Assembly: GCF_040026395.1 (NCBI RefSeq)
Contig: NZ_CP157278.1
Location: 3,038,001 to 3,102,000 of the forward strand
Reading direction: 5' to 3'
DNA from: Pedobacter lusitanus
Lineage (GTDB): Bacteria > Bacteroidota > Bacteroidia > Sphingobacteriales > Sphingobacteriaceae
DNA length: 64,000 bases
The notes beneath the pieces are model-generated. The model worked only from the letters and a program-made list of their open reading frames with translations. It did no database searches and was not told the DNA's origin. How positions within the stretch are numbered: position 1 is the stretch's first letter; every line of letters starts with the position of its first letter. Shown here piece by piece: positions 1 through 64,000 of this stretch. Made by a program: the position numbers and the translations under genes.

Positions 1-35
1 CAGCCTTCGCACCTCTGCCTGTAAGAGATAACTAT

Positions 36-110
36 GAGTCCACCGCGAGTCCACAGTGAGTCCACGTTGAGTCCACCTTTTTGCGTAAAAAGGTGGACTC
101 AGCGTGGACC
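36..110. repeat. 11-bp direct repeats folding into a long hairpin
   Basis: The 8-mer GAGTCCAC occurs four times at exactly 11-bp spacing (36-43, 47-54, 58-65, 69-76). Its reverse complement GTGGACTC follows at 93-100, with a shortened copy at 104-109. Positions 60-82 pair with 87-109 as a 23-bp stem with a single G-T wobble and a 4-nt GCGT loop. The T run lies on the 5' arm beside the loop and the A run on the 3' arm, the reverse of an ordinary intrinsic terminator. The function is unknown; it could end transcription of a gene left of the window or be a dispersed intergenic element. Confidence 0.8.
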
Positions 111-247
111 TGTTACTGACCTGCTATGGAAACAGACCATCCCTGTACTTAACACGATTACAACAGCGTCACATTTCTTGGCAAATGTCAAAATATGTTA
201 AACGTTAACCGATCTTATGCAACCTCCTGCTTAAATCAATATATTAG

Positions 248-261
248 CAAGATTAATCTTG
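248..261. repeat. 14-bp perfect palindrome upstream of the first gene
   Basis: CAAGATTAATCTTG is identical to its own reverse complement. It ends 15 bp before the ATG at 277. It may be a small operator or a weak leader hairpin, but in AT-rich DNA a chance origin cannot be excluded. Confidence 0.4.
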
Positions 262-276
262 CATCATAAGCTATTC

Positions 277-3000
277 ATGAACTATTTTAAATTATCATTT
301 GTACTATCTATACTTTGCTTTTCCCTGAATTTTCAGGCATCAGCTCAACAGGACACGACAATATTAAACGCTATACTCAGCAAATCGAAGATTATCGCCG
401 AGCAGCATCCTGTAGAAAAAGTTTATCTTCATTTTGATAAGCCTTATTATAGTGTGGCAGACACCATGTTTTTCAAAGCTTATCTCACCTTTGAACAAAA
501 CATTCCTTCGCCATTAAGTAAAGTAGTGTATGTAGATGTACTGAACAGCCAGGATTCACTGGTTAAATCACTTAAATTACCAGTTACCAATAGTATGGCC
601 TACGGAAGTCTGGAGCTGGACATGGTGAATTTCAAACAGGGCAATTATTACGTCAGAGCTTATACGGTATGGATGTTTAACAACAGTCCGGATTATTTCT
701 TCACCAAAACTATTCCCATTGGAGAAGCAATTGATAAAAAACTGATTACCCATTTATCTTATACAAATACACAAACTGATAAAAGTCAGGTGATCAATGC
801 ACAGATTCAGTTTAAAACCCTGGATAAAGCAATCCTGGCTAACAAACCCGTCAACTGGAGCCTGCTTTCCAACTATGAAGTAGTCAGCAAAGGTAAAGGA
901 GTTACCGATCAGAACGGGGTGCTCAAAATCAGTATCAGTCCGCGTAAAAATGAATTCATCACTAAAGGCGATCTGACTACCGAAATCAATATGGGTAACC
1001 AGGAGACGCTTAATGCCTCTTTTGTCCTGAAACCCAAAGCAACAAGTACAGATATACAATTCTTTCCCGAAGGAGGTGAACTGATTAAAGGAATACCAAC
1101 TCAGGTTGCTTTTAAAGCTATCAGACAGGATGGTCTGGCTATTGAAGTTAAAGGAACTGTAGCTGACAGCGATGGTAACCAGATTACAGCATTTAACTCT
1201 ACTCATTTAGGTATGGGTACTTTCTATCTGAATCCCGAAGGTGGTAAAACCTATAAAGCCACTGTTACTTTCAGTGATGGTACAAAAAAAGTAATAGATC
1301 TGCCAAAAACTGTTGAATCAGGAGTTTCAGTACAGGCCAACACGACCAATCCAGGACTGATCAATTTCAAAATTGTAGCCAGTGACAGTTATTTCCAGCA
1401 AAATCAGGGTAAGAGTGTTTACCTGGTAGCTCAGAATGCGGGTCAGGTATACTATGCTGCACAATCAAAACTACAAACCCAGGTTACTGCAGCAAAAATA
1501 CCCACGGATAAATTTCCGTCAGGAATTATTCAGCTGACTCTTTTTAATGCAACAGGCGAGCCTATAAGTGAACGTCTGGTTTTTGTATTGCATAAGAATG
1601 CGATGAACCTGACCTTAAAATCAGATCTTCCTGCTTATAAGGTCAGACAAAAAGTAAAAATGACTGTTTCTGCCAAAGATTCGACACAGCGTCTGGTTGG
1701 AAATTTCTCCCTTAGTGTAACTGACCAGCAGAAAGTACCTGTTGATGAAAACACAGAAACGACTATATTAAGTTCACTGTTACTTACTTCTGATCTTCAG
1801 GGTTTTGTAGAGAAACCAAATTACTACTTTGTTAAAACTGACGAAAAAAAACGTGCAGAACTTGATGTACTGATGCTGACACAGGGTTACCGCCGCTTCT
1901 CTTACAAAGACATTATGGTCAATAAGTTTCCGGCAAACAATTTCCTTCCCGAGCAGGGAATCAATGTGACAGGTATACTCAGAGACCGCACTGGAATGCC
2001 GGTAAGAAAAGGTGCTTTACGTTTAACCAGTCCTGGCCGGACACTTTCATCAGAGGCACTGACTACTAATTCAGGTCTTTTTACTTTCCCGAATCTTGTT
2101 TTTGAAGATGGTGCAGAGCTATTGATCAATGCAAAATACAATGCTGCGGGTAATAATATGATGATTGTACTGGACCCTCCTCCTTTCCCTGAAATAACCG
2201 GCAACCCTAACCTGGCTACAGAAGTGGTGAATATTGACAGTACTTTATCAGCCTATCTGGATAACAGTAAAAAACAATACAGCAATCTGCGTACGCTTAA
2301 AGAGGTGAAGATTACAGGAGCAACAGTTAAAAAACCAAGCCACACAGATTATACTGCGCTGACCGGCCTGAGTATGATGGCAGATCACCTGATAGACGGA
2401 GAACGTTTTCAGGGTTGTAACGATATGCTGATGTGTCTTAAAACGATGGCAATGGGGCTTACATTTGATACAGATAAATTCTTTATCACCCGCGATTATA
2501 TGCAGGGTAACAAAAGCACCCCGGTACAGGTATTTATTAACGGAATGGCCGTGGATGCGATTAACTTAAGCAGTATCCAGCCTGCAGATGTAGAGTCTGT
2601 GGAAATATTCCTGAAAGATCAGCTGGGACTTGTATTTAAGAACTATAACTGTAATGGGGTATTGGTCGTGAACACGAAAAAAATCCCTAAGTCAAATATG
2701 ACACTTGCCGACTTAAAGAAAATGATGCCGCAAAGCAACATGCTTAAGTTCACGCCAAAGGGATATACCAAAACAAGAGAATTCTATGCGCCTAAATACC
2801 TGACGCAAACCAGTTCATATACCGGTAACGATTTAAGAACAACCATTTACTGGAACCCTAAAATTGTAACGAATGCCACAGGCGATACAGTCCTTGAATT
2901 TTACAACGCTGATGGCAAAGGTACCTACAGAGCTGTTATTGAAGGTGTGGATGCCAACGGTAACGTAGGCCGTTATATTTACCGTTATACCGTTAAATAA
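277..3000 (+). CDS. Exported MG2-like protein with TonB-plug-like C-terminal region
   Basis: This is a large envelope protein of a family common in Bacteroidota, with no established substrate. The ATG at 277 is preferred over the in-frame TTG at 259 because it places a normal signal peptide at the N-terminus (MNYFKLSFVLSILCFSLNFQASAQ). The product is then 907 residues. After the signal comes a macroglobulin MG2-like segment (VEKVYLHFDKPYYSVADTMF, then a segment on how the protein is drawn out along strands) and several beta-rich repeats. Around residues 725-820 there is a plug-like stretch (PVQVFINGMAVDAINLSSIQ, then VESVEIF and GVLVVNTKK) resembling the plug of TonB-dependent receptors, but no barrel follows. 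It stands alone on the plus strand, convergent with the CBS gene. The family assignment is fairly secure; the role is not known. Confidence 0.75.
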   Translation: MNYFKLSFVLSILCFSLNFQASAQQDTTILNAILSKSKIIAEQHPVEKVYLHFDKPYYSVADTMFFKAYLTFEQNIPSPLSKVVYVDVLNSQDSLVKSLKLPVTNSMAYGSLELDMVNFKQGNYYVRAYTVWMFNNSPDYFFTKTIPIGEAIDKKLITHLSYTNTQTDKSQVINAQIQFKTLDKAILANKPVNWSLLSNYEVVSKGKGVTDQNGVLKISISPRKNEFITKGDLTTEINMGNQETLNASFVLKPKATSTDIQFFPEGGELIKGIPTQVAFKAIRQDGLAIEVKGTVADSDGNQITAFNSTHLGMGTFYLNPEGGKTYKATVTFSDGTKKVIDLPKTVESGVSVQANTTNPGLINFKIVASDSYFQQNQGKSVYLVAQNAGQVYYAAQSKLQTQVTAAKIPTDKFPSGIIQLTLFNATGEPISERLVFVLHKNAMNLTLKSDLPAYKVRQKVKMTVSAKDSTQRLVGNFSLSVTDQQKVPVDENTETTILSSLLLTSDLQGFVEKPNYYFVKTDEKKRAELDVLMLTQGYRRFSYKDIMVNKFPANNFLPEQGINVTGILRDRTGMPVRKGALRLTSPGRTLSSEALTTNSGLFTFPNLVFEDGAELLINAKYNAAGNNMMIVLDPPPFPEITGNPNLATEVVNIDSTLSAYLDNSKKQYSNLRTLKEVKITGATVKKPSHTDYTALTGLSMMADHLIDGERFQGCNDMLMCLKTMAMGLTFDTDKFFITRDYMQGNKSTPVQVFINGMAVDAINLSSIQPADVESVEIFLKDQLGLVFKNYNCNGVLVVNTKKIPKSNMTLADLKKMMPQSNMLKFTPKGYTKTREFYAPKYLTQTSSYTGNDLRTTIYWNPKIVTNATGDTVLEFYNADGKGTYRAVIEGVDANGNVGRYIYRYTVK

Positions 3001-3021
3001 AGAATCCTGGCGGACCTGAGT

Positions 3022-3450
3022 CTAGCTGTTAATATAACCTTCCAGCTGGGAGATGGTCTGCTTCTGGTCTTCGATGATAAATTTAACCACATCACCGATA
3101 GAGACCATACCAATCACTTTGTTATCTGCTAAAACAGGTAAATGCCTGATATGTCTGTCGGTCATTGTTTTCATACAATGATCCAGACTATCTTCATTAG
3201 TCACTGTAATTGGATTTGCAGTCATCACTTCACTTAATGGGGTATCGGCAGAAGTCTTTCCCATCAGGATAATCTTTCTTGCATAATCTCTTTCTGTAAA
3301 AATCCCCAGTAATGTACTGTCTTCCAGAATGAGTAATGCGCTGATGTTCTTTTCCATCATTACGCTGAGGGCATCCAGAACAGATGTTTCTGCCGTAACC
3401 GAAAAGATCTGTGCTGATTTAGTGCTGAGTAATTGTTTTACGGTTTTCAT
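3022..3450 (-). CDS. Tandem CBS-domain protein
   Basis: This 142-residue protein consists almost entirely of two CBS motifs (roughly residues 8-65 and 75-132), which pair to form a Bateman module that usually binds adenine nucleotides or SAM. The sequence shows the typical repeats ILEDSTLLGIFTERDYARKI and LPVLADNKVIGMVSIGDVVK. No catalytic domain is attached, so it is likely a free-standing nucleotide sensor acting on an unidentified partner. It lies downstream of the PspC gene on the same strand, with a 72-bp gap that contains a strong inverted repeat (3452-3515) reaching to within one base of the ATG. That suggests separate or conditional translation rather than simple co-expression. Confidence 0.88.
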   Translation of the reverse strand: MKTVKQLLSTKSAQIFSVTAETSVLDALSVMMEKNISALLILEDSTLLGIFTERDYARKIILMGKTSADTPLSEVMTANPITVTNEDSLDHCMKTMTDRHIRHLPVLADNKVIGMVSIGDVVKFIIEDQKQTISQLEGYINS

Positions 3451-3451
3451 A

Positions 3452-3515
3452 ACAGGTTAAGAATTAGCTATTTGAATTTACTCATTTTTTTTCAATTAGT
3501 TAATTCCTAACCTGT
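3452..3515 (-). promoter_or_regulatory. Leader hairpin abutting the CBS gene start codon
   Basis: Arms 3493-3515 and 3452-3474 (read on the minus strand) form a 23-bp stem with two mismatches and one G-U pair around an 18-nt A-rich loop. The distal arm ends one base before the ATG at 3450. In RNA this would bury the ribosome-binding region. The plus-strand side is followed by eight Ts, so it could alternatively terminate plus-strand read-through from the gene ending at 3000. Confidence 0.55.
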
Positions 3516-3522
3516 GTTTTTT

Positions 3523-5118
3523 TTAGTCGTCTTTTCTTTCTATCTGACATTTCAGTCCTTCATCACCGATGATCCCCTGGTATCTCTCCTCAATAAAGTT
3601 CTCTTCACCACAATCCCATAACGAGTATCCGTTAAGATAACGATCCAGATTTCTGGCGATTTTAAGTTTAGCTCCTACAGGCAGTTTAATCAGTAACTCG
3701 ACATGCTGATCTCTCCAGTAAGCATTTTTCTGCAAATGAACTTCAGGGCTGAATTTCAGCAGCGAATCTTTCTGCATAAAGTCATAACGTATATTTTTTG
3801 CCTGATTTAAGGCTGCTGCAAAATCTCTTCCTTTTGAACTGTAGCTCTCTGTCATTGTCGCTAAATTACCTTCGCTTTTTTCTATTCTGATCGTTACACT
3901 CCGGGGTGCTGTATTAGAACTTTCCGGATCCTTCTGAATAACCTTTCCTACGTAATCAGTTGAATTCAGCTGATACCTTAAACTATCTTCTTTACTAAAA
4001 AACATAGACTTGTCTATTTCCAGTGTATACACCGGATAACTTTTCAGTGGTTTGGTCTGTGCAAAACTGGCTTCTTCTTTAAATTCACCGCCAATCTTTG
4101 CGACAAAGAAAATACCAACCGAAAGTGCACCTAACCAGATTAACAATAAACCATAGGATACCATCTGATTTACCGGACGGGTGTTGAAAGCCATTCTTAC
4201 CGAAAGCAGGATTAATCCAAGCAAAGGTATACCTGCTGTAATAAATACCGAAACACTAAAAAGGGTCAGATAAGATCCGTTAACGATATTAAAAGGAAAA
4301 ACCTGTGTCACTCCCGAATACCAGACACCAAGAACTGCTGCCAGTGCAACAAAATCGCTCAAGAGCAAAACTGATCCGGTAATGAGTAAAATGATCGCGA
4401 TGAACTTAAAAATGACCTTTCCCGAGCCTTGTAAAAAACTGCCTAAAACTGCAATAAATTCAGTGACGAAATTACCTGACTGTTTTACCAGTGGCTGCAA
4501 ATGTTCATTAGCGTTTTTGAAATTCTCTTTCAAGTTGGACAGCTCTTCTTCAAAACTTCTTTTAAAACCCTGCAGGTTAGCAGCCTCCCCTTTCATAGCC
4601 ATTTTCTCGGCCCGGGTAGATGCTTTAGGTATAGCAATCCACAAGACCAGGTAAGCAATCAGGCCAGACCCGCCTAATAAAACCGATAATACAGTAACTA
4701 CACGTAAAATACTGACATCCATTTTAAGATAATGACTCAAACCGGAACAAACCCCGGCTACCATTGCCTCTTCTGTGTCTCTGTATATTTTACGTTCGGC
4801 AAAAGCAGAAGAGTAAGCATAGTTATAATCAGCTGCCGGCTCATCTGCTGACTGATCTTCGAAATCTTTAACAGAACCCATCAGACCGATCACCACCTGA
4901 ACATCTTCCCGCTCAATAACCTGCTTTTGCTGTGTATGCAGTATTTCGGTAAACATTTCAGCTATTCTGTTTTCAATATCAGATACGATTTCAAAATCAT
5001 CGGCACTTTTACCAAAATGCTGTTTAACTTCTATCAGGTAACCGGTGAGTAACTCATAGGCATCTTCTTCCAGGTGAATGATAGAATTACCAATATTTAT
5101 ATTTAATGTCTTCTTCAT
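3523..5118 (-). CDS. PspC-domain membrane protein
   Basis: A 531-residue protein with a PspC domain at about residues 108-170 (EEAMVAGVCSGLSHYLKMD, then a hydrophobic helix ending in LVLWIAIPKA). PspC domains belong to phage-shock-type envelope stress systems. A soluble N-terminal part (1-105) precedes it. After it come a charged, possibly coiled stretch (185-215), three further hydrophobic segments (about 235-260, 280-307, 318-343), and a soluble C-terminal domain of about 180 residues. It starts 4 bp after the PadR regulator stops, so the two are almost certainly one operon, a frequent arrangement in Bacteroidota. The likely role is membrane-stress sensing or regulation, with PadR controlling expression. 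Confidence 0.85.
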   Translation of the reverse strand: MKKTLNINIGNSIIHLEEDAYELLTGYLIEVKQHFGKSADDFEIVSDIENRIAEMFTEILHTQQKQVIEREDVQVVIGLMGSVKDFEDQSADEPAADYNYAYSSAFAERKIYRDTEEAMVAGVCSGLSHYLKMDVSILRVVTVLSVLLGGSGLIAYLVLWIAIPKASTRAEKMAMKGEAANLQGFKRSFEEELSNLKENFKNANEHLQPLVKQSGNFVTEFIAVLGSFLQGSGKVIFKFIAIILLITGSVLLLSDFVALAAVLGVWYSGVTQVFPFNIVNGSYLTLFSVSVFITAGIPLLGLILLSVRMAFNTRPVNQMVSYGLLLIWLGALSVGIFFVAKIGGEFKEEASFAQTKPLKSYPVYTLEIDKSMFFSKEDSLRYQLNSTDYVGKVIQKDPESSNTAPRSVTIRIEKSEGNLATMTESYSSKGRDFAAALNQAKNIRYDFMQKDSLLKFSPEVHLQKNAYWRDQHVELLIKLPVGAKLKIARNLDRYLNGYSLWDCGEENFIEERYQGIIGDEGLKCQIERKDD

Positions 5119-5122
5119 GGCT

Positions 5123-5458
5123 TTATAGATTTGTGTGGTTCTTCGATTTCGCTATTGCAAAGGATAATTCCTCCCAGGTTCCGTCTAACTGGGCCAGTAT
5201 GGATGTACCCAATGGTGTTAGTGTATAATATTTACGCGGCGGCCCCGAAGTGGATTCGACCCAGTTATAACCCAGCAGCCCGTTATTTTTCAACCTGGTC
5301 AGCAGCGGATAGAGCGTCCCTTCTACAACCAGTAATTTCGCCGACTTCAGTTCGGCTATAATATCAGAGGCATAAATTTCTCCTCTTGATATAATCAGGA
5401 GCACACAATATTCCAGTATGCCCTTGCGCATTTGCGTTTGTGTATTTTCTGCTATCAT
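5123..5458 (-). CDS. PadR-family transcriptional regulator
   Basis: A 111-residue winged-helix protein of the PadR family. The hallmark is the core MRKGILEYCVLLIISRGEIY, followed by a helix-turn-helix segment (YASDIIAELKSAKLLVVEGT, then LYPLLTRLKNNGLL) and the wing GPPRKYYTLTPLG. It is short, with only a brief C-terminal helix for dimerisation, as in the PadR-s2 subgroup. It is the first gene of the operon with the PspC protein and probably represses it. The upstream DNA has a TAACTTTG (-7 type) element at 5463-5470 on the minus strand, only a few bases before the ATG, so the transcript could be nearly leaderless. Confidence 0.88.
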   Translation of the reverse strand: MIAENTQTQMRKGILEYCVLLIISRGEIYASDIIAELKSAKLLVVEGTLYPLLTRLKNNGLLGYNWVESTSGPPRKYYTLTPLGTSILAQLDGTWEELSFAIAKSKNHTNL

Positions 5459-5933
5459 AATTCAAAGTTATGTGTTTTATATAGTAATATGCAATACATA
5501 GTACTGTACAAAACAGAATTAAAAATGTAACATACTGATATAGTGACAGATAATTTTATGTTAAAAAATAATTCAGCGAGATATTTACTGAATATTTTCA
5601 AAAAAACGTGCAGAATCAGGAATTGAACGGACTGATTTTCAACAGCAGAAATGGGTAATCCGGAGTATCATCTGCTTTGTCCGAAGTCCGAAAAGAAGCA
5701 AAGAATGCTGTCTGTATGCTGCTTTACCGAAGGCTGGATTTCCAGACAAAAACTGTTCGCTAAACAGTACACAGACAACTGGTTGACTGTCATATCACCG
5801 TTCAAAAAAAGTATTTTGCTATAAAATAAAAAAGCAATGTCAACAGAAAGAAATAATTATTAACATTTTAACATGACCTGGCTTTTTTGGCGCAGCATTT
5901 GTCTTAAGCTAAGAGATCATTAAATACTCGGAT
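5459..5933. other. Intergenic region, mostly unexplained
   Basis: This 475-bp stretch separates divergent transcription of the PadR operon and a small plus-strand ORF. Near the PadR side there are direct repeats ATAGTA (5481-5486 and 5498-5503) and GTACTGTAC (5501-5509), possible regulator half-sites. I found no convincing gene, RNA or repeat in the rest. Confidence 0.4.
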
Positions 5934-6092
5934 ATGCTAATTAAATTGAATCTGTTAACTCATGCCTTTGCCAGGTCAGAGCGCGTGAGACAAGAAAAAG
6001 CGATAACTCAAAAACAATGGGTTAATATCGATAGGGTAGTAATGATTATACTGTTCCTTGGCGTTATTGCCGGAGCAATTATCTTCTCCTAG
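5934..6092 (+). CDS. Small single-pass membrane protein
   Basis: A 52-residue ORF not recognised as a named family. It begins ATG at 5934 and ends TAG at 6090-6092. The N-terminal half is basic and polar (MLIKLNLLTHAFARSERVRQ, then EKAITQKQWVNIDR). The C-terminal third is one hydrophobic helix (VVMIILFLGVIAGAIIFS). A tidy intrinsic terminator follows 35 bp later with no other gene in between, which supports it as a real transcribed unit. It could be a small stress or regulatory membrane peptide; the function cannot be stated. Confidence 0.5.
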   Translation: MLIKLNLLTHAFARSERVRQEKAITQKQWVNIDRVVMIILFLGVIAGAIIFS

Positions 6093-6126
6093 CACAATAA
6101 GAATCTGAATAATATATTAATTTTTT

Positions 6127-6157
6127 AGCGTTCATCTTTCAGATGAACGCTTTTTTT
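6127..6157 (+). terminator. Intrinsic terminator
   Basis: An 11-bp perfect stem AGCGTTCATCT / AGATGAACGCT (6127-6137, 6141-6151), TTC loop, then a run of seven Ts. It ends plus-strand transcription of the small ORF before the convergent DAC gene. The minus-strand side has no T tail. Confidence 0.85.
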
Positions 6158-6162
6158 ATGCT

Positions 6163-7305
6163 TTATAATAACAAGGTGTCAATCCGGTGTGCCATGACAC
6201 GCTGCTGCAAAGGAGACCAGGAATAAATCGTAAAATGTCCATCCTGAGAAGCTACCAGTGCAATGGCATCGTTCTGATCCTGTATAAACTGTGCTGCCGA
6301 AAGATGACGGGTGCCGCCTACCTTAGCCGGATGCATGACTACTGCACCACCGCCTGCAATGGGTTCTATAAATGATAATTCTTCTATCAGTTCTTTACCT
6401 TTTGCCCTGCCTATTTTTGCACCAAATGCCAGTAACTCATATTCATCACTGATCACTGTTGCACCATCGATAGCAGTTAAACCTGCCAGATGTTCAACTT
6501 CTCTTTTCAGTACGGTCTGCCAGAAAATCTGACTGGCCTGTTTCCTGTCTTGTTTTAACAGGTTAGATAAACCACAAAAAGCAGGTTGTATACCGTATTG
6601 TATAGGTTTGATAATAGATTGCAGCCAATTCCTGTTCCCGTTTGGAACCACTAATAATGTTCCCCCGCGCTGATGGGAACGCATAGAGACTGCCAGCTGT
6701 ATCAGCACATTGACCGTATCGTTCCAGTAAGAAGGTGCGGTAAGGTCTAAAAGAGACAGTAACATTGGCGGAGCATCGGGATGCCGCGCACTATTCACAT
6801 CCACAATCTTGATCTGATCGCCTTTGAGCACTGCAATATTGGTGAATTTGCCAAAGCCATAAATCCTGCGGTGTTTGATCACCAGCAGGGCGGGTTCTGA
6901 AACATCCAGTACGAAACAGAAATTAGGAATACTGGTGGTTGTACCCCAGATATATAGTTCTCCATCTTCCTGCCAGACTCCGATGTGAATACCTGCACGT
7001 TCAACACCTGGTGCAATCTTGGTTAAGACTGTAGGGTTAAGCGGCAGACGATTTTTAAAAAGTAAAGGACTGCCTCCCTGTGCGGGCGGCAAAAAAGCCA
7101 GTGATATTTTTGGAGAATGACCTTCTTCCTTACGGATACTTGCCCAAAAGGTAGCATCTATAATAGCTTCAACAATCTCTGCCGAAGGCAAAGGAGCAAG
7201 ATCTTCTTCTCCACTTTCTCTGGCAGCGGCCAGATGCTGCGCAAAAATAGCTTCAACTTTAGGAGCGATAATTTGTGCCGCCTGATAAGTGGGTTTATAG
7301 ATCAT
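6163..7305 (-). CDS. DAC-type diadenylate cyclase-like protein (DACNV class)
   Basis: This 380-residue soluble protein carries a C-terminal DAC (DisA_N) domain, the catalytic fold that makes cyclic di-AMP from two ATP. The visible landmarks are the strand RGGTLLVV (213-220), the metal/nucleotide motif DGA (280-282) and the GTRH motif (331-334) followed by SAAQF, all in the order and spacing of DAC enzymes. Residues 1-170 form a separate N-terminal domain with no membrane helix, unlike CdaA/DacA. This matches the Bacteroidota proteins described as having a putative DACNV sensor domain. Both key motifs are intact, so activity is plausible but not shown. It starts 22 bp after rlmF stops and is probably co-transcribed with it. 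Confidence 0.72.
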   Translation of the reverse strand: MIYKPTYQAAQIIAPKVEAIFAQHLAAARESGEEDLAPLPSAEIVEAIIDATFWASIRKEEGHSPKISLAFLPPAQGGSPLLFKNRLPLNPTVLTKIAPGVERAGIHIGVWQEDGELYIWGTTTSIPNFCFVLDVSEPALLVIKHRRIYGFGKFTNIAVLKGDQIKIVDVNSARHPDAPPMLLSLLDLTAPSYWNDTVNVLIQLAVSMRSHQRGGTLLVVPNGNRNWLQSIIKPIQYGIQPAFCGLSNLLKQDRKQASQIFWQTVLKREVEHLAGLTAIDGATVISDEYELLAFGAKIGRAKGKELIEELSFIEPIAGGGAVVMHPAKVGGTRHLSAAQFIQDQNDAIALVASQDGHFTIYSWSPLQQRVMAHRIDTLLL

Positions 7306-7327
7306 GGCTTAAAGTTAAGATATTAAA

Positions 7328-8275
7328 TTATTTTTTCCATCGCTTTCTGCTCCATTCTGCCTGCTCATCTACTGACAAATAGGTCCAGGCTACAAAACGA
7401 CTCTGCTTCTGTCCCTGAGCCATTTCTACGGTCCTCACTCCTTTTACACCCACTTTATCCAAAGCATAATAGACCGTTGAAAGATGAGCGCTTTTAGAAA
7501 CCAGTGTGGTAAACCAGCTGCATTGTCTGGCGATCCGGGCACTTTCTTCTATCATCCTGCGGATAAACTCTACCTCTCCTCCTTTACACCATAATTCTGA
7601 ATGCTGACCACCAAAATTAAGGACGACTTCTCTTCCTTTCTGCTTACCCAGGTTACGGACTTTACGCTGGCTGCCCATTTGTGCTTCTTCGGCAGAAGCA
7701 TGAAAAGGCGGGTTACATAAAGTAAGATCGAACAGTTCGCCGGGCTTAACTATTCCATTAAAGATATTTGAAGAAGAGTTCTGCAGTCTGAAAGACAGAT
7801 CAGCAGTCAGTGATGGATTAACCGCAGCAATATTAGTTGCCGAACTGACAGCTCTTTTATCTACATCAGAGCCAACAAATGACCATCCATACTCCTGATG
7901 ACCAATAATCGGATAAACACAGTTCGCCCCCACGCCGATATCCAGTACTTTGACCGAATTACCTCTGGGAATGCTATTGCCGTTTACTGAGGCCAGTAAA
8001 TCTGCCAGGTAATGGATATAATCTGCCCTGCCGGGAATAGGCGGACAAAGATAGTTTTCAGGGATATCCCAGTCTGATAATCCATAAAAATGGATCAGCA
8101 AAGCTTTATTCAGTGTCTTTACTGCTACAGGATTTGAAAAATCCACAGATTGATCTCCATAAGGATTGATAAATACAAATGGTTCCAGCTGCGGACAACT
8201 GTTAATTAATTGTGGAAAATCATACCTCGAACGGTGCTGATTTCTGGGATGAAGGATTTGTTTTTCAACAGACAT
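7328..8275 (-). CDS. rlmF: 23S rRNA (adenine-1618-N6)-methyltransferase
   Basis: A 315-residue Rossmann-fold methyltransferase that N6-methylates A1618 of 23S rRNA with SAM as donor. The SAM-binding motif LDIGVGANCVYP is at 111-122. The adenine-N6 catalytic motif NPPF is at 188-191, followed by HASAEEA, characteristic of RlmF/YbiN. The opening HPRNQHRSRYDF is also typical. Length agrees with the family. The start codon lies 3 nt after a perfect 12-bp hairpin (8279-8306), and the DAC protein follows closely downstream. Confidence 0.92.
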   Translation of the reverse strand: MSVEKQILHPRNQHRSRYDFPQLINSCPQLEPFVFINPYGDQSVDFSNPVAVKTLNKALLIHFYGLSDWDIPENYLCPPIPGRADYIHYLADLLASVNGNSIPRGNSVKVLDIGVGANCVYPIIGHQEYGWSFVGSDVDKRAVSSATNIAAVNPSLTADLSFRLQNSSSNIFNGIVKPGELFDLTLCNPPFHASAEEAQMGSQRKVRNLGKQKGREVVLNFGGQHSELWCKGGEVEFIRRMIEESARIARQCSWFTTLVSKSAHLSTVYYALDKVGVKGVRTVEMAQGQKQSRFVAWTYLSVDEQAEWSRKRWKK

Positions 8276-8278
8276 AAT

Positions 8279-8306
8279 TTAACGCTTACCCAAAGGTAAG
8301 CGTTAA
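8279..8306 (-). terminator. Perfect hairpin between phosphatase and rlmF
   Basis: TTAACGCTTACC (8279-8290) and GGTAAGCGTTAA (8295-8306) form a perfect 12-bp stem with a 4-nt loop. It lies 23 bp past the phosphatase stop and 3 nt before the rlmF ATG. There is no T run after it on the minus strand, so it may be a translational control or mRNA-processing hairpin rather than a classical terminator. Confidence 0.5.
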
Positions 8307-8329
8307 TTGATAGATATTGCGGGATAAAT

Positions 8330-9739
8330 CTATGATTTAACCACAGGGGCCAGAAAATCGGCCGGCATTTCTGCTGCATTTAACATGAAATTATGGAGCT
8401 CATAATTCTTAATGAATGGCTTTAATGACTCACTTCCAGGACCAAACATAGTGAGTTCTACATAATCGGCTGTATGGTTCATGCCGGCCCATTGTACCAG
8501 TGTATATTTTCCGAGAATTCTGGCCAGTTCATTAAACGGCAGATTAGCGGCATTGTATAATTGTCCCGGAACAATATCCGAGAAATGTGTTAGTAACTGT
8601 TTCGCTTCAGCAGGTGTAATTCCGATTCCTGTCCCTGCTTCAATCAGTTCGGTCACATTCTTTTCCGCCGATGCGTTATTCAGCTGATTTAAGATCCAGT
8701 CATTGCTATGCTTAAAATGCTGAATACGATCAAAGTCTTTATAGGTATCTCCATAAAACAATCCTGGATTGGCATTGCCGTGATCGGTAGTAATGATCAC
8801 GAGTGTCTCCCCATCTTTTTCTGCAAATTCGATTGCCTGACCTACCGCTTCGTCAAAAGCCAGCTGATCAAAAATCAAACCTCCGGTATCATTACCATGA
8901 GCGGCCCAGTCTACTTTACCACCTTCTACCTGCAAAGCAAAACCTTTAGGGTTATCTTTCATTAAGGAAATGGCTTTATTCATCATTTCTGCCAGTGAAG
9001 GCACTTTCTTCATTAACTCAGGAGAGTTTTTACGATCGATTTCATAGGGTAAACCATCAGGTGCGAAAATCCCGATTACCGGCCCCGAATTTTTAAGATT
9101 CATCATTTCATCCCTGTTCTGCGCAACTTTAAATCCCTGGGCAAGAAACTGAGGTATAATGCTTCCGCCTTTTCTTTTGTCATCAAAATGTTCAGCACCT
9201 CCGCCCAACATGACATCGAACTTTAACTTCAGGTACATCTCTGCAATTTCATCCTGTCCGTCACGGCTGTCTATGTTTACACAGAAGCCAGCTGGTGTGG
9301 CATGGGTAACAGGCACCGTAGTTACGCAACCTACTTTTTTACCACCCTGTTTGAATTTCTGTAAAATTGGCTGTGGTGTCTCTCCTTTCGGACCTACGTT
9401 CAGAGACCCATTTTTAACGCGCATACCACCGCCCCACGAAGAACTGGCAGCAGCAGAATCCGTAACCAGTGAGTTTGCCGATGCAGTATCCATCAATGCC
9501 CTGTTCACTTTAGCATCTTTATACAACTGTATCCAGTGAGTTCCTTTACCAAAGGCACGGTTCGAGTAAATGTCTGCCATATTCAGCGTACCAGTACTCA
9601 TTCCATCGCTAACCAGCATAATGATATTCTTCGCCTTTTTAGCATAGGGTTTAGCCTGTGCCAGCAGTTCTGCCGGTGATATAAATGGCAAACCTAAACC
9701 GGCAAGTAAACCGCCTTTCAATAGTGATCTTCTGTTCAT
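8330..9739 (-). CDS. Alkaline phosphatase, Tat-type signal
   Basis: A 469-residue exported phosphomonoesterase of the PhoA superfamily. The N-terminus (MNRRSLLKGGLLAGLGLPF) carries a twin-arginine motif and hydrophobic stretch, implying folded export through Tat. The metal-binding Asp45 lies in MLVSDGMS. The nucleophile is Ser95 in TDSAAAS. Further ligands appear in ITTDHGNANPG and GMNHTADYVEL. It would release phosphate from organic esters in the periplasm or at the surface. It is monocistronic or the first gene before rlmF. No Pho-box was recognised upstream. Confidence 0.92.
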   Translation of the reverse strand: MNRRSLLKGGLLAGLGLPFISPAELLAQAKPYAKKAKNIIMLVSDGMSTGTLNMADIYSNRAFGKGTHWIQLYKDAKVNRALMDTASANSLVTDSAAASSSWGGGMRVKNGSLNVGPKGETPQPILQKFKQGGKKVGCVTTVPVTHATPAGFCVNIDSRDGQDEIAEMYLKLKFDVMLGGGAEHFDDKRKGGSIIPQFLAQGFKVAQNRDEMMNLKNSGPVIGIFAPDGLPYEIDRKNSPELMKKVPSLAEMMNKAISLMKDNPKGFALQVEGGKVDWAAHGNDTGGLIFDQLAFDEAVGQAIEFAEKDGETLVIITTDHGNANPGLFYGDTYKDFDRIQHFKHSNDWILNQLNNASAEKNVTELIEAGTGIGITPAEAKQLLTHFSDIVPGQLYNAANLPFNELARILGKYTLVQWAGMNHTADYVELTMFGPGSESLKPFIKNYELHNFMLNAAEMPADFLAPVVKS

Positions 9740-9832
9740 AGTTTTGTTCTTTCTGATAATAAACAGGGCAAAGGTATATTCTGGCTGTAGGCTTAAACAG
9801 AACCTGACATTACCATTTTGTTAATAAAAACA

Positions 9833-9867
9833 AAAGCCGTCTGTTTGATGAACAAACAGACGGCTTT
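9833..9867 (-). terminator. Intrinsic terminator of the MFS gene
   Basis: A perfect 15-bp stem (9833-9847 with 9853-9867) and a 5-nt loop, 22 bp after the transporter stop, followed on the minus strand by a T-rich tail (TTTTGTTTTTA counted from inside the stem). It separates the transporter from the phosphatase. Confidence 0.88.
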
Positions 9868-9888
9868 GAAATATGATCAATCTAAAGG

Positions 9889-11301
9889 TTAATGATTAGT
9901 CCTTACTCCCTTTTCATTTTCACCATGCCCCCGCTTAGCACAGTACAACCCAAAACCGAGTATATACAGATAACATAATGCCGGCAGGATAAATGAAATT
10001 TGAATGCCTTTGGAATCAGCAATACTCCCTTGTATTAACGGTAACAAGGCTCCGCCTAATATGGCCATCACCAGCAGGGATGAGCCCTGGCTTACATATT
10101 TTCCCAGTCCGGAGATAGACAGGGTGTAAATATTGGAAAACATGATGGAGTTAAACAGACCGATACCTAAAATCGGGTATAAAGCCATGCTGCCTTTGCT
10201 GAAAACTGAAAACAGCAATAAGGCGATATTCACTCCTGCAAAAATAACCAGTGTACGTGCCGGAGCAGATTTACCGATCACAAAAGCAATGATGTTTAAG
10301 ATAATAAATACGATAAAGAAACTGGTTTGTGCAAAGGTCAGATCAACGATACTGAATACCACCAGATACACTGCTGCTGCAGTAAGAACCATATAGATCA
10401 GCTTCTTTGTCTGCGGTAGTTCGCTCAGTGAAATAGACCCCAGAAATCTTCCGATCATTGCTCCACCCCAGTACAGCGCGAGATAGTTTTTACTAACCAC
10501 TTCTGTCAGATTGGTAATATCAGGCTGTTCCATAAAGGCAATCAGCAAACTTCCTATACCTACTTCGGCTCCCACATAACAGAAGATGCCAAAAATCCCC
10601 ATTTTCAGCTGAGGAAATTTCAAAGCCCCCAAACCTCTTTCTGATGATTCTTCACTACTGAAAGAGGGTAGCTTCACCATAGCAATAACTACAGCCAGCA
10701 AAACAAGGATACCTGCAAAAATAAGATAGGGAATACGCGTAGAATCTGCTGATGCGGTTCCGTTTTTTTCCAGAAACAGGGTAAAAATTAAGTGTCCGCC
10801 CAGAATCGGGGCAATAGTAGTTCCGAAGGAATTAAAGGCCTGGGTCAGGTTTAAACGACTTGAAGCACTTTCTTCAGGTCCTAACAGGGTTACATAGGCA
10901 TTCGCTGTGATCTGTAAAATGGTAAAGCCCAAACCCAGCACAAATAATGCAGCCAGAAAGACTCCATAGACTGATAATGTCGCTGCGGGATAAAATAGGC
11001 AGCAGCCTGCAGCCGAAAGCAGCACCCCGGCGATAATTCCTTTTTTATAACCCACTTTGTTAACCGGATCACCATTAAAATAGGAAATCAGGAAGTAAAT
11101 TAATGACCCGATAAAATAAGCACCAAAAAAAGCAAACTGAACCAGCATTGACTGCTGAAAATTCAGCTTAAACTGCACCTTTAAATGCGGAATAAGAATA
11201 TCATTCATGCAGGTGATAAATCCCCACATAAAGAAAAGAAGCGTCATCGTAACAAGAGGAATAATAGAACTATTTTTTTTAACTGGGGTAGTGGTTTCCA
11301 T
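9889..11301 (-). CDS. Sugar MFS transporter (FucP/GluP family)
   Basis: A 470-residue inner-membrane protein with about twelve hydrophobic segments, of the major facilitator group that includes L-fucose:H+ symporter FucP and the glucose/galactose transporter GluP. Supporting stretches are FFMWGFITCMNDILIPHLK near the N-terminus and LTQAFNSFGTTIAPILGG around residues 150-168, both typical of this family. It would import a hexose or deoxyhexose by proton symport; the exact sugar cannot be told. It stands alone, divergent from dgkA, with its own terminator. Confidence 0.9.
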   Translation of the reverse strand: METTTPVKKNSSIIPLVTMTLLFFMWGFITCMNDILIPHLKVQFKLNFQQSMLVQFAFFGAYFIGSLIYFLISYFNGDPVNKVGYKKGIIAGVLLSAAGCCLFYPAATLSVYGVFLAALFVLGLGFTILQITANAYVTLLGPEESASSRLNLTQAFNSFGTTIAPILGGHLIFTLFLEKNGTASADSTRIPYLIFAGILVLLAVVIAMVKLPSFSSEESSERGLGALKFPQLKMGIFGIFCYVGAEVGIGSLLIAFMEQPDITNLTEVVSKNYLALYWGGAMIGRFLGSISLSELPQTKKLIYMVLTAAAVYLVVFSIVDLTFAQTSFFIVFIILNIIAFVIGKSAPARTLVIFAGVNIALLLFSVFSKGSMALYPILGIGLFNSIMFSNIYTLSISGLGKYVSQGSSLLVMAILGGALLPLIQGSIADSKGIQISFILPALCYLYILGFGLYCAKRGHGENEKGVRTNH

Positions 11302-11470
11302 GTCTGATTAAATATCTGAATTTGTTAATTGTGGAAATAGGCTTTTTGATATTCCTAAATCGAATCAGCAAATAAAAGAAAATAAACTGTTTCTTGCGGG
11401 GTAAATTGTGTTGGTCTGGTAAAAATAACGTTGTAAGCGGGTATGAAAACCAAATATTGAGTTAATTCTG

Positions 11471-11478
11471 TAAGTTTG
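11471..11478 (+). promoter_or_regulatory. Candidate -7 element for dgkA-recO
   Basis: TAAGTTTG fits the Bacteroidota -7 consensus TAnnTTTG and lies 16 bp before the dgkA ATG. No good TTTG was found at the proper distance upstream, so this is only half a promoter. Confidence 0.4.
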
Positions 11479-11494
11479 ACTGACAGCTGATATT

Positions 11495-11842
11495 ATGCGA
11501 AGATTAATCAAGAGTTTTGGATATGCGTTATCCGGAATTGCTTATACGGTAAAAACGCAAATGAATTTTAAGATCCACCTGGTTGCTACACTGCTGGTTG
11601 GAATCGCGGGGTGGTATTTACAACTATCCGGCAATGAATGGCTATGGATTTTACTGGCTATCGGTCTGGTTCTTGTGGCCGAACTTTTAAATACGGCGAT
11701 AGAACTTTTGGTTGACCTGGTCTCGCCGGAATTCAATGTTCAGGCCGGAAAAGTAAAAGATGTAGCTGCCGGTGCTGTTATTGTCGCTGCTTTTATTTCG
11801 GTAATTATTGCAGCGCTGATTTTTATCCCCAAACTGATCTGA
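11495..11842 (+). CDS. dgkA: Diacylglycerol kinase family protein
   Basis: A 115-residue integral membrane kinase with three transmembrane helices. It phosphorylates diacylglycerol (or undecaprenol in some lineages) to recycle lipid intermediates. The diagnostic motif is VAELLNTAIELLVDLVSPEF (about residues 61-80), containing the Glu/Asn active-site residues, followed by KVKDVAAGAVIVAA. Length is normal. It is one base from recO and clearly co-transcribed with it. Confidence 0.93.
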   Translation: MRRLIKSFGYALSGIAYTVKTQMNFKIHLVATLLVGIAGWYLQLSGNEWLWILLAIGLVLVAELLNTAIELLVDLVSPEFNVQAGKVKDVAAGAVIVAAFISVIIAALIFIPKLI

Positions 11843-11843
11843 T

Positions 11844-12569
11844 ATGCTCCACAAAACCCGTGGCATAGTGTTAAAAACAACTTTATACAGTGAAAACAGT
11901 GTGGTTGTACAAATCTTTACGGCTAAATTTGGCATTCAGTCTTATATGATCAATGGGGTAAAAAAACCAAAGGCCAAAATCAGGATGAATATGCTGCAGG
12001 CGCTGCATCTGGTGGATATGGTGGTTTATCATAAAGCGAATACAAGTATACAGCGTATTGCTGAGCTCAGGCCTTCTCCTGTTTTCCGTACTATTCCCTA
12101 TGATATTATCAAAAGCACTATCATTATTTTCCTCAATGAGGTACTTTATAAAAGTATCCGTCAGCAAAATGCAGATGAGAATATTTTTGACTATATCTTC
12201 AATGCGGTTTGCTGGTTTGATGAAACTGATCAGGTCAGTGCAAACTTTCATCTTGCTTTTTTATTAAAATTATCGAGATTTCTGGGTTTTGCTCCGAGTA
12301 CGCAAACTAAAAGTGACCAGAGTTACTTCGATTTACAGGAGGGAGAATTCAAATCATTAACGCCCGTACATCCCTATTTTATGGAGAAATCGATTGCAGA
12401 ATTATTTATTTCGCTCTTCATAACACCTTTTGAAAAATTAAATGAAATAAAAATAGATAATACGACAAGGAGACTGATTCTTGATAAAATACTGATATAC
12501 TACACCTTACATACTGCTTCTTTTGGGGAAATAAAATCTCATCAGGTATTGGAAGAAATCTTATCCTAA
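11844..12569 (+). CDS. recO: DNA repair protein RecO
   Basis: A 241-residue protein matching RecO, which loads RecA onto SSB-coated single strands with RecR in the RecFOR pathway. The N-terminal OB-fold is seen in MLHKTRGIVLKTTLYSENSV and the following FTAKFGIQSYMINGVKK. The remaining part is helical, as in the family. The cysteines of the zinc motif found in many RecO proteins are not evident, which is usual in Bacteroidota. It sits in an operon with dgkA and directly upstream of the tRNA-Val genes. Confidence 0.92.
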   Translation: MLHKTRGIVLKTTLYSENSVVVQIFTAKFGIQSYMINGVKKPKAKIRMNMLQALHLVDMVVYHKANTSIQRIAELRPSPVFRTIPYDIIKSTIIIFLNEVLYKSIRQQNADENIFDYIFNAVCWFDETDQVSANFHLAFLLKLSRFLGFAPSTQTKSDQSYFDLQEGEFKSLTPVHPYFMEKSIAELFISLFITPFEKLNEIKIDNTTRRLILDKILIYYTLHTASFGEIKSHQVLEEILS

Positions 12570-12584
12570 AAATATTAAAAAAGT

Positions 12585-12615
12585 TTTGGAGTTTTAGTTT
12601 AGAGGTGTATATTTG
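12585..12615 (+). promoter_or_regulatory. Bacteroidota promoter of the tRNA-Val genes
   Basis: TTTG at 12585-12588 and TATATTTG at 12608-12615, separated by 19 bp, match the Bacteroidota sigma-ABfr consensus. The first tRNA begins 65 bp downstream. Confidence 0.75.
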
Positions 12616-12679
12616 CACTCCCAACAACGAGGAACAGCTTACTCAGCTGGCTTAACAGCAAAAAGAGTATGAATCAAAG

Positions 12680-12754
12680 GGGAGATTAGCTCAGCTGGTT
12701 CAGAGCACCTGCCTTACAAGCAGGGGGTCACTGGTTCGAACCCAGTATCTCCCA
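12680..12754 (+). tRNA. tRNA-Val (anticodon UAC), copy 1
   Basis: A full cloverleaf of 75 nt: acceptor arms GGGAGAT / ATCTCCC, D-arm GCTC...GAGC, anticodon stem CCTGC / GCAGG around CTTACAA, and T-arm CTGGTTCGAACCCAG. The anticodon TAC reads valine codons. The 3' CCA is not encoded. Confidence 0.97.
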
Positions 12755-12760
12755 CTAAAT

Positions 12761-12790
12761 AAGCCCTTCGATAAAATAGAAGGGTTTTTA
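12761..12790 (+). terminator. Hairpin after tRNA-Val copy 1
   Basis: CCCTTC (12764-12769) pairs with GAAGGG (12779-12784), followed by a T-rich tail. It may terminate or attenuate transcription between the two tRNA copies. Confidence 0.65.
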
Positions 12791-12832
12791 TTTAAACCAA
12801 AGCCGGTCAGGCTCTAAAATGACAGAACCAAA

Positions 12833-12907
12833 GGGAGATTAGCTCAGCTGGTTCAGAGCACCTGCCTTACAAGCAGGGGGTCACTGGTTCGAACCCAGTA
12901 TCTCCCA
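12833..12907 (+). tRNA. tRNA-Val (anticodon UAC), copy 2
   Basis: Identical over all 75 nt to the copy at 12680-12754, starting 153 bp after it. The 78-bp spacer contains a terminator-like hairpin, so the two may be read as one transcript with partial termination or from separate promoters. Confidence 0.97.
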
Positions 12908-12911
12908 CTTC

Positions 12912-12944
12912 AAAAAGCCTTTCAGTAATACTGAGAGGCTTTTT
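12912..12944 (+). terminator. Terminator after tRNA-Val copy 2
   Basis: AAAAAGCCTTTCAG pairs with CTGAGAGGCTTTTT (one wobble), ending in a T run. Confidence 0.8.
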
Positions 12945-13098
12945 CCGTTTACAGGCTTTTGTATTATCCTCCTGAATATTATATTTAATTTCTCCCCGGC
13001 TAAGTTTCTTTTACGCAGTCTCTCCACCCTGCTAATATTTATTTTTCCACAAACACAATAATTAATATTACACTAACACGAGTGCCTTTTTATCCGTA

Positions 13099-13106
13099 TA
13101 TTTTTG
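13099..13106 (+). promoter_or_regulatory. Candidate -7 element for the PHP-domain giant gene
   Basis: TATTTTTG matches TAnnTTTG, 23 bp upstream of the ATG at 13130. A matching TTTG element at the usual distance is not visible. Confidence 0.4.
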
Positions 13107-13129
13107 TCTGCTAAACAAAAATTTCAGAT

Positions 13130-16100
13130 ATGAAAAAAACTCTACTCTTGATCTTATTATTTTCAGGCTTCTTTCTGCCGGCAAAGATCTTTGCTCAGAT
13201 TGTACGCTGGGACTTTACCGGGCTCGGGGCTTTGGTAAGCGCTGCAGCTACTTATGCTGATCCGGGACTTTCTGCTGCTCCGGTATTGACAAGATCGGCA
13301 TCAGCTGCTCAAAGTGCTGGTGCCAATTCCTTCAGAACAGTTAAATTCGGGAATACCCCAATTACTATAGCAAACGCCAATTATTTTGAATTTTCACTTT
13401 CGGCTGCGAGCGGAAAAAAAATCTCACTCTCCACAATTGATGCTGCTTATCAGGGTACAGCCAGCTATTTTGCAGGCGCCGGTGCATCAAATCAGTTTGC
13501 CTATAGTTTGAATGGAGGTCCGTTTACCTTAATCGGTTCACCGACCATCATTACAAAAACAGGATTGCTGCCTGCGGTTGTCTATCCGACGATTGACCTG
13601 TCCGGTGTAACTGCTTTACAAAATGTAGCTTCAGGAACGACCATTACTTTCCGTTATTTTGCCAGCGGACAAACCACAACTGGTGGATGGGGTTTCTTTT
13701 CACCTGATCCAAATCAGGGATTAAAAATCGGAGGTACAGTTACAGACATTGGAGGTGGCACAGATCTCACCCCGCCTGTGAACGCTTCAACTTATCCTAA
13801 AGTCAGCAATATCACTTCAACTTCTATAGACCTGTTAAGTAACATCAATGAAGCAGGAACTACTTATTACGTTTTAATCCCTGTTGCAGGAACAGCTCCA
13901 TCAACTACTGCACAAATTAAAGCAGGTCTGGACGGCAATGGAACAGCCGCCTTCAAATCAGGTTCTTTTCTCAATACAGCAAATTCAGATGCCGTATTTA
14001 CACTAAATGGTTTAAGTCCTGCTACTGGTTATAAAATTTTTGTGGTATCGGCCGATGCTGCTGCTACACCAAATCTTCAAACCAGTTTTGCAACTATAAA
14101 TACGACTACAATAGCTGCCGGTGATTTAACTCCTCCGGTTAATGCAGCAACTTATCCGAAGGTTAACGGCATCACATCGGGTTCAGTTAATCTGTTAAGC
14201 AACATCAATGAGGCGGGAACTACTTATTATGTTTTAATCCCGGCTACAGGAACAGCTCCATCAACTACTGCACAGGTTAAAGCTGGTCTGGATGGCAATG
14301 GAGCAGCTGCTTTCAAAGCGGGCTCTTTGATCAACGCCGCAAATACCGAGGCTTCAGTTAGTATTAACGGACTGGCTGCATCAACAGCCTATAACATTTA
14401 TGTCGTTGCTGCTGATGCTGCCACAACACCAAATCTACAGACCAGTATTACCACATTAAATACGGCAACGACGGGTGCACCCCTTGTCAGTGCACCCATT
14501 ATCATCAGTCAGTACTATGAGGGTGCTTCAGTCAATAAATGGATTGAACTAACCAATGTTGGAAATACGCCTTTAAACACCGCTTCTCCACAAATCAAAT
14601 TAGCCTTATATAATATTTCAGGGGATGCAGGCCCAATCAATATTACTTCTGCCCCATCACAGATAATGGATCTGAATGTAATTATTCCTGCTCAGGGTTC
14701 TGTATTAATCGGGAATACCGGAAATGGAAATGAGGTCCCTTATTTAAAACCTGCCAGTGCTGCACAGAATAATAATTCTGTGATCAATTTCAATGGGAAT
14801 GATGGTATCGCCATACTTGATGCCTCCAATAATATCATTGATGCTTTTGGCCAGGGTGTGAACGCGAAAGATGTCTCTTATGTCAGAAATATCACCGTTA
14901 CCGCTCCAAGCCCGACTTTTATTGCTGATGACTGGACCAGATTACCACTGGCTACCGTACAGAATGCCATTGATGATGATGACCTGAATGGACTGGGTGT
15001 ACATTTTCCGCCTAATTTATCACCATGTGCTGCACCCACAGTGGCACCGGTTGCATTAGTTTTCAGCGGGGTAACCACAAGTAGTATTACTGCAACTTTT
15101 ACAGCTTCAACCGATGCCAATGAATACCTGGTAATCCGCAGCACAAACAGCAGTCTGACTGCATTGCCGCAGGATGGTACTGTTTATAACAGTGGTACTG
15201 CAATTGGAGGGGGAACAGTTGCCGGACGTCTGGTAAACAATACGCTGACAGATAACAACCTGATCAGTTCAACAAAATATTATTACTTCATTTTCCCTTT
15301 AAATAATGTTTCCTGTACAGGTGGCCCGAAATATCTGACAGCAAATTATCTGACCGGAAATGAGACCACCAAAACGCTGGCAGCCTGTGCGACTCCTGCT
15401 TCCCAGCCTCAGAATTTCAGCGTTACTTCATCAAATTACAATTTCATTCAGGGCAGTTATCAGCCAGCAGGCGGAACTGATGAATATCTTGTCGTGATGA
15501 GTACCAGCAATACGCTTACCGCCAACCCACTGAACCAAACAGTCTACAATACCGGAGATCAGATTGGTGGTGGTACCGTAATTAAAAGAGGAACCGGCAA
15601 CAGCTTTATCAGAAGCGGACTTGCACAAAATACTACTTACTATTTCTTTATTTTCTCTGTAAACAGCAGCTGCAGCGGCGGACCTCTATACCTGACAACA
15701 GCACCGCTTACAGGTATTCAGAAAACGGGTATTTTAGACGCCGACAATTTAAATTTCTATTACGGAAACCTGCATAGTCACAGCAGTTATTCGGATGGAA
15801 ATAAAGATGATACAAGGAAAAAACCGGAAGACGATTATGCTTTTGCCAAAAACTCCATGAAAATGGACTTTTTAGGTATTTCAGAGCATAACCATACGCA
15901 GGCAGGTATGTCACTGGCTAACTGGAAACCAGGTATTGATGCGGCAAAAAATGCAACTACATCAACTTTCCTTGCACTTCATGGTATGGAATGGGGTGTA
16001 ATCAGTGGCGGTGGTCACGTTATCGTTTATGGTATTGATTCTCTGATTGGATGGGAATCCGGAGAGAACCAGATTTATGTTCCAAAAAGCACTTATACAG

Positions 16101-18886
16101 GTAATAACGGATTATTCAGAGTGATTAACCGTCATGGTCTGAATGCCATTGCGACACTGGCTCACCCTAATACAACTGACTTCAACAATATTTCTGCTAC
16201 TTATGATCTGAGTGCGGATAGTGCGATTGTAGGAGCAGCTTTAGAAAGCGGACCTGCTTTTTCAACGAACCTGACTTATTCTGATCCGGCCAGCTCTATG
16301 AGCTATCTGAGTTATTATAACCGGATGCTTGCCCGGGGTTATCATCTGGGAGCGACTATTGATCATGATAATCATAATATGACTTTTGGTCGTCATACAC
16401 GTGCCAGACTGGTGGTTTTAGCACCCGCACTTACCGAAAATGATCTGCTTGATGCGATGAAGAAAATGCGTTTTTACGCCTCAGAAGATTCGGCTGCAAA
16501 AGTAACCTTCCTGCTGAATAAAGAACCGGTTGGTAGTGTGTTTACTGGTGCGGGTGTCCCTGAGATTTCTGTCAGCACTGCAACGACCAGCCCGGTAACC
16601 AGTATTAAATTACTTTATGGTACACCAGGCAGTGGTAATTCCCCTGTTCAGGTCACCAGCAGTACTACAGGAACCTTAAATTTTACGCATAGTGATTTAG
16701 CCAATCTGACTACAGGTTATTATTATGCTGACATCGTTGAAACAGACGGAAGCAGAATCATCACTTCTCCGATCTGGTACAGCCGTGATGATAGTTATGT
16801 TAAAAAAACACAGACTATTACACTTGTTCCTGAAAGAAGTGCAACTTATGGAGATCCTGATCTGGAAATAGGTGCAAGCAGTGATAATCCGGCTATTAAA
16901 CTGACTTATACCAGCAGTGATACCGGCAAAGCAACAGTTACTGACGGAAAAATACAGCTGCTGAAAGCGGGTAAAGTGACTATCACTGCCAATCAGAAAG
17001 GTGATGCTTATTTTAGCCCGGCAACTGCACAGCAAATACTGACTATTATTCCGAAGACTATTTTTGTTAAAGCTGAAGCCAAACAAAAATTAACAGGTGT
17101 TGCCGATCCGGCGTTAACCTATACAGCGACACCGGCATTAATTGGTACAGCTGCATTTACGGGTACATTAATCAGAGATGCAGGTGAAAATGCAGGTAGT
17201 TATACCATCAATCGTGGTACACTGGCGCTGGATTCCAACTATGCGATTAATTATACGCCTGCTGCATTTAAAATTATTGAAAGGCCTTCAGGAAATATCA
17301 GCGGAGATATCAGCACTACAGTTAATGCGCCATCTCCTGTGGTCACTTTTACCGCAAAAACTGGTACCGGACCATTTACTTTTACTTATACAGTTAACGA
17401 TGGTACGGCTCAAACTTTAACTTCAACAGAAAATACAGTTACCATACAGGTGCCAACTACTGCCGCAGGGACTTTTACTTATAAACTAACCGGAATTGCC
17501 GATGCCAACAGCAGTGAAAGTCAGAATTTATCTTCAACTGTCATTGTTCATCCGCTGCCGGCTGCAACTGTTACAGGTACAAAAAGTATCTGTTTAAATT
17601 CCCCTGCGCAGACGATTACATTTACGGGAACTAATGGAACCGCTCCCTATACCTTTACTTATAATATCAACGGGGGTAATTCATTAACTGTTACTACAAC
17701 CAGTGGTAATGCTGCAACTGTTTCTGCACTGGCAACTACTGCGGGTAAGTTTGTTTATAACCTGATCTCAGTTACTGACGCAAATGCCACGCAGGTACAA
17801 AGTGGTACAGCTACGCTTACGGTTAATCCACTGGCAACTGCAGCAATATCAGGTTCAGCTTCAGCAAGTGTGAATGGGGTATCTCCTCTTATTACCTTTA
17901 CTGCAGCGCTTGGAACAGCACCCTATACTTTCACTTATAATGTGAATGGCGGCACCAATCAAACGATTTCTGCTGTTACCGGTAATACGGTTACTGTGGC
18001 TGCATCAACCCGGACAGAAGGTACTTTTGTCTACAATTTAGTCAGCGTAGGCGATGCGAATTGCAGTCAGCTGCAAACAGGGTCGGCAACCGTAATTGTA
18101 CATGCGCTGCCTACAGCCAGTGTCAGCGGATCTGCACAGGTTTGTGCTGGTGGAAAATCCCCGGTAATCACCTTTACTGGTGCCGGCGGAACTGCTCCTT
18201 ATACTTTTACCTATACGCTAAATGGAAGCAGCAAAACCATTACAACCAATTCTGCCCTGGCTACTTTAACTGTACCGGCAAACAATTCAGGGACGTATAC
18301 CTACACACTTTTAAGTGTAGCAGATGCTTACGGATCTCAGGCTCAAACCGGCAGTGCAGTAGTGACTGTTAATGATTTACCGGTAATACAGATCATCAGT
18401 GATAAAGGAGAAAGTATCTCTAAAGGAGATGTCATACAGCTTACTGCCACCGGTGGTACCAGATACAGCTGGACCGGAAGTGACATACTTGCAGGACAAA
18501 ATAACCAGATTTTAACCATCAGGCCAAAACAAAGCGGCACTTATAAGGTAACAGTAGTTAATGCGGGCGGATGCAGTGCGGATCAGACTATCTACATTAC
18601 GGTTATTGATGATTATAAACTGGAAGCCGGAACCCTGGTTACACCAAATGGTGATGGTATCAATGATAAGTTCGTAATTAAGAATATCGATTATTATCCA
18701 AACAATACGCTGAAATTATTTGATAAGGCCGGCCGTGTATTTTACACTAAAAGATCATATGCGAATGACTGGGATGGTACGGTAAATGGCAGCCCGCTTA
18801 CCGAAGGCACCTATTACTACATTCTGGAGCTTGGCCCCGGTTTAGGAACATTGAAAGGTTATATCAATATTTTAAGAGACAAATAA
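13130..18886 (+). CDS. Giant multidomain secreted protein with PHP-type domain and type IX sorting signal
   Basis: A 1918-residue exported protein. In order: a signal peptide (MKKTLLLILLFSGFFLPAKIFAQ); an N-terminal beta region to about 205; two tandem 120-residue repeats (about 211-450, each starting TPPVNA-TYPKV); a lamin-tail-like domain (454-600; PIIISQYYEGASVNKWIELT); two fibronectin-like units (634-864); a PHP/CehA-like metal-dependent phosphoesterase domain (876-1120) with LHSHSSYSDG (881-890), EHNH (919-922), AHP (1011-1013) and DHDNH (1078-1082) as probable metal ligands; an MBG-like region (1224-1384); four roughly 90-residue PKD-like repeats (1388-1749); an Ig-like unit; and a C-terminal gliding-motility/CHU_C domain with TPNGDGINDKF, a type B type IX secretion signal. 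It is probably a surface-attached or released hydrolase. The PorP/SprF gene directly downstream fits type B cargo export. Confidence 0.85.
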   Translation: MKKTLLLILLFSGFFLPAKIFAQIVRWDFTGLGALVSAAATYADPGLSAAPVLTRSASAAQSAGANSFRTVKFGNTPITIANANYFEFSLSAASGKKISLSTIDAAYQGTASYFAGAGASNQFAYSLNGGPFTLIGSPTIITKTGLLPAVVYPTIDLSGVTALQNVASGTTITFRYFASGQTTTGGWGFFSPDPNQGLKIGGTVTDIGGGTDLTPPVNASTYPKVSNITSTSIDLLSNINEAGTTYYVLIPVAGTAPSTTAQIKAGLDGNGTAAFKSGSFLNTANSDAVFTLNGLSPATGYKIFVVSADAAATPNLQTSFATINTTTIAAGDLTPPVNAATYPKVNGITSGSVNLLSNINEAGTTYYVLIPATGTAPSTTAQVKAGLDGNGAAAFKAGSLINAANTEASVSINGLAASTAYNIYVVAADAATTPNLQTSITTLNTATTGAPLVSAPIIISQYYEGASVNKWIELTNVGNTPLNTASPQIKLALYNISGDAGPINITSAPSQIMDLNVIIPAQGSVLIGNTGNGNEVPYLKPASAAQNNNSVINFNGNDGIAILDASNNIIDAFGQGVNAKDVSYVRNITVTAPSPTFIADDWTRLPLATVQNAIDDDDLNGLGVHFPPNLSPCAAPTVAPVALVFSGVTTSSITATFTASTDANEYLVIRSTNSSLTALPQDGTVYNSGTAIGGGTVAGRLVNNTLTDNNLISSTKYYYFIFPLNNVSCTGGPKYLTANYLTGNETTKTLAACATPASQPQNFSVTSSNYNFIQGSYQPAGGTDEYLVVMSTSNTLTANPLNQTVYNTGDQIGGGTVIKRGTGNSFIRSGLAQNTTYYFFIFSVNSSCSGGPLYLTTAPLTGIQKTGILDADNLNFYYGNLHSHSSYSDGNKDDTRKKPEDDYAFAKNSMKMDFLGISEHNHTQAGMSLANWKPGIDAAKNATTSTFLALHGMEWGVISGGGHVIVYGIDSLIGWESGENQIYVPKSTYTGNNGLFRVINRHGLNAIATLAHPNTTDFNNISATYDLSADSAIVGAALESGPAFSTNLTYSDPASSMSYLSYYNRMLARGYHLGATIDHDNHNMTFGRHTRARLVVLAPALTENDLLDAMKKMRFYASEDSAAKVTFLLNKEPVGSVFTGAGVPEISVSTATTSPVTSIKLLYGTPGSGNSPVQVTSSTTGTLNFTHSDLANLTTGYYYADIVETDGSRIITSPIWYSRDDSYVKKTQTITLVPERSATYGDPDLEIGASSDNPAIKLTYTSSDTGKATVTDGKIQLLKAGKVTITANQKGDAYFSPATAQQILTIIPKTIFVKAEAKQKLTGVADPALTYTATPALIGTAAFTGTLIRDAGENAGSYTINRGTLALDSNYAINYTPAAFKIIERPSGNISGDISTTVNAPSPVVTFTAKTGTGPFTFTYTVNDGTAQTLTSTENTVTIQVPTTAAGTFTYKLTGIADANSSESQNLSSTVIVHPLPAATVTGTKSICLNSPAQTITFTGTNGTAPYTFTYNINGGNSLTVTTTSGNAATVSALATTAGKFVYNLISVTDANATQVQSGTATLTVNPLATAAISGSASASVNGVSPLITFTAALGTAPYTFTYNVNGGTNQTISAVTGNTVTVAASTRTEGTFVYNLVSVGDANCSQLQTGSATVIVHALPTASVSGSAQVCAGGKSPVITFTGAGGTAPYTFTYTLNGSSKTITTNSALATLTVPANNSGTYTYTLLSVADAYGSQAQTGSAVVTVNDLPVIQIISDKGESISKGDVIQLTATGGTRYSWTGSDILAGQNNQILTIRPKQSGTYKVTVVNAGGCSADQTIYITVIDDYKLEAGTLVTPNGDGINDKFVIKNIDYYPNNTLKLFDKAGRVFYTKRSYANDWDGTVNGSPLTEGTYYYILELGPGLGTLKGYINILRDK
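13767..14480 (+). repeat. Tandem 360-bp intragenic repeat
   Basis: Two copies of a 120-codon module (starting near 13767 and 14127) encode very similar sequences, including NINEAGTTYYVLIP and GTAPSTTAQ. They reflect recent internal duplication of a beta-domain in the secreted protein. Confidence 0.85.
17291..18384 (+). repeat. Four tandem ~273-bp PKD-like repeats
   Basis: Four successive units of about 91 codons share the core TAPYTFTY, a pair of glycine-rich turns and the closing V-V-L-P motif. They act as extended spacers between the PHP-type domain and the C-terminal sorting signal. Confidence 0.8.
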
Positions 18887-18895
18887 TAAGCAGAC

Positions 18896-19813
18896 ATGAG
18901 ATTAATTATATATATAAAGCAGATCAGCCGTATAACCTTGTGCTTAATGCTTGGTACAGTTCTATTTTCCGGTACCGCAAAAAGTCAGATATTACCGCTT
19001 AATGCTCAGTATTTTCAGAACAGATATTTTGCAAATCCATCTATGGCGGGGATTGGCAGCGGTCTGAATATCAACGCCAGCTTACGTAAACAATGGTCCA
19101 ATATCCCCGGTGCACCACTTACCCAGGGAATTACTTTAGACCAGCAATTAGACAAAGTTGGTCTTGGTGTCAACGTCTACAATGAAAAAGCCGGAGGCAT
19201 ACAGATCACCAAAGCAATGGCTACTTTCGCTTATCATTTACCACTGAATGAGAGGGATCAGCAATTGAATTTTGGTGTTTCTTTTGGTACAAGCCGCGAG
19301 AGATTTGACATGAGCAGCGTGCACAACAGTGATAGCAATGATCCGTCTATAGCGCGTTTTAATGACAGGGGTTATTATTTTGACGGCGACTTTGGTGCAT
19401 CTTATACTTCTGACGGACTGAATATTGAGGCTGCTTTACCTAATATGCGGTCAGTACTCAGAAAGGACGATATCAATTATGCGGACAAACCTACATTTTA
19501 CACTGCGATTAGTTATAAACTGGCTTTTGGCAGTGGTATGGACGGGGTCAACCTGGAACCTAAAGGGGTGTTCAGAGGTATAAAGAACTATAAAAATCTA
19601 TGGGACGCTGGTGTAAATGCCAATTTTGCAGATAACAAGTTAACTGTAATGGGTATGTATCACAGTACAGAGAATGCGACCGTGGGCTTTGGTATAAACT
19701 ACATGAAGAGTTTATATATTATGGCTTATTACAATACGGCAACTTCTGCATTGAAAGGTAATACCGGGGGTGATTTTGAAATTAACCTCCGTTTTAACTT
19801 AGGCAGAAAATAA
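18896..19813 (+). CDS. PorP/SprF-family type IX secretion protein
   Basis: A 305-residue outer-membrane beta-barrel protein of the PorP/SprF family. These proteins are needed for export or surface attachment of type B cargo of the type IX secretion system. After a signal peptide (ending in GTAKSQ) the diagnostic motif AQYFQNRYFANPSMAGIGSG appears, followed by repeated beta strands such as VGLGVNVYNEKAGGIQ and a C-terminal strand FEINLRFNLGRK. It begins 10 bp after the giant secreted protein and is surely co-transcribed, so it is likely the dedicated partner of that cargo. Confidence 0.92.
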   Translation: MRLIIYIKQISRITLCLMLGTVLFSGTAKSQILPLNAQYFQNRYFANPSMAGIGSGLNINASLRKQWSNIPGAPLTQGITLDQQLDKVGLGVNVYNEKAGGIQITKAMATFAYHLPLNERDQQLNFGVSFGTSRERFDMSSVHNSDSNDPSIARFNDRGYYFDGDFGASYTSDGLNIEAALPNMRSVLRKDDINYADKPTFYTAISYKLAFGSGMDGVNLEPKGVFRGIKNYKNLWDAGVNANFADNKLTVMGMYHSTENATVGFGINYMKSLYIMAYYNTATSALKGNTGGDFEINLRFNLGRK

Positions 19814-19825
19814 ACTGAAGACTGT

Positions 19826-19864
19826 AAAAAGCCCCGGCCGGACACGATCCGGCCGGGGCTTTTT
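19826..19864. terminator. Strong bidirectional terminator
   Basis: A 17-bp perfect GC-rich stem (19826-19842 with 19848-19864), five As on the left and five Ts on the right, between the convergent PorP/SprF and RDD genes. It works in either direction. Confidence 0.95.
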
Positions 19865-19866
19865 AT

Positions 19867-20607
19867 TTATTGTGCCACCGAAGTCTGATGGTTATAGTCT
19901 TTAACTATCGTGTTTAAGAAAGCCAGCTCATGCATCCCCACTGGTAAACTCACGCCCAGGCGGACCTTGATTTTATCTGCCATTGCATAAATCAATTCGT
20001 AATGAGCAGTTTTATAATAGGTAGTCAGGACTTCATGAATCAGCTCCATATCCTGATCCGTTAACTGATGAACATTGGTAAAAACAGGAATATATTCTTC
20101 TTCTACGGGTTCAAAAGCAATTTGTTCAATAGTGGTACGACCAACAGTTTTAATCACTGTAGTTCCGGCTACCAGGTCGCCAATCCTTTGCTTACGTTCA
20201 GACAGGATAACACAAAGCAAACCTCCTACCTGACCAGTCAGCCAGAAATCAACCAGTCTGAACAACCAGCGGATAAAATACTGACCTATACTTGCCTGTC
20301 CGCCATCCAGACTGATCACTTTAATCTTCATTAATTTTTTACCCGGACTCTGGCCTTTGAAAAAGATCTCACAAATCAGATGGTAAAAAACATAGACTGC
20401 GCCGTAAAAAATCATCAGCCCTATAAAAACAGCACTTGTGTCACGTACCGAAGACAATCCTCCAAACAGGAAAAATAATAAAAGTCCTACGCTCAGCAGG
20501 CCAAAATCTATCATTCTTGCCGCTATACGCTCACCTAAACCGGCAACAGGATAGTCAATATCGACATGCTGGCTGGTGTTTACTTTTATTGTTTCCATTA
20601 AGTTCAA
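19867..20607 (-). CDS. RDD-family membrane protein
   Basis: A 246-residue inner-membrane protein with an RDD domain at about residues 16-160. The conserved features are the Arg and Asp of AARMIDFGLL, the motif GQSPGKKLMKIKVISLDG, and RWLFRLVDFW with the later IGDLVAGTTVIK. Three hydrophobic helices lie in this part; the C-terminal 80 residues are soluble. RDD proteins are often linked to cation exchange or stress, but the role here is not known. It is divergent from the SpoIIM operon. In many Bacteroidota RDD and SpoIIM genes are adjacent, which suggests a shared membrane process. Confidence 0.9.
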   Translation of the reverse strand: MNLMETIKVNTSQHVDIDYPVAGLGERIAARMIDFGLLSVGLLLFFLFGGLSSVRDTSAVFIGLMIFYGAVYVFYHLICEIFFKGQSPGKKLMKIKVISLDGGQASIGQYFIRWLFRLVDFWLTGQVGGLLCVILSERKQRIGDLVAGTTVIKTVGRTTIEQIAFEPVEEEYIPVFTNVHQLTDQDMELIHEVLTTYYKTAHYELIYAMADKIKVRLGVSLPVGMHELAFLNTIVKDYNHQTSVAQ

Positions 20608-20681
20608 ATATAATATTGATATTTAATTTTTTGTTGCAAAATCACTTTTTGTAAGTATTTTAACCGAAAATTAGATTCGAC

Positions 20682-21641
20682 ATGAGGGAGGCTTTGTTCG
20701 TTAAACAGAATTCTGAGAAATGGAAGGCCTATGAGCGTATACCTGCAACAAATCCGGATGAGGTTGCGGAACGTTTTATCGACATCACCAATGATCTCTC
20801 TTATGCCAAAACTTTTTATCCGAAATCCAAAACCACAGCCTATTTAAATGGCCTGGCTTCAACCCTGCATCAGTCTATTTACCGGAATAAAAAGGAAGAT
20901 AAAAACAGATTAGTCAATTTCTGGAAATTTGAGTTACCACTGCTTTTTTATACTTACAGAATGCAGATACTTTATGCTTTTCTGTTTTTCATTATCTCGG
21001 CATCCATAGGGGCACTTTCAGCAAAGTACGATGATAATTTTATCAGGCTTATCCTGGGAGACAGTTATGTAAATATGACGAATGAAAACATTGCCAAAGG
21101 AGATCCTTTCGGAGTTTATAAACATACTTCAGAGTTCCCGATGTTTTTCTCTATTGCTGCCAATAACATTTATGTATCTCTGCTGATGTTTGTAAGTGGT
21201 ATCTTTCTTTCAATCGGCCCGATATTCTATCTGCTCCAGAACGGGATTATGCTGGGTTCTTTTGAATACTATTTTTTCAGCAGAGGGCTCGGTCTGCAGT
21301 CTGTGCTGGTGATCTGGATTCATGGTACGCTGGAAATTTCTGCAATCATTATTGCAGGAGCAGCTGGTCTCGTACTGGGACATGGTCTGCTATTCCCCAA
21401 AACCTATACCCGTTTCCAGGCTTTCAAAAGAAGTGCTAAAGATGGGACCAAAATCGCATTGGGTCTGGTTCCGATCCTATTGGCAGCTGCTTTCTTTGAA
21501 GGCTTTATTACCCGTCACACAGAAATGCCGGTATGGCTGAGTATAACTATCCTTGGAGCATCCCTGGTATTTATCATCTGGTATGTCCTGCTGTACCCGG
21601 CAATTCTTTCAAAACGTAATCAACTTCATAAAAATGTCTGA
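20682..21641 (+). CDS. Stage II sporulation protein M-like membrane protein
   Basis: A 319-residue SpoIIM-family (DUF95) protein. It has an N-terminal soluble helix (MREALFVKQNSEKWKAYERI), then about six membrane helices from residue 95, including FMVSGIF-like and IHGTLEISAIIIAGAAGLVL segments typical of the family. SpoIIM is needed for engulfment in spore formers, but this organism has no sign of sporulation, so the homologue must do another envelope job. It is the first gene of a six-gene operon ending with MoxR and DUF58. Confidence 0.88.
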   Translation: MREALFVKQNSEKWKAYERIPATNPDEVAERFIDITNDLSYAKTFYPKSKTTAYLNGLASTLHQSIYRNKKEDKNRLVNFWKFELPLLFYTYRMQILYAFLFFIISASIGALSAKYDDNFIRLILGDSYVNMTNENIAKGDPFGVYKHTSEFPMFFSIAANNIYVSLLMFVSGIFLSIGPIFYLLQNGIMLGSFEYYFFSRGLGLQSVLVIWIHGTLEISAIIIAGAAGLVLGHGLLFPKTYTRFQAFKRSAKDGTKIALGLVPILLAAAFFEGFITRHTEMPVWLSITILGASLVFIIWYVLLYPAILSKRNQLHKNV

Positions 21642-22509
21642 AAAAGTAGAATTCAAAAAACTCAGAGAGTTTGGAGATATCATTAATGATACCATCCGGT
21701 TCTTTAAAGAGAATTTCAAGCCCTTATTAAGAGTATTCATTTATTTCTGCGGTGCCTTTATTCTGGCGGGAATGGCTGCCTCTATCATGCAGCAGATTGG
21801 TATGCAAAAGACAATCAGAGATATGGATGTCGCCAATACTTATGGCAAACTTAAAGGCATATTCTCTGTTTCTTATTTTTTGGTATTTATTATTGCCATG
21901 CTGAATTATACAGCAATGACTGTATCTGTAACAAGCTTTATAGCATTATATATAGAAAAAGGGAATACTGCTCCTACAGTAGATGAGGTATGGGGTTATT
22001 TTAAGTATTATTTTCTCAGGGTACTCGGGAGCAGCGTCCTGCTCAGCATGCTCATGATCTTTAGTTTTGCCTTATGCCTGCTGCCTGGCATATATATGTT
22101 TCCGGCAATATCACTGATGATTCCGGTCATGATTTTTGAGAATGGCAGCCTGGGTTACGCTTTCAGCCATGCTTTCAAATTATTAAAAGAACAATGGTGG
22201 ATTACTGCGGCCACCCTGTTTATTCTGTGGATAATTACCTATGCAACGACCTCTTTCGCCTCTTTACCAGCCATTATTCTGACTATGGTAAGCACGCTGG
22301 CCAACGGCTCAAAAGGATTGAGTAATGGGGTTATTATCTTTTCTACAATTCTTCAGTATCTCTGCCAGGTTTTTATGATTATACCGATAATCGGAATTGC
22401 ACTTTGTTATTTTAATCTTTCGGAACGCCAGAACAGCGGCGGCCTGATGGAGCGCATTCAGAAAATGGGACAGCATGCAGATCCCTTTGCCAACAAAGAA
22501 GAATACTAG
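21634..22509 (+). CDS. Multipass membrane protein of unknown function
   Basis: A 291-residue protein starting at ATG 21634 and overlapping the SpoIIM stop by 8 bp; an upstream in-frame ATG at 21553 lies wholly inside the previous gene and is unlikely. The N-terminus is soluble (MSEKVEFKKLREFGDIINDT), then about six hydrophobic helices follow, with charged residues only in loops. No named family is recognised with certainty. The conserved place between SpoIIM and DUF4129 genes argues for a membrane partner in the same assembly. Confidence 0.7.
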   Translation: MSEKVEFKKLREFGDIINDTIRFFKENFKPLLRVFIYFCGAFILAGMAASIMQQIGMQKTIRDMDVANTYGKLKGIFSVSYFLVFIIAMLNYTAMTVSVTSFIALYIEKGNTAPTVDEVWGYFKYYFLRVLGSSVLLSMLMIFSFALCLLPGIYMFPAISLMIPVMIFENGSLGYAFSHAFKLLKEQWWITAATLFILWIITYATTSFASLPAIILTMVSTLANGSKGLSNGVIIFSTILQYLCQVFMIIPIIGIALCYFNLSERQNSGGLMERIQKMGQHADPFANKEEY

Positions 22510-22510
22510 T

Positions 22511-23236
22511 ATGCTTAAATACCTGATCGCACTGCTGTTTTTATTTTTCAATTTACAGTCCTCTCCTGTTCATGCGAACCAGGCTGTAGCTGTAAAAGTG
22601 CTCCAGCTTAAAAGTGACAGCAGCAAGCTACAGCTCAGCAGTTTTGATTTAAAGAAGATTGATACTTATAAACAGCAGTCTGATTTCAAATATGATCAGC
22701 TGGTAACGCTGGATAGTACTTTATGGGACAGGTTCTGGACCTGGTTCTGGAAACAGTTTAGCGGGGTTACATTTTCCGGCCACTCCACCAGCTTTCTCAG
22801 ATATTTGATTATCGCAGCTTTTGTTGCATTGATTGTCTTTATCATCATTAAATTCACAGGGGTTGATTTCAGGCTGTTCAGTGGAAAATCCAAGGCTATA
22901 ACCATCCCCTATACTGAATCTGCTGATAATATTCATGAGATAGATTTCAAAACTGAAATAGATAAGGCCATCATGAGTGCCAATTACAGAATGGCAGTCA
23001 GACTGATGTATCTGCGTTCACTAAAGAAACTAAGCAACAGCAATCTGATTAACTGGCAACCGGAAAAAACCAATCAGACCTATATCTCAGAAATCAGTGA
23101 TCCGCATCAGAGAGCACAGTTCAGCCAGCTGACCACACAGTTTGAATACATCTGGTATGGTGAATTCTTTATTGATAAAGAGAATTTTAACCAGGTAAAA
23201 AACAGTTATGACCAGTTTAATACTGAAATGCGATGA
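22511..23236 (+). CDS. DUF4129-domain protein
   Basis: A 241-residue protein with a signal-like N-terminus (MLKYLIALLFLFFNLQSSPVHA), a membrane helix near residues 96-115 (YLIIAAFVALIVFIIIKF) and a C-terminal DUF4129 domain (about 145-240) with the pattern YLRSLKKLSNSNLINWQPEK followed by F-YIWYGEF. The ATG at 22511 is chosen over 22475 because it gives the signal peptide and follows the previous stop by one base. DUF4129 is commonly linked to transglutaminase-like or MoxR/DUF58 clusters. The function is unknown but probably periplasmic or structural. Confidence 0.82.
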   Translation: MLKYLIALLFLFFNLQSSPVHANQAVAVKVLQLKSDSSKLQLSSFDLKKIDTYKQQSDFKYDQLVTLDSTLWDRFWTWFWKQFSGVTFSGHSTSFLRYLIIAAFVALIVFIIIKFTGVDFRLFSGKSKAITIPYTESADNIHEIDFKTEIDKAIMSANYRMAVRLMYLRSLKKLSNSNLINWQPEKTNQTYISEISDPHQRAQFSQLTTQFEYIWYGEFFIDKENFNQVKNSYDQFNTEMR

Positions 23237-24411
23237 AGGGTATGAAATTATATCTTATCGGCAGCGCCACAGCATTGGTCTTATATCTTGTTGCCCAATA
23301 TTATAAACCCAGACCAACTGACTGGTCTCCAAGTTATTTAAAAGAGGATAAAATCCCCTATGGGTTATATATTTTAAATCATGAAAAGGCTACCCTTTTC
23401 CCGGAGGCGGCTTTTAAAACATCCAGACTACCGGTCTATAATACGCTGAAAGCTAACCGGCATCAAAACACAGCTTATCTGTTTATTGCTGGTGGTTTAA
23501 AGTTTGATAAACTGGATTATCAGGAACTGGTGAGATTTATGAATCAGGGAAACCAGGTCTTTATTGCAGCTTTCGATCTGGGAAAAGTACTTACTGATAC
23601 GCTTAAACTGGAAACAAATACAACATTTCTGGCTAAAACAGGTTCCATCCCGATACACTTTGTCAATCCTGCACTGAAACCGGCCACCAATTATATTTTT
23701 AACAGGGGAATAAGCGATCAGTATTTTTCCAGAGTTGATTCTTCCCGTTGTATTGTACTTGGAAGGAATGCAAAGGGTGATGTCAATTTTATTAAATATG
23801 CTTTTGGTAAAGGAGCTCTGTATATTTTGCCTAATCCGCAGTTATTAACCAATTATAGTTTATTAAATCCTGCAGGTGCGGATTATGCGGCCAAAGCACT
23901 TTCTTATCTGCAAAAACCTGAAATGCTGATCTGGGATGAAAATAACACGAAAGGAAGTTCCACTAATGAATCCATTCTGAGTGTATTCATTAAATACGAT
24001 CAGTTGCGCTGGGCATACTATCTCTCCCTTGCCGGACTGATAATTTTTGTGGCTTTTGAAATTAAACGAAGACAGCGTATCATCCCTGTTTTACTGCCAC
24101 TGCAAAACTCTTCTGCCGAATTTGTAAAGGTTGTAGGAAAAGTATATTATCAGCAACGTGACAATACTGATATTGCACAAAAAAAGATCAGTTACTTTTT
24201 AGAATATATCCGGTTAACTTACCGGCTTAAAACCTTAAAAACTGATGAGGACCTGATTTCCTCCTTAATCCTGATATCGGGTGCCCAGGAAGAAACGACC
24301 AGAAAATTATTCACTGTCATCGGTGAGATCCAAAATGGAAATAAGGTTACTGATAATCTGCTCATTGAGCTGAATAAACTAATAGAGAAATTTTATAATC
24401 AAGCGAAATAA
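23233..24411 (+). CDS. DUF4350-domain membrane protein
   Basis: A 392-residue protein with an N-terminal membrane anchor (MKGMKLYLIGSATALVLYLV), a DUF4350 domain at about 35-235 (a GATase-like fold: AYLFIAGGLKFDKLDYQELV, VFIAAFDLG) and a second hydrophobic helix near 262-280, then a soluble helical tail. Its start ATGA overlaps the previous stop. DUF4350 proteins are found in MoxR/DUF58 operons and probably bind a ligand or assemble with the membrane complex. Confidence 0.82.
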   Translation: MKGMKLYLIGSATALVLYLVAQYYKPRPTDWSPSYLKEDKIPYGLYILNHEKATLFPEAAFKTSRLPVYNTLKANRHQNTAYLFIAGGLKFDKLDYQELVRFMNQGNQVFIAAFDLGKVLTDTLKLETNTTFLAKTGSIPIHFVNPALKPATNYIFNRGISDQYFSRVDSSRCIVLGRNAKGDVNFIKYAFGKGALYILPNPQLLTNYSLLNPAGADYAAKALSYLQKPEMLIWDENNTKGSSTNESILSVFIKYDQLRWAYYLSLAGLIIFVAFEIKRRQRIIPVLLPLQNSSAEFVKVVGKVYYQQRDNTDIAQKKISYFLEYIRLTYRLKTLKTDEDLISSLILISGAQEETTRKLFTVIGEIQNGNKVTDNLLIELNKLIEKFYNQAK

Positions 24412-24413
24412 TA

Positions 24414-25391
24414 ATGGAAGCTGAAACATCTAATCAAAGAACCGACCTCTCACAGCTTAATATTGCAGTGGAGCAGATCAGAGAGTCAATTGGTCATATC
24501 ATTATAGGTCAGAAGGACACCATTGAATTTCTGATTGCCGGCATTCTGGCCGATGGCCATCTTTTGCTCGAAGGTGTCCCTGGAGTGGCCAAAACGCTAA
24601 GTGCCAAATTAATAGCAAAAAGTATTGATGCCACCTTTTCAAGGATTCAGTTTACTCCGGATCTGATGCCTTCGGATGTATTGGGAACTTCTGTTTTTGA
24701 CCCCAGATCCGCATCCTTCGAATATAGAAAAGGGCCCATTTTTGGTCATATCATATTAATTGATGAAATCAATCGTGCGCCGGCAAAAACGCAGTCCGCC
24801 TTATTTGAGGTTATGGAAGAAAGACAGATTACTGTAGATGGTCATACCTATGTGATGGATGAACCTTTTATGGTCCTGGCTACTCAAAACCCGGTTGAAC
24901 ATGAAGGAACCTACAGACTTCCGGAAGCGCAGCTGGATAGATTTTTATTTAAGATCGAGATCGGGTACCCTACGCTTGAGGAAGAGATACAGATCCTGTC
25001 CGGACAACATCAGCATAAACTGGAAGATGAACTGAAAAAGATTAAACCTGTATTAAGTACAGACCAGATTAAAACCTGCCGCTCTTTAATCAAAGCGCTG
25101 CATGTGGAGCCTAAGCTGATCGAATATGCTGCTAAAATTGTTCATGAAACACGTAATAACAAATCTCTTTATCTGGGTGCTTCTCCCCGTGCTTCTCTGG
25201 CAATTATTAATGGTGCAAAAGCTATCGCAGCAATGCAGGGTCGCGATTTTGTAACTCCTGAGGATATAATTAAAGTGGCAGCTCCTGTCCTGGCACACCG
25301 GATTATGCTGAGTCCTGATAAAGAAATGGAAGGATTAACCACGAGCGATATTGTAGCGCAGATTATCCAGAAAATAGAAATCCCAAGATAA
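24414..25391 (+). CDS. MoxR-family AAA+ ATPase
   Basis: A 325-residue AAA+ ATPase with Walker A GVPGVAKT (54-61), Walker B ILIDEINRAP (114-123), sensor 1 in LATQNPVEHEGTYRLPEAQL (about 160-179) and a C-terminal lid domain with GASPRASLAII. MoxR ATPases act as chaperones that remodel or activate partner proteins, typically with DUF58/VWA proteins. It lies 2 bp after the DUF4350 gene and 13 bp before DUF58, the classical pair. Confidence 0.95.
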   Translation: MEAETSNQRTDLSQLNIAVEQIRESIGHIIIGQKDTIEFLIAGILADGHLLLEGVPGVAKTLSAKLIAKSIDATFSRIQFTPDLMPSDVLGTSVFDPRSASFEYRKGPIFGHIILIDEINRAPAKTQSALFEVMEERQITVDGHTYVMDEPFMVLATQNPVEHEGTYRLPEAQLDRFLFKIEIGYPTLEEEIQILSGQHQHKLEDELKKIKPVLSTDQIKTCRSLIKALHVEPKLIEYAAKIVHETRNNKSLYLGASPRASLAIINGAKAIAAMQGRDFVTPEDIIKVAAPVLAHRIMLSPDKEMEGLTTSDIVAQIIQKIEIPR

Positions 25392-25404
25392 AACAGCTGA
25401 GAGA

Positions 25405-26748
25405 TTGAAAGCGTTATTCATCAAATATTACAAAGACCTTTTTCTGGGCAAAAGACTGTTTGCAGCTTTAGGCTTATGCGTGAGTTTATTTCTGTTTACC
25501 TTTTTCCTGCCCTGGCTGGGTGACCTCCCCTATATCTGTTTTGGCGTATTGATTTTGCTGATATTCATTGATCTGGCGCTGTTATTCAGGTCCAGAGGTA
25601 TTTTTCTACGCAGGGATCTCCCAGAAAGATTAAGTAATGGAGATGATAATGAACTCAGCATTTATGTCGAGAGCTTTTTTACTTTTCCGGTCAGCATTGG
25701 TATTATTGATGAAATCCCGTTTCAGTTTCAAAAAAGAGATTTATGGTTCAAAAGCTCATTAAAAGCAGGCGAACATAAGACTATTACTTATGCACTCAGA
25801 CCTGTAAAAAGAGGTGAGTATATATTCGGGCAGACCAGGCTTTATGTAAAATCTCCTCTGGGCCTTATCTCCAGAAGGTTTAACTTTGGAAAAGAACATA
25901 CAGTCCCTGTTTATCCTTCTTTCCTGCAGCTGCGTAAATACGAGCTCATGGCCATATCAAACCGGCTGACTGAAATAGGGATTAAGAAAATCAGACGTGT
26001 TGGTCACAGCATGGAATTTGACCAGGTGAAAAATTATGTGCAGGGCGATGACTACCGCACCATAAACTGGAAAGCAACAGCCAGAAAAGGTGATCTCATG
26101 GTGAATTCTTTTGTAGATGAAAAAGCACAGCATATCTATTGCATAATCGACAAATCAAGAGCTATGAAAATGCCTTTTGAAGGATTAAGTCTCATGGATT
26201 ATGCAATCAATGCAAGTCTGGTACTCTCTAATGTCGCCTTATTAAAAGATGACAGAGCCGGACTGATTACTTTATCCGAAAAGATAGGAAGTATTGTTCC
26301 TGCGGATCGCAGAGCCGGACAACTGGGTAAAATAATGGAGGTATTGTATAAAGAAAAGACGCAGTACCTGGAGAGTAATATTGAAGCACTGAACCTGGCT
26401 GTCAGAAAGGTAATCAGACAACGAAGCCTGATTATCTTTTTCACCAATTATGAAAGCATGTCTGCCTTACACAGACAGCTTCCATTTCTGAAAAGTATGG
26501 CCAAATCCCACTTACTGCTGATCGTCTTTTTTGAGAATACCGAAGTCAGGTCCATGAGTGAAATTCCGGCTCAGAACGTAGAGGGTATTTATATCAAAAC
26601 TATCGCAGAGAAATTTGTCTACGAAAAGAAGTTAATGGTCAAAGAACTGGCAAAACATGGTATTCTGAGTATTCTTACTTCACCTGAAAAGTTAACGGTC
26701 AATGTGGTTAACCGCTATCTGGCGATCAAAGCACAGCAAAAGATTTAA
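25405..26748 (+). CDS. DUF58-domain protein (TTG start)
   Basis: A 447-residue protein. The N-terminus has two membrane helices (about 18-62) and a charged loop. The DUF58 domain follows, with the hallmark VGHSMEFDQVKNYVQGDDYR (199-218) and INWKATARKGDLMVNSF. After it comes a VWA-like half (HIYCIIDKSRAMKM). The start is TTG at 25405: there is no nearby in-frame ATG and the N-terminus (MKALFIKYYKDLFLGKR) is as expected for the family. It is the last gene of the operon and ends overlapping the convergent MarR-GNAT gene by 4 bp. Confidence 0.88.
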   Translation: MKALFIKYYKDLFLGKRLFAALGLCVSLFLFTFFLPWLGDLPYICFGVLILLIFIDLALLFRSRGIFLRRDLPERLSNGDDNELSIYVESFFTFPVSIGIIDEIPFQFQKRDLWFKSSLKAGEHKTITYALRPVKRGEYIFGQTRLYVKSPLGLISRRFNFGKEHTVPVYPSFLQLRKYELMAISNRLTEIGIKKIRRVGHSMEFDQVKNYVQGDDYRTINWKATARKGDLMVNSFVDEKAQHIYCIIDKSRAMKMPFEGLSLMDYAINASLVLSNVALLKDDRAGLITLSEKIGSIVPADRRAGQLGKIMEVLYKEKTQYLESNIEALNLAVRKVIRQRSLIIFFTNYESMSALHRQLPFLKSMAKSHLLLIVFFENTEVRSMSEIPAQNVEGIYIKTIAEKFVYEKKLMVKELAKHGILSILTSPEKLTVNVVNRYLAIKAQQKI

Positions 26749-27704
26749 TCCTGACCAAGATCCAGCTCCATTTGTATATTGCAGCGTTCGTATGGCGTAA
26801 TACGGCCGGCTATTTTAACAAAACCCAGTTTATGATATAAATTAATTGCGGGCTTAAGAATGGTATTACTTTCCAGATATATTTTTTTTGCGCCCAGTTC
26901 TTTTGCTTTCCGTACAATTGCGCTACCAAGCAGCCAGCCTATACTTTTCCCCTGTACGGCCGGAGAAACAGCCATTTTAGCCAACTCATAATCGTAATCA
27001 GGATCATTCATCTTGATCAGTGCACAAACGCCTGCAGGCTCTCCTTTATACAATGCAACCAGAATGTACCCTCCCTTATCAAGGATATAACCCTGCGGGT
27101 CATCCAATGCGTTATAGTCTGCCTGCTCCATCTTAAACCAGCTGGAAATCCATTCCTCATTCAGCGCTCTGAATGCCTGCTGATAAGCCGGTACATAGTT
27201 TACGATGCTCACTTCTTTACTTTCTCTATCTTTTTTAATTTCCTGTACTCTGCGTAAAAGTGTCTTCTGCCCCAATAAAAACTCCCACTCTTCCATAGCC
27301 TTCCACAGGTCATTTCTGGACTGGGCTGCAATATCTGCAACTGCCTTATCCAGGTCAGCGTACTGGTTTTGTATTTTTACTGTTATTTCATCACCTTTAG
27401 CGGAAAGACTAACCATATTTCTTCTGCCATCTGCCTCATCTTTCTTTTCATCCACCAATTCCTTTTTCACCATTTCTCCAATGATTTTACTTACCGAAGG
27501 ATGGGAATGTCCGATTTCTTTTGCGATAGCTGTAATGGTCATCGCATTGCCCTGTGACAATACATAAAAAACAGGAAACCACTTAGGCTGCATATCAATA
27601 TCATAGCATTTATAAATCTGAGCTGCATCTTCTGTTATTTTTTCTGTCAGCATGCGCAGTCTGCTTCCTATTGCTTTTTTACCTACCTGATTGAAAAACT
27701 CCAT
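26745..27704 (-). CDS. MarR-type regulator fused to GNAT acetyltransferase
   Basis: A 319-residue fusion. Residues about 1-155 are a winged-helix MarR domain (NAMTITAIAKEIGHSHPSVS, then KIIGEMVKKELVDEKKDEAD). Residues about 165-319 are a GNAT N-acetyltransferase, with the acetyl-CoA binding stretch VSPAVQGKSIGWLLGSAIVR. This bifunctional architecture is widespread. It would sense or modify a small molecule and regulate transcription. A TACGTAA / TTACGTA operator-like palindrome lies 15 bp upstream of its ATG, suggesting autoregulation. Confidence 0.9.
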   Translation of the reverse strand: MEFFNQVGKKAIGSRLRMLTEKITEDAAQIYKCYDIDMQPKWFPVFYVLSQGNAMTITAIAKEIGHSHPSVSKIIGEMVKKELVDEKKDEADGRRNMVSLSAKGDEITVKIQNQYADLDKAVADIAAQSRNDLWKAMEEWEFLLGQKTLLRRVQEIKKDRESKEVSIVNYVPAYQQAFRALNEEWISSWFKMEQADYNALDDPQGYILDKGGYILVALYKGEPAGVCALIKMNDPDYDYELAKMAVSPAVQGKSIGWLLGSAIVRKAKELGAKKIYLESNTILKPAINLYHKLGFVKIAGRITPYERCNIQMELDLGQD

Positions 27705-27718
27705 TGTATATAAGTATC

Positions 27719-27736
27719 TACGTAACTGATTACGTA
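27719..27736. promoter_or_regulatory. Candidate MarR operator
   Basis: TACGTAA (27719-27725) and TTACGTA (27730-27736) form a perfect inverted repeat with a 4-bp spacer, 15 bp upstream of the MarR-GNAT ATG. An 18-bp dyad of this shape is typical of MarR-family sites. It lies between this gene and the divergent universal stress protein gene. Confidence 0.55.
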
Positions 27737-27875
27737 AATATAATAACTATTATTATTATTCAATAATATAATTGTGAAACCTGATAAATATCAATGTATA
27801 GCATGATGTAAATCACAGTTTAACATACTGCTTTTCAAGACATTTACAGCAGTAAACAGTTAAACATTCTCTGAT

Positions 27876-28811
27876 ATGAAAACAATAACCGTACTGACTG
27901 ATTTTTCCAAAAACGCAGAAAATGCTGCGAAATATGCCTTAGGGCTGGCACAGCATCTGCAGGCAAATATTATACTTTATAATTCATTTCTCGTCCCTGC
28001 AGCAGAACCACTGGGTGGGCAGCAATACTGGTCTATGGAAGACTACAACATACTCCGGCAAGACAGTGAAACAAAATTAAGATTGCTTGCATCCAGCCTA
28101 GAAGAAAAGCTGCTAACCCTACCTGTTAACGCTTTTAAACCGGTAATCAGCTGCAAATGTCAGGAAGGACCGCTATACATGCATATCAACCGGCTGTTAG
28201 CCAACAGGGATATAACTTTACTGGTTATGGGCACCCACAGAAAAGGATTGTCTTCTTTAATTATGGGTAATCATTTAAAGGATATCCTGAATGCTGTTTC
28301 ACTCCCTGTACTGATCATACCGGAAAATCAGGTCTTCAGAAAGCCCGGAAAATTCGTCTTTGCTACGGATATGAATGATCACGATCTTGATATAATACAA
28401 GCCCTTACAGCGCTTGCAAGACCTTCTCATGCAGAGATTACCCTGGCGCATATCAAGACTCCGGAAATACAGGAAGGTACGACTAAAAAACTTGTCACCA
28501 ACTTTCTGGAAGAAGTAGCCAATAAAATCAATTACTCAAAAATTTACTACAGGACTGTGGAAGATACCCCGGTAAAGCAGGGATTAAAATGGCTTACTGA
28601 AAATGTCGCCTGCGATCTTTTTGTCATGGTGCATCGTCATAAAAGCTTCCTTCAGCAACTTTTCAACTTAAGCAACACGCAAAAAATGGCAGCGGATACC
28701 AGCTTACCTTTATTGGTTTATCCCGGTTATCAGCATACATCAGCGGATTTAACATCAGATCTGGAATCAGGTTATCAGAAAAATATAATAGTTTCTGCAA
28801 CCAGCTGCTGA
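27876..28811 (+). CDS. Tandem universal stress protein
   Basis: A 311-residue protein with two USP domains (about 1-150 and 155-285), a cytoplasmic nucleotide-binding stress fold. The first has the opening TITVLTDFSKNAENAAKYAL-like strand-helix (KTITVLTDFSKNAENAAKYA) and the ATP-binding motif GTHRKGLSSLIMGNHLKDIL. The second has lost the clear G-2x-G-9x-G loop (it reads HRHKSFLQQLFNLSNTQKMA). So one site is probably functional and one degenerate. It is monocistronic, divergent from the MarR-GNAT regulator. Confidence 0.9.
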   Translation: MKTITVLTDFSKNAENAAKYALGLAQHLQANIILYNSFLVPAAEPLGGQQYWSMEDYNILRQDSETKLRLLASSLEEKLLTLPVNAFKPVISCKCQEGPLYMHINRLLANRDITLLVMGTHRKGLSSLIMGNHLKDILNAVSLPVLIIPENQVFRKPGKFVFATDMNDHDLDIIQALTALARPSHAEITLAHIKTPEIQEGTTKKLVTNFLEEVANKINYSKIYYRTVEDTPVKQGLKWLTENVACDLFVMVHRHKSFLQQLFNLSNTQKMAADTSLPLLVYPGYQHTSADLTSDLESGYQKNIIVSATSC

Positions 28812-28848
28812 TTCAGCACAACATTCCAGATTAAACAGGATTGCAAAT

Positions 28849-28879
28849 AAAAAGGGGTGCTGAAACAGCACCCCTTTTT
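28849..28879. terminator. Bidirectional terminator
   Basis: A 14-bp perfect stem (28849-28862 with 28866-28879) with AAA loop, A-run left and T-run right, between the convergent universal stress protein and SusD genes. Confidence 0.92.
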
Positions 28880-28926
28880 TATGAATAGTAGCTGGTTCTT
28901 AATGAACCAGCTAAATATGATACTGA

Positions 28927-30384
28927 TTATTTAACGTCCCAGAATAGTTTTGTAGAGATCACATCACCACCTATTGCAGCTGCAGCAGCAGAATAGTTAG
29001 CTCCGTTTAATGTCTGCTCTCCGATTGGATAGATCAGACGTACTGGTATAGTTAAACCATCTGGTACAGATTGTCCCGGAGGAGCAGTAGCCGAAGTTGG
29101 TGGCGACAGTTTAGGGAAATCAAGACGTCTCCATTCTGTCCAGCTTTCATAACCTCTGTTATATAGTGCAATCCACTTCTGAGTACCAATTACCTCTTTA
29201 TAATCCGCTGAAGCTGTAGCATAGGCAACATCAGGACGGGCAAGATAAGTATCGGCTTCAGCTGCAGTTCCACCCCAGTAAAGAATAGAAGCAGTTACCG
29301 CTTTATTATAGTGATCAGCAGCTGTACCACCCACACTAAACCCTCTTGCGCTAGCTTCTGCCAATGCAAACTCAGTTTCAGGATAGTCAAGCAATAATGC
29401 TTCAAAATCTAAAGAAATGATTTTGTCTGTCATTGTTGAGCAGTTTCCAAAAGAGTTAGAGTACCCGTAATTTCCACCGACGAAGTTACCTCCGATTGTG
29501 GTAAAGAATCCTTTACGACGTGGATCTGACAAGGCATTTAACCTGTCAATAAATGGCTTAGCTCCTACAAAATCCTTTCTTTTTGTCAACAGGATATTAG
29601 CATTTGTTGAAATCGGATTATTATTTGGCGAGCTGGTAGTATATTTAAAAGCCGCATTATCAGCAGCACTTTTTAAAACATTAGGTGCCGCAGATTCAAT
29701 TGTAGCTTTAGCCTTTGCAGGATCTTTATCTGCAATGATTAGTCCCAATCTTAATTTTAAAGAGTTACCAAATTTAATCCAGGCATTGATATCTCCTTTA
29801 TAGATGATATCGGCTGTTCCCAAACCTGTAGCAGAAGTTTTTAATTTTCCCAATGCAGCATCTAAACGTACCAGCAGATCGCTGTATACAGTTGCAGCAT
29901 CATCATACTTTGGATTGACTACTCCAATATCCATTGCCTGGCTATAAGGAACATTTCCGAAGGTATTGACTAAAGTTGACCATGCCATTACTTCCAGAAT
30001 CTCTGCCTGTGCAATCTGATTGGTTTTTATATCGGCATTCAGCAGCGCGTCTGCAGCGATAACTTTCTTACCTTCTTTCAGATTGACAATTACTTTCTGA
30101 TAAACCGCATCCCAAAGCGCAGCAGGTATAGCTCTTGCCGTTAAATTATATCTTGGTTCATCCAGGTATTCTGTACTGGTCCAGTACTGCACATAAAAGC
30201 GGAATACATTTGAGTTCACGTTTGGCGTGGTCAGAATATCTGTAAAGTTTTTCTCTGCATTGGAGATAAACGTAACACCAGGAACCACAGTTGCCTTCTT
30301 CTGGTCAACGTTGTAGTCTCCCATGTTTTTAGCACAAGAGCTGAAAAATGCTGCTGCAACTAAAATGATATATATTTTTTTCAT
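28927..30384 (-). CDS. SusD-like lipoprotein, pair A
   Basis: A 485-residue SusD-like_2-type surface lipoprotein that caps the SusC barrel and captures ligand. The start is placed at ATG 30384, giving a lipoprotein signal with Cys17 (MKKIYIILVAAAFFSSC). An upstream in-frame ATG at 30411 lies inside the SusC coding end. The helical TPR-like core and the typical C-terminal pattern (GTQKWIALYNRGYESWTEWR, then RLIYPIGEQTLNGANY) are present. It follows susC A by 7 bp. No enzyme gene is attached, so the substrate is unknown. Confidence 0.92.
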   Translation of the reverse strand: MKKIYIILVAAAFFSSCAKNMGDYNVDQKKATVVPGVTFISNAEKNFTDILTTPNVNSNVFRFYVQYWTSTEYLDEPRYNLTARAIPAALWDAVYQKVIVNLKEGKKVIAADALLNADIKTNQIAQAEILEVMAWSTLVNTFGNVPYSQAMDIGVVNPKYDDAATVYSDLLVRLDAALGKLKTSATGLGTADIIYKGDINAWIKFGNSLKLRLGLIIADKDPAKAKATIESAAPNVLKSAADNAAFKYTTSSPNNNPISTNANILLTKRKDFVGAKPFIDRLNALSDPRRKGFFTTIGGNFVGGNYGYSNSFGNCSTMTDKIISLDFEALLLDYPETEFALAEASARGFSVGGTAADHYNKAVTASILYWGGTAAEADTYLARPDVAYATASADYKEVIGTQKWIALYNRGYESWTEWRRLDFPKLSPPTSATAPPGQSVPDGLTIPVRLIYPIGEQTLNGANYSAAAAAIGGDVISTKLFWDVK

Positions 30385-30391
30385 AATCTGC

Positions 30392-33300
30392 TTATAATTT
30401 AAATCTAACATTGAAACCTACAGTTCTCACTGCCGGATAAGATCCACTCTGATAGCCCTGAACATTACCTGAACTTAAACCATCTTCCGGATCTGCAAAA
30501 GGAACATTTTTATGAATGATCCAAAGGTTACGTCCAATCAGGGAAACATCGATTCCTTTGAATGCACGCAGTTTATTTACCCATTTAGCAGGTAAAGAGT
30601 AATTTAAAGCCAGCTCTCTTAATTTGATATAACCAGCATCATAGATTGCTGAAGCACGTGGAGGGTTGTTTGGATAACCGTACGCAGAATTACCAGAAGT
30701 AGATACGTCAATACGTTTGGTATTTGGTGTACCGTCAGCCAGAACGCCTGGTAAAACAATACCACCACCATTAGCCAGCGTGTTTCTTAACGGATTACCT
30801 AAATCATTTGTTCCGGCAGAACCTTCATACAGACCAGTTCCCTGACCATACCACTGATCCAATGACCAAAGGTCACCACCTTTACGAATATCGATCAGGA
30901 AGTTTAAGGAAACGTTTTTATACTTGAATGTGTTTCCTATACCACCCATCCATTTTGCATTAGGGTCACCGATAATTTCTGATGCACTTGCTGTAGCTGC
31001 ATAGTATCCATTAGCATTTACAACTGGTTTACCATCTTTATAAACATAGTTTGTTCCACGTATAATACCATATGGTTGTCCAACTGCAGCATTATAGGTA
31101 ACAGCACCCGATAAGGTAGTCGCACCTGTTGAAGATGCATAGTTCAGAGGTATGTTTGATACTCCCTCGAAAAGAGAAACAACTTTACTGCGGTTCATTG
31201 ACCAGTTTACGTTCAATGTCCATGAGAAGTCTTTAGTTTTTACCGGAATAAAGAATGCAGATACCTCCATACCTTTATTTTGTACTTCTCCTGCATTCAC
31301 AAATTTCCTTAAGAAACCTGTTGCTGAAGTTACCTGTACCGGTGTAATCTGATCTACAGTATTTGTTTTGTAGAAAGTCAGCTCAAATCCTAAACGGCTG
31401 TTCAGGAATGCAGTTTCCAGACCCGCCTCTATACTTTTAGTACGCTCTGGTTTTAAATCGCCGTTATTTTTTGTATCTGCCACAGCAAAGAATGGAATAG
31501 ATCCGAATGCTGTTGGTTTGCTATAAGTATCAAGAACGCTTAAAGGAGGTGCATCATTACCAACTTCAGCATAGTTTAATCTCACTTTACCATAAGATAA
31601 CCAGGTTAGATCTTTCAATGAATTAGAGAAGATATAACTTCCTGCTACTGATGGATACCAGAATGAATTTTTGCTGGTAGGTAGAGTTGTAGACTGATCT
31701 CTACGGATCGTTGCATCTAAAAAGAACAGATCTTTATAGCCAAAAGTGGCACTTGCAAAATAGCCATCCACTGCTCTTCTTTCCAATAGTTCCAGAGGAG
31801 CTTCAATCGGACTCACTGAATTAGATAAAGAGTACAGATTCGGAACAACCAGACCTCCATTGGTTTTAGCTGTAATGCTTGTTAATTTACTGCGGCGTAA
31901 GTTGGCGCCTAATAAACCTTTGAATGAAATATCTTCAGAAATTTTTCTGTTGAAGTTTAGCAACAGGTCAAAGTTGGTTTCAGCAAATGTTCCGTTAGTA
32001 CGGGAATAAAGAGGAAGTTGTGTACTTCCGATAGCAATATGTTCTTCCTGCATGCTTGAAGTTCCGTCAAAAGATACACGGCCAACAACATCAAACCAGT
32101 CATTTACTTTATAAGTCAGACCAGTATTACCGAAGTAATGGTCTCTTGTATCACTTGCAACGTTTTGGTAACGGTTAAAGTAAGGGTTATCTGCATAGAT
32201 CGGACCTTTACCAGTTTCATCACCCCAGTTCCAGCTGATGTTTTTACCGTTTCTTTCATAAGCAGTCTTCAGGTCTTTGATATCAGCAGCTACGTTCCAC
32301 CACTGACGGAAACCCTGCATAGGATTTAGTCCGGTATATCCAGTACCATAACGGCCTAAACCGTCAACTTTAGAATAATTTGCAGAAGCATTAACCGTAA
32401 GATTTTTTACAATTTCGTAAGTAGCGCCAAAATTAAAAAGGTTTTTGGTGATCTTACTGTTAGGAAGAATTCCTTTCTCATCGTTACGGGTGTAACCAAC
32501 TTTAAATGTGCCTTTCTCGCCACCACCGTCTATGCTCACACTCTGGTTAGAAGTAACAGCTGTCTGGAAGAATGTTGAAGGGTCATTTGCAGCTGCAACC
32601 CATGGGGTAGCTGTTTTGTATTTAGGAGAAAAAGGATCCAGTGATTCCCATTGATAAATCATCAGGTTCGGATCAAATTTAGGACCGTATGAAGCATCAG
32701 AACTAAACTGAGGAGTCATTACTTTACCTGTACCAAAAACATTTCTGTACCAGAAACCTGGCGTAGGAACAACATTACCATCTCCGTCAGTACCTGGAGA
32801 GTTATATCCCTGACCATATTCTTTCTGATATTTTGGAAAAGTAGATTTATCGATTTTTCCAAAAGTCACACCACTATTTACAGTGATGTTAGTTGCATTT
32901 TTACTGCCTTTCTTTGTAGTGATGATAACTACACCATTGGCAGCTCTTGATCCGTATAATGCTGTAGCAGCCGCACCTTTCAGTACAGTCATTGACGCTA
33001 CGTCATCAGGGTTGATATCTGATGCTGCATTACCATAGTCATAACCAGCACGACCTGAATTCTGATCTGCTGTATTAGAACTTGCATTTGATACAGGAAC
33101 ACCATCAATTACGAATAATGCCTGGTTATTACCAGTAATAGATTTTGCACCACGGATAACAATATTCGTTGACCCACCCATGGCATTGCTACGTTTAATA
33201 TCTAAACCTGCAACTTTACCACCTAATGAGTTTACAAGATTAATATCTCTTGTTCTGGTGATTTCCTCAGCTTTCAATTCCTGAGCAGCAAATGGCAGCT

Positions 33301-33652
33301 CATTCTTTTTACGGGCAATACCCATTGCGGTAACAACAACCTGCTCCAGCTGTTTTGAATCTTCAGCTAAAGATACGTTAACAACATTTGAAGCTGGAAT
33401 AGTTACACTTTGTGTAACATAACCAATGTAAGAAACATCAATTGTGGTTGATTCTTTCGGAACGGCAATGGAAAACTGACCTTTGGTGGAGGTCATAGCT
33501 CCTTGTTTTGCTCCTTTAACACGGACTGTAACTCCTGGGAGTGGTAACCCATCTGACTTTGAGGTGATGGTCCCCGTTACGGTCTTATCTTGCGCATTTA
33601 CTTGTATAGCAAACAGCAAAAAGACACAAAAAAATAGTAGTCTTTTTTTCAT
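30392..33652 (-). CDS. SusC/RagA-type TonB-dependent transporter, pair A
   Basis: A 1086-residue outer-membrane receptor. In order: a signal peptide (MKKRLLFFCVFLLFAIQVNAQ), a carboxypeptidase-like regulatory domain (about 23-105, TVTGTITSKSDGLPLPGVTV), a plug (about 118-250, with ALFVIDGVPVSN and ALYGSRAANGVVIITTKKG), then a 22-strand-type barrel ending in a C-terminal aromatic-rich strand (VGFNVRFKL). It would take up an oligomeric nutrient using TonB energy together with its SusD. No STN domain is present, so it does not signal through FecR. It is divergent from the riboswitch-controlled pair B. Confidence 0.95.
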   Translation of the reverse strand: MKKRLLFFCVFLLFAIQVNAQDKTVTGTITSKSDGLPLPGVTVRVKGAKQGAMTSTKGQFSIAVPKESTTIDVSYIGYVTQSVTIPASNVVNVSLAEDSKQLEQVVVTAMGIARKKNELPFAAQELKAEEITRTRDINLVNSLGGKVAGLDIKRSNAMGGSTNIVIRGAKSITGNNQALFVIDGVPVSNASSNTADQNSGRAGYDYGNAASDINPDDVASMTVLKGAAATALYGSRAANGVVIITTKKGSKNATNITVNSGVTFGKIDKSTFPKYQKEYGQGYNSPGTDGDGNVVPTPGFWYRNVFGTGKVMTPQFSSDASYGPKFDPNLMIYQWESLDPFSPKYKTATPWVAAANDPSTFFQTAVTSNQSVSIDGGGEKGTFKVGYTRNDEKGILPNSKITKNLFNFGATYEIVKNLTVNASANYSKVDGLGRYGTGYTGLNPMQGFRQWWNVAADIKDLKTAYERNGKNISWNWGDETGKGPIYADNPYFNRYQNVASDTRDHYFGNTGLTYKVNDWFDVVGRVSFDGTSSMQEEHIAIGSTQLPLYSRTNGTFAETNFDLLLNFNRKISEDISFKGLLGANLRRSKLTSITAKTNGGLVVPNLYSLSNSVSPIEAPLELLERRAVDGYFASATFGYKDLFFLDATIRRDQSTTLPTSKNSFWYPSVAGSYIFSNSLKDLTWLSYGKVRLNYAEVGNDAPPLSVLDTYSKPTAFGSIPFFAVADTKNNGDLKPERTKSIEAGLETAFLNSRLGFELTFYKTNTVDQITPVQVTSATGFLRKFVNAGEVQNKGMEVSAFFIPVKTKDFSWTLNVNWSMNRSKVVSLFEGVSNIPLNYASSTGATTLSGAVTYNAAVGQPYGIIRGTNYVYKDGKPVVNANGYYAATASASEIIGDPNAKWMGGIGNTFKYKNVSLNFLIDIRKGGDLWSLDQWYGQGTGLYEGSAGTNDLGNPLRNTLANGGGIVLPGVLADGTPNTKRIDVSTSGNSAYGYPNNPPRASAIYDAGYIKLRELALNYSLPAKWVNKLRAFKGIDVSLIGRNLWIIHKNVPFADPEDGLSSGNVQGYQSGSYPAVRTVGFNVRFKL

Positions 33653-33710
33653 AAAAGTTTAGGTTTTAATAGTGATTCGTCCGAAAGATAAAATAATTTA
33701 GCAGTCAAAA

Positions 33711-33731
33711 AAAATAATTTTAAATTATTTT
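33711..33731. repeat. AT-only palindrome upstream of susC A
   Basis: AAAATAATTT and AAATTATTTT flank a single T, a perfect 10-bp inverted repeat about 60 bp before the susC A start. It lies within its likely promoter region and may be an operator, but AT-only palindromes also arise by chance. Confidence 0.4.
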
Positions 33732-34044
33732 AACACAAAAGTTACATACTGACTACAAAAAAAACACCCCCATTATTTGCTAAAAATTATGTTTTTCATT
33801 AAAAAACATTGAAAATTATATGAAAAACGCAATAAAGTAAAAATCCATCACCAATAATCAGCTGCCATTTTAACCTTTTGTCCCTCAAAAGAGAAATACT
33901 CCCGATCTATAAGAATATTTACACACTTCAGACTAATCGTTCTCAGAATTATAAATCAGAAAGAAAAAACAGGACGTTTTTGTCTGATAAATCTCAGAAA
34001 ACACAGGCAACAAAATAAATACTATAGATTTAGTAGTTTATTTA
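33732..34044. other. Intergenic, AT-rich, no gene seen
   Basis: This part of the 849-bp gap between divergent pairs A and B holds no supported ORF or RNA. It probably contains the promoter of pair A. Confidence 0.5.
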
Positions 34045-34052
34045 TATATTTG
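34045..34052 (+). promoter_or_regulatory. Candidate -7 element upstream of the SAM riboswitch
   Basis: TATATTTG is an exact TAnnTTTG match, 29 bp before the riboswitch P1 stem, so the transcript would begin just ahead of the aptamer. A clear TTTG at the -33 position was not found. Confidence 0.55.
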
Positions 34053-34080
34053 CCCGTGATTTAGTTGTTCATTGATTTTT

Positions 34081-34187
34081 ACTTATCCAGAAAGACAGAG
34101 GGAAAGGCCCGATGAAGTCTTAGCAACCTATACACCAGTTTTGTAAAAGGTGCTAACTCCTATCCACATTAAGCGGAAAAGATAAGT
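34081..34187 (+). promoter_or_regulatory. SAM-I (S-box) riboswitch
   Basis: This 107-nt leader element has the conserved S-box core in order. P1 strand ACTTATC (34081-34087) pairs with GATAAGT (34181-34187). P2 contains AGACAGAGGGA, GGCCCGATGAAG and TCTTAGCAACC. A P3 hairpin has CACC / GGTG. The downstream joining segment is GGTGCTAACTCC. These are the invariant SAM-I landmarks (k-turn GATGA, GCAACC, GGTGCTAA-TCC). It lies 314 nt upstream of susC B on the same strand. High SAM should lower expression. The expression platform is not obvious: only a weak hairpin (34197-34202 / 34210-34215) follows directly. Confidence 0.93.
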
Positions 34188-34501
34188 GACATATATACCA
34201 TTATAAGACAATGGTTTAAGTCATCTGTTTCCTCAATCATTTCTGATATTAAGAATCTATAAAGGATACTGATTCATAAATAATGATTAATTAAACACAA
34301 CAATTGTATAATTCGATGAAAACACCGCTTAACATTCTCTTCGGGAGCAATCCTGCTCCATTGCATCCTATATATGCAGCCTCATGGCTATATGCAGAAA
34401 ATCTGCATTTGTTAATCCCATTCAAATAAGCACTGACAAAGTCAGTAACACAAACACACCCAATTATTAATCCGGAATATAATTCCGCTATTCAGTTAAA
34501 T
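34188..34501 (+). other. Long leader between riboswitch and susC B
   Basis: A 314-nt untranslated stretch with several small dyads: ACCATT / AATGGT at 34197-34215, CTGAC / GTCAG near 34434-34446, and GGAAT / ATTCC near 34473-34485, just before the start codon. It also holds a 37-codon ORF (34316-34429; begins MKTPLNILFGSNPAP), which could be a leader peptide but has no independent support. Confidence 0.5.
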
Positions 34502-37500
34502 ATGTATAAAACTTACAAATACTTATTTGGGATCATCCTATCCTTTATAATCATACAGACCGCTGCAGCTCAATCAGCTAAAATCTCTGGCGTAGTCACC
34601 GAGAAATCCAACGGACAACCTTTGCCAGGGGTAAGTATCCTTGTAAAGGGGACAAATATCGGTACACAGACAGATGGAAATGGTAAATTCAGCATCACTG
34701 CCAAACCGAATGATATACTAAAAATTGTATCCATAGGCTTTAATAGTCAGGAACTTAAAATAACCACAACAAATGCACTCACTGTACAACTGGAAGAATC
34801 ATCCAATGCATTAAGCGAAATTGTTGTAACCGCACTGAATATTCCGAAAGAAAAGAAATCTTTAGGTTATTCGGTTCAGGAATTAAAGTCAAAGGATCTT
34901 TCTGAAGCAAAAGAGACTAATCTGCTCAATGCTTTATCCGGAAAGGTAGCCGGTGTACAGATAACAAACAGTCAGGGCGACATGGGGTCTTCCAGAATCA
35001 TTATTCGTGGAGAGACTTCCATTTCAGGTAACAATCAACCCCTGTTTGTGATTGACGGAGTACCGGTAGATAATACACAAAATCTGGGCAATGGCGGATC
35101 ACGTGATTTTGCCAATACAATATCAGACATCAATTCTGAAGATATTGAATCCATGAGTGTATTAAAAGGACCTAATGCTGCCGCACTTTATGGCTCAAGA
35201 GCCGCCGCAGGTGTAGTCTTAATTACAACAAAAAAAGGCAAAAACTCACAGGGTTTAGGCATCAGCGTGAATTCAAATGCAACATTTTCAACTTTACTAA
35301 CTATACCATCTTATCAGAATTCATTTGGACAGGGTGCTAACGGCCAGTTCAGTTATGTAGATGGTAAAGGTGGTGGTGTTAATGATGGTGTAGATGAGAG
35401 CTGGGGTCCAAGACTGGACGGGCGTTTAATCCCGCAGTTTAATTCTAATGGTACTCCGGTGCCATTCATTGCACATCCAAACAATGTACGTGACTTCTTT
35501 AATACCGGACGCACCCTGAACAATGGAATCTCCATTTCAGGATCAGGAGAGAAATATAACTTACGTTTTTCTTATAACAACCTTGATCAGACTGGTGTTA
35601 TTCCAAACTCATCACAATCAAAAAACTCTTTCCTTTTAAATGCTACTTATAAAATAACACCAAAACTGACTTTCAATGCATTAGCCAATTATGTAAACAG
35701 CAGTGCAGCAAACCTACCGGGTTCTGGTGGAAAAAGAGCCAGCAGTACGATGCTGCAATTCACCTGGTTTGGCCGTCAGGTTGATGTAGATAAATTAAAG
35801 ACCTATCAGGATGCCAACGGGAATAATATTAACTGGAATAACAGCTATTACAGTAATCCATATTTTGTTGCTTACGAGAATACGGTAAGTCAGGTTCGTA
35901 ACCGGCTGATTGGAAGCGCTGAATTAAACTATAAAATAATCGATGGTTTGTCAGCAAATTTCAGAACCGGGAATGACTACTATACTGACCGCAGAAAAAT
36001 CAGGATTGCTTATGGAACCAATGGAACTCCATTCGGATCTTATGAAGAAGATGCCTATACTTTTAGCGAAAACAATACCGAAGGAAGACTGGATTTCAAT
36101 AAAAAGCTGAATTCAGATTTTAATCTTGATCTTTTATTGGGAGGGAATATCCGTACCACCACTTTTGAAAACAATAACCAGAAAGCTCCTAAGCTGGCAG
36201 TTAATAACCTTTATACCTTAAGTAACTCCCGCGATCCGCTGATCTCTTCTAACGAATACAGCAAACAACGGGTATACAGTACATTCGGTTCTGCTCAGCT
36301 TGGTTTCAGAAATTATGCCTACTTAAATGTAACGGCAAGAAACGACTGGTCTTCTACCCTGCCTCCGCAAAACCGTTCATATTTCTATCCTTCAGTCAAT
36401 GCGAGTTTAATTCTTACTGAAGCCTTCGACATTAAGAGTGATGTTCTAAACTTTGCAAAACTTCGTGGCGGATGGTCTAAAGTAGGTAAAGACGCCAGCC
36501 CTTACCAATTATTCAACAATTATCAGTTTACTGCGCCATTTGATAGTAATCCGCAGCAAAATCTCAATAAAGTAGATCTGAATCCCGAACTAAAGCCAGA
36601 AACTACCAAATCTACCGAAGCAGGTCTTGAACTGGGCTTTTTCAAAAACAGAGTACGTTTTGACTTCAGTTTATATAATACAAACAGTATCAACCAGATC
36701 TTAAGTCTGGACGTGAGTCCAACTACCGGATATCTTAAGAAACTTGTTAATGGTGGTACGATTAACAACAAAGGAATCGAGGCTCAACTAGGTATAACAC
36801 CAATCAAAACAAAGGACTTTACCTGGGATATCAATGTTAATTATTCGATGAATCGCAGTAAGGTAAAAGACCTTTATCAGAAGGTACAAAGCTATGAACT
36901 CGGATCAGACGGATCTGTTCAGATTCTGGCAACTGTAGGACAGCCATATGGAACAATTTTCGGTACAGCTTATGAAAGAAATGCAGCCGGAGATATTATT
37001 ATTGGCGCAGACGGAACACCACAGGCAAGTCCTACTAAAAAAATCCTTGGAAAGTATACACCAGACTGGCTGGGTGGTATTAACAATACATTTACTTATA
37101 AAAGGATCAGTTTAAGTGTATTGGTTGATGCACATATTGGTGGAAAAATTTACTCAGGAACCAACAGTACCGGAACTTACACAGGAGTATTAGCCTCTAC
37201 CCTTCCGGGACGTGGTGCTGAAAACGGAGGGATAACTTATTATAAAAATGCCGCTGGCAAAGCAGTACAGATTAACCCTGGTACAGCTGCTCCCGGAGGT
37301 GCGTCCATTTATGATGACGGAATGATTTTCAAAGGCTTATTAGCAGATGGTACACCAAACAATACCATCATACCTGCAAGTCAGTATTACAAATCAATGA
37401 ACAATATAGACGAAGCATCAGTTTACAGTGCTACTTATATTAAACTGAGAGAAATAAAACTGGGTTACACCTTACCTGCGCAATGGATCAAATCCATAGG

Positions 37501-37672
37501 TCTGCAAAGCGCAACAATTTCAGCAGTAGGCAGAAATCTGTTTATCCTGCATAAAAATGTACCTAATATTGATCCTGAATCTGCTTTTAATACAGGTAAC
37601 GGACAAGGTCTTGAAGACCTCGGACTACCAACCGTACGTACTATTGGTTTCAATCTTAATTTCAAATTCTAA
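34502..37672 (+). CDS. SusC/RagA-type TonB-dependent transporter, pair B (SAM-riboswitch controlled)
   Basis: A 1056-residue outer-membrane receptor with signal peptide (ending in IIQTAAAQ), regulatory domain (about 25-100; KISGVVTEKSNGQPLPGVSI), plug (about 115-245; LFVIDGVPVDNTQN and AALYGSRAAAGVVLITTKKG) and a large barrel ending IGFNLNFKF. It lacks an STN domain. The upstream SAM-I riboswitch ties its expression to cellular SAM, which suggests the cargo is a methionine- or sulfur-containing compound, perhaps peptides; RagA/RagB is a known peptide-importing member of this superfamily. The substrate is an inference from regulation only. Its SusD partner follows after 5 bp. Confidence 0.95.
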   Translation: MYKTYKYLFGIILSFIIIQTAAAQSAKISGVVTEKSNGQPLPGVSILVKGTNIGTQTDGNGKFSITAKPNDILKIVSIGFNSQELKITTTNALTVQLEESSNALSEIVVTALNIPKEKKSLGYSVQELKSKDLSEAKETNLLNALSGKVAGVQITNSQGDMGSSRIIIRGETSISGNNQPLFVIDGVPVDNTQNLGNGGSRDFANTISDINSEDIESMSVLKGPNAAALYGSRAAAGVVLITTKKGKNSQGLGISVNSNATFSTLLTIPSYQNSFGQGANGQFSYVDGKGGGVNDGVDESWGPRLDGRLIPQFNSNGTPVPFIAHPNNVRDFFNTGRTLNNGISISGSGEKYNLRFSYNNLDQTGVIPNSSQSKNSFLLNATYKITPKLTFNALANYVNSSAANLPGSGGKRASSTMLQFTWFGRQVDVDKLKTYQDANGNNINWNNSYYSNPYFVAYENTVSQVRNRLIGSAELNYKIIDGLSANFRTGNDYYTDRRKIRIAYGTNGTPFGSYEEDAYTFSENNTEGRLDFNKKLNSDFNLDLLLGGNIRTTTFENNNQKAPKLAVNNLYTLSNSRDPLISSNEYSKQRVYSTFGSAQLGFRNYAYLNVTARNDWSSTLPPQNRSYFYPSVNASLILTEAFDIKSDVLNFAKLRGGWSKVGKDASPYQLFNNYQFTAPFDSNPQQNLNKVDLNPELKPETTKSTEAGLELGFFKNRVRFDFSLYNTNSINQILSLDVSPTTGYLKKLVNGGTINNKGIEAQLGITPIKTKDFTWDINVNYSMNRSKVKDLYQKVQSYELGSDGSVQILATVGQPYGTIFGTAYERNAAGDIIIGADGTPQASPTKKILGKYTPDWLGGINNTFTYKRISLSVLVDAHIGGKIYSGTNSTGTYTGVLASTLPGRGAENGGITYYKNAAGKAVQINPGTAAPGGASIYDDGMIFKGLLADGTPNNTIIPASQYYKSMNNIDEASVYSATYIKLREIKLGYTLPAQWIKSIGLQSATISAVGRNLFILHKNVPNIDPESAFNTGNGQGLEDLGLPTVRTIGFNLNFKF

Positions 37673-37677
37673 TTTCC

Positions 37678-39111
37678 ATGAAAACAAAATATATACCGCT
37701 GTTACTGTCAGGCTTACTGCTTATTACAGCTACCTCCTGCAAAAAAACACTGGACGAAACTAATGTTGATCCAAATAATTCAAAAACAGCACAACCAGAA
37801 TTTCTGCTGACAGCAGCAATTAAAAACACGTCTGACACCTATTGGGGTACGACCAATAATATGAACTCGAGTTTACTCTTTGTACAGCACTGGGCTAAAA
37901 TCCAATATACTGACCCGGACAGATATATCTTTAGCAATACATCCTTTCAGGATTTATGGACAACAGGATACCGGTTGGGAATAGTCAACCTGAATCAACT
38001 GATTAAACTGGCAGATGCCCAGGGAAACACGAACTATAAAGGCGTTGCCCTTGTACTCAGATCATGGATCTTCGCACTGGAAACCGATGCTTACGGTGAT
38101 GTACCTTACTCACAAGCCGGAGATATCAGTCAGTACCTGACCCCAAAATATGATACGCAGAGAGATGTATATCTGGGTATTTTAAACGATCTGAAAACTG
38201 CGCAGACCAGCTTAGATCCGGCAGGGAAGCCAATTTCAGGCGATGTTATTTATGCGAATTCAATTGCCTCATGGAAAAAATTTGCCAACTCATTGCGTCT
38301 GAGAATCGCACTGCGCATTGCTGATCGCGAACCAGAACTTGCCAGACAGGTTATTGCTGCTGTCCAAACCGAAGGTGGAACATATATCAGTTCGAATGCA
38401 GAAAATGCACAGCTGAACTATAAAGCCTCTCCCAATCAAAATCCGATCAGTAATCTCTTTGATACGCGTGACGATTACCGGATCAGCAAAACGATTGTAG
38501 ATCAGTTGACAGCCTTAAATGATCCGCGTCTTGCAGTATACGCAAGTAAAGCCGCCAAAACACAACTTTACACCGGGGTACCTAATGGATTACTCCCGGG
38601 TGATGCTTCTGCTCTTGGACTAACCAGCACCTCAAAACCCGGCGCTTATTTTATTGCCCCAACTGCTCCAGCTGTAATTATTAGCTATGCAGAAATACTG
38701 TTTGACCGTGCAGAAGCAGCGGCAAGAGGATTTACCAATGAAAATGCCCCATCTCTTTACAAACAGGCTGTAGAAGCTTCTTTACTGCAGTATGGTATTT
38801 CCACAACAGATATTGCAACTTATCAGGCAAGACCAGATGTACAATATGATGCCTCCAATTTTAAAAAGTCAATCGGGAACCAAAAATGGATAGCCTTATT
38901 CGGTCAGGGCCTTGAAGCATTTGCAGAATGGAGAAGACTCGATTACCCGATACTGACCCCTGCGGTAGCTGGTTCATTAAACGGCAAAATACCAGTAAGG
39001 TTTATTTACCCGGGAACAGAGCAGTCTTTAAATCCTGAAGGCTATAAAGCAGCTGTGGCAAACCAGGGAGCAGATGCTTTAACTACAAAGCTCTGGTTTG
39101 ATGTAAACTAA
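37678..39111 (+). CDS. SusD-like lipoprotein, pair B
   Basis: A 477-residue SusD-like_2-type lipoprotein with Cys21 at the lipobox (LLLITATSC). The fold is shown by GDVPYSQAGDIS near residue 140 and GNQKWIALFGQGLEAFAEWR near the C-terminus, then VRFIYPGTEQSLNPEGY. It works with susC B as the lid of the transporter and shares the SAM-riboswitch transcript. Confidence 0.94.
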   Translation: MKTKYIPLLLSGLLLITATSCKKTLDETNVDPNNSKTAQPEFLLTAAIKNTSDTYWGTTNNMNSSLLFVQHWAKIQYTDPDRYIFSNTSFQDLWTTGYRLGIVNLNQLIKLADAQGNTNYKGVALVLRSWIFALETDAYGDVPYSQAGDISQYLTPKYDTQRDVYLGILNDLKTAQTSLDPAGKPISGDVIYANSIASWKKFANSLRLRIALRIADREPELARQVIAAVQTEGGTYISSNAENAQLNYKASPNQNPISNLFDTRDDYRISKTIVDQLTALNDPRLAVYASKAAKTQLYTGVPNGLLPGDASALGLTSTSKPGAYFIAPTAPAVIISYAEILFDRAEAAARGFTNENAPSLYKQAVEASLLQYGISTTDIATYQARPDVQYDASNFKKSIGNQKWIALFGQGLEAFAEWRRLDYPILTPAVAGSLNGKIPVRFIYPGTEQSLNPEGYKAAVANQGADALTTKLWFDVN

Positions 39112-39115
39112 TTAT

Positions 39116-39229
39116 AGTTCCCCTTACCTGATCAAAACGTTTAAATATGTTTTATTCTGATTATCATTTTATTAAATATTCAGAATCACATAAATTTATC
39201 ATTTTAATCGCTGATATTTAAGGGGAACT
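39116..39229. repeat. Nested inverted repeats between susD B and barnase
   Basis: An 11-bp outer arm AGTTCCCCTTA (39116-39126) is matched by TAAGGGGAACT (39219-39229). Inside, ATTCTGA (39154-39160) pairs with TCAGAAT (39180-39186). TTATCATTTTA is also directly repeated (39161-39171, 39196-39206), and an AAACGTTT core lies at 39135-39142. It could be a structured RNA, a barrier between the two operons, or a small repeat element. Confidence 0.5.
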
Positions 39230-39269
39230 TAATATAAGATCTCTCATTTATCCGCCAAAAAAGAAGAAC

Positions 39270-39674
39270 ATGAGAATTCTACTCACTTTAATCACCTGCT
39301 GTATTCTGCTTTTTTCCTGCAGAAGAGACCATTCATCAACAGATCAGGCAGCAACACTACAAGAAAGAACAACAGCCAGTACAGCATCTACAGATACTGA
39401 TGCTGAAGACAATGTAAAAGTAGCCGGCGTCCCTCAAAAGGCCTATACAGTGGCTGCATACATTGCTAAAAATAATAAAGCTCCGCAGGGATATGTTGGC
39501 GGGACAGTTTTCCAGAACCGGGAAGGACGATTACCGCAAGGCGTAGCTTATAAAGAATACGACGTGAACCCCAAAGTCAGAGGACAGAACAGAGGGGCAG
39601 AACGAATTATAATCGGAGCTGATGGCATCCGTTATTATACGGGAGATCATTATAGAACATTTACAAAATTTTAA
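39270..39674 (+). CDS. Lipoprotein-type barnase-family ribonuclease
   Basis: A 134-residue guanyl-specific RNase of the barnase family, which cleaves single-stranded RNA after G. The C-terminal half carries the barnase core GGTVFQNREGRLP, then E96 (YKEYDVN), R112 (GAERIII) and H127 (TGDHYRTFTKF), matching barnase E73, R87 and H102 with similar spacing. The N-terminus is a lipoprotein signal with Cys17 (CILLFSC), followed by a Ser/Thr-rich linker of about 35 residues. So the enzyme is exported and probably lipid-anchored, perhaps as an antibacterial or RNA-scavenging enzyme. The inhibitor gene follows after 4 bp. Confidence 0.9.
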   Translation: MRILLTLITCCILLFSCRRDHSSTDQAATLQERTTASTASTDTDAEDNVKVAGVPQKAYTVAAYIAKNNKAPQGYVGGTVFQNREGRLPQGVAYKEYDVNPKVRGQNRGAERIIIGADGIRYYTGDHYRTFTKF

Positions 39675-39678
39675 AGAT

Positions 39679-40128
39679 ATGAACGGATTTTGCCTCTTTG
39701 AAGCTGGAAAAGAAAAAGACCTGATTAAGGACAATACACGTATTGTGCAGATAGATGGACGTGAAATTGTAACTGTGGATGAGTTTATTCACGATATAGC
39801 CGGGCAACTCGACTTTCCGGATTACTATAGCAGTAGTCTGGATTCACTGGAAGAACTGCTTAACGATTTAAGCTGGCTTAAAGAATCCGGGTTTGCAATT
39901 ATAGTCCGCAATTACTCATTTTTCCTATGCGAAGAAAAGAATCTTGCACGGAAAGCCAATTTACTGGCATTACTTAATGACGTAGCCGAACAATGGGATA
40001 ACGTACCTAATTATCCCGGAGAAGAAGATTTCAGGAATAAAGCTGTCTTTAATATATATGTAGAGAAAGGATCAGCTGCAGTTTCTGAACTGGAGAAACT
40101 TAAAATCAATTACAGCGAGGCTAAATAA
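39679..40128 (+). CDS. Barstar-family RNase inhibitor
   Basis: A 149-residue protein with a barstar domain at about residues 20-80 (IDGREIVTVDEFIHDIAGQL followed by DFPDYYSSSLDSLEELLNDL and a tryptophan), which binds and blocks barnase-type RNases. The ATG at 39679 is preferred: the longer frame from 39622 would run through the end of the RNase gene. The C-terminal 60 residues are extra compared with the 90-residue classical barstar. It has no signal peptide, so it protects the cytoplasm until the RNase is exported. It forms a toxin-immunity pair with the gene 4 bp upstream. Confidence 0.88.
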   Translation: MNGFCLFEAGKEKDLIKDNTRIVQIDGREIVTVDEFIHDIAGQLDFPDYYSSSLDSLEELLNDLSWLKESGFAIIVRNYSFFLCEEKNLARKANLLALLNDVAEQWDNVPNYPGEEDFRNKAVFNIYVEKGSAAVSELEKLKINYSEAK

Positions 40129-40154
40129 TCCGCAGCATAAAGGTCTCGCTCAAC

Positions 40155-40194
40155 AAAAAAGGTGGTACTGATTATAATCAGTACCACCTTTTTT
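40155..40194. terminator. Bidirectional terminator
   Basis: A 19-bp perfect stem (40155-40173 with 40176-40194), six As at the left and six Ts at the right, between the convergent barstar and GH92 genes. Confidence 0.93.
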
Positions 40195-40205
40195 ATATCA
40201 GCAGG

Positions 40206-42464
40206 TTAATATTCAGCTCCACCGGACTTAGGCCGGTCTGCCTCATTTACCCCCCAAGTAGCAGATGGCCGGGCTCCCATATATAAGGTCAGCTCTCCGC
40301 CAGCAACAATAGCAGCATGTCTGAGATAATTTTTAGTATAAGGTTTGCCATTTAATACAGCCTTCTGGATAAACTTATTTTCCGGGCTGTTACCAATGAC
40401 CTTAATTTCAAATTTCCTGGCCCCCGGCAGATTAATAACTGCCTGATCAACCAGTGGTGAACCAAATACATATTCCCCGTTAACCGGATTAACCGGATAG
40501 AATCCTAAAGCTGAGAACACATACCAGGAAGACATCTGTCCCAGATCTTCGTTTCCGCAAAGACCATCAGGTTTAGCTGTATATAATGAATCTGTGATCT
40601 GGCGTACTACCTGTGCAGTTCTGGATGGTTTACCAGCATAAGCATATAAATACGGTGTATGATGATTAGGCTCATTACCCTGCGCATATTGTCCGATCAG
40701 ACCACTGATATCAGGAGAACCACCTTTGTCAACAACAGAACTGATACTAAACAAAGAATCCAGTTTTCTTGTAAAACCACCCTCGCCACCAAATAAACGG
40801 ATTAATCCTTCAGGATCCTGAGGGACCAGCCAGGTATACTGCCATGCATTCCCTTCCGTATAATCATCCTCACGATGTTTAGATGCTACCGGATCAAAAG
40901 GTTTACGCCAGCTGCCATCGGCCAGTTTACCACGCATAAATTCTACCTGCGGATCAAAATATTCTGCATATAATTTTGCTCTTTTACTAAAATAAGCATA
41001 GTCTTGCTCTTTATGCATTGCTTTTGCCATACGGGCGATACACCAATCGTCAATTGCATATTCCAGCCCTTTTGCAACGGCTTCAGGTACCTTATCAGCT
41101 GGAATATATTTCAGTTGCTGAATATATTCTATACCATCCTCTTTCTGCATAGCAGAATGTTTAATAGCTTCATAAGCAAGCTCCGTATCATATTTTCTGA
41201 AACCTTTCAGATAAGCATCTACAATAATTGGCACGGCATGATATCCAATCATCGTATTGGTCTCATTACCCATTAAATGCCATACAGGTAATTTGCCCTG
41301 TTGTTTATAAATAGCCAGGAATGAATTGATAATATCCGATACTTTATCAGGATGCACAATTGTATACAAAGGATGAAAGGCACGATAAGTATCCCATAAA
41401 GAGAAAGTAGTATAATTATCAAATCCTGGTTTGTGATAAACTTTCTTATCAGTACCGCGATAATCACCATTTGCATCATTAAATAATGAAGGAGCAATCA
41501 TCGTATGATACAAAGCAGTATAGAAAACCTTTTTAATATGATTACTTCCCTGGATCTGAATTTTTGATAACTCCCTGTTCCATTTTGCATTGGCCGATGC
41601 AACTACTTTAGCAAAATCCCATGCCGGAATTTCAGCTGTTATATTGGCCAGTGCGTTCTCATAACTAACCGGAGAAATCCCCACTTTCATTTGCAGCACG
41701 TTTTGTGCAATAGCTTTAAAATTAAGCACAGCTTTCATTTTTTTACCTTTCCCCTCAATCCCGGAGGCAACCTGCGTGCTGTCATAAAGTGAAATACTGC
41801 TTAATGGCTGCGATAATTTAACTGCAAAATACAAGCGCTGGTCATCAGCCCATCCTTTAGACATACGATAACCTACAAGCGTTGTACTGTTTACCTGTTT
41901 GATATAAGTCTCCATTGGTTTATCCCAGCCAACACCATCACTCAAATCCAGCATTACATGCGGATTATCCTGTTTTGGAGCAAAAGTATAACGATGAAAA
42001 CCAACTCTTTCAGAAGCAGTAAGCTCAGCCTTGATCTTATATTTATCAAGCACAACACTGTAATAACCAGGTTTGCTTATTTCATTTGCATGAGAAAAAG
42101 TAGATACATATCCATTTTTCTGATCCGTTTTAGTCCCCTTATCCAGCTGGACCTTACCTGTGGCCGGCATCACCAGTACATCATTCAGATCCCCGATTCC
42201 CGTACCACTTAAATGCGTATGCGTAAAACCAATAATAGTATTACTCGAATAATGGTAACCACTGCACCAGTCCCAACCCTCAAAAATATTTGTCGGACCT
42301 AACTGAACAGCTCCAAATGGCACATTAGCCCCAACAAAAACATGTCCGTGCGCATCAGAACCGATTATCGGATCAACATATTGACTTAAGTTATTCTGTG
42401 CGCTCAGATTAAAACTAAAAATGAAACTGCAAATAAAGATTAAACCTGCCTTTTTTCTACTCAT
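40206..42464 (-). CDS. GH92 exo-alpha-mannosidase
   Basis: A 752-residue secreted calcium-dependent alpha-mannosidase of family GH92. The start ATG 42464 gives a signal peptide (MSRKKAGLIFICSFIFSFNLSAQ); ATGs at 42473 and 42497 are also in frame. Diagnostic stretches are SQYVDPIIGSDAHGHVF, FTHTHLSGTGIGDLNDVLVM, YTTFSLWDTYRAFHPLYT, EGNAWQYTWLVPQDPEGLI and GNEDLGQMSSWYVFSALGFY, which contain the catalytic acid and base residues of the family. GH92 enzymes trim alpha-1,2/1,3/1,6/1,4-linked mannose, mainly from N-glycans or yeast mannan. It follows susC/susD pair C on the same strand, so it likely serves that pair. Confidence 0.95.
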   Translation of the reverse strand: MSRKKAGLIFICSFIFSFNLSAQNNLSQYVDPIIGSDAHGHVFVGANVPFGAVQLGPTNIFEGWDWCSGYHYSSNTIIGFTHTHLSGTGIGDLNDVLVMPATGKVQLDKGTKTDQKNGYVSTFSHANEISKPGYYSVVLDKYKIKAELTASERVGFHRYTFAPKQDNPHVMLDLSDGVGWDKPMETYIKQVNSTTLVGYRMSKGWADDQRLYFAVKLSQPLSSISLYDSTQVASGIEGKGKKMKAVLNFKAIAQNVLQMKVGISPVSYENALANITAEIPAWDFAKVVASANAKWNRELSKIQIQGSNHIKKVFYTALYHTMIAPSLFNDANGDYRGTDKKVYHKPGFDNYTTFSLWDTYRAFHPLYTIVHPDKVSDIINSFLAIYKQQGKLPVWHLMGNETNTMIGYHAVPIIVDAYLKGFRKYDTELAYEAIKHSAMQKEDGIEYIQQLKYIPADKVPEAVAKGLEYAIDDWCIARMAKAMHKEQDYAYFSKRAKLYAEYFDPQVEFMRGKLADGSWRKPFDPVASKHREDDYTEGNAWQYTWLVPQDPEGLIRLFGGEGGFTRKLDSLFSISSVVDKGGSPDISGLIGQYAQGNEPNHHTPYLYAYAGKPSRTAQVVRQITDSLYTAKPDGLCGNEDLGQMSSWYVFSALGFYPVNPVNGEYVFGSPLVDQAVINLPGARKFEIKVIGNSPENKFIQKAVLNGKPYTKNYLRHAAIVAGGELTLYMGARPSATWGVNEADRPKSGGAEY

Positions 42465-42493
42465 CTTACTCATATAAATTGCAAAAATAAAAA

Positions 42494-42539
42494 ACACCGG
42501 CCCTTTTATGCCAATAACAGGCGATAAAAAGACCGGTGT
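42494..42539 (-). terminator. Hairpin at the end of pair C, before GH92
   Basis: ACACCGG (42494-42500) pairs with CCGGTGT (42533-42539) around a 32-nt loop with a small inner hairpin. A T-rich tail follows on the minus strand. The same tail contains TATTTTTG, a -7-like element only 6-8 bp from the GH92 start region, so GH92 may have its own promoter. Confidence 0.6.
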
Positions 42540-42567
42540 ATGTAATTTTATTGTTTTAAACCGGTTC

Positions 42568-44223
42568 TTAGAAGTTAGGTTTAGCTACATCCCACCATAA
42601 TCTGGTACCGCCATTATCAGGACCACCCAATAACTGGATACCTTTATCTAATTCAGTACTGTTTGTATTACGTTCATTCTGTGGGAATGGCAATCTTCTG
42701 ATCTGAACAGCTGTATTAACTGTACCGCTACTGTTATTCTGAACCACAGGGAATAGTTTTGGATATCCTGTACGACGGAATTCAGACCATGCTTCCTGAC
42801 CTTCAGGGAAAACAGCTATCCATTTCTGGGTAATGATACGTTCTAGTTTTTGCTCATTAGTAGCTCCATTATCCCATTTCACTGTAATAGAAGTTGGCGA
42901 AGGTGCATTATTAACTGCGTTTCTAGGATCCGAATAAGCTGCCGGAACGTTAGTCGCATTGTTAAAATAAGTACTGGCATCACCCAGTCCATACTGCTGG
43001 AATGAAGTGCTGATACCAGATTCATATAAACTCTGAGCACTTCCACCTGCATTAGCCCATCCTCTTAAAGCTGCTTCAGCACGCAGGAAATAAACTTCTG
43101 CTGCAGTCATTAACTGAACAGCACTTGATTTTGAAAACGTAGGCGTACCATCTTTCACATTCAAGCCAGAATAACCGATATAATCATCTTTAGAAGCAAT
43201 ACTGGTACCAATACGGATTCCTTTGTACTGACCCGCTGCCACTTTATCAGTAGCTTTATCAAAATACTTACCTAATCTTGGATCTGCATAACCAGATAAA
43301 TAAGACTCAATAGAAGCATTCATTCTTGTGTCTCCCCAATCCTGAGAGATAAATACCAATGGATTGCTGAATCCTACACCCAGAACTTTAACAGCCATAT
43401 TATCAGCAGCAGTGGTTAACAATCCACCATTTGCAGGGTTCATTGCTTTTTCACCTTCTAACTGAGCTTTTGCAGGATCAACCTTTACCAGACGCAATGC
43501 TAATCTTAAGCGCAGTGAGTTGGCATATTTCAACCAGGTAGCCAGATTTCCATTATAAACCAGATCAAAATCACTAAAGTTGAAAGGGAGTGTCTTACCA
43601 GCAGTAACAAAGTCATTTATTTTTTTCTGCGCATCATCCAGTTCAGTGAAGAAGCTATAATAAATATCCTTTTGACTATCATAAGGATTATTCACTTTTA
43701 AACCAACAGTACTGTAAGGAATAGGACCATAGATATCAGTTATCCTGCTCATAGCAGTCACTTTAATCAGCTGGGATACTGCCCATACTGATGGATAAGT
43801 CTGGTCAATTCCGTTGTTTTTCAACTTTCTTACATTGGCCATTATATTTAAATAACCTACTTTAAAAGCCTCGCCATTCCAGCCCTGAACCATGAAATAA
43901 TTCAGGTTATTATTACCACCGTTAAATGGTGTAGGAGACATGAAGTAACCCGAAAAGTTATCAGCATTTAAATTCTGCTGAACCTGGTAAGAGTTTGGAT
44001 CACCACCACCAGAAAAGTTAACAACAGATCTCTGCTCCATCTGGAAGAAGAATTTCAGGTCGTTATAATCTGAGATTAATTCTTTGTCAGCAATACCTAC
44101 AGGATCTGTATTGATATTTTCAAAGTTTTTTTTGCAGGAGGTGATGGTCAATACGGCCAGACACAGTGCACCCGCCACACGTAATCTGCTTGCCGGAATT
44201 GATATATTGAATTTCGTTTTCAT
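42568..44223 (-). CDS. SusD-like lipoprotein, pair C
   Basis: A 551-residue SusD-like_2-type lipoprotein with Cys30 at the lipobox (LAVLTITSC). The family signature is seen in ITDIYGPIPYSTVGLKVNNP and ITQKWIAVFPEGQEAWSEFR, with VQIRRLPFPQNERNTNS near the end. It lies 35 bp after susC C and forms the ligand-binding lid. Linkage to GH92 suggests mannose-rich glycans as substrate. Confidence 0.93.
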   Translation of the reverse strand: MKTKFNISIPASRLRVAGALCLAVLTITSCKKNFENINTDPVGIADKELISDYNDLKFFFQMEQRSVVNFSGGGDPNSYQVQQNLNADNFSGYFMSPTPFNGGNNNLNYFMVQGWNGEAFKVGYLNIMANVRKLKNNGIDQTYPSVWAVSQLIKVTAMSRITDIYGPIPYSTVGLKVNNPYDSQKDIYYSFFTELDDAQKKINDFVTAGKTLPFNFSDFDLVYNGNLATWLKYANSLRLRLALRLVKVDPAKAQLEGEKAMNPANGGLLTTAADNMAVKVLGVGFSNPLVFISQDWGDTRMNASIESYLSGYADPRLGKYFDKATDKVAAGQYKGIRIGTSIASKDDYIGYSGLNVKDGTPTFSKSSAVQLMTAAEVYFLRAEAALRGWANAGGSAQSLYESGISTSFQQYGLGDASTYFNNATNVPAAYSDPRNAVNNAPSPTSITVKWDNGATNEQKLERIITQKWIAVFPEGQEAWSEFRRTGYPKLFPVVQNNSSGTVNTAVQIRRLPFPQNERNTNSTELDKGIQLLGGPDNGGTRLWWDVAKPNF

Positions 44224-44258
44224 TTTCTTTGTCTTATTATTAAAAGAACAACTGGTTA

Positions 44259-47200
44259 CTAAAAGTTAGCGTTTAGAGAGAAGCCATAATTACGTGTAGC
44301 TGGCGGCATAAAAATATCTACACCAGAAAGCCCGTTTCCTGTTGACATACTCAACTCCGGATCAAATGGAGCTTTCTTATAGATGTAAAACAGATTTCTT
44401 CCAGTCACCGATAACTTCAGATTTTTAATGAAACCTGGTTTCATTGGTATATTATAACCAAAAGACATCTCTCTCATACGTACTACAGTTGCACTGTACA
44501 TGTGCTCACTTGAAATACCTTCTCTGCCACCAACAACACTGTACCATTTCTGCGCATCTACTTTTGAAACAGGATTACCTGCCTGATCTACACCATTCAC
44601 AGAAACGCCACCCTGATCACGTGCAACACCAGTTACTTTGGCAACTCCGTATTGTTCAAGCATAGATTCAGTGATAGACATTACTTTACCACCAAATTTA
44701 CCATCAACCAGGAAGCTTAATGAGAAGTTTTTATAGTTGAAACTATTGCTCCATCCCAGTTGCCATCTTGGATTGGCATTACCCAGGAAAGTATTATTAC
44801 CACCATCTGCTGAAGTAGGTTTTCCATCAATAATCAATACTCTTCCCTGAGCATCACGTTTTAATGAAGTACCATAGATATCACCAAATGATCCGCCTTC
44901 TTTGAATTTAGAAACATAGTTAGCACCCGAAGCACCACTTAAAGTAAACTCAGAGATCTCTGGAGAAAGCGCAAGGATTTTATTTCTGTTCATTGAATAG
45001 TTTAAGCCTGTTTTCCATTTCAGACCATCACCATTCAGTATATCATAACCAACAATTATCTCTATACCTTTATTCTGAACATTTCCGGCATTAAAATAGT
45101 ATTGATTATACAAAGAAGCCTGAGAAGCATCAGCAGTAAAGAACTGATTTTTGGTATTTGTTTTATAGAACGTAAAGTCAAAATTTAAGCGGTTGTTGAA
45201 AAATCTCCACTCCGTACCAACTTCAATAGAGTTAGTACGCTCAGGTTTTAAATCTGCGAAAGAAGATCTGATTGGAGTAGAAATTCCACCACCAGCACCA
45301 AAAGAGTTCATGATGTTAGTTACGTAGTTTGGCACATCATTACCCACCTGCGCATAAGAACCACGGATTTTTGCAAAACTAACCCATTCAGGCAATTTCA
45401 GTTTTTCATTAATGATAAAGTTAATACCTACCGAAGGATAAGTGAAAGGATTACCATTAGTAAAAGCTAAAGCTGATGACCAGTCCGTACGTACAGTTGC
45501 ATCTAAGTTGATCCAGTTATCAAACCCAACACTTGCACTTGCAAAAACCGAACGGATTTGTTTGTGATTATAAGTGTTACCAGAGTTTAAAGGATTTAAT
45601 GCCTTGAAATTCTGAAGAACAAATTTGTTAGGGATATTCAGCCCGTCTTTTCCTGAATTAAAAGTAACACCGTTATCATAAAAATCCTGGATACTTGTAC
45701 CCGCTGTTCCTGTAATTTTAAATCTGTCCAAAGGAAGATTCACATTTGCAATCACATCAGCGTATTGTTGTCTGGAGTTATTATTGGTATAAACATAACT
45801 TCCATTTTTATCTGTCAGGGTTGGTGAAGTACCAGCATAGTTCTTCATATCATAAGTGTCCGTATAAGTATCCATACTTCCACGCGCCTGAAAATCCAAC
45901 CATGTGTTTACTTTATATTTAGCACTTACGCTCAGCATCAGACGATCTCTGCTTAGTTCATTCTGATTTCTGTTATTAATCCACCATGGGTTTTGCTGAA
46001 TGTCTTCTGATAAGAAAGGCCAGTTCTGCGTATTCAGGTTTCTTGCAGGATCAAATTTCTCATATCCTGATTTGTACTGCTGTAAGTCTAATCCTCTCGG
46101 GAATAAATACAGTCCCGTTAAAGGATTAAAATAAAGACCAATCATTGGAGAATTCTTGATCTTCTGTCTGATATAGTTAACGTTTCCGGAAAGTGTCAGT
46201 TTATCATTAAAGAAACTTCCTGTCTCTTTCAGGTTGACGTTATGACGGCTCAACTCATTTCCTGGCTGAATACCAGATGCAGTAGTATTTGCATAAGAGA
46301 AATAAGTCTGTAATTTTTCTGAACCGGCAGACAGGCTGATCGAGTTGGTATAGCTTTGTCCTGTTCTGAAATATGATTTCAGATTATCCTGACCATTTGA
46401 TATAGCAGGGCCCCAGCTCTGTGTAGAGTTTCCTGAAGTCTGGCCATAACCGTTCTGAAATTCAGGTTTGGTTGCTGCCTGATCAAGACTGAAAGTCGAG
46501 TTGAAATTAACTTTCGCTTTTCCTGCCTCACCAGATTTGGTAGTCACGATAATTACACCATTTGCAGCCTGGCTACCATATAATGCCGCTGCCGAACCAC
46601 CTTTCAGTACAGATATACTAGCGATATCCTCTGGATTCAGGTTGGAGATCGGGTCACCACCATCATAAGAACCACTTCCGCCAAAGGCAGAGTTTGGCTG
46701 ATTTGAAGAAGCATCTCCTGTACTTGAAACTTTCTGAGATGAGCTGCTGTTATTCATCGGAACTCCATCAATCACATAAAGTGCCTGATTACTTCCTGAG
46801 GCAGATTTACTACCCCTTAGAATTACTTTTGCAGAACCACCCACACCAGATGAACTGCGGGAAATAGTCAAACCAGCTACTTTACCATTCAGTGAGTTCA
46901 CTAAGTTGGCATCTTTAGATCTGGTTAACTCATCACCAGCAACCTGCTGTGTAGCATAAGTTGTAGAACGGCTGGTTCTTTTAATACCTAAGGCCGTTAC
47001 CACTACAGTATTTAATTCCTGTGTATTAGACTTCAGAACTACGTCCACAGTAGACTGACTGCCAACTGTGATTTCCTGCTTATCATATCCTACATAAGAG
47101 AAAACAAGGATCTCTCCTGCTTTAGCAGTGATACCATACTGCCCTGAAGCGTTGGTTTGCGTAACCAGCTTCGTCCCCTTTACCTGAACCGATACACCCG

Positions 47201-47372
47201 GTAATGTAGTTCCGGTAGCATCACGCACTGTTCCCCTCACCTCATCGGCTGCAGCGAAAGCCGGGACATTCATTAAAGGTGTTAATAGTTTAGGATGATC
47301 TGACTTTACCGTTGCAAAAGCATGCGACGATGCGTAAAGTAGTAAACATGTCAATTGTAATGTTTTTTTCAT
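44259..47372 (-). CDS. SusC/RagA-type TonB-dependent transporter, pair C
   Basis: A 1037-residue outer-membrane receptor with signal peptide (MKKTLQLTCLLLYASSHAFA), regulatory domain (about 43-120; VRGTVRDATGTTLPGVSVQV), plug (about 135-270; ALYVIDGVPMNNSSSSQ and AALYGSQAANGVIIVTTKSG) and a barrel ending YGFSLNANF. There is no STN domain. It is divergent from the ECF sigma gene, with 247 bp between them that must contain both promoters. With GH92 downstream this is a small polysaccharide utilisation locus. Confidence 0.95.
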   Translation of the reverse strand: MKKTLQLTCLLLYASSHAFATVKSDHPKLLTPLMNVPAFAAADEVRGTVRDATGTTLPGVSVQVKGTKLVTQTNASGQYGITAKAGEILVFSYVGYDKQEITVGSQSTVDVVLKSNTQELNTVVVTALGIKRTSRSTTYATQQVAGDELTRSKDANLVNSLNGKVAGLTISRSSSGVGGSAKVILRGSKSASGSNQALYVIDGVPMNNSSSSQKVSSTGDASSNQPNSAFGGSGSYDGGDPISNLNPEDIASISVLKGGSAAALYGSQAANGVIIVTTKSGEAGKAKVNFNSTFSLDQAATKPEFQNGYGQTSGNSTQSWGPAISNGQDNLKSYFRTGQSYTNSISLSAGSEKLQTYFSYANTTASGIQPGNELSRHNVNLKETGSFFNDKLTLSGNVNYIRQKIKNSPMIGLYFNPLTGLYLFPRGLDLQQYKSGYEKFDPARNLNTQNWPFLSEDIQQNPWWINNRNQNELSRDRLMLSVSAKYKVNTWLDFQARGSMDTYTDTYDMKNYAGTSPTLTDKNGSYVYTNNNSRQQYADVIANVNLPLDRFKITGTAGTSIQDFYDNGVTFNSGKDGLNIPNKFVLQNFKALNPLNSGNTYNHKQIRSVFASASVGFDNWINLDATVRTDWSSALAFTNGNPFTYPSVGINFIINEKLKLPEWVSFAKIRGSYAQVGNDVPNYVTNIMNSFGAGGGISTPIRSSFADLKPERTNSIEVGTEWRFFNNRLNFDFTFYKTNTKNQFFTADASQASLYNQYYFNAGNVQNKGIEIIVGYDILNGDGLKWKTGLNYSMNRNKILALSPEISEFTLSGASGANYVSKFKEGGSFGDIYGTSLKRDAQGRVLIIDGKPTSADGGNNTFLGNANPRWQLGWSNSFNYKNFSLSFLVDGKFGGKVMSITESMLEQYGVAKVTGVARDQGGVSVNGVDQAGNPVSKVDAQKWYSVVGGREGISSEHMYSATVVRMREMSFGYNIPMKPGFIKNLKLSVTGRNLFYIYKKAPFDPELSMSTGNGLSGVDIFMPPATRNYGFSLNANF

Positions 47373-47619
47373 TTTTGCTGATTACAGTTAAATATTTTGG
47401 TTAGCTCTTTTGCCTTCAAAAATCCGTGAGGACAAACCCCCGTATCTTCATAAAAAAAATACGCGTTAAGGTAGAGACCCCATTTATATTGAAATTGCCT
47501 ACAAGATTATCACTTTTTATTTAATAAAATCGAATTAGCAAGCGTTTAAAGTATCATAGTTTTATTACTTATATTATTTATCTTGCTGATCTTATAACTA
47601 TTATTAATTCCAAAAGCCC

Positions 47620-48252
47620 TTGAAACCTGACTTATCTTCCTTATGGACAAAGGTTTGCGCAGAAGATGACGTAAAAGCTTTTGAAGCTTTATATTATCTT
47701 TTATTCAACCGGCTTATTAAATTCTGCATTTATTATGTAGGAAAAAAAGAAGTGGCTGAAGAGATTATTTCTGATATTCTGGTCAGATGCTGGGAAAACA
47801 GGAAGGCAGATACGGTAATTCTCAATCTGGAAACCTATCTTTTTACTGCTGTCAGGAATCAGTCTCTGAAATATCTTAAAAAAAACGCAAACATTCATCT
47901 GGTGGAAATTGAATCGTCCAATGAGTTTCAGTTTATGGATCATGCAGATCCTGAAAAAGAACTGGAGAGTAAAGAGTTGCACTATAGATTAGACCAGGCA
48001 ATTGATAAGCTTCCCGCGCAAGCCAGAATCGTATTTAAGCTGATTAAAGAAAACGGGATGAAATACAAAGAGGTGGCAGAAATTCTGGAAATTTCTCCCA
48101 GAACAGTACAAACACAATTATTCAGGGCAATAGATAAATTAAGAGTGAGTCTCAGGGCCTATCACCATATTTATACACAGGGTACCAGTAGCGACAATAC
48201 AACCAATTTAATAGTTTTAATATTTTTTTTACATATTTTTCAATTCTTGTAA
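47620..48252 (+). CDS. ECF RNA polymerase sigma factor (TTG start)
   Basis: A 210-residue sigma-70 family ECF factor, the first gene of the signalling operon. Region 2 lies at about 20-85 (FNRLIKFCIYYVGKKEVAEE, then IISDILVRCWENR). Region 4 lies at about 125-180 (LPAQARIVFKLIKENGMKYK, then EVAEILEISPRTVQTQLFRA). The C-terminal 25 residues are hydrophobic. The start is TTG at 47620 because no in-frame ATG lies before the conserved region. It should activate the susC/susD pair D when the FecR protein releases it. Confidence 0.9.
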   Translation: MKPDLSSLWTKVCAEDDVKAFEALYYLLFNRLIKFCIYYVGKKEVAEEIISDILVRCWENRKADTVILNLETYLFTAVRNQSLKYLKKNANIHLVEIESSNEFQFMDHADPEKELESKELHYRLDQAIDKLPAQARIVFKLIKENGMKYKEVAEILEISPRTVQTQLFRAIDKLRVSLRAYHHIYTQGTSSDNTTNLIVLIFFLHIFQFL

Positions 48253-48304
48253 GCAATTTTAACAAAAAAGGGTACTACTCTATACAAAGTATAAATAATG
48301 TCCA

Positions 48305-49381
48305 ATGACTGATCAAAAATTCACTGAATTACTTAGCGAAAAACTATCGGGTGAAATCTCCGCTGGTGATGATCAGGACTTTATTGCAATGCTTGCTGCA
48401 AATGAAGATTACCGGCGTGAATACGAATCTTTATGTACTTATTTTCAGCAGCAGGATCGTCCTTATGAGAATGCAGACATTATATTCCAGCAAATAAAAA
48501 ACAGAATTAACATTGTTGGTGCTGAACCTAAACCGATTTTCAGCTCAAATAAGCTTTCACGGTCATTCAGCCAATGGTATCGTATTGCAGCTATTTTCAT
48601 TTTCGGACTCTGTACCTTTTTCGCCTATCAGTTTTTCAAAGCAAAAAATGTGGCGGATTCAGGTATGGAAATAGCCTGGAAAAAACAATATACCCGCAGC
48701 AGACAGACTTCTGTGTTAACACTTGCGGACGGTAGCAAAGTCACTTTAAACGCAGAAAGCGAAATTAAATACCCGGTTTCTTTCACGGGCACTAATAGAG
48801 AAGTCTATCTGGATGGTGAAGCCTTTTTCGATGTAGCTAAAGATCATCAGCATCCTTTTATAGTACATACCAGAAATATCAGTATAAAAGTACTCGGAAC
48901 TGCTTTTAATGTAAAATCCTATAAAGATGAACAGGCTACTGAAACCACATTACTGAGAGGAAAAGTAGAAATCACACTCAATAAAAGACCGGAAAAACAC
49001 ATTTTACTGAATCCTGCAGAAAAATTCACCCTGATACATGCTTTGGACAGTACTGCAGAAAAACTTAACGGAGAGATATACAGAATCACCCCGTTAACTT
49101 ATTATAAGGATGATAAAGATGCCATTCTTGAAACCTCATGGATGAACAACAAGCTTCTTTTCAGAAATGAAAGCTTCTCCCTGCTAAGTATGCGTTTATC
49201 CAGATGGTATGGAGTAAATTTCATCTTTAAGTCAGGGAAGCTGAAGGACGATAAGTTTACCGGAGAGTTTGAGAAAGAAAGTTTAACAGAAGCATTAAAA
49301 GCATTACAGTCCATTACCCCATTCGAGTATAAAATACAAGGAAAAACTATCTATATTTACCCTGCAAACTCCTATCGCTAA
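48305..49381 (+). CDS. FecR-family anti-sigma factor
   Basis: A 358-residue inner-membrane anti-sigma regulator. The N-terminal cytoplasmic part (1-90) binds the sigma factor. One membrane helix lies at 92-111 (YRIAAIFIFGLCTFFAYQFF). The periplasmic FecR domain (about 130-230; LTLADGSKVTLNAESEIKYP, then VYLDGEAFFDV) follows, and then a C-terminal DUF4974-like domain (about 275-355; TGEFEKESLTEALKALQSIT). It receives the signal from the STN domain of the downstream SusC. It starts 52 bp after the sigma gene. Confidence 0.93.
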   Translation: MTDQKFTELLSEKLSGEISAGDDQDFIAMLAANEDYRREYESLCTYFQQQDRPYENADIIFQQIKNRINIVGAEPKPIFSSNKLSRSFSQWYRIAAIFIFGLCTFFAYQFFKAKNVADSGMEIAWKKQYTRSRQTSVLTLADGSKVTLNAESEIKYPVSFTGTNREVYLDGEAFFDVAKDHQHPFIVHTRNISIKVLGTAFNVKSYKDEQATETTLLRGKVEITLNKRPEKHILLNPAEKFTLIHALDSTAEKLNGEIYRITPLTYYKDDKDAILETSWMNNKLLFRNESFSLLSMRLSRWYGVNFIFKSGKLKDDKFTGEFEKESLTEALKALQSITPFEYKIQGKTIYIYPANSYR

Positions 49382-49415
49382 AGCGATATGGCTTTCAAAA
49401 GCGTAAATATTATAG

Positions 49416-52400
49416 ATGAGGACCGTAGTCAAACTGCTGATTTTTTTTGCGCTGCAGATTACCCTGAATGCTTATTCACAAACCAGGGTGACATTGGAAT
49501 TAAAATCTGCTGGTTTTGAAAAGGTAATTGATGCCATACAAAACCAGACACCCTATCATTTTATTTATAGTGAAGCGCAGATCCCTTCCAAAAAAATCAC
49601 TATTAAAGTCCGGGATAAAGAGCTCTTTACAGTGCTCAATCAACTTTTAAAAGGAACATCTTTCACCTACAAATTACTGGAAAACAATCTCATTGCAATC
49701 AGACCGTTAACCCAGGATCATTCTGTCAGACTGATTAAAGGAAAAGTAACTGATGAAAACGCTGTACCCATAGCCAGAACATCCGTAAAAGTCAAAGGAA
49801 CCAGACTCAGCACTAAAACGGACAATAATGGTGAATTCTCTATCCCTGCAGCCCCCGATGCTATTCTTGTGCTGAGTCAGGTGGGTTATCAGTACCGTGA
49901 ATTTCCAACAAAGGAAAACACCTGGCTTGATATCGCTATGCATCCGCTGCAAAATGATCTTGAAGAAGTTATGGTAACGGCCCTGAATATTCCAAAGGAA
50001 GAACGTAAAATCGGCTATGCCATATCGGCTATCAGTGGATATTCACTGACCAAAGCAAGAGAATCAAATATAATCAGTGCCCTGGAAGGACAGGTAGCAG
50101 GTTTGAATATCAGCGGCGTAAATGGCGGTCCGGCCTCCTCTGCAAGAATCCTGCTGCGTGGTGCGGCAAGCATGACTGCCGGTTCCCCCCTCTTTGTCGT
50201 TAACGGAGTACCTATAGATAATACCCAGCGCGGAAGTGCCAATGAATACGGAGGTCCGGATTACGGAGACGGAATCAGCAATATCAATCCTGATGATGTA
50301 GAAACAATTACGGTTTTAAAAGGATCTGCAGCTTCAGCACTTTATGGAGCCCGTGCAGCCAACGGCGTAATCCTGATCACGATCAAAAGTGCCCGGAAAA
50401 ACTCAGGCACTGCAATAGAATACAACACCAACCTCTCTTTTGACCAGGCAGTAAACCACACCGATTTTCAGTATATTTATGGACAGGGAACACAAAACCA
50501 GCGACCCGAGACTGTTGCTGCAGCCGTTGCTTCAGGTCTGTACAGCTGGGGAGAGAAACTGGATGGACAGCCTGTCATTCAGTTTGACGGAAATAAGTAT
50601 TCCTATTCGGCAGTAAAGAATAATATTCAGCAGTTCTACAGAACGGCTCCCGCTTTTACCAATACCATTTCGCTAAGTCATGGCGGACAAAACGGAACTA
50701 TACATTTATCAGCCTCCAATCTTAATCAGCAGTCGATTATCCGTAACAGCAGCTTAGACCGCAAAACAGTTAATCTTTATACCACTCATGAGCTTAGCAA
50801 GCAGCTAAGTATAACCTTTAACGGCAACTATATCCGGGAGTACAACAAAAACAGATCCTATCTGAGTGATGGCCCTTTGAATCCTAATTATGGTATTGCC
50901 GCATTAGCTACCAATATTAACCAGGCCACCCTGTCTCCGGGATACAATATAAATACAGGAGCCGAAACACCCTGGAACAATGATGAGTATAAAACCAATC
51001 CATATTTCATACTGAATAAACAGGCAGATTATTCGAGCCGCAACCGTTTTATTTCTTCTGCCTCTGCCAAATATAAATTCAGTGACTGGATCTACTTACA
51101 GGCAAGGCTGGGTTATGATAAAAGTAGTGATTATATATTAAGTGTTATCCCAACAGGAGCCGCCTTTTCAGTGAATGGAGAAGGTGGAATTAATTCGCTG
51201 AAAAAGTCAGACATTTCAGAATTAAACAGTGACCTGTTACTCGCTGCCAACAGGAATATTACCCGGGATCTTAACCTGGATGTTTCTGTAGGGACCAATT
51301 TCCGGAAAAGAAAAGTAGAATCGAACGGACTGATGGGTTCAAGATTTATTATACCCTATTTATATACCCCATCTAATCTGGTTACTGTAATCAACAATAA
51401 TACTTTTGCCAAAATAGTAACAGAATCAGCTTATTACACTGCTGATCTGAATTACAAAAACTATCTGAATCTGTCAGCGACAGGCAGATATGATGTCTAT
51501 TCTACCTTACCCCGGAATAACAGGGGTATATTTGTTCCTGGTGTCTCTGCCAGTTTCGTTTTCTCTGATCTTATCAAATTAAAAGGATTGAATTATGGCA
51601 AGCTAAGGGCCAGTTTTGCAAAAACCAGCGGAGAACCGATACAACCTTATACCACACAAACCTATTATTATACCACCAGTGACGTCAATGGAGTCCCTCT
51701 GGGAAATTTCTCCAGAGATCTCCCCAATTATAATTTAAGACCTTTCACCTTAAATGAATTTGAAACAGGTATTAACTTAAAGCTGTTTCAGAACCGTCTT
51801 TTCTTTGACTTCACCTATTTCCACCGGGTTACCAATAACGAAATTATCAATGCTAAACAATCTGTAACCTCAGGCTTTACTTCGGCCTATGTCAACTTAG
51901 GAAAAACACGTAATTCAGGCATAGAAGTACTCTTACAGGGCATTGTCTCTGACCGTAAAGATTTCAAATGGAGAACAGGTTTAAACATCAGTCATATTAA
52001 CAACCGTTTACTCTCTATTGATGGTTCCAGCAAATATGCATTAGCTGGTACATACAGACCACTGAATGCATATACAGCTATGGTGGTTGGCAAGCCCGTT
52101 ACACAAATCATGGCCTATGACTATTTACGTGATGCCAGTGGAAATATGATCATTGGATCTGATGGAATACCCGTTCGCGGAGAGTTAAAAGCTATGGGAA
52201 ATACGCTGCCTAATGTTTATGGCGGTTTCAGCAATAACTTCTATTATAAAAACTTCAGCCTTTCGATGCTGATCGATTTCAAATACGGAAATAAGATCTT
52301 ATCCGCTACAGAAAACTATTCTTATGTATTCGGACTGAACAAAGCTACGCTGGAAGGCAGAGAGACCGGTATTATTGCCTCCGGGGTACATGCAGATGGC

Positions 52401-52745
52401 AGCATCAATACAACCAGTGTACCGGCATATAATTACTATCCGCAGCTGGCCACCAATATTTCAGCTTTATCGGTGCTGAATGGCAGTTTCATTAAAGTCA
52501 GACAAGTTACCCTTGGTTATACTTTCCCTGCAAACACTTTAAAAAGGACTCCGTTCAGTGCTATTTCAATTGATCTGGTAGCAAGAAATTTATTTACCCT
52601 GGCCAAATACACTAAAAATATTGATCCCGAATCTGAATTCTCTCCTACATTAAGTTATGCCGGAATTGAAGGAGCCTCCTTACCCGCTACCCGGACTTTT
52701 GGTATCAATGTTAATTTTAAATTTCAGCAAAACAAGAAGCCATGA
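49416..52745 (+). CDS. SusC-type transporter with STN signalling domain, pair D
   Basis: A 1109-residue TonB-dependent transducer. The signal peptide ends at NAYSQ. An STN (secretin/TonB N-terminal) domain at about 28-95 (VTLELKSAGFEKVIDAIQNQ) is the part that contacts FecR. The regulatory domain follows (about 108-190), then the plug (about 205-330; LFVVNGVPIDNTQRG and ALYGARAANGVILITIKS) and a barrel ending FGINVNFKF. It is the only one of the five SusC proteins here with an STN domain, consistent with the sigma/FecR genes just upstream. Substrate presence is thus signalled to transcription of its own operon. Confidence 0.95.
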   Translation: MRTVVKLLIFFALQITLNAYSQTRVTLELKSAGFEKVIDAIQNQTPYHFIYSEAQIPSKKITIKVRDKELFTVLNQLLKGTSFTYKLLENNLIAIRPLTQDHSVRLIKGKVTDENAVPIARTSVKVKGTRLSTKTDNNGEFSIPAAPDAILVLSQVGYQYREFPTKENTWLDIAMHPLQNDLEEVMVTALNIPKEERKIGYAISAISGYSLTKARESNIISALEGQVAGLNISGVNGGPASSARILLRGAASMTAGSPLFVVNGVPIDNTQRGSANEYGGPDYGDGISNINPDDVETITVLKGSAASALYGARAANGVILITIKSARKNSGTAIEYNTNLSFDQAVNHTDFQYIYGQGTQNQRPETVAAAVASGLYSWGEKLDGQPVIQFDGNKYSYSAVKNNIQQFYRTAPAFTNTISLSHGGQNGTIHLSASNLNQQSIIRNSSLDRKTVNLYTTHELSKQLSITFNGNYIREYNKNRSYLSDGPLNPNYGIAALATNINQATLSPGYNINTGAETPWNNDEYKTNPYFILNKQADYSSRNRFISSASAKYKFSDWIYLQARLGYDKSSDYILSVIPTGAAFSVNGEGGINSLKKSDISELNSDLLLAANRNITRDLNLDVSVGTNFRKRKVESNGLMGSRFIIPYLYTPSNLVTVINNNTFAKIVTESAYYTADLNYKNYLNLSATGRYDVYSTLPRNNRGIFVPGVSASFVFSDLIKLKGLNYGKLRASFAKTSGEPIQPYTTQTYYYTTSDVNGVPLGNFSRDLPNYNLRPFTLNEFETGINLKLFQNRLFFDFTYFHRVTNNEIINAKQSVTSGFTSAYVNLGKTRNSGIEVLLQGIVSDRKDFKWRTGLNISHINNRLLSIDGSSKYALAGTYRPLNAYTAMVVGKPVTQIMAYDYLRDASGNMIIGSDGIPVRGELKAMGNTLPNVYGGFSNNFYYKNFSLSMLIDFKYGNKILSATENYSYVFGLNKATLEGRETGIIASGVHADGSINTTSVPAYNYYPQLATNISALSVLNGSFIKVRQVTLGYTFPANTLKRTPFSAISIDLVARNLFTLAKYTKNIDPESEFSPTLSYAGIEGASLPATRTFGINVNFKFQQNKKP

Positions 52746-54340
52746 AGAAGGTCTGTATACTCCTGCTTAGTTTTTTAATTGTTACGGGGTCCGGCTGCAG
52801 TAAAGCACAGCTGGATAAAATCAATACCGACCCGACAAAATTACCCGGAGAATCCTATAATCCCGATGAACTGCTCTCAACAGCTCAGTTTAAATCCTCA
52901 AATAAAGGCTATTATCAGTTGCTCTATCAGAGTACGATGATGCAGTTGCTGGCCTCTACTTATTTATATTATAATAATGGCGATAAATATGTTAATGCAG
53001 GAAGTTTCACAGATTATCAGGGCAGAATATTTGAAGAAGGTTATGCTGATGCATCTACTATCAGAGAAATGCAGCGTCTGGCCAGAGAAAAAGATCCGGT
53101 TAAATATTCAAACCTGATTAACATTGGAGATATTATGTTTGTGCTGATTCTGCAGCGCATTACTGATTCTTATGGAGATGTGCCTTATTCCCAGGCATCA
53201 AAAGCCAGAGAGGGCATTAAGTATCCCATATATGACACACAGCAGGATATTTACAATTCAATGCTGACTGATCTGGATAAAGCTATCGATGGCCTGGACC
53301 CGGCAAAACCCAAACCAACTGCCGATTTATTCTATCAGGGTGATATCAGCAAGTGGAAAAAATTCGGCTACTCACTGATGTTAAAAGTAGCGATGCGTTT
53401 AACAAAAGTAGCTCCTGAAAAAGCCAGATCCTGGGCAGAAAAAGCAGCTTCTGGAACTTTTACCGACATTAGTGATAATGCTCTGGTGCTGACCGATGAA
53501 TCCAATCTGGACGGCCAGAACGGCACTTCCCTGGCTTTACGCACTGTATCAGACTACAGAGAGGTGCGATGGAGCAAAACGCTCATTGATGAACTCAGAA
53601 AAAATAATGACCCCAGGCTGGCTGTAATTGCAGAGGTTCCAAAAGATGGCTTAGCTAATAATATCAATGAAAATCTTGCAGGCAATACTGATCCCGCAGT
53701 ACAAATCGGGCTACCTAATGGTTATGATTTATCCGGTGGTACTTATGACATCAGTAAATATGCCGGATATCCAGGCGGGACAGGTCAGAATTCAGATTTT
53801 GCTCCACTGGGCAAATACTCAAGGCCAAGGACTGCTGTCTATCTGAAATTGGGAGGCCCGAATTTTATCATGACTTATGCAGAGACTGAACTGTTAATAG
53901 CCGAGGCTCAATTGAGAGGATGGAATGTTCCTGGTACAGCAGCCGGACATTATGCCAATGGTTTGAGAGGTGCTTTACAAACCATGGCACAAATGGATAA
54001 ACTTGCCGCAATTCCTGAGCAGGCCATCAATGATTATGTAACGAAGCACCCGCTTGATGAATCCAGCAGTCAGAAAGCCTTTGAAATGATTAATACACAA
54101 TACTGGATCACTACCGGCACCACCTTTAACTTTATTGAAAGCTGGCTGAACTGGAAAAGATCAGGTTATCCTTTACTGACTCCTGTTAATTATCCTGGAA
54201 ATGTAACTGGTGGAACTATTCCAAGAAGGCTGATTTACTTATCTACAGAAGTGTTGAATAATACCGATAATTACAGAGCTGCGGTTGCAAGATTACAGGG
54301 AGGAGATGTGCTGACTTCCAGAGTATGGTGGGATAAATGA
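52742..54340 (+). CDS. SusD-like lipoprotein, pair D
   Basis: A 532-residue SusD-like_2-type lipoprotein with Cys19 at the lipobox (FLIVTGSGC). It overlaps the end of susC D by 4 bp (ATGA). Family stretches include RITDSYGDVPYSQASKARE and the C-terminal RRLIYLSTEVLNNTDNY. No degradative enzyme is attached, so the nutrient is unknown. Confidence 0.93.
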   Translation: MKKVCILLLSFLIVTGSGCSKAQLDKINTDPTKLPGESYNPDELLSTAQFKSSNKGYYQLLYQSTMMQLLASTYLYYNNGDKYVNAGSFTDYQGRIFEEGYADASTIREMQRLAREKDPVKYSNLINIGDIMFVLILQRITDSYGDVPYSQASKAREGIKYPIYDTQQDIYNSMLTDLDKAIDGLDPAKPKPTADLFYQGDISKWKKFGYSLMLKVAMRLTKVAPEKARSWAEKAASGTFTDISDNALVLTDESNLDGQNGTSLALRTVSDYREVRWSKTLIDELRKNNDPRLAVIAEVPKDGLANNINENLAGNTDPAVQIGLPNGYDLSGGTYDISKYAGYPGGTGQNSDFAPLGKYSRPRTAVYLKLGGPNFIMTYAETELLIAEAQLRGWNVPGTAAGHYANGLRGALQTMAQMDKLAAIPEQAINDYVTKHPLDESSSQKAFEMINTQYWITTGTTFNFIESWLNWKRSGYPLLTPVNYPGNVTGGTIPRRLIYLSTEVLNNTDNYRAAVARLQGGDVLTSRVWWDK

Positions 54341-54369
54341 TTAATTCCAGATAGAGGTTGAAAAAAAAT

Positions 54370-54432
54370 GGACATCAAACAGGAACGTGTTCATTTTTTA
54401 AAAAAAAATGAACACGTTCCTGTTTGATGTCC
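54370..54432. terminator. 63-bp near-perfect palindrome between convergent genes
   Basis: Positions 54370-54399 pair with 54403-54432 in a perfect 30-bp stem around a 3-nt loop of As. The 5' arm ends with six Ts beside the loop and the 3' arm starts with As. There is no T tail outside the stem. It separates susD D from the convergent transketolase and probably blocks read-through both ways, but the design differs from a classical terminator and resembles the hairpin at 60-109. Confidence 0.7.
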
Positions 54433-54450
54433 AGATAATTATATCAATTG

Positions 54451-56460
54451 CTATTTACCTAAAAGCGCCTTCGCTTTTGCAACTACATTATCAGTGGTAA
54501 AACCAAATACTTTGTAAAGTTCCTCTGCCGGTGCAGATTCTCCGAAAGTATGCATGGCGATAATATCCCCCTCATCGGTCACATATTTATGCCAGCCCAG
54601 CGGAGATCCTGTTTCTACAGCCAGACGCTTGCGGATAGCCTTTGGAAAAACTTTCTCTTTATACGCAGCATCCTGTTTTTCAAACAACTCCCAGGACGGC
54701 ATACTCACCACACGTGCCTGAATGCCACTTTCTTTAAGTTTTGCCTGCGCATCAAGAACCAATGCAACTTCAGAACCTGTAGCAATCAGAATCAGGTCTG
54801 CTTTACCTTCAGCATCAGACAGGATATAGGCTCCTTTTTCCAGATTTTCTGCTTTACCATATTTATCCTGATCCAGTATTGGCAATCCCTGTCTGGTGAA
54901 AACCAGTACAACCGGGCCGTCTTTATGCTCAAGAGCCACACGCCATGCCTGAGCAGTTTCATTGGCATCAGCAGGTCTGATTAAAGTGATGTTTGGAATA
55001 GAACGCAGAGAGATCAGTTGTTCAACCGGCTGATGCGTGGTTCCATCTTCTCCCAGACCGATACTATCATGAGTATATACAAAAATAGGTCTGATTTTCA
55101 TGATCGCCGCCAGACGGATAGGCGGACGCATATACTCAGAGAACATCAGGAAGGTTGCACCAAAAGGAATTACACCTTTGGTTAAAGCCATCCCTACCAG
55201 GGCCGATCCCATGGCATGTTCACGAATACCAAAGTGGAAATTGCGGCCTGTACGGTCTTCAGGAGTGAAAGAAGTATATTCTTTTAAATTAGTATCCGTA
55301 GATGGAGCCAGATCTGCTGCTCCGCCAATTAAACCAGGCAAACCCGCAGCAATTGCATTCAGTACTTTTCCTGAAGCCTGACGGGTAGCCATTTTGTCTT
55401 TAGCAGGCGCAAATACCGGTAATGATTTTTTCCAGTCTTTTGGCAGTTCGCCTGAATGAGCTTCTTCATAAGCAGCTGCCAGTTCCGGGAATTTCACTTT
55501 ATAAGCGGCAAAAAGCCCGTCCCATTTCTCATTAGCCTCTGTTCCTTTTTTACCCGCAGCCTGATAATAAGCATCAACTTCGGCAGGAACAAAAAATGAT
55601 TGAGCAGGATCAAAACCAAAGAATTCCTTAACCAGTTTAATTTCATCAGCTCCCAGTGGAGAACCATGAGAACCAGCAGTATTTGCCTTATTCGGACTAC
55701 CATAGGCAATCTGCGTACGAACCTTAATCAGTGACGGACGATGAATTTCTGCCTTCGCATTTCTTACTGCATTAATAATCGCGGTAATATCATTTCCATC
55801 ACTCACTTCCTGTACATGCCAGTTATAAGCTTCAAAACGTTTGGTTACATCTTCTGTAAAAGCAATATCAGTATCCCCTTCAATAGAGATATGATTATCA
55901 TCATATAAATAAATCAGATTACCCAGTTCCAGATGACCTGCTAAAGAAGCCGCTTCAGAAGTCACTCCTTCCATCATATCACCATCACTGCATATCGCAT
56001 AAATCTTATAATCAAAAAGATCAAAGCCAGGCTTATTGAATCTTGCAGCCAGATGTTTCTGCGCAATTGCAAAACCCACACCATTTGCAAAGCCCTGCCC
56101 CAAAGGACCGGTAGTTACATCCACGCCGTCTATCAAACCATATTCAGGGTGGCCGGCAGTTTTACTGTTCAGCTGACGGAAGTTCTTCAGATCGTCAATC
56201 GTTACATTGAAACCGGTCAGGTGTAATAAGCTGTACTGTAACATACAACCATGACCTGCCGATAAAATGAATCTATCCCTGTTAGCCCAATCCGGGTTTT
56301 TAGGGTTATATTTCATATAATGAGCATACAATACGTGTCCCATTGGCGCTGCGCCCATAGGCATCCCCGGATGTCCGGAATTCGCTTTCTGTACAGCATC
56401 AATTGATAAGGTACGTACAGTATTAATAGCTAATTCTTCAATGTTAAGATTTGAATCCAT
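54451..56460 (-). CDS. tkt: Transketolase
   Basis: A 669-residue full-length thiamine-diphosphate enzyme that transfers two-carbon ketol units in the pentose phosphate and related pathways. The ThDP/Mg motif SDGDMMEG (158-165) extends to N189. The phosphate/substrate histidines lie in [19 protein letters not shown] (28-46). The pyrimidine-domain stretch [20 protein letters not shown] and the [20 protein letters not shown] stretch follow. It is monocistronic, a housekeeping gene placed between SusC/SusD pairs D and E. Confidence 0.96.
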
Positions 56461-56563
56461 TTCTATATATTTATTTTGATACTTTTACTACGATCATTAA
56501 CGCCAATTTGTTTTAAACAATTCAATTTTTGACAGTACATAAATATACATAATCCCTTGCTGT

Positions 56564-58006
56564 CTAGTACCCCGGGTTCTGTGTTAATGCAGGATTTTTC
56601 TGGATCTCACTTGCCGGAACAGGTAACAGATTATAAAAAGTCTGATAAGAGTTAGACAAAACAGGCTCCTCAGCTTTTGAAGCTGATTTTGCACTTTCTA
56701 TCAATTTGCCCCAGCGCTGAAGATCCAGACGACGATGCCCTTCTCCGCATAATTCCCAGCCACGTTCCTGATAGAGCTGAGTTCTCAGTGCATCCTGAGA
56801 CAAACCTGCCAATGGTGCTATCCCTGCCCTTTGTCTCACTTCATTGATAGCACTTAAAGCCGTTTGGCTATCACCACTCTCATTAGCCGCCTCGGCCAGC
56901 ATCAACAAAACATCTGCATATCTGAAAACATAAATATCCAGTCCGCTGTTGCGTTCATCAGCATCCAGTCTCCACCATTTAGGGCCAAACCATACACTGA
57001 CTTTATTGGCTGCATCAGTTGCAAAAGCAGTCCCGTTATACCCTGTTGCAATCTGCGCCGCTTTACGTTTATCTTCAGGTGCAAAACTGTTGGCAAATGA
57101 CTGATAAGGTACATAACTGCGGTACCATGGTTTTTTACTGAAAGGCTCAACACCTACCCTGCTGTCCGGAGAATAAAATCCATGCTGATAACTATTCAGC
57201 AAATCTTTCTGAAAATCAATTTCGAAGATAGACTCCTTATTGAATTCATTATTCGCACTAAAAACATCGGCATACTCTGGCAGCAGCGTATAGGTTCCCG
57301 AATTTTTAATAGCCTGAGCTGTATTTTTTGCATTTACCCAGTCCTTATTCCAGAGATAAACTTTTGTCAGTAAGGTCTGTGCAGCTCCTTTGGTTGCCCG
57401 CCCTTTGTCGGCAGCAGCATAAGTATCCGGAAGTGAAGCAATAGCCGATGTCAGATCTGAAATCATCAATTTTCTGATCTCGGCCACAGGCGATCTTGGC
57501 AGGCTTTTAACCGTCTCCGTATTACTGTAATTTGACTCCGTAATCAGCGGGGCATCACCAAACAAACCCGTTACATAATAGTAAAACAAGGCCCTTAAAA
57601 AACGGGCTTCCCCTTCCGTTCTTTTTTTAAGATCACTGGTTCCGGATTTAGGTATTTTATCAATGCACTGGCTGGCATTATAAATGCCTTTATAAAAACC
57701 TCCGTAAACGATCAGTGAACTTCCGGAGTTATTAGCGGATAAATTCAGTGCCCCCGAATTAGGTCTGCGTATGGCATCACAATCTTCATCCAGAATCTGC
57801 CACAGATCCTGCTGGAATAAACGCTGCGGGTACTCGCCCACGAGCCAGAAATAGACACCATTGACGCCCTGAACAGCATCCTGATCAGTTTTAAAAAATT
57901 GTTCCGGTGCTATAAAAGTTTTGGGTTCTTCTGTAAGTTGTTTCTTGCAGCCTGTTATTCCAAATAAAACCAGACTCACGGCTATATATAATACTTTTTT
58001 CATCAT
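56564..58006 (-). CDS. SusD/RagB-family lipoprotein, pair E
   Basis: A 480-residue surface lipoprotein of the RagB/SusD type, different from the SusD-like_2 proteins of pairs A-D. The lipobox Cys is at 20 (LVLFGITGC). An N-terminal SusD-like_3 part (about 25-220) precedes the C-terminal SusD domain (about 260-480; FRYADVLLMLAEAANESGDS, AINEVRQRAGIAPL, ERGWELCGEGHRRLDLQRWG and LLPVPASEIQKNPALTQNPG). These are classic signatures. It follows susC E by 20 bp. Confidence 0.95.
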   Translation of the reverse strand: MMKKVLYIAVSLVLFGITGCKKQLTEEPKTFIAPEQFFKTDQDAVQGVNGVYFWLVGEYPQRLFQQDLWQILDEDCDAIRRPNSGALNLSANNSGSSLIVYGGFYKGIYNASQCIDKIPKSGTSDLKKRTEGEARFLRALFYYYVTGLFGDAPLITESNYSNTETVKSLPRSPVAEIRKLMISDLTSAIASLPDTYAAADKGRATKGAAQTLLTKVYLWNKDWVNAKNTAQAIKNSGTYTLLPEYADVFSANNEFNKESIFEIDFQKDLLNSYQHGFYSPDSRVGVEPFSKKPWYRSYVPYQSFANSFAPEDKRKAAQIATGYNGTAFATDAANKVSVWFGPKWWRLDADERNSGLDIYVFRYADVLLMLAEAANESGDSQTALSAINEVRQRAGIAPLAGLSQDALRTQLYQERGWELCGEGHRRLDLQRWGKLIESAKSASKAEEPVLSNSYQTFYNLLPVPASEIQKNPALTQNPGY

Positions 58007-58026
58007 GCTGAATTTGAGGTGGAGAA

Positions 58027-61000
58027 TTATAATGTTAAATTAAGACCAAGTGCAAATGTTCTGTTCTGCGGATAATTTGTATTATCAAAACCACGTAATA
58101 CAGATTTCAGTCCATCAGCTGCAACGCCGTCAGCATTGGTCTCCGGATCATAATAAGGATATTTAGTGATCAGGAATAGATTCGTTGCCGTAGCATAGAT
58201 GTTCAGCTTATTCAGCCATTTGGCGTGTAATTGCTTACCGGTAAACGTATAACCCAGGTTGATTGACTTTAAACGCAGAAAAGATCCGTTATAAACCCAT
58301 CGCGAAGAAGGAATATATTGTCTGGAATTAACACGCGGAATATCCGAATCCGGATTAGCAGGCGTCCAGCGGTCAGCTATAGCAGCAAACTGGTTGGTCA
58401 GCGGGTCTCCGGTATTGTAAAAGGCATCTCCAATGTTCATGACCTTATTTCCATAAGATCCCTGCAGGTAAATGTTCAGAGAGAATTGTTTATAAGTAAA
58501 ATTGTTGCCTATACCCCCATAGAATTTAGGATTAGAATCACCGATTACTGAAAAATCTTCCTGACCAAATTTACCATCACCATTCCTGTCTATATAAAGC
58601 GGATCACCTAAACGGGTTACAGAATTCGGATTGACAGCCCCGGCAGGAACCTGTGCCGTTTTTTGTGTTCCATAATAAGTAGCTCCCCAGAAAGTACCTA
58701 CCGGTTGTCCTACCTGTAACTGGCTGATAGAACTATTGCCCCCAAAATAAATGTTCTTTACACTGAACTGATCTGCACCACCTAGATCAAGTACCTTACT
58801 TCTGTTCCCCGAAATATTCAGATTAGTTTCCCACTGAAAATCTTTGGTTGTAATATTCACGGTATTAATTAAAAGCTCCAGCCCCTTATTACCCACCATT
58901 CCGATATTCGTTAATCTGCTCACATAACCTGTCTGTAATGGCAATTGCTGATCGAGCAGTAAATCTTTGGTACGTTTATCATAATAATCCAGTTCAATAT
59001 TAATTCTGCCCTTCAGGATTCCGGCCTCCAGACCAATATCCAGCTGTCTGGTAGTTTCCCATTTCAGATTAGGATTTGCAATTCTGCCTCCCACATAACC
59101 TAAAATCTTTTGACCGCCAATCAGGTAGCCGCCCTTGTTACTTAAAGAAGCCAGAGAACGATAAGGATCTATCCCCTGATTACCGTTGGTTCCGTAACTT
59201 GCCCTGAGTTTCAGGTTATCAAATACATTCAGGTCTTTAATAAAAGATTCATTGGATGCTTTCCAGGCTAATGCCAGTGCCGGGAAAAGAGCAGATTTGT
59301 TGTTTTCCGCAAAACGCGAAGACTGATCCTGTCTGGCCGTTAAAGTAACCAGGTATTTATCCTTAAAGGAATAATTAACCCGGGCAAGTAAAGAGAAAAT
59401 CGTGTATTTAGAATAATCAGATTGAATAGCATACTGACTCTGCGTAGTGGCATCCAGTTTATTAAACTGATAAATATCAGTGGCATACTTGTCTGCACTT
59501 GCCTTTAAAAATTCATTACTGGAAGTCTGATAGGTAACCCCGGCAACTGCGCTGATGTGATGATCTTTACCCAGTTGTTTATCATAACTCAGTGTATTTT
59601 CATTTTGCCAGGTTAAAATATCCCTGGTATTTACTTCGGCAGCACCACCTGTATTCGCATTGGCACGGCTGGGTAATGAACCCGGATTATAGATATTATT
59701 CTTGATAAAATTAAGTTCTGCACCAAAAGTAGATTTTAAGGTCAGCCCTTTAATCAGCTCCCATTGTGCCCCCAGATTACCCAGGATATTAGTGGTTACA
59801 TTTTGATTAACCGGTAAAGTACCCTGTGCTACCGGATTATCATATACCTGGTTATCATTTGGCTTTTTACTGTTAAAAGATCCGTCCGGATTATAAATAG
59901 TGGCTGCCGGACTATAGGCCAGCGCTGAAGAACCATAATCCTGACCGCCCAGAGACACTGTATTATTTTTGGTTTCGGCACGGCCGATATTAAATGCTGC
60001 CGTTACCTTGACATTTTCTTTAACGTTTTTATCCAGGTTAGCTCTTACCTGATAACGTTTAAAACCCGAATTGATAATTACTCCGTCCTGATTGATATAA
60101 TTTCCTGATAAAAAATAATGATAAGTATCTTTTCCACCAGAGGCACTTAAAGTATAGTTCTGTATAGGGGCAACTCTTGAAATTGCTCTCTGCCAGTCTG
60201 TACCCGCACCCAGCGACTTCGGATCAGGATAAAGAACAGCACCGCCATTGTCTACTGAACTTTCATTGGCCAGCTCTGCATATTGAGTAGCATTCAGCAT
60301 CGGAATAAATTTGGGTACCTTCTGCCAGCCCGAATAAACATTAAAATTGATGTTATCAGTTCCGCTTGCACCACGTTTGGTGGTGATCAGAATAACACCA
60401 TTCGCTCCCCTTGCTCCATAAATAGCTGTAGAAGATGCATCTTTCAGGATTTCCATTGACTCTATATCCTGCGGATTAATCAGATTCAGATCGCCGCCGC
60501 CAATCAAACCGTCGATGACATATAAAGGCTCATTACTGGCAGTGATTGAATTACCGCCTCTGATTCTGATTGTACTTCCTGTTCCCGGCGAACCATCAAC
60601 AGCAGTAACCTGTACACCGGCTGCCTTACCCTGAATCATCTGGTCGACACGTGTAATCGGTACATCTTTAATGGCTTCTTTTTTAATAGAAGCCACAGAA
60701 CCTGTCAGATCTTTCTTTCTGGTAGTACCGTATCCCACGACTACAACCTCGTCCAATCCTTTACTAGAAGGTTTTAGCTTAAAATTAATAATAGTTTTGC
60801 CTGCTACCGGTATTTCAACAGGATCATAGCCGACATAAAAAACGGACAACACTGCATCAGCAGGTGCAGTAATAGAAAATTTACCGGTATTATTGGTTGA
60901 TCCTCCGGTTTTGGTTCCTTTTACTTTGACAGACGCTCCGATAATGGTCTCTCCCGTTTCCTGATCGGTTACCGTTCCGGTAATAGTGATACCTGGTATT

Positions 61001-61107
61001 TGTGAATAGACTGAGCCTGTTAAAAACAGGATTAAAATTAGTTGGCACCCCATAAATCTAAATAATTTACGGGCATAATTTTGTTTAAGGTGGTTAGCTT
61101 TAATCAT
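58027..61107 (-). CDS. SusC/RagA-type TonB-dependent transporter, pair E
   Basis: A 1026-residue outer-membrane receptor. The N-terminus is long (signal core FMGCQLILILFLTGSVYSQ), then the regulatory domain (about 40-115; TITGTVTDQETGETIIGASV), plug (about 120-245; VVVVGYGTTRKKDLTGSVAS, then YVIDGLIGGG and AIYGARGANGVILITTKRG) and a barrel ending FALGLNLTL. The VVVGYGTTRKKDLTG motif marks the glycan-type SusC group. The upstream region carries two CAAACGTTTG palindromes, suggesting a LacI-type regulator. Neighbouring GH18 and GH97 genes suggest glycan uptake. Confidence 0.95.
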   Translation of the reverse strand: MIKANHLKQNYARKLFRFMGCQLILILFLTGSVYSQIPGITITGTVTDQETGETIIGASVKVKGTKTGGSTNNTGKFSITAPADAVLSVFYVGYDPVEIPVAGKTIINFKLKPSSKGLDEVVVVGYGTTRKKDLTGSVASIKKEAIKDVPITRVDQMIQGKAAGVQVTAVDGSPGTGSTIRIRGGNSITASNEPLYVIDGLIGGGDLNLINPQDIESMEILKDASSTAIYGARGANGVILITTKRGASGTDNINFNVYSGWQKVPKFIPMLNATQYAELANESSVDNGGAVLYPDPKSLGAGTDWQRAISRVAPIQNYTLSASGGKDTYHYFLSGNYINQDGVIINSGFKRYQVRANLDKNVKENVKVTAAFNIGRAETKNNTVSLGGQDYGSSALAYSPAATIYNPDGSFNSKKPNDNQVYDNPVAQGTLPVNQNVTTNILGNLGAQWELIKGLTLKSTFGAELNFIKNNIYNPGSLPSRANANTGGAAEVNTRDILTWQNENTLSYDKQLGKDHHISAVAGVTYQTSSNEFLKASADKYATDIYQFNKLDATTQSQYAIQSDYSKYTIFSLLARVNYSFKDKYLVTLTARQDQSSRFAENNKSALFPALALAWKASNESFIKDLNVFDNLKLRASYGTNGNQGIDPYRSLASLSNKGGYLIGGQKILGYVGGRIANPNLKWETTRQLDIGLEAGILKGRINIELDYYDKRTKDLLLDQQLPLQTGYVSRLTNIGMVGNKGLELLINTVNITTKDFQWETNLNISGNRSKVLDLGGADQFSVKNIYFGGNSSISQLQVGQPVGTFWGATYYGTQKTAQVPAGAVNPNSVTRLGDPLYIDRNGDGKFGQEDFSVIGDSNPKFYGGIGNNFTYKQFSLNIYLQGSYGNKVMNIGDAFYNTGDPLTNQFAAIADRWTPANPDSDIPRVNSRQYIPSSRWVYNGSFLRLKSINLGYTFTGKQLHAKWLNKLNIYATATNLFLITKYPYYDPETNADGVAADGLKSVLRGFDNTNYPQNRTFALGLNLTL

Positions 61108-61519
61108 GAAATTACTCCTTATTGGTTAGGTTTTGTTGATTGCAATACAACTACAATTAACTGAAAACTAGGGAATACCATTTAATAAGGCTGATCGTTC
61201 AGCAGCTAAAAACTGCGCAAACGTTTGATTAAGATCGGGGAATTTCTTTCTGTTTTATCGTCTGTGTACTGAAAAATGAACAGGAAATACAAAAAGAAAG
61301 AAAAGCCTGAATGTAACAGGAATGTGATCTGAATACAGGATGTAAAAAATAACTTCAAACCGTCCCCTGATCATTATTTACGGGTAAAATAATAATCCTT
61401 AAAATTAAAAAAAACGTTCAAAGATACTTATCAAACGTTTGTTCTTCGTTTAAGGCCTGCAGCAGGGTTTTCTCTGATCAGGAAATTCAGCAAAGCGTAT
61501 AGATCTGTCACGGAGCTGC
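61108..61519. promoter_or_regulatory. Promoter region of pair E with two CAAACGTTTG palindromes
   Basis: This gap has perfect 10-bp palindromes CAAACGTTTG at 61218-61227 and 61432-61441, 214 bp apart, each flanked by A/T-rich DNA. The shape is that of LacI/CcpA-family operators. A weaker half, AAAACGTTC, lies at 61411-61419. No ORF was supported here. Confidence 0.6.
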
Positions 61520-61550
61520 AAAAAAAAAGGAGCGCATTCAGCGCCCCTCT
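61520..61550 (-). terminator. Terminator of the GH18 gene
   Basis: On the minus strand GGGGCGC pairs with GCGCTCC (one wobble) around a 5-nt loop, followed by nine Ts. It separates GH18 transcription from the pair E promoter. Confidence 0.85.
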
Positions 61551-61575
61551 TTAGGTTTGGTGTGTGTAAGCTATA

Positions 61576-62529
61576 CTATGGAGTATAAGTAGTAGCCTGA
61601 CCTCCATAAAGTGCTTTTGAGATGCTTGACAGATAAGTTGCTTTATTAGTACTTGTCAGATTATAGTACAGATAAACGCCATAACCATCTTTTACTGTCT
61701 TGGTTGCATTAGTAGTAGCTGTAGTAACGCTTGTAGCCATGATATCAGTAGCTGCAGGGCCTAACTGGCTCTTAGTCAAACCTGGAATACTAGGCGCAGA
61801 ATAAGTACCATAATAAGGATTCCATGCATAGTTCACTTTAGAACCAACAGTTACACCGTTGTATGATAAGTTAGAAGCTGATGGACCAATATTATAGAAT
61901 GAGATAATTTTGTTTGGCATTAACTGACGCAGTGCAGTTACCAGGTATACAAAAGAACTTGAATTTGGCTGTCCTGTTCCATTGTTTCCATACTCTGAAT
62001 ATTCATCATCAAAGTCAATTCCATCCAGTCCGTAAGTAGTTACTGCATCGCTCAGTTGCTGTGCAAATTCCTGTGCAGCTGCCTGAGTAGGAAAATTAGC
62101 AAAACCAGCACCCTGGTGATTACCCAGAATAGAAAGCATTACCTTGATTCCTTTGTCCTGTAAAGGCTTGATCTTGGTTGCTTTATTAGTCAGTACACTT
62201 GTTACCTGTGGATTAAAATATAATTCAGCTTTTTGAGTAGTCGTATTATAATTAATGTTGGCAGCAAAGATTATCCCGATATCAAATAATTGTTTACCAT
62301 TCGCTAATTTATACTTACCTACTTCCAGCATATCATTGCTGTTAACTTCAACATAACAAACGCCAAGAGGTCCGGCCTGCCCAACTGCCTCAGTTTTAGC
62401 ACCAGAAAGGTTCTGATCCGGGTTTGAATTTGCAGACTGGTCTTTTTTACAGGCAGAAGCCATTAAAAGAACAAGACTTGCCGAAGTGATCGCAGTCTTT
62501 TTTAAGATTGCACTAAATTTTGTGTTCAT
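61576..62529 (-). CDS. GH18 endo-beta-N-acetylglucosaminidase-like lipoprotein
   Basis: A 317-residue family GH18 protein of the Endo H/Endo F kind, which cuts between the two core GlcNAc residues of N-glycans. The catalytic motif DGIDFDDE fits DxxDxDxE (169-176), with Glu176 as the acid. Other strands, KVMLSILGNHQGAGFANF and SKVNYAWNPYYG, match the barrel. A lipobox with Cys27 (LLMASAC) indicates surface anchoring. Together with GH92 this would release and trim high-mannose N-glycans. It is transcribed alone, divergent from GH97. Confidence 0.88.
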   Translation of the reverse strand: MNTKFSAILKKTAITSASLVLLMASACKKDQSANSNPDQNLSGAKTEAVGQAGPLGVCYVEVNSNDMLEVGKYKLANGKQLFDIGIIFAANINYNTTTQKAELYFNPQVTSVLTNKATKIKPLQDKGIKVMLSILGNHQGAGFANFPTQAAAQEFAQQLSDAVTTYGLDGIDFDDEYSEYGNNGTGQPNSSSFVYLVTALRQLMPNKIISFYNIGPSASNLSYNGVTVGSKVNYAWNPYYGTYSAPSIPGLTKSQLGPAATDIMATSVTTATTNATKTVKDGYGVYLYYNLTSTNKATYLSSISKALYGGQATTYTP

Positions 62530-62731
62530 ACAAATGAATTTGGTAGATGAATAATTCTGGTTTATTATTTGGCTGCTTATTCATTTTATCCGATCTGCTA
62601 TTAATATAGGTAAAACGTTTAAGCATAGCTAAGTTAATAGATTGTTTTGAACATCGCAATACCCTGAATTTATTTTATACAGTTATTAATTCTCCGGTTT
62701 TCTTTCCTTCTCTGCCTGCTGTTTAAAACAT
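62530..62731. promoter_or_regulatory. Divergent promoter region of GH18 and GH97 with operator-like site
   Basis: TAAAACGTTTAA (62611-62622) has the same AAACGTTT core as the two sites upstream of pair E. It lies between the GH18 and GH97 genes and may serve the same regulator. Nothing else was recognised. Confidence 0.45.
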
Positions 62732-62761
62732 TTTGCCCCTTCACATAAATTACTATATTTA
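62732..62761 (+). promoter_or_regulatory. Candidate promoter of the GH97 gene
   Basis: TTTG (62732-62735), an 18-bp spacer and TATATTTA (62754-62761) resemble the Bacteroidota promoter with one mismatch in the last base. The ATG is 87 bp downstream. Confidence 0.5.
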
Positions 62762-62847
62762 TCTAATTATCAATACAATACATTAATAGGTTTTAGCAAA
62801 ACCAGAACAAGACCTAAACATTAAAGCTCATCAACAACCAATTTACT

Positions 62848-64000
62848 ATGTCTAAAACAATTAAAATTTTCTGTTTTGCTCTGCTGATACATACAACAGT
62901 ATTCGCAAAAGATTACACCTTACTCTCACCCGATAAAAAAATCACGATAAAAATATCGGTCGAGAAAAATATCACCTGGTCGGTACTGAAAGATCAGGAG
63001 TTACTGCTTAAGCCCAGTGCCATGAGTATGATTCTAAATGATGGCAGAAATCCCGGGATCGTACCGGTTGTATCCAAAACAATCAGTAAATCTGTCAACC
63101 AGACTATTGTTTCCATAATCCCCGTCAAAAACAAGCTGATTCCTGAAATTTATAACGAGCTCAAACTCCGGATGAAAGGCAATTACAGCATAGAATTCAG
63201 AGCCTATAATGATGGCGTTGCCTATCGTTTTGTAACTGAGCTGGGGCCCCGGCCTATAGAGATCAATTATGAAGAAGTAGCTTTCAATTTCAAGGAGAAC
63301 TGCCAGATCTATTTGCCTAAAGAAAACAATCCTGAGTTGCAGTCGCATTATGAAGCCGACTTTAAGCCTGCGAAATTAGAAGAAATTCCTGCCACGCAGT
63401 ATGGTTATCTGCCTTTGTATATCGCTACGCCCGGGGGAACCAAAATGGTCGTCACTGAAGCCGATCTTCATGATTATCCAAATCTTTTTCTGTATGGGAC
63501 AGGCACCAGAACACTGACAGGCAATTTTCCGAAAGTTATCCTGGAATCCAGTCCCAAACCCAATTCGGACCGGGCAGAGATCATTGTTAAAAAAGCAGTC
63601 TACCATGCCAAAACAACTGGTAACAGAACATTCCCCTGGAGAACCATCATCATCAGTTCATCAGACAAAGGATTACTTGAAAATGAAATGGTTTATAAAC
63701 TGGCCAGGCCAAATACCCTTACCGGTACAGATTGGATCAAACCCGGAAAAGTAGCCTGGGACTGGTGGAATGATAACAATATCTATGGGGTTGATTTCAA
63801 GTCAGGCATCAATACAGAAACCTACAAATATTACGTAGATTTTGCCTCGGCCTATGGTCTGGACTATATTATTCTTGATGAAGGCTGGTCAAGAACCACC
63901 ACAGACCTGCTAGCACCTAATCCGCAGCTGGATATAGAGGGCCTGATTAAATATGCGACCAGCAAAAAGGTAGGAGTCATTTTATGGGCACTGTGGAAAC
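62848..64000 (+). CDS. GH97 glycoside hydrolase, cut by the window end
   Basis: The first 384 codons of a GH97 enzyme (alpha-glucosidase or alpha-galactosidase family, including SusB). It has a signal peptide (MSKTIKIFCFALLIHTTVFA), an N-terminal beta-sandwich (about 22-270; SPDKKITIKISVEKNITWSV, AYNDGVAYRF), and the start of the catalytic barrel with WDWWN (304-308) and LDEGW (343-347), both family hallmarks. The gene continues beyond 64000, so the catalytic acid/base residues that separate inverting from retaining members cannot be judged. It is divergent from GH18 and may belong to the same regulon. Confidence 0.92.
   Translation, partial: MSKTIKIFCFALLIHTTVFAKDYTLLSPDKKITIKISVEKNITWSVLKDQELLLKPSAMSMILNDGRNPGIVPVVSKTISKSVNQTIVSIIPVKNKLIPEIYNELKLRMKGNYSIEFRAYNDGVAYRFVTELGPRPIEINYEEVAFNFKENCQIYLPKENNPELQSHYEADFKPAKLEEIPATQYGYLPLYIATPGGTKMVVTEADLHDYPNLFLYGTGTRTLTGNFPKVILESSPKPNSDRAEIIVKKAVYHAKTTGNRTFPWRTIIISSSDKGLLENEMVYKLARPNTLTGTDWIKPGKVAWDWWNDNNIYGVDFKSGINTETYKYYVDFASAYGLDYIILDEGWSRTTTDLLAPNPQLDIEGLIKYATSKKVGVILWALWK

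Follow-up and report, generated by a model that had tools for sequence, protein, structure and literature searches.

SusC/SusD pairs are among the main outer-membrane importers of the Bacteroidota, and many of them have no assigned ligand. Polycysteine leader ORFs have reportedly been described in mycobacteria by Canestrari in 2020. uORFC-8-2 precedes cysS in Rhodobacterales (PMC8632094), and BT2263–BT2264 is described as a SusC/D whose function is not known, with a peptide complex (PMC11992087, PMC7782687). The literature searched, largely outside the subscription journals and available in part, yielded no report of a SAM riboswitch before SusC or of one in series with a cysteine leader; the match for TonB-dependent transport and riboswitches concerned vitamin B12, and that for SAM riboswitches and the outer membrane apparently C. 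difficile. Here we consider a SAM-I element in the leader of a SusC/SusD pair (pair B) of Pedobacter lusitanus, lying in a 64,000-nucleotide stretch of its genome (hereinafter the window; Table 1).

Table 1. Features of the pair B locus, in window positions.
Feature	Position	Strand	Evidence or remark
Promoter-like TATATTTG (-7 motif TAnnTTTG)	34045..34052	+	Motif 5' of the aptamer across leaders
SAM-I (S-box) riboswitch aptamer	34080..34188	+	RF00162 83.5 bits, E 3.2e-18; own model R1 111.9 bits
Hairpin directly 3' of P1, no U-run; candidate platform part	34187..34223	+	Folds, also in close relatives
Segment complementary to the P1 5' strand; candidate switching partner	34240..34253	+	Duplex energy against shuffles
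ORF beginning at the conserved leader-ORF start (MKT..)	34316..34429	+	Out of frame with the window's cysteine codons
Short ORF MQPHGYMQKICIC then stop, cysteine codons at end; putative Cys-rich leader peptide remnant or short form	34374..34415	+	
Terminator-like hairpin ATGCAGAAAATCTGCAT then TTGTT	34392..34408	+	Terminator scan; overlaps the cysteine codons
SusC-type TonB-dependent transporter (Plug, CarbopepD_reg_2, TonB barrel), pair B	34502..37672	+	Closest solved protein BT_2264, E 1e-131
SusD-type lipoprotein, pair B, SusD-like_2 (PF12771, E 2.6e-111)	37678..39111	+	Relatives among solved SusD proteins

The first-pass annotation had called the element a near-textbook S-box and named its P1 strands (ACTTATC/GATAAGT), GATGA, GCAACC and GGTGCTAA; all of these are present, and the RF00162 match lies above the cut-off of 44.4 bits and spans model positions 1–108. 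By sequence, the aptamer is intact. Across 63 distinct aptamers including that of the window, aligned to a model containing no P1 pairs, 96.2% of the cells are paired, compared with 87.0% for shuffles and no more than 49.8% for slid controls, with 88% of the P1 cells paired. Changes on both sides of a pair occur in 168 cells as compared to 54.4 in the shuffles (none of 500 equalled this), and the covariation score is 0.291 versus 0.116. The number of pairs with both-side changes in these 63 aptamers shows no excess (10 versus 9.7 in shuffles), and the outermost P1 pair is broken in 34 of the 63 sequences. These data point to compensating changes upholding the P1–P4 pairing of the SAM-I aptamers, which are predicted to bind SAM.

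The layout extends well beyond the window. Among the nearest 80 of 515 SusD-ortholog loci, SAM-I is present in 67 and lies on the same strand 5' of the orthologous susC in 65; it is missing from 10 orthologs that have susC and at least 900 bases upstream. The motif TAnnTTTG is the Bacteroidetes -7 consensus. Every one of 66 leaders has it within 60 nt 5' of the aptamer (50 shuffles give 4.7 on average and 9 at most), whereas it occurs between the aptamer and susC in just one of 41 (30 shuffles: mean 8.7). A promoter past the aptamer had been named as the case that would undo SAM-I control; the motif scan found no TAnnTTTG between the aptamer and susC in the window, where its only copy precedes the aptamer, and a sigma-70-type scan of 33650–34560 returned 5 sites versus 5.3 in shuffles, i.e., the chance level. 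With the shared layout, the covarying aptamers and the single promoter-like motif before the aptamer, the predicted control of pair B by SAM-I is well supported by comparison.

A second conserved element lies downstream of the aptamer: a short ORF with terminal cysteine codons (e.g., ..MRCCC-stop or ..CCCCC-stop) is found immediately 5' of susC in most relatives. In 66 of 78 loci, at least two of its last 8 residues are Cys (100 shuffles: 7.2, maximum 13), and in 44 of 78 at least three are (shuffles 0.6, maximum 3), with the antisense control giving 6 and 0, respectively. After clustering SusD at 80%, the corresponding figures are 19/22 and 13/22, whereas other SusC/TonB receptors show such an ORF in 1/18 and 0/18 cases (this control set was chosen by identity, replacing one made up mostly of orthologs). 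The ORF is also found in 8 of the 10 orthologs lacking SAM-I, which are mostly from Chitinophagales; of the two elements, the cysteine part is the one more widely shared. The SusCD version of the putative two-sensor leader occurs in Sediminibacterium as well as in Sphingobacteriaceae. Nine sequences of the Pedobacter main group give a consensus hairpin followed by a U-run; RNAalifold found no consensus fold in 20 Mucilaginibacter leader tails. The ORF body shows little codon conservation, and a codon test on the whole leader ORF is weak (169/167/184 changes by codon position in the Pedobacter main group). Taken as a series, the two elements resemble a SAM sensor followed by a cysteine leader-peptide attenuator.

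It is unlikely, in our estimate, that the short ORF instead encodes an arrest peptide or a sensor of redox state or metals, or that it acts as RNA alone through TGY repeats of structural significance. Such alternatives would fit the location of the Cys codons within the hairpin arms in several groups and the excess of non-synonymous over synonymous changes (665 versus 315) among the last nine codons. However, both Cys codons are in use (TGT 151, TGC 124), and third-position changes are the commonest in those nine codons (388/449/629 by position), with a smaller bias past the stop (86/78/97), though the compared pairs are not independent in either count. Moreover, ORFs of this type are shared with metY leaders.

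The latter leaders are exemplified by the Pedobacter lusitanus genome itself, which has four SAM-I elements, two before SusC/SusD pairs and one each before metY-metX-hom and metH-metF (genes named by sequence likeness, with a Pfam run on metY). Of 11 metY leaders, 8 have a Cys ORF intervening between SAM-I and the gene, that of this genome among them, whereas none of 18 desulfurase and none of 3 metH leaders has one; this comparison is across leaders of unequal length and was made without shuffles. Sorting the leaders by motif left 29 of 132 as "other", some of them being SusC leaders that it missed. Further, 29 new loci among the best-scoring SAM-I matches of the genus (L010–L038), a sample biased toward high scores, comprise 22 before SusC, 5 before a cysteine desulfurase and 2 unresolved cases. 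The pattern TTYMGNATGMGNNNNNNNTGYTRA (FRMR..C-stop) yielded 17 matches in 17 of 60 genus genomes (reversed control 3), 11 of which fall within SAM-I/SusC leaders; the Pedobacter lusitanus genome, one of the 60, has no match. A second pattern, TGYTGYTGYTGYTRA, gave 15 matches in this genome (control 0), but was dropped as a sign of a genome-wide regulon because 11 of these sit within or against longer reading frames, with one repeat accounting for six of the 11.

Pair B itself fits the SusC/SusD type: its TonB-dependent barrel has a plug and an N-terminal extension, and a SusD lipoprotein comes next, Cys21 being invariant among 12 SusD orthologs. A GH92 enzyme gene lies downstream of the pair on the opposite strand. 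TlpA-like thioredoxin or cysteine desulfurase genes are added in some of the orthologous SAM-I/susC operons and an M28 peptidase occurs within other SAM-I/SusCD operons, the Pfam-identified partners in the sampled operons being TlpA-type AhpC-TSA, M28 peptidase and class-V aminotransferase domains. We propose that a single transcript would start just 5' of the aptamer and extend across both genes of the pair. With abundant SAM, the aptamer would close P1 and expression would fall; with SAM low, the transporter would be made. In the ortholog group, the Cys-ending ORF directly 5' of susC would act as the second sensor: when charged Cys-tRNA is scarce, the ribosome would be held at the Cys codons, preventing the hairpin and allowing the message to continue. 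With a sensor each for SAM and Cys, the pair would thus answer to a shortage of both sulfur amino acids. The cargo would most likely be a source of organic sulfur, probably peptides that carry Cys or Met.

Both the ligand of pair B and attenuation at the Cys ORF are what we infer from these patterns, which suggest that the pair imports amino acids or peptides that contain sulfur. The original proposal of a sulfur or methionine source is supported in its sulfur part by the Cys leader ORF and the TlpA-like and desulfurase partners. The evidence points to cysteine no less than to methionine. Its suggestion of a peptide substrate fits BT_2264 as the best solved relative; however, because the neighboring paralog (pair A) and the second pair of the genome also match it best, this likeness is evidence at the level of the class. 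It is rather improbable that the aptamer is real but the cargo is not sulfur-rich (e.g., a cofactor or glycan), with the sulfur control being incidental. While pairs without such Cys leaders also have BT_2264 as their best solved match and the GH92 gene lies downstream, two sulfur-type leader elements converge on the same orthologs in a combination common to metY, and thioredoxin-like and desulfurase genes accompany some of the operons. Two-sensor sulfur control by SAM-I and the Cys leader in the ortholog group, coupled to organic sulfur import by pair B, is the account we regard as probable.

In the window, the cysteine part departs from this group pattern. Its ORF contains two Cys codons, ending in C-I-C-stop. 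The conserved MKT.. start is displaced here by a frame break but is in frame with the cysteine codons in three other leaders (L124, L126 and L056). The terminator-like hairpin overlapping these codons is one of two such sites in 911 bases, the other being on the minus strand (shuffles 0.2, sd 0.5). Three further leaders (L049, L058 and L125) are without the Cys-ORF part, indicating that it is dispensable in the window's clade, and that of the window is reduced and may be decaying. Closer to the aptamer, no canonical terminator was found within 110 nt 3' of it in the window, while 20 of 66 leaders have an intrinsic-terminator-like site within that distance (5 shuffles: 0–2). The duplex between P1 and its candidate partner scores -10.4 in the window versus a shuffle mean of -7.4, which with 9 of 100 shuffles as good is by itself not significant, and in 34 of 66 leaders it is matched by at most 5 of 100 shuffles. 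In another leader (L184), the free fold of 180 bases lacks both P1 and the terminator and that of 190 bases already has both, making the apparent fold switch dependent on the folded length. The direction of switching is likewise what we infer. That the aptamer has lost control of pair B in this strain, with expression coming from elsewhere or being SAM-independent, is very unlikely, as the missing canonical terminator and the fast leader change in the window's clade are countered by the high aptamer score and the sole TAnnTTTG motif preceding it.

As to origins, SAM-I may have been added upstream of the cysteine part; the SusD tree does not order the two gains, with the rows lacking SAM-I requiring 3 changes versus 4.4 in shuffles (as low in 56 of 500). 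We consider it evenly poised whether the Sphingobacteriaceae place a two-input sulfur sensor of SAM-I and a polycysteine attenuator before both metY and a dedicated Cys/Met-peptide SusCD, with the window's clade shedding the cysteine element while retaining that for SAM. A leader specific for a metabolite offers a testable ligand class for the entire ortholog group. A series of two sulfur sensors, if true, would reveal how supplies of methionine and cysteine are weighed against each other in these bacteria.

Compared to known systems, the window aptamer shares the sequence core and pairing of SAM-I (RF00162), and part of its relatives share a terminator-like site. Unlike 70 SAM-I loci read phylum-wide, among which none had a SusC-like first ORF (about five of these first ORFs look spurious), it precedes an outer-membrane SusC/SusD pair. 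The best solved relative of its SusC comes from the BT2263–BT2264 SusCD of Bacteroides thetaiotaomicron (5fq6), the match to RagA (6sli_B) being far weaker (E 1.7e-42); RagAB of Porphyromonas gingivalis is a peptide importer, of the SusCD type like pair B. What is new here is the Cys-ending ORF directly 5' of susC, in series with SAM-I in most relatives. The mycobacterial polycysteine ORFs, as reported, and uORFC-8-2 are likewise short ORFs with tandem Cys codons before sulfur or Cys-tRNA genes, with a hairpin or terminator near, whereas the present ones belong to Bacteroidota, form a series with SAM-I and precede SusCD and metY.

The first-pass annotation had placed an S-box aptamer ahead of a SusC/SusD pair (pair B), and this is borne out by a match to RF00162, the Rfam SAM-I family, in the leader of that pair (see table). 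A promoter-like motif, matching the Bacteroidetes -7 consensus, lies before the aptamer. All 66 leaders examined carry such a motif no more than 60 nt 5′ of their aptamer (shuffle mean 4.7), and it occurs between aptamer and susC in 1 of 41 leaders as against 8.7 in shuffles; in the window none was found between the two. Given this placement, before the aptamer and almost never after it, the window aptamer is most likely carried on the susC message. Taken as one whole, the best explanation, which we consider probable, is that SAM-I and a short leader ORF ending in Cys codons (hereinafter Cys ORF) sit on a single susC-susD message for an importer of an organic sulfur source.

Features of the pair B leader and of other loci mentioned in the text
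Feature	Sequence	Position	Strand	Remark
Promoter-like motif TATATTTG	window	34045-34052	+	matches the Bacteroidetes -7 consensus
SAM-I aptamer	window	34080-34188	+	RF00162, whole model, 83.5 bits
Hairpin after aptamer	window	34187-34223	+	
Conserved MKT start	window	34316		
Cys ORF MQPHGYMQKICIC, then stop	window	34374-34415	+	
Terminator-like hairpin	window	34392-34408	+	overlaps the Cys codons
SusC	window	34502-37672	+	next gene on aptamer strand
SusD	window	37678-39111	+	five bases after SusC
Ribonuclease-family (barnase-like) and barstar-like genes	window	39270-40128		after susD
Pair A (SusC/SusD)	window	28927-33652	-	divergent from pair B
tRNA gene	window	12680-12754		
tRNA gene	window	12833-12907		
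Extra SAM-I	L150	12802-12921		same strand, downstream of pair
Extra SAM-I	L157	8705-8824		same strand, downstream of pair
Three Flavo-1 RNA matches	L185	570-1229		upstream of SAM-I/SusC leader
SAM-I, SusC/SusD pair, BT_3987-like protein	L005	10319-17183		host genome, C1 595318 on

A SusD profile built from 12 orthologs yielded 515 relatives in named genomes, and the layout counts apply to the nearest orthologs, since the best 80 of the 515 were analysed; among these, for which a SusD tree was made, the pair B SusD is closest to that of Pedobacter cryoconitis (91%). The riboswitch-SusC layout, which the annotation had proposed to seek in relatives, recurs in most of these loci: our own SAM-I model matches 67 of the 80, in 65 cases 5′ of susC and in the same orientation, in two on the opposite strand, with Rfam confirming six of six matches checked. 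The same search gave no match in 13 loci, three of which (L136, L164, L167) are on contigs without a complete susC, and ten of which have susC with at least 900 bases upstream; in these loci Rfam returned one tRNA and no other match. susC comes first in 40 of the 65 layout loci, and one or two genes intervene in 25, namely a cysteine desulfurase in four (L154, on which Pfam was run, L172, L176 and, in short form, L132) and a TlpA-like thioredoxin in the rest (called by Pfam in L104, at the same place as in L130, and otherwise by sequence likeness). The extra SAM-I elements of L150 and L157 precede a motif-named cysteine desulfurase. Genes similar in size and sequence to the barnase/barstar-like pair follow SusCD in L049, L056, L057 and L058.

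In an alignment of 64 aptamers from loci with this arrangement (63 distinct sequences; L150 and L157 excluded), 96.2% of cells pair, and 168 show changes on both sides versus 54.4 in shuffles; the number of pairs with such changes, 10, is not above shuffles (9.7), and the outermost pair of P1 fails in 34 of the 63.

In most relatives the Cys ORF lies directly before susC, even in operons with an interposed TlpA or desulfurase gene, with ends such as MPAMCCCC (L142), MCCCCCC (L157), MQKNCCC (L124) and FRMRMPC (L184). It is present in eight of the ten orthologs lacking SAM-I (e.g., CMRCCCMC in L169) and was not found in L153 and L188. Among 78 loci, the final eight residues include two or more Cys in 66 (7.2 in shuffles, 6 antisense) and three or more in 44 (0.6 and 0); after clustering SusD at 80% identity these become 19 and 13 of 22. 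In retrieved DNA the values are 70 and 45 of 89 for SusC orthologs versus 1 and 0 of 18 for other SusC or TonB receptors. The ORFs employ both codons for Cys, and across the final nine codons the third position changes most often (388/449/629; 86/78/97 after the stop), with non-synonymous codon changes (665) exceeding synonymous ones (315). Sorted by the first gene of the SAM-I leader, in a comparison with motif-named genes, differing leader lengths and no shuffle control, the Cys ORF occurs with metY (8/11, the host's ending NACMCCCIG), metX (3/3) and TlpA (1/14), and was found with none of desulfurase (0/18), metH (0/3), hom (0/3) or peroxiredoxin (0/4). Poly-Cys short ORFs also lie 38-131 nt before other SusC-like genes in three loci of other genera (L204, L212, L222), 27-40% identical to the window SusC over the part compared.

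The window leader is itself reduced in its Cys part: the MKT start lies in another frame than the Cys codons, an apparent shift, while both share one frame in L124, L126 and L056, and L049, L058 and L125 lack this part of the leader. No canonical terminator was found after the window aptamer, and by itself its candidate alternative pairing falls short of significance (9/100 shuffles as good); 34 of 66 leaders have one at no more than 5/100. Elsewhere in the window, two tRNA genes 78 bases apart have identical score and aligned sequence.

In 20 of 66 leaders, including the Pedobacter main group, an intrinsic-terminator-like site comes after the aptamer (shuffles 0-2). With 180 bases of L184 folded, this terminator forms when P1 is forced and is absent from the free fold; with 190, P1 and terminator are both already in the free fold. 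As the outcome varies with folded length, the two states are close, and a SAM-off direction would follow from the behavior of the family; this dependence also weighs slightly against the overall explanation. A second L184 hairpin, which begins within the final Cys codon and the stop (CCTGTTAA), ends ahead of a U-run; its 5′ arm would be masked by a ribosome stalled at that codon, suggesting a possible attenuation step.

The host genome, a single 6.05 Mb contig, has four SAM-I elements: before pair B, a second SusC/SusD pair (L005), metY-metX-hom and metH-metF (named by sequence likeness, with Pfam run on metY). The cell thus appears to possess a methionine route of its own, whose control the importers share. 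The L005 pair is 25% (SusD) and 29% (SusC) identical to pair B, and its leader contains an ORF ending SARHCWG. Pair A is a paralog (SusC 38%, SusD 36%) with neither SAM-I nor Cys-rich leader ORF found. SAM-I is present in 59 of 60 genomes of the genus, host included, and 167 of 198 across the phylum. In 70 phylum loci inspected (30 best, 40 selected by hand), the first ORFs are mostly metY-, metX- or metH-like, about five look spurious and none is SusC-like; one, L305, from a different family of the class, has a Cys ORF, of seven cysteines, between SAM-I and a PAPS-reductase-like gene. SAM-I also accompanies an M28 peptidase and TlpA-type thioredoxin with different SusCD pairs in L050 and L052 (Pfam) and L054 (likeness), and it precedes a desulfurase in L041, with sulfate-assimilation-like genes nearby beyond an opposite-strand gene. 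SAM-I also precedes peroxiredoxin-like genes in one genus of the family (L086, L097, L107, L110).

Judging from the partner genes in these operons and from both sulfur-type elements of the leader, we infer that pair B most likely imports Cys- or Met-bearing peptides. Its best solved SusC relative is BT_2264 (E 1e-131; next 1.6e-47), a likeness at class level only, since pair A and the L005 pair also match it best; in the literature BT2263-64 is a SusC/D whose function is unknown and for which a complex with peptide is described (PMC11992087, PMC7782687).

The SAM-I riboswitch is well known, and our literature search found no report of it before SusCD, nor in series with a Cys leader ORF. For the second element there is precedent: Cys-codon leader ORFs are described before cysS in Rhodobacterales (PMC8632094) and are reported from mycobacteria (cited as Canestrari 2020).
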